DNA from: Pseudomonadota bacterium
GTDB lineage: Bacteria > Pseudomonadota > Alphaproteobacteria > Rhizobiales > Xanthobacteraceae
Assembly (NCBI GenBank): GCA_023431725.1
Contig: JAEYVN010000070.1
Coordinates: 1 to 11,965 of the forward strand
DNA length: 11,965 nt
Reading direction: 5' to 3'
Position 1 is the stretch's first letter; every line of letters starts with the position of its first letter. Below the pieces are notes generated by a model. It worked only from the letters and a program-made list of their open reading frames with translations. It had not been told where the DNA came from and searched no databases. Of this stretch, positions 1 to 11,965 are shown piece after piece. The position numbers and the translations under genes are program-made.

Positions 1-83
1 AAGGCTGCGACGTCGGTGAACGTGCCGCCGATATCGGCAGCGAGACGCAATCGTTGAGAGGGGGCAACTTTGGCGGACGTCAT
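1..83 (-). CDS. hyuA: Hydantoinase/oxoprolinase family protein, N-terminal fragment (cut by window edge)
   Basis: Only the first 27 codons are inside the window. They read MTSAKVAPSQ and then RLRLAADIGGTFTDVAA. The DIGGTFTD segment is the N-terminal phosphate-binding motif of the HyuA/5-oxoprolinase family (Hydant_A_N), which uses ATP to open or carboxylate lactams, hydantoins or ketones. The exact substrate cannot be read from this fragment. An in-frame ATG three codons upstream (90-92) is an alternative start. A GGGAG at 96-100 lies 3 nt from that start and 12 nt from the one chosen, so the start is uncertain. The gene is divergent from the IclR regulator at 217, a common arrangement for a regulated catabolic gene. 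Confidence 0.85.
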   Translation of the reverse strand, partial: MTSAKVAPSQRLRLAADIGGTFTDVAA

Positions 84-216
84 CTGTGGCATTCACTCCC
101 AAACACCCACCTTCGCATCGTCATCGCGTGTGCGGAGGCGGCTTTATCTGCTTGGCCGCGGCGGCGGCGCCGTTTCTCATTGACAAATTCTTTGGCTAAT
201 AGCAAATGCTCAATGC
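84..216. promoter_or_regulatory. Divergent promoter region between hyuA-like gene and iclR-type gene
   Basis: This 133-bp gap separates two divergent starts and must hold both promoters. On the plus strand a consensus TTGACA lies at 180-185, just ahead of the IclR gene. The best TATAAT-like sequence, TAATAG at 197-202, is only 11 bp away, so a standard sigma-70 pair is not convincing. The stretch at 154-172 is a GC-only run of CGG repeats. No palindromic operator was recognised here. Confidence 0.45.
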
Positions 217-990
217 ATGGCCGCTCAGAGCAAAGGCATTCAATCCGTCGAACAGGGAGTGAAACTCCTGGAGACCTTGATCGAGTCCCGCGGATCCCTC
301 CCGCTGCGCACGCTGGCGCAGGCATCGGGCATGTCGCCCAGTATGGCGCACCGTTATCTGACGAGCTTCATTCGCGCCGGATTGGTGCAGCAGGATTCCG
401 ACAGCGGTCATTACGATCTGGGCACTCTCGCGCTGCGCCTCGGCATGGCGGCGCTGAACCGTGCGGACTTCATCCAGATTGCCGACGATGAATTCCGGCA
501 GCTCGTCACCCGCGTGAACGTCGACGGCCATCTGTCGGTCTGGGGCGACTATGGCGTCACGATCGTCCGCATCTACAATAGCCAAGCTCCTCTGCTCTCG
601 GAGTTGCGGCTTGGCGCAGTTCTGCCGCTTTACGATTCCGCAGCCGGGCGACTTTTCCTCGCGCATCAATCGCAAACACAGGTCAAGCCGATCCTGCGCG
701 CAGAACTTGCGCGTCGCGAAGAAAACAAGCCGACCGCGAAGGAAGTCGCCGCAGCAGCAGCCGACGCCCGCCGCGAGGGCTTTGCCTGGATCGATGGACA
801 GGTCTTTCACGGCATTCGCGCGGTCGCAGCGCCGGTCTTCGATCCGCAAGGCGAACTGCGCGCGACGATGTCACTCGTCAGCAACAAGCCCAGTCTGGTC
901 GAGTTGCCGAATGCAATCGTCGATGACTTGTGCGCCACCGCCCTCCGAATCTCGCAACGGATCGGCTGGCAGGCACCTTCATCGCGGTGA
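217..990 (+). CDS. IclR family transcriptional regulator
   Basis: The product has 257 residues, the usual size for the family. Residues about 8-75 form the winged helix-turn-helix: an opening helix (GIQSVEQGVKLLETLIES), then LPLRTLAQASGMSPSMAHRY as the helix pair and a wing ending GHYDLGTLALRLG. Residues about 82-255 are the effector-binding domain, with the signature region at 133-149 (GAVLPLYDSAAGRLFLA) and GIRAVAAPVFD at 199-209. ATG 217 is the first possible start because a stop in frame lies at 181; it has no clear Shine-Dalgarno sequence. The gene is divergent from the hydantoinase-like gene and 128 bp upstream of the co-oriented TRAP genes, so it is probably their local regulator. The effector is unknown. 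Confidence 0.93.
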   Translation: MAAQSKGIQSVEQGVKLLETLIESRGSLPLRTLAQASGMSPSMAHRYLTSFIRAGLVQQDSDSGHYDLGTLALRLGMAALNRADFIQIADDEFRQLVTRVNVDGHLSVWGDYGVTIVRIYNSQAPLLSELRLGAVLPLYDSAAGRLFLAHQSQTQVKPILRAELARREENKPTAKEVAAAAADARREGFAWIDGQVFHGIRAVAAPVFDPQGELRATMSLVSNKPSLVELPNAIVDDLCATALRISQRIGWQAPSSR

Positions 991-1065
991 GAGGCCCAGG
1001 AGGTTTTCGTTTTTCGCGCGTGACAATCGCGACGTGAATGACCGAAAATCCAAGACAAATTGATA

Positions 1066-1084
1066 CCGATGTGCTCAACATCGG
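1066..1084. promoter_or_regulatory. Inverted repeat upstream of the TRAP genes, candidate operator
   Basis: CCGATGT (1066-1072) and ACATCGG (1078-1084) are perfect 7-bp arms around a 5-bp spacer. The repeat sits 34 bp before the dctP start, in the gap after the IclR gene. It could be the binding site of that regulator or a hairpin in the dctP leader. A TTGATA (1060-1065) directly abuts it and resembles a -35 box, but no good -10 box follows at the right distance. Confidence 0.45.
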
Positions 1085-1118
1085 AAAACAAAATGAAAAT
1101 TTAGAATGGGGGAAACTG

Positions 1119-2192
1119 ATGTCTAGCAACTTTAAATTCTACAACAGCGCCCGCTGGCTCGGCACGTCGATTGCCACTCGCGCATCGTTGCTATCCAGCG
1201 CGGTGGCGCTTGCTCTGCCGCTTTTGGCAGGCAATGCAGCGGCCGAAACCGTTCTGAAATTCGCTGCGACGGTGCCACTCGAAAATGCCACCGCTCAGCG
1301 CGTATTCAAGCCCTGGGCGGATAAGGTCAACGAGGAAGCAAAGGGCGAGTTCAGGATTCAGGTTTACGGACTCGAACTTGCGAACAGCCGCAATGTGTGG
1401 GAGCGGACGCTCAACGGGGTCGTCGATATCGGCTGGGCGCTCCACGGCACGGTCGGGCTTCCATTCCCGAAGACATCGGTCATCACGCTGCCGGCGCTGG
1501 TTGAAGACACGCAGGCAGGCGCAGCCTCTTCCGCGCTGTGGAAACTCTACGAGAGCGGACTCCTCGCCGACGAGTACAAGAACATAAAGGTGCTCGGTCT
1601 TGTCGCCCTGCCCGTTCAGGGCCTCGCCTCGAAGTCCAAGGTCGCCAAGCTCGACGACATCAAGGGTCAAAAGATCCGGTCCGCCGACAAGCTGTCTGGC
1701 GACATCGCCTCGGCGCTCGGCGGCTCGCCGATCTCCCTGTCGGCGACCGAGGTTTATCAGGCGCTCAGCCGCGGCGTCGTCGATTCCGCGATCGCAAACT
1801 GGATCATGATGGGTGCATTCCGCCTGACCGAAGTCACGAACGACTATGTGACCGGCGTCTCGCTCGGCGCGCCGTCGGGCTTTATCGTGATGAATCCGAA
1901 GGCTTACGAAAAGCTTTCGGAAAAGGGCAAACAGATCCTGGCGAAACACACCGGCGCCGGCATGTCACGTCAGATCGGCAACGGGCTGGAACAGCTCTCC
2001 CACAACCTGCGTGACTCGATCGTCAAGAACAACGGCAAGTACAACGTGGTGGAAGTTGGCCCTGAGGAAAAGGCGCGCTGGACCAAGGCGCTCGAGACTG
2101 CGCAGGCCAAGTGGGTCGCAGATACGCCAGACGGCAAGAAGGTCTTGGAGCAATTCAAGATCGAGTTCGACAAGGCGAAGGCCGAGAAATAA
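1119..2192 (+). CDS. dctP: TRAP transporter periplasmic substrate-binding protein (DctP family)
   Basis: The product is a 357-residue TRAP-T solute-binding protein that captures an organic acid in the periplasm and delivers it to the membrane subunit encoded next. Residues 1-42 form a signal peptide: a basic N region, a hydrophobic stretch ALALPLLAG and a likely cleavage at NAAA|ET. The mature part begins VLKFAATVPLENATAQ, typical of the family. R187 in the KIRSADK segment matches the conserved arginine that salt-bridges the ligand carboxylate. N227, in VDSAIANW, falls where the family has a ligand-contacting asparagine. An earlier in-frame ATG exists at 1038, but ATG 1119 has GGGGGA a few bases upstream and places the signal peptide properly. 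The permease gene follows after 21 bp. The ligand cannot be named. Confidence 0.93.
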   Translation: MSSNFKFYNSARWLGTSIATRASLLSSAVALALPLLAGNAAAETVLKFAATVPLENATAQRVFKPWADKVNEEAKGEFRIQVYGLELANSRNVWERTLNGVVDIGWALHGTVGLPFPKTSVITLPALVEDTQAGAASSALWKLYESGLLADEYKNIKVLGLVALPVQGLASKSKVAKLDDIKGQKIRSADKLSGDIASALGGSPISLSATEVYQALSRGVVDSAIANWIMMGAFRLTEVTNDYVTGVSLGAPSGFIVMNPKAYEKLSEKGKQILAKHTGAGMSRQIGNGLEQLSHNLRDSIVKNNGKYNVVEVGPEEKARWTKALETAQAKWVADTPDGKKVLEQFKIEFDKAKAEK

Positions 2193-2213
2193 TCAGGACA
2201 AGGCCTTCGTTTC

Positions 2214-4169
2214 ATGCAGGACAGAATGCTGGCGCGCATTGAGGCCATAACCAATGCCGTAAGCCGCGTGGCCGCATTCGTCGGCGTCGTGGGAATGCTG
2301 ATCATCGGCGTTCTCACGACCCTGGACGTGATCGTCCTGCGCTCGGTCTTCAACTCGCCGATCGCGGGCTCTAACGAGTTTCTCGGAACGATCTTCGCTG
2401 TAGCGATTTCTGCCGTTCTCCTCAGCGGGCTCGTGCAACGCGCGAGCCTCGAGATCGACTTCATCAAACTCGTCGTCAGCGATCGTGTGGCAGGATGGCT
2501 GCGCATCTTCGGCCAAACCCTGTTTCTGCTGATACTTTGCCTGACCAGCTGGCAGGTCTTGGTTTATAGCCTCGAAGCTCTGAACATCGGTAAGATCACC
2601 ATCGTCCTGCAATGGCCGCTTTGGCCGTTCCTGCTGACGATTTCGTTTTTCTTCTCCCTGTATATTCCGGTCCAGGCCGTCGTGGTCCTATCGATGATTG
2701 CCGAGCATTTGCGGTCGCACCCAGCGGCCGATGCAGGTCATTCGGACCAACGCGCGAGCGACCCGCGAATTTACGCCATCTTTGCGGCCATGTTCGCAGG
2801 CGCCGTGCTGCTTGCGGCCGCGGTTTATTTCGGCACCACGGCGATGCAGCCGGTCCTGTCCAGCAACGCCACCGCCTTCTCGATTTCGATTTTCTTCCTG
2901 CTGTGGGTGCTGATCTTGCTCTTCGTCCCGATCGCCGCCGCACTCGTGATAAGCGCGCTGGTCGGCATCGGCGTTCTGATGGGTTATCCGACCGCGATGA
3001 CCATTCTCGGATCCGAGACGGTCGGCCTGATCACCAGCGAGGATCTCGCGGTATTGCCGCTGTTCATGATCATGGGCGCGCTGGCCGGCGTGGCCGGTCT
3101 TTCGTCCGACATCTATCGCCTCGCACATGCCACCTTCGCGCCATTCCGCGGCGGCCTCGCCCTTGCCAGCGTCGGAGGTTGCGCGGGCTTTGGTGCGCTG
3201 ACCGGCTCGTCCCTTGCAACCGTCGCAACCATCGGCAGCGTCGCGATCCCGGAGATGAAGCAGCGCGGTTATGCGATGCAACTGTCTACCGGCAGCATCG
3301 CCGCTGGAGGCACATTGGGACAGTTGGTCCCGCCATCCACCGCGATCGTCCTCTACGCGATCCTTGTCGAAGAATCGATCGGCCGGCTTTACATTGCCGT
3401 TCTGGTTCCGGCCGCGATCACAATCATTCTCTACGTGTTGGCTATCGTCATCTGGGTCGCGCTCAATCCGAAGATCGCGCCCGGCCGTGCCCCGTTCGAC
3501 GCGAAGGAGTTTTTCCGGGCTCTCTACGCCTGCAAAAGCGTTTTCGTGCTGTTCGGCATCGTCATCGGCGGCATCTATACCGGCCTCTTCACCGCGACCG
3601 AGGCGGCTGCAGTCGGCGCAACCCTCGCCTTCATGATCTGTGTTTACCGCGGCAAGCTGAGCAGGGCGAGCCTCGGCGAGGTGATCGGCGAAGCGACACG
3701 CTCCACGTCGATGCTCTACTTCGTCATCATCGGTGCGATGGTGATCTCATTCTTCTTCGGGACTTCGGGGCTTCCCCAGACGCTCCTCAATTCGTTAACC
3801 GGCCTGGGTCTCTCCAATCTTTCGGTAATCCTGCTTCTGATCGGCGTTTTCATCGTGCTCGGTACGATCATGGACTCCTTCGCGATCATGATCGTCACTG
3901 CCGGCATTGCATCTGCCATCGTCCAGAGCCTTGGTTACGACCCGATCTGGTGGGGCATCATGATGGTGATTCTGGTCGAACTCGGCGTTCTGACGCCGCC
4001 CTTCGGCATGAATCTCTTTGTCATGAAGGCGCTGGTCCCGGATGAACGCATGAGCACGATCTTCCGCGGCGTCATTCCGTTCATCATCGCCGACCTGTTC
4101 AAGATCGCGCTGCTGATCGCATTCCCAGCGCTGATCCTCTGGCTGCCAACACTCGCCTTCAGCCGGTGA
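2214..4169 (+). CDS. TRAP transporter fused permease, DctQ-DctM type
   Basis: The 651-residue product joins the small (DctQ, about residues 1-165, four membrane segments) and large (DctM, about 215-651, about twelve segments) TRAP membrane subunits. A hydrophilic linker (about 166-185, rich in H, D, S) and one extra membrane helix (about 188-208) connect them, as in other fused QM proteins. DctM hallmarks are visible: GGLALASVGGCAGFGALTGS from residue 313, then a PEM motif and AAGGTLGQLVPPS at 363-375, and a second half with GTIMDSFAIMIVTAG and LTPPFGMNLFVMK. It should catalyse sodium-driven uptake with the preceding binding protein. A second ATG at 2226 has AGGA 4 nt upstream and could be the true start. 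No ATPase is needed or present. Confidence 0.93.
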   Translation: MQDRMLARIEAITNAVSRVAAFVGVVGMLIIGVLTTLDVIVLRSVFNSPIAGSNEFLGTIFAVAISAVLLSGLVQRASLEIDFIKLVVSDRVAGWLRIFGQTLFLLILCLTSWQVLVYSLEALNIGKITIVLQWPLWPFLLTISFFFSLYIPVQAVVVLSMIAEHLRSHPAADAGHSDQRASDPRIYAIFAAMFAGAVLLAAAVYFGTTAMQPVLSSNATAFSISIFFLLWVLILLFVPIAAALVISALVGIGVLMGYPTAMTILGSETVGLITSEDLAVLPLFMIMGALAGVAGLSSDIYRLAHATFAPFRGGLALASVGGCAGFGALTGSSLATVATIGSVAIPEMKQRGYAMQLSTGSIAAGGTLGQLVPPSTAIVLYAILVEESIGRLYIAVLVPAAITIILYVLAIVIWVALNPKIAPGRAPFDAKEFFRALYACKSVFVLFGIVIGGIYTGLFTATEAAAVGATLAFMICVYRGKLSRASLGEVIGEATRSTSMLYFVIIGAMVISFFFGTSGLPQTLLNSLTGLGLSNLSVILLLIGVFIVLGTIMDSFAIMIVTAGIASAIVQSLGYDPIWWGIMMVILVELGVLTPPFGMNLFVMKALVPDERMSTIFRGVIPFIIADLFKIALLIAFPALILWLPTLAFSR

Positions 4170-4193
4170 AGGCAGCCTGCTTTCAAGGGCGGA

Positions 4194-4219
4194 GTTCGGT
4201 GGGACAAAATCTGCCGAAC
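4194..4219 (+). terminator. Hairpin 24 nt after the TRAP permease stop, possible terminator
   Basis: GTTCGG (4194-4199) pairs with CCGAAC (4214-4219). Two G-U pairs and a G-C pair can extend the stem to nine pairs, leaving an 8-nt loop GACAAAAT. No run of T follows, so this is not a classical Rho-independent terminator. It may mark the 3' end of the TRAP transcript or protect it. A shorter hairpin (4168-4184) overlaps the stop codon. Confidence 0.25.
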
Positions 4220-4412
4220 CCGCTCAAAGACAACCCTACCGACAAAGCGCCATTCCACGGTCCGCATCTGCGATCTTGATCGGCCGCGCGTCGAACGATT
4301 CTTAGGGTATCTTGACCTACGTTTGTCCGGCTAACGAAAAAGGTGCCGGCGCAATTATCGCTCCTGCCTCGAAGTACCAGCGGAAAGAAGTTGCGGTAAC
4401 TCGTTGTTTCAT

Positions 4413-4488
4413 TGGTGGGCCCGGCAGGACTCGAACCTGCAACCAGACCGTTATGAGCGGCCGGCTCTAACCATTGAGCTACGGGCCC
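4413..4488 (-). tRNA. tRNA with anticodon CAT, probably tRNA-Ile2 (lysidine-modified)
   Basis: A full 76-nt cloverleaf is on the minus strand. The acceptor stem is GGGCCCG/CGGGCCC, the D arm GCTC-AATGGTTA-GAGC, the anticodon arm GGCCG-CTCATAA-CGGTC (one G-U), the variable loop TGGTT, the T arm GCAGG-TTCGAGT-CCTGC, and CCA is encoded. The anticodon CAT fits Met or the minor Ile tRNA whose C34 is converted to lysidine by TilS and reads AUA. The 8-nt D loop with GTGGTTA-type sequence, the GAGC-C-GGC junction and the TGGTY variable loop resemble E. coli tRNA-Ile2 more than elongator tRNA-Met, and the acceptor stem has a true 1-72 pair, so it is not initiator. Ile2 is preferred; elongator Met is the alternative. 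Confidence 0.93.
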
Positions 4489-4512
4489 GGACCGGTTCCG
4501 GTGCGGACCGTT

Positions 4513-4540
4513 CTCATAGCAATGCCGGGCGGCCACGCAA
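4513..4540 (-). promoter_or_regulatory. Possible promoter of the tRNA gene
   Basis: On the minus strand, TTGCGT (4535-4540) and TATGAG (4513-4518) are separated by 16 bp and lie about 24 bp ahead of the tRNA 5' end, leaving room for a short leader. Both boxes deviate from consensus, so this is a weak call. A perfect 8-bp inverted repeat, GCCGGGCG (4524-4531) with CGCCCGGC (4545-4552), overlaps the spacer and flanks the -35 box. Confidence 0.35.
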
Positions 4541-4552
4541 ATGGCGCCCGGC

Positions 4553-4584
4553 AAAAAATTCTCTGAAGAAGCGCCCTTTTCTTC
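4553..4584 (-). terminator. Possible Rho-independent terminator of the lytic transglycosylase gene
   Basis: Reading the minus strand after the stop codon of the transglycosylase gene, GAAGAA pairs with TTCTTC (4565-4584) around an 8-nt loop, then AGAGAA and a run of six T (4553-4558). The stem is short and the T-run is 6 nt away, so efficiency is doubtful. Its position, 13-44 nt past the stop and ahead of the tRNA promoter, fits a boundary between the two units. Confidence 0.4.
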
Positions 4585-4596
4585 CGGGAAGGCGGG

Positions 4597-5217
4597 TTAC
4601 CAGATGACCTCCTGGTCGCGCGAGGTGGTCACCAGCATCGCCGCCCGGTCCATCCGCGCTGACCGGCTCACGCGGCGGGGGCTGACGCCATAGGCCGCGT
4701 TATAAGCCTGCCGCACCTGCGGCTGCATGATCGGCGCGACCGGTGCCGCTAGCGGAACCATCGCAGGCGCACCACCGCCGTTGGCCAGCGCCACCGCCGA
4801 CGTACCTTGGCGCTTGGCGACGTCATGATAGCCGCGCGCGTAGAGCGCAACCGCACGATCATGATTGCCCCCGGCCGCACGATAGGCGCCGGCGAGATAC
4901 TTCACGGCGTACGTCATGTTCACATTGGGATCGAGCAATCCGGCCGCGTCGCCGCGATACCCCATCGCGCGCGCCGTACCGAGACGGATCTGCATCATGC
5001 CGTAATTGCCCTTCGACACCGCACGGGGATTGTAGCGGCTCTCGCGCATGATGACGCGATGAACGAGCGAAGGAGGCAACCCATGCGTCGCCGCGTGGCC
5101 GGCGACGAGCCCGGAATAGGCGCCGCCTTCCTGGGCCTGTGCCGCACCAGAGAGCAGAGCGACGGTGATGAGACCTGCGGACAATGCTGAAAAGCCTGTG
5201 GTGCTGAAGCGAGCCAT
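4597..5217 (-). CDS. Secreted lytic transglycosylase, SLT (GH23-like) domain
   Basis: The product has 206 residues. Residues 1-28 are a signal peptide (LSAGLITVALLSGAAQAQ), so the enzyme acts on peptidoglycan in the periplasm. The SLT domain spans about 34-140. It shows the catalytic Glu59 in VIMRESRYNP, the NYGMMQIRLGTARAMGY block at 71-87 that forms the glycan groove, and AVKYLAGAY and VALYARGYHD at 104-132. The family cleaves the MurNAc-GlcNAc bond to give 1,6-anhydroMurNAc ends. The tail (about 145-206) is Ala/Pro-rich then basic and probably not catalytic. An upstream in-frame start at 5352 exists, but ATG 5217 has GGAGG 6 nt upstream and begins the signal peptide. Nothing nearby points to a secretion system or phage role, so general wall turnover is the simplest reading. 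Confidence 0.92.
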   Translation of the reverse strand: MARFSTTGFSALSAGLITVALLSGAAQAQEGGAYSGLVAGHAATHGLPPSLVHRVIMRESRYNPRAVSKGNYGMMQIRLGTARAMGYRGDAAGLLDPNVNMTYAVKYLAGAYRAAGGNHDRAVALYARGYHDVAKRQGTSAVALANGGGAPAMVPLAAPVAPIMQPQVRQAYNAAYGVSPRRVSRSARMDRAAMLVTTSRDQEVIW

Positions 5218-5303
5218 CTGACGCCTCCGGTTAAAAAACGGATATCTGCCTGCTCGCGGCGCATTGAGGCGATGACGCGGCGCCTTTCCGGCAGAAGCAG
5301 TCA

Positions 5304-5320
5304 CGGTTTGTGACAAACCG
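5304..5320. promoter_or_regulatory. 17-bp perfect palindrome, candidate operator
   Basis: CGGTTTGT (5304-5311), a central G, and ACAAACCG (5313-5320) are perfectly complementary arms. It lies 87 bp upstream of the transglycosylase start. The short spacer argues for a dimeric protein binding site rather than an RNA hairpin. On the minus strand it contains TTGTCA, similar to a -35 box, but no -10 box follows at standard distance. The cognate regulator is unknown. Confidence 0.5.
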
Positions 5321-5587
5321 ACATCAACGGCGCGCAAGTCACGCCAAGACATTCCTTGTCTCGCGGTGATGCGGAGGTATTGCGGGATACGGCGACATTG
5401 TGTCGGCGCGCCTGCAAATCGTCATAGGACTTAATGCTGAGCCTAAGGGAGCCGCTTATCGCTTCTTTCAAATGCTTTTGCCCTCAGATTCTGTCCCCGG
5501 GAAACGCCCGCGCGCGCTCCTCAAACGGCCGATGACCGCAAGGCAACGCCTCGCTGCGCAATCATCGCATATCGGCAAGAAGTCATT

Positions 5588-5609
5588 GGGCCCATGGTCC
5601 TATGGGCTC
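5588..5609 (+). other. Hairpin in the dctA upstream region
   Basis: GGGCCCAT (5588-5595) and ATGGGCTC (5602-5609) form eight pairs (one G-U) around a 6-nt loop, followed by three T. It lies about 125 nt before the dctA start. It could be a weak attenuator, a structured leader element, or the end of a transcript running through the gap. No riboswitch class is recognised. Confidence 0.3.
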
Positions 5610-5734
5610 TTTGCCCCTGCTATGGCGCAGGGCCTCCATACCGTATTTACACCAATGTAAGACCCGCATTTGCGTTAGGTGGGGCATGAATCCCAGACGC
5701 GCAGCGTGGAACAGCCCACAACAAAGGGTGCCCT

Positions 5735-7072
5735 ATGGCCCAGGACGTCGCATCGATCCCGAAAATTTCAGCACCAACAGCCGATCGCCAGCCCTGGTAC
5801 AGCATTCTTTATATTCAGGTTCTGATTGCCATCGCACTCGGCATCCTCATCGGCCATTTTTATCCCGACCTCGGCAAGGCGCTGAAGCCGCTGGGCGATG
5901 CATTCATCGCCCTCATCAAGATGATGATTGCGCCGGTTATCTTTTGCACCGTCGTACATGGCATCTCGTCGATGGGCGATCTCAAACGCGTCGGCCGTGT
6001 CGGTATCAAGGCGTTGATCTATTTCGAAGTGATCTCGACGCTTGCACTTGCGATCGGTCTCATTGTCGGCCGCACGCTACAGCCCGGCGCCGGCTTCGAT
6101 ATCGATCCCGTAGCGATCGATCCGAAATCGGTCGCCACCTATGTCGCCCAGGCGAAGGAGCAAGGCCTCGTCGCGCATCTGATGGCGATCATTCCCGACA
6201 GCTATTTCGGGGCGATTGCGCGCGGTGATCTGCTCCAGGTTCTTCTGATCTCGATCCTGTCCGGCTTTGCCATCGCCTTCATGGGCAAGGCCGGCGAGCC
6301 GATCGCCATTGCCATCGACATGGCGGCGAAGGTTTTCTTCGGCGTGATCCGCATCATCGTACGCGTGGCTCCCATCGGCGCCTTCGGCGCGATGGCCTTT
6401 ACCATCGGCGCCTATGGCGTCGGCTCACTGTTGAACCTCGCGGCGTTGATCGGCACCTTCTATCTGACCAGCGTGCTGTTCGTGCTGATCATACTCGGCG
6501 GCATCGCCCGCCTTGCCGGCTTCTCGATCATCCGCTTCATCGCCTATATCAAGGATGAGTTGCTGATCGTTCTTGGCACGTCGTCATCGGAGACGGTGCT
6601 CCCCCAGATGATCAAGAAGATGGAGCATCTTGGCGCATCGCGCTCCGTGGTCGGCCTCGTCATCCCGACCGGCTACAGTTTCAACCTTGACGGCACCAAC
6701 ATCTACATGACGCTGTCGATCCTGTTTCTCGCACAGGCAACCAACACCCCGCTGACGATCTGGCAGGAGTTGGGCATTCTCGGCATTGCCATGATCACGT
6801 CGAAAGGTGCCTCCGGCGTCACCGGCGCCGGCTTCATCACCTTGGCCGCAACGCTTGCCATCGTGCCGGACATTCCGATCCAGTCACTCGCCATCCTGGT
6901 CGGCATCGACAAGTTCATGAGCGAATGCCGCGCGTTGACCAACCTGATCGGTAACGGCGTCGCCACCGTCGTCATCAGCCTATCGGAAGGCGAACTCGAC
7001 AAGGACAAGTTGCACGAGACGATGGCGAATCCGATTCAGCTTGGTGAAGAAATGGAACACCTACGGCCATAG
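5735..7072 (+). CDS. dctA: C4-dicarboxylate/proton symporter DctA (DAACS family)
   Basis: The 445-residue product is full length for DctA and has eight membrane helices plus two re-entrant hairpins as expected. Diagnostic blocks: [20 protein letters not shown] at 273-292 (hairpin 1, serine-rich), FNLDGTN at 316-322 (the NMDGT element of helix 7, here with Leu for Met), [12 protein letters not shown] at 356-367 (hairpin 2), and [17 protein letters not shown] at 392-408 (helix 8). R399 in the last block is the arginine that distinguishes dicarboxylate carriers, and N403/N407 lie in the substrate and ion site. It imports succinate, fumarate and malate across the inner membrane. AAAGGG at 5723-5728 precedes the ATG by 6 nt. 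There are no dctB/dctD regulators beside it. Confidence 0.96.
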
Positions 7073-7207
7073 GCGCAATCAACCTCATAACAACTCGCAA
7101 TCACAGTGCGTGAATTGTTGCAGGGCTGCCGCCGCGCGCTCTCAACTCGCTCGATCAGACGTTCGATCCCGCATAGCACCTGGGAGATGCTTCAGAAACA
7201 GCGTGGC

Positions 7208-7420
7208 TTAGGCGATCACGACCTCTACGCGACGCAGATCGTGCTCTGCGAGAATACGATCGTGTTTCTCGTCCTGGCTTCGAATACAATAACGAGGAGT
7301 TTCAGCATCGCAGGGAACAAGGCGAACGATCCGGTATCGCCCTGGCGCCGCCGAACGCAAAGTGGACGGAATAATATCCACCCACTCGTCGACTTTGAAT
7401 TGATGCGTACGGTCAGTCAT
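7208..7420 (-). CDS. Small hypothetical protein, 70 residues
   Basis: The 70-residue product starts MTDRTHQFKVDEWVDIIPS and ends DLRRVEVVIA. The middle, with GRYRIVRLVPCDAETPRYCI and then SQDEKHDRILAEHDLRRVE, reads as alternating beta strands with a closing charged segment, which suggests a small beta-barrel (SH3-like) fold; this is inference. It resembles conserved uncharacterised proteins of Bradyrhizobiaceae. A longer frame upstream (to 7480) exists, but ATG 7420 has GGAGG 6 nt upstream. Its start overlaps the stop of the 33-codon gene upstream (7413-7514), so translation is probably coupled. It is convergent with dctA. Its function is not known. Confidence 0.75.
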   Translation of the reverse strand: MTDRTHQFKVDEWVDIIPSTLRSAAPGRYRIVRLVPCDAETPRYCIRSQDEKHDRILAEHDLRRVEVVIA

Positions 7421-7514
7421 GTGCTGCCTCCTTCGCGCTGTCATGGCCCTGAAAACGCGCCGCGCTGACGCTCGCGTCATAAGACCAGCCGGGATTGGGA
7501 AAGGTTAGGGACAT
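7413..7514 (-). CDS. DUF1488-like short protein (33 residues), possibly truncated
   Basis: This frame encodes MSLTFPNPGWSYDASVSAA then RFQGHDSAKEAAHD. The pattern FPNP..SYDA....RF.GHDSA.E matches the N-terminal signature of DUF1488 proteins, small rhizobial proteins of about 80-90 residues. Here the frame stops after 33 residues, so the C-terminal half is missing. GGAG lies 6 nt before the ATG (7521-7524), an ideal ribosome binding site, which argues that it is translated. Its stop codon overlaps the start of the 70-residue protein, and the GGAGG for that gene is inside this frame. It may be a decayed DUF1488 gene kept as a leader peptide, or a short functional form. The function of DUF1488 is unknown. 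Confidence 0.6.
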   Translation of the reverse strand: MSLTFPNPGWSYDASVSAARFQGHDSAKEAAHD

Positions 7515-7561
7515 CTCTGACTCCGCTGTGGTTGTTACAACGCACCAGCCGTCAGAATGGA

Positions 7562-7574
7562 CGGGTGACACCCG
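7562..7574. promoter_or_regulatory. 13-bp palindrome upstream of the DUF1488-like gene
   Basis: CGGGTG (7562-7567), central A, CACCCG (7569-7574) are perfect arms. The site lies 48 bp upstream of the minus-strand small-gene pair, in the place expected for its promoter or operator. At 13 bp in a GC-rich genome, chance cannot be excluded. Confidence 0.3.
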
Positions 7575-7605
7575 AATAGGACAATTATCGACGGTCCTTC
7601 GGCAA

Positions 7606-7626
7606 CAGTCCCAATTTATTGGACTG
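7606..7626 (-). terminator. Hairpin directly after the microprotein stop
   Basis: CAGTC-C-CAA (7606-7614) and TTGGACTG (7619-7626) form eight pairs with one bulged C and a 4-nt loop. On the minus strand it begins one base after the stop of the 27-codon frame (7627-7710) and precedes the small-gene pair. Only two T follow, so it is a weak terminator at best; it could instead be a processing or regulatory hairpin. Confidence 0.3.
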
Positions 7627-7710
7627 TCACTGGACCATGAAAGCGAGCGCTGCGCCCAGGACTGCGATCGTCAATAAAGCCCAGATTGCATAACCGTAAA
7701 TTGCATCCAT
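7627..7710 (-). CDS. Possible 27-residue single-pass membrane microprotein
   Basis: A short frame reads MDAIYGYAIWALLTIAVLGA and then ALAFMVQ, followed by TGA. Almost the whole peptide is one hydrophobic helix with small residues (A, G) and no charge after Asp2, like known bacterial single-helix microproteins such as the small subunits of terminal oxidases or transport ATPases. No named family is recognised and no neighbouring complex is present. No Shine-Dalgarno sequence precedes the ATG. A hairpin follows the stop directly. The frame lies in a 472-bp stretch between 7420 and 7893 that otherwise holds only the 33-codon gene. It may be a chance frame. Confidence 0.35.
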   Translation of the reverse strand: MDAIYGYAIWALLTIAVLGAALAFMVQ

Positions 7711-7799
7711 AAACCACTATGGACGCATATGGTATTCTTTACTAGTGAAATCGGGCGTTGAATTGCATTCTTAATAAGGCGCTTCAGACGCACTGCACG

Positions 7800-7820
7800 A
7801 CCCGGCAAATGTCACCGGGT
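7800..7820. repeat. Inverted repeat upstream of the XRE-type gene
   Basis: ACCCGG (7800-7805) and CCGGGT (7815-7820) are perfect 6-bp arms with a 9-bp spacer, followed by AATTATTGG. It lies 73 bp ahead of the XRE-type start and may be an operator or a leader hairpin. No clear -35/-10 pair was found around it. Confidence 0.3.
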
Positions 7821-7892
7821 AATTATTGGCTATGCAACCGGCTGCGGATCGCCGCTATTTTGGATGCATGGCAAGCTTTTTGGAGAATGCGC

Positions 7893-8201
7893 ATGCTGAG
7901 TGGACGCCTCATCGCCGCGGCTCGTTCGCTGACCGGCATTAGCCTCGACGATCTTGCCGGAACGGCGAAAGTCTCGTCCGAGCAAATCATCCGCATGGAA
8001 TCCAGCGACGCCGCCCTGCTCCCGACCGATGCGGCGACCGATGCTGTCCGCAGGGCGCTCGAGCATTTCGGTGCGGTGTTCATTCCGGAAGGGGATGGCA
8101 TGGGCGCCGGCGTGCGGCTGAAATTCTCGCGCGTCGATGTCAAACAGATCGGCCGCCTCGAAGGCGAAGGCGGCGCCGTCGGCGAAGACGACGTGCCGTG
8201 A
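7893..8201 (+). CDS. Short XRE-type helix-turn-helix protein
   Basis: The 102-residue product begins MLSGRLIAAARSLTGISLDD. Residues about 4-60 form an XRE-like DNA-binding domain: RLIAAARSLTGISLDDLAGTAKVSSEQIIRMESSD holds the helix pair, with I-S-L-D-D-L-A before the turn and V-S-S-E-Q-I-I-R-M-E as recognition helix and following turn. The second half (AVRRALEHFGAVFIPEGDGMGAGVRLKF) is a short segment common in rhizobial proteins of this type, and the end is acidic (EGEGGAVGEDDVP). ATG 7893 has GGAG 7 nt upstream; starts further upstream (7758, 7887) lack a usable site. It stands alone on the plus strand, and its target is unknown. Similar proteins occur in many copies in Bradyrhizobium-type genomes. 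Confidence 0.85.
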   Translation: MLSGRLIAAARSLTGISLDDLAGTAKVSSEQIIRMESSDAALLPTDAATDAVRRALEHFGAVFIPEGDGMGAGVRLKFSRVDVKQIGRLEGEGGAVGEDDVP

Positions 8202-8212
8202 CCATCTGATGG

Positions 8213-8298
8213 CGTCATGGCCGGGCTAGTCCCGGCCATCCACGTCTTCGTTTGCAAGGGAAAAGACGTGGATGCCCGGCATAAGGTCGGGCATGACG
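8213..8298. repeat. REP/BIME-like palindromic repeat between convergent genes
   Basis: An 86-bp nested inverted repeat. Outer arms CGTCATG (8213-8219) and CATGACG (8292-8298) enclose two hairpins: ATGGCCGGG/CCCGGCCAT (8217-8239, 5-nt loop) and ATGCCCGGC/GTCGGGCAT (8272-8294, 5-nt loop, one G-U). Between them ATCCACGTCTT (8238-8248) pairs with AAGACGTGGAT (8263-8273). The sequence style (CCGGGCTAGTCCCGGCCATCC) is that of abundant intergenic repeats in Bradyrhizobium and Rhodopseudomonas. It occupies the gap between the convergent XRE-type and amidohydrolase genes, where it could stop transcription from both sides. Only one copy is in the window. Confidence 0.85.
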
Positions 8299-8311
8299 GA
8301 GTCACATCACT

Positions 8312-9277
8312 CTACATCTTCAGCAGCTTCTTCGCGTTGCCGCTGAGGATCTTGATCTTGTCCTCGTCCGACAGCGGAATGGTATCGACCCATTGCACGC
8401 CGGGCGTGTTGGCAACGAACGGCCAGTCTACGGCGAACAGGATGCGGTCGACGCCCATTTCCATCACCGTGCAGAGCAAGGCGGGATTGGAGAAGAAGCC
8501 GCTCGTGGTGACATAGAAGTTTGTGCAGAAGGTCTCGCGGAAGTTCAGCTGTTTCTGGCCCGGCCGCGCCAGCGCGTGATCAATGCGCCAGAGCAGGAAC
8601 GGCAACGTCTCGCCGAGATGACCGAGCACAATCTTGAGCTTCGGATGTTCCTGGAACATGCCGGACAGGATCATGCGAATGGCGACTGTCGCCGTCTCGA
8701 CAGTGAAGCCCCAGGCGGCACGGACCACCATTGGAAAATCCTTGATGTAATCCTTGTAATAAGCGTCCATCACCGGCTGCATCGGCACCGACGGATGCAG
8801 ATAGATCGGCACATCAAGCTTCTCCGCCTGCGCGAAGATTGGACGAAGCCGGACGTCATCCATCCACACGCCGTTGGCAAGGCCGTGGATCATGGCGCCC
8901 TTGAAGCCATTCTTCACACAACGCTCGAGTTCGATGGCCGCCGCTTCGGGATCGGAAGTCGGTAAAGCGCAGAAGCCGGCAAAGCGGGTCGGATGTCGGG
9001 CGATCGCTTCGGCGAGACGGTCGTTGACGCGCTTCGTCAGCGCGACGCCCTCGGGGCCGGTCAGCAACTGCGCGGACGGCGACCCATGCGAGAGCACCTG
9101 CATGTCAATGCCGGCTTCGTCCATCTCGCGGATGCGCAGCTCGCCGAGATCGAGCATGCGGCGGGTCTGTTCGTCCGCCACGGTGGCGCGGCCAATGCCG
9201 GTATAAGTGTCCGACAATTCGCTGTCCCAGTAATGCTCTTCAATGGCAATGACGGGACAGGCAGGCTTCTTGAGCAT
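8312..9277 (-). CDS. Amidohydrolase-2 family enzyme, probable gamma-resorcylate-type decarboxylase
   Basis: The 321-residue product is a metal-dependent TIM-barrel enzyme of the ACMSD/amidohydrolase-2 family. Metal-site residues are visible: E13 and H15 in IAIEEHY, H161 in IYLHP, H220 in LGHLGE, and D284 in AVDWPF. The IEEH start (rather than HxH), the GHLGETLPFLLWRIDH block and the D-W-P-F end match 2,6-dihydroxybenzoate (gamma-resorcylate) decarboxylase closely, so non-oxidative decarboxylation of an aromatic acid is more likely than hydrolysis. The substrate is not proven. A GTG start at 9301 is possible, but ATG 9277 has GGGGGA 7 nt upstream. It lies 54 bp downstream of the DUF4112 gene on the same strand, perhaps co-transcribed. 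No aromatic ring-cleavage genes are nearby. Confidence 0.9.
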   Translation of the reverse strand: MLKKPACPVIAIEEHYWDSELSDTYTGIGRATVADEQTRRMLDLGELRIREMDEAGIDMQVLSHGSPSAQLLTGPEGVALTKRVNDRLAEAIARHPTRFAGFCALPTSDPEAAAIELERCVKNGFKGAMIHGLANGVWMDDVRLRPIFAQAEKLDVPIYLHPSVPMQPVMDAYYKDYIKDFPMVVRAAWGFTVETATVAIRMILSGMFQEHPKLKIVLGHLGETLPFLLWRIDHALARPGQKQLNFRETFCTNFYVTTSGFFSNPALLCTVMEMGVDRILFAVDWPFVANTPGVQWVDTIPLSDEDKIKILSGNAKKLLKM

Positions 9278-9331
9278 GGAATTTTCCCCCGTAGGATTCA
9301 CGGAGGCGTATCTAGCACAGGGCGTTGCGGT

Positions 9332-9733
9332 TTACCGCCCCTTTTGCGATTCGCTGGCCAAATGCTCACGCAGGAGCCGGACGTTGCGCTTGTTGGAGCG
9401 CCAGAACACGTCGAACACATCGCCGGCGACCGGCACCGCGCCGATCACGCCGTCGACCGCAACATTGGTCAGCATGCGCGCCACCAGATGTCTCGGCGCA
9501 CCCAGCCGGCGCGCCTCATAGACGATGTAGAGCGCGAGGCCGGTGGTGATGACATCGCCGACGACCGGCGCAAATCCGAACAGACCATCGACACCGAAAC
9601 GGATTTTCGTGAACGGGATCGCAAAAGCCGTGTCGAGCAGAGCTGCCAACCGCTCGATACGCGCGAGCCGCTGAGCACGGCTCGGCGAGCGCGTGAAAGT
9701 GCCATGCAGCGTATGGGCGTATGCCGTGGTCAT
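9332..9733 (-). CDS. DUF4112 family membrane protein
   Basis: The 133-residue product matches the DUF4112 pattern: LAALLDTAFAIPFTKIRFGVDGLFGFAPVVGDVITT, then a helix (ALYIVYEARRLGAP), then RMLTNVAVDGVIGAVPVAGDVFDVFWRSNKRN. Two related GxxPxxGD segments form hydrophobic hairpins likely to sit in the membrane. The family has no established role. The start is uncertain: ATG 9733 is chosen, but ATG 9745 and GTG 9751 are in frame and none has a clear ribosome binding site. The gene is divergent from the radical SAM operon, with 206 bp between the starts, and upstream of the amidohydrolase. Confidence 0.85.
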   Translation of the reverse strand: MTTAYAHTLHGTFTRSPSRAQRLARIERLAALLDTAFAIPFTKIRFGVDGLFGFAPVVGDVITTGLALYIVYEARRLGAPRHLVARMLTNVAVDGVIGAVPVAGDVFDVFWRSNKRNVRLLREHLASESQKGR

Positions 9734-9869
9734 GGCGCAAGACATGGGCACGGGTGACTGGAATACAAGATTTCACGCAAGGGTCGACGGTGTGTCGAAT
9801 GACGTAGCGGCGAACGACGCAGAGCATCCGAGTGCGAGAAACGCCACGACGATGGAACCGTGGTTTCGC

Positions 9870-9911
9870 TTGCTTTCGCGGACCTTGCCCTTAAAAGAAC
9901 AAAACAGGAAC
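9870..9911 (+). promoter_or_regulatory. SOS (LexA) box overlapping the promoter of the radical SAM operon
   Basis: GAACAAAACAGGAAC at 9897-9911 is GAAC-N7-GAAC, the direct-repeat LexA site of alphaproteobacteria. It lies 28 bp ahead of the ATG at 9940. A possible promoter, TTGCTT (9870-9875) with TAAAAG (9892-9897, 16-bp spacing), overlaps its left half, so LexA bound there would block RNA polymerase. The downstream genes belong to families suspected in DNA repair, which supports a functional site. LexA itself is outside the window. Confidence 0.75.
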
Positions 9912-9939
9912 TTAGAGGACCGGGTGGAAGAGACATGCC

Positions 9940-11190
9940 ATGCCGCTGACGTTGCCGCAGAAGCTGGAAATTCTCGCTGACGCCGCCAAATACGATGCTT
10001 CCTGCGCATCGTCCGGCGGCACAAAACGCAATGCGCGTTCGGGTGGCATCGGATCGGTGACCGGCGCCGGCATCTGCCACGCCTATACGCCGGACGGCCG
10101 CTGCGTTTCGCTGCTGAAAATTTTGCTGACCAATTTCTGCGTTTACGACTGTGCCTATTGCGTCAGCCGACGGTCGAGCAATGTGCTGCGCGCCCGTTTC
10201 TCGGTCGAGGAAGTCGTGACGCTGACACTCGATCTCTACCGGCGCAATTGCATCGAAGGCTTATTCCTTTCGTCCGGCATTGCCCGTTCGGAAGACGACA
10301 CGATGGCCGATCTTGTCCGTGTCGCGCGCACACTGCGCGAACAGCACGGCTTTCGCGGCTATATACATCTCAAGACCATTCCCGGCGCGAGCGACGTTCT
10401 GATCGCTGAAGCCGGTCGTTATGCCGACCGGCTGTCGATCAATGTCGAATTACCGACCGATGCTGCACTGAAGGACTTCGCGCCGGAGAAGAACGCCCAG
10501 ACAATTCGCAAGGGCATGGCGATCACCCGCCTGAAGATCGACGCTGCTGAAGAGGCGAAAGCCAAGCGCGCGGGCCAGATCGGCAAGGCCAGACCACCGC
10601 GCTTTGCGCCAGCCGGTCAGTCGACGCAGATGATCGTCGGCGCCGACGCCACGCCTGACAGGACCATCCTCAGCACCACCGCCACGCTCTATGCCTCCTA
10701 TGCGCTCAAGCGCGTTTACTATTCCGCCTTTTCGCCGACCGGGCATCCGTCGCAGAAGCTCGCCGCCGCGCCTGCTCCACTCCTGCGCGAACACCGGCTC
10801 TATCAGGCCGACTGGATGCTGCGCTTCTATGGCTTCGATCTGTCGGATCTGTCGCGCGCGATGACGGAAGGGATGCTCGATCTCGAGATTGATCCCAAGC
10901 TCGCCTTCGCGCTGGCGCATCGCGAACAATTCCCCGTCGACGTCAATCGTGCCGACCGCGAAACGCTGCTGCGCGTGCCCGGACTCGGCACCCGCTCCGT
11001 CGACCGCATTATCGCATCACGCCGGTCCGGCACCTTGCGATTCGATGATATTGCGCGCCTGACGGGCGCCGTCTCGCGCGCCCGCGATTTCATCGTCACC
11101 CCGGATCACACCCCGCGCCATCTCGATACATCGCAACTTCGCGAGCGCTTTGTGCGCAAGGCCCCGGCGCAACTTTCATTGTTCGGATAG
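9940..11190 (+). CDS. Putative DNA modification/repair radical SAM protein (TIGR03916-like)
   Basis: The 416-residue product has the radical SAM motif C67-VYD-C71-AY-C74 (CX3CX2C), which binds a 4Fe-4S cluster and splits S-adenosylmethionine. The barrel follows: FSVEEVVTLTLDLYRRNCIEGLFLSSG, a SAM-contacting glycine segment, then GYIHLKTIPGASD and RLSINVELPTD. Residues about 333-385 form a helix-hairpin-helix region (VDVNRADRETLLRVPGLGTR, then IIASRRSGTLRFDDIARL), a non-specific DNA-binding element. This architecture fits the family called rSAM_link_UDG, which co-occurs with uracil-DNA glycosylase-type proteins; its reaction is unknown. GGAAGAG (9926-9932) precedes the ATG. The stop is 6 bp before the next gene, so the two form an operon, and an SOS box precedes it. 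Confidence 0.92.
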   Translation: MPLTLPQKLEILADAAKYDASCASSGGTKRNARSGGIGSVTGAGICHAYTPDGRCVSLLKILLTNFCVYDCAYCVSRRSSNVLRARFSVEEVVTLTLDLYRRNCIEGLFLSSGIARSEDDTMADLVRVARTLREQHGFRGYIHLKTIPGASDVLIAEAGRYADRLSINVELPTDAALKDFAPEKNAQTIRKGMAITRLKIDAAEEAKAKRAGQIGKARPPRFAPAGQSTQMIVGADATPDRTILSTTATLYASYALKRVYYSAFSPTGHPSQKLAAAPAPLLREHRLYQADWMLRFYGFDLSDLSRAMTEGMLDLEIDPKLAFALAHREQFPVDVNRADRETLLRVPGLGTRSVDRIIASRRSGTLRFDDIARLTGAVSRARDFIVTPDHTPRHLDTSQLRERFVRKAPAQLSLFG

Positions 11191-11196
11191 CTCGCC

Positions 11197-11965
11197 ATGT
11201 TCGCTGTTCCGCTTGCCTCCGATGCCGGTGAGGCCGATTTCCGCGACATCGCCAAGGCCTGCCTTGCGCAAATTCTCTCGCCGCACGACCTCCTGTTTAC
11301 AGCGCGGGACGAGGCCAGCCTTGTGCCAACCTTGCCGGCATCGCCTGCGGACATCGCCATCACCGTTCCGCGCAGCTATTCGGAGCTGATGCGCGACGCC
11401 ATTTGCCACAGCGCGCCGGACCGATTTGCACTGCTTTACGATGTGCTGTGGCGCATCCAGCAGGGCGAGCGCGATCTCGCCGAACGCGCGAGCGACAAGA
11501 CCGTCGCGCGACTAATCGACTATGCGCATGCGGTGCGGCGCGACATTCACAAGATGCACGCCTTCCTGCGCTTCAAGGAGCATCAGGTGGACGGCCGCAG
11601 CCTGTTCACCGCATGGTTCGAACCGCATCATCATATTCTGCGACGCGCGGTCCCGTTTTTCGTCGATCGCTTTGCCGGCATGGATTGGCTGATCGCCACG
11701 CCACGCGGCAGCGCCGTCTGGCAGGACAAGACGCGCACCTACGGCCCGCCGGCGGAAAAACCCGCCGACAACAGCGATGCCGTGCTCGATGAATTGTGGC
11801 TGACCTATTATCGCACGACCTTCAATCCGGCACGCGTGCGGCTGAAGACGATGACCAATCACATGCCGCGTCACTACTGGAACAACATGCCGGAGACGGC
11901 GCTTATTCCGGATATGGTGCTGCAGGCGGGGCAGCGCGTCACCGGGATGCTGGACATGGCCGCCG
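11197..11965 (+). CDS. DUF4130/TIGR03915-type DNA metabolism protein, C-terminus beyond window (possible UdgX fusion)
   Basis: The visible 256 residues have no stop and run off the right edge. They match the partner family of the preceding radical SAM protein (probable DNA metabolism protein, DUF4130): VPRSYSELMRDAI at 58-70, KMHAFLRFKEHQV at 119-131, AWFEPHHHILRRAVPFF at 139-155, MDWLIATPRGSAVW at 162-175, ELWLTYYRTTFNPAR at 199-213, and MPRHYWNNMPETALIPDM at 223-240. The unit ends near the window edge, and the frame is still open at residue 256. In many Alphaproteobacteria this family is fused to a UdgX-like uracil-DNA glycosylase; whether that holds here cannot be seen. Only 6 bp separate it from the upstream stop, and its ribosome binding site is weak, suggesting translational coupling. 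Confidence 0.88.
   Translation, partial: MFAVPLASDAGEADFRDIAKACLAQILSPHDLLFTARDEASLVPTLPASPADIAITVPRSYSELMRDAICHSAPDRFALLYDVLWRIQQGERDLAERASDKTVARLIDYAHAVRRDIHKMHAFLRFKEHQVDGRSLFTAWFEPHHHILRRAVPFFVDRFAGMDWLIATPRGSAVWQDKTRTYGPPAEKPADNSDAVLDELWLTYYRTTFNPARVRLKTMTNHMPRHYWNNMPETALIPDMVLQAGQRVTGMLDMAA

Follow-up and report, generated by a model that had tools for sequence, protein, structure and literature searches.

The window analysed here, a stretch of 11,965 nucleotides of alphaproteobacterial DNA (Xanthobacteraceae; contig JAEYVN010000070.1), ends in a radical SAM gene and a DUF4130-type gene that lie in tandem, and the question it raises is whether these two genes form a DNA damage-inducible operon, and on what their products might act. 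An earlier note on this DNA had proposed SOS induction from a GAAC-N7-GAAC motif upstream of the pair, and a role in DNA repair or modification. We followed up both proposals by comparing the locus with its relatives and by examining the encoded proteins with profile searches, alignments and structural models.

The LexA-type box ahead of the radical SAM-DUF4130 operon

All features of the operon lie on the forward strand. The radical SAM gene occupies positions 9940..11190, stop codon included, and its product of 416 amino acids matches Pfam Radical_SAM and the TIGR03916 profile (rSAM_link_UDG), the latter with 544 bits against an NCBIfam cut-off of 343.5; the closest relative bearing an organism name, from Pseudorhodoplanes, is 83% identical. 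The second gene begins with the ATG at 11197, 6 bp after the stop at 11190, and is present to the window end at 11965 as its first 256 codons, the 3' part lying beyond. Its assignment to the DUF4130 type, made in the earlier note, was borne out by TIGR03915 (181.6 bits, cut-off 112.25) and PF13566 (132.2 bits, cut-off 27). Upstream of the pair, GAACAAAACAGGAAC at 9897..9911 is an exact match to GAAC-N7-GAAC, and the coordinates agree with the gaps given previously, 28 bp from the box to the radical SAM ATG at 9940 and 6 bp between the genes. A plausible -10 box, also claimed in the note, was not recovered, since a simple sigma-70 scan, which covers that promoter type alone, found 0. Elsewhere in the window, a DUF4112 gene (9332-9751, reverse strand; Pfam) is divergent from the radical SAM gene, and positions 1038-4169 hold a TRAP transporter, with a DctP gene and then a fused DctQ-DctM gene, preceded by an IclR-type regulator gene (Pfam).

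The box is the sole exact GAAC-N7-GAAC on either strand of the window, and taken alone it is near chance level, with 0.47 matches expected and at least one match in 74 of 200 shuffles of the window. When the best 80 of more than 80 named radical SAM relatives were examined, which are closest kin and not independent samples, an exact box was found within 200 bp upstream of the radical SAM gene in 77 of them. Twelve control spacings (2-6 and 8-14) gave 0-4 of the 80 loci, the remainder of these loci held 10 exact boxes in 700,635 bases, and 50 of 20,000 random 200-bp stretches drawn from them contained one. The three relatives without a counted box are L002, in which an exact box overlaps the start codon, L078, which has one mismatch, and L067 from Stenotrophomonas, which has none.

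A wider, less closely related sample comprised 150 Pseudomonadota genomes, the centre genome G001 included. TIGR03916 was over cut-off in 22 of them (27 at E 0.001), at least two of which (G001, G127) are also among the 80 loci. Ahead of these 22 operons, GAAC/GTTC-N7 was present in 16, CTGT-N8-ACAG in 4 (G031, G054, G062, G090) and neither in 2, and over 24 upstream regions, those of the 22 genomes plus L067 and L078, the other GAAC spacings and the other CTGT spacings each scored 0-2. An exact GAAC/GTTC-N7 also precedes lexA in all 17 genomes of that type (the 16 and G008), and exact CTGT-N8-ACAG precedes lexA in only 2 of the 4 CTGT-type genomes. None of the scanned box kinds was found at the operons of G102, in which lexA is preceded by TTAGTAGTAATACTACTAA, and G082, in which a UmuD-like match was obtained but a full LexA was not found. 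A scan for three kinds of LexA box found none at the operons of L067 and L093, which share an upstream palindrome, GTCTCA-N5-TGAGAC (L067 3962-3978, L093 1450-1466), which may be part of the preceding gene or another operator.

LexA operators tabulated in PMC9578287 (Table 1) are GTTC-N7-GTTC for Caulobacter, TACTG(TA)5CAGTA for Escherichia coli and CGAAC-N4-GTTCG for Bacillus subtilis. Outside the Alphaproteobacteria, a Caballeronia plasmid copy of the operon is preceded by an exact CTGT-N8-ACAG. The Clostridia-like locus L139 has CGAAC-N4-GTTCG with one mismatch, none of the 2320 other windows from L139 having a match as good, and the Clostridia-like L136 has a two-mismatch form only, which occurs likewise in 14 of 566 other 150-bp windows of L136. 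Upstream of the copies on a Bacteroides plasmid and a Gemmatirosa plasmid, no recognised LexA box was seen. Judged from this pattern of sequence conservation, SOS control of the radical SAM-DUF4130 operon is well supported. The induction by DNA damage proposed in the earlier note is strengthened by the retention of the motif ahead of orthologues (77/80 relatives, 16/22 genomes), and by the presence of another LexA-type box in four of the six genomes that lack GAAC/GTTC-N7.

We take COG4277 to be the TIGR03916-type radical SAM family, and a homologue annotated as 'Helix-hairpin-helix motif protein' agrees with this identity. SOS control is apparently in print already, and in that sense essentially known. 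Passages of PMC8565304 describe SOS-type control of a COG1573-COG4277 'putative DNA base excision repair' operon in Bacteroidetes, and cite Verrucomicrobia and Alphaproteobacteria as well. Like the window operon, that operon has two genes and SOS-like motifs, and one of its genes is of the UDG family, but it is described as UDG-based repair only, the one 'radical SAM' of the paper being SplB, and neither DUF4130 nor 'clamp' occurs in its text. A 'radical SAM protein' also appears among LexA targets in PMC9380542 and PMC7739468, in passages that name it without a family.

The surroundings of the operon bear on its function as well. In 7 of the 80 named loci (five from Bradyrhizobium, one from a Rhizobiales MAG and one from Henriciella), imuA/imuB-like genes are divergent from the operon, and a box lies in the region preceding the radical SAM gene. 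These calls were made with family models for the L057 pair only, in which ImuA scored 37 bits against a cut-off of 150 and ImuB was recognised through Pfam IMS, and by BLAST for the others. In a plasmid collection, a radical SAM relative was found in 158 of 72,556 records, of which 142 are predicted non-mobilizable, with Phaeobacter (58) and Paracoccus (15) leading the carriers. Ten further carriers are records labelled as phage, and two of these were inspected. L139 (MT835514.1) has a purL-like gene, recognised by eye, and a Rad3/DinG-like helicase gene after the pair, and L141 (CAKLQH020000003.1), an 'Acinetobacter phage' contig, has annotated glyQ and glyS. Because these contigs contain bacterial housekeeping genes, their phage label is doubtful and both were taken as bacterial DNA; a phage-borne operon was accordingly not retained as a candidate. 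No Rad3/DinG-like helicase lies behind the pair in L136. The plasmid relatives would suit an anti-phage or mobile-element function, but both inspected phage-labelled carriers, of the ten, read as bacterial contigs, and PADLOC matched neither the radical SAM protein nor P0185, a relative of the second protein described below (0 families). We consider such a function very improbable.

Cysteines, fold and C-terminal tail of the radical SAM protein

The CX3CX2C motif of the radical SAM [4Fe-4S] cluster, as noticed earlier, is present at residues 67-74 (10138..10161), and in an alignment of 343 sequences, window included, C67 is found in 342 and C71 and C74 in 343. Three more cysteines, absent from the earlier note, are C22 (codon 10003-10005), kept in 340 of the aligned sequences, and C46 (10075-10077) and C55 (10102-10104), kept in 343. 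The stretch that spans them (10003..10104) holds candidate auxiliary Fe-S ligands, and the three residues perhaps bind a second cluster. In the AlphaFold model of the protein, which has a mean pLDDT of 86.8, residues 24-56 nearly coincide with this stretch, fall below a pLDDT of 50 and are disordered. The C-terminal helix-hairpin-helix of the earlier note is seen as a region at residues 317-371 (10888..11052; PF14520 E 5.2e-5, PF12836 E 8.6e-5), although both Pfam models stay just under their curated cut-off of 27, with 24.1 and 23.0 bits.

Lipoyl synthase, biotin synthase and MiaB insert sulfur, and LipA, BioB and MiaB are among the closest folds in the structural matches listed. These folds, and the three extra near-invariant cysteines, would suit an inducible marking of DNA, in which DNA bases receive a group such as sulfur from the radical SAM enzyme, supported by DUF4130. 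A common fold, however, proves no function; the SOS box and the divergent imuA/imuB-like neighbours indicate damage handling, and a fused domain for uracil excision and trapping suits removal better than marking, which we regard as unlikely. In the rows quoted, lipoyl synthase, HydE and biotin synthase are 10-14% identical to the window protein, which differs from all three in an added, putative helix-hairpin-helix region and a candidate clamp tail.

Damage handling might also take the form of a direct reversal of a specific UV or pyrimidine lesion, as by spore photoproduct lyase (SplB), a radical SAM protein that belongs to the SOS network of several species according to passages of PMC8565304. 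Passages of PMC3765255 term DUF4130-associated proteins SplB-like and suggest thymines as targets, and in one Clostridia-like contig, L139, an SPL-family gene lies ~2.6 kb from the pair. At E 0.001, however, neither Pfam nor NCBIfam yielded an SPL-family match for the window protein itself, and SplB is not among the 50 structural matches listed, beyond which other folds may lie. We give this reading slightly less weight than DNA marking.

The radical SAM protein terminates in QLSLFG, and QLSLF (residues 411-415 of 416; 11170..11184), a feature on which the earlier note was silent, is a candidate beta sliding clamp-binding motif. Passages of PMC12309361 give QL[S/D]LF as the commonest clamp-binding motif, and those of PMC4549789 describe such motifs as frequently C-terminal. 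Within their last 25 residues, 96 of 102 locus proteins carry a relaxed form of the motif, compared with 7.2 of the 102 when the sequences are shuffled, and so do 238 of 240 radical SAM proteins from the database, the latter being the best matches of two queries, 120 near the window protein and 120 near a Psychrobacter-like query. The six locus proteins without it end in QLALAL (2), QLGFAF, QLAFAL or QMALAL, or carry QGSLF inside. Within the last 8 residues, the motif was found in 75 of the 80 named relatives and in 8 of 1149 other open reading frames, and its strict form in 42 of the 80 and in 0 of the 1149, the background being stop-to-stop frames of at least 200 codons, many of which are not genes. 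Outside these sets, single members have QLSIF (L136, Bacillota), QLSFF (L139) and QLSLW (L140, Gemmatimonadota), each with a longer tail after the motif, and L137 from Bacteroides has the six-residue variant QLLLDF. Since the final block of the AlphaFold model, which holds QLSLF, has a mean pLDDT of 50, the motif is probably on a free tail.

From these alignments we predict that the QLSLF tail docks the radical SAM protein on the beta sliding clamp, although a motif this short can be conserved for other reasons. ImuB and other clamp-binding SOS proteins have a QLxL-type motif in common with the window protein, as in QLPLWG of mycobacterial ImuB (passages of PMC10421592). ImuB, however, is a polymerase-family protein, whereas the window protein is a radical SAM enzyme with its motif at the extreme C-terminus. 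Among the papers listed by our literature searches, none links the TIGR03916 radical SAM family with the sliding clamp, and the word clamp does not occur in the text of PMC3765255. Across 5.39 million papers, any of six family identifiers appears in two.

The DUF4130 partner and the UdgX-type domain

The DUF4130 gene of the window is expected to continue past the window end into a UdgX-type glycosylase domain, judging from P0185, a protein of 477 amino acids that is 96.9% identical to the window DUF4130 protein over 256 amino acids and has a full UdgX domain (TIGR03914, 317.6 bits) with KRRLH present. UdgX proteins are marked by GEQPG, by an R-loop that holds the cross-linking His, and by an HPS motif. 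Fold searches for DUF4130 gave matches that were all taken up by the UdgX domain. A sequence QPELF in P0185, spotted by eye as a possible clamp motif, is not conserved and was rejected. The solved chains of Mycobacterium smegmatis UdgX (PDB 6ail, 6iod and others) are 205-229 amino acids long, whereas UdgX of the operon, where present, is fused behind DUF4130 and accompanied by a radical SAM gene. In passages of PMC3765255, DUF4130 was already associated with uracil DNA glycosylases as well as with SplB-like radical SAM proteins.

The co-occurrence of TIGR03916 and TIGR03915 stated in the earlier note was found without exception in the wider sample, both being over cut-off in the identical 22 of 150 genomes. 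Among 77 named relatives, 56 have the two genes overlapping by 1-11 bases. The association with a UdgX-like glycosylase, also stated there, held in part: UdgX shares an open frame with DUF4130 in 17 of the 22 operon genomes, and no UdgX over cut-off accompanies the pair in the other five (G031, G054, G082, G090, G107). TIGR03914 was over cut-off in 21 of the 150 genomes, 17 of which also have the pair, whereas the radical SAM gene is missing from the other four (G059, G063, G079, G147). The control genome, Caulobacter vibrioides, has matches to all three families. DUF4130 is also unaccompanied by UdgX in the inspected parts of a Bacteroides plasmid and of two Clostridia-like loci. Because the radical SAM and DUF4130 genes occur together throughout this sample and UdgX is sometimes missing, the pair is the core and UdgX an addition.

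Beside UdgX, a DUF4130 remnant was recognised by eye in 3 of the 4 genomes without the radical SAM gene, and in G079 also by TIGR03915. These lone UdgX genes, L142 (G063), L143 (G059) and L144 (G079), retain the C-terminal end of DUF4130, and therefore look like leftovers of a fusion after loss of the radical SAM-DUF4130 part. In L144, an exact GAAC-N7-GAAC survives 279 bp upstream of the UdgX match. In L061, the DUF4130-UdgX gene is located elsewhere in the genome, with no box in the 400 bp checked.

According to passages of PMC10359453, the precise physiological role of UdgX 'remains largely unknown', and resolution of its covalent bond to DNA is proposed to proceed by RecA-dependent pathways or proteases; 'SOS', 'radical SAM' and 'clamp' are all absent from the text of that paper. 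The presence of UdgX and a radical SAM enzyme in one operon could accordingly mean that the latter resolves the covalent UdgX-DNA adduct of its fused partner. This crosslink-resolvase idea is weakened because the radical SAM-DUF4130 pair exists without UdgX, as in 5 of the 22 operon genomes and in the three loci with DUF4130 alone, and because the radical SAM gene is missing from 4 of the 21 genomes with UdgX. We think it improbable, and below both marking and SplB-like reversal.

A proposed role at the sliding clamp

The best explanation of the whole, which we consider probable, is a radical SAM enzyme that is induced by the SOS response, docks at the sliding clamp and serves repair or tolerance. 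The operon would be repressed by LexA binding at the box, and upon damage, cleavage of LexA would allow both proteins to be made together. The radical SAM protein would then be held on the beta sliding clamp by its QLSLF tail and on DNA by its helix-hairpin-helix, and we propose that this double hold directs its action to sites of stalled replication or gap filling. At such sites, a 5'-deoxyadenosyl radical would alter or reverse a blocking base lesion, probably assisted by a second Fe-S cluster on C22/C46/C55, and the obligate partner DUF4130 would recognise or present the lesion. Where a UdgX-type domain is present, it would excise a nearby uracil or related base and cap the abasic site covalently, leaving the strand protected. 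Of this scheme, the sequences show the box with its conservation, the clamp motif, the six cysteines, the gene pairing and the fusion; binding by LexA and to the clamp in the cell, the second cluster, the lesion and the choice of DNA as substrate are inferred. The substrate, which we suppose to be DNA, may instead be protein or RNA.

A more far-reaching claim, which we advance only tentatively, is that these proteins represent a new class of replication-coupled repair, in which a clamp-tethered, two-cluster radical SAM enzyme acts with DUF4130 by radical chemistry directly on damaged DNA, while a fused glycosylase that crosslinks itself to DNA caps abasic sites that result or lie next to them. 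Within the literature searched, the new elements are a radical SAM enzyme that would dock on the clamp, perhaps with a second cluster, and its pairing with DUF4130 and an optional UdgX. Concrete mutants can be made in the clamp tail, in the extra cysteines and in the paired genes, so that the function of the family becomes testable. If the claim is true, the new repair class would supply the natural setting of UdgX, and a clamp-docked radical SAM enzyme would carry radical chemistry to the replication fork.
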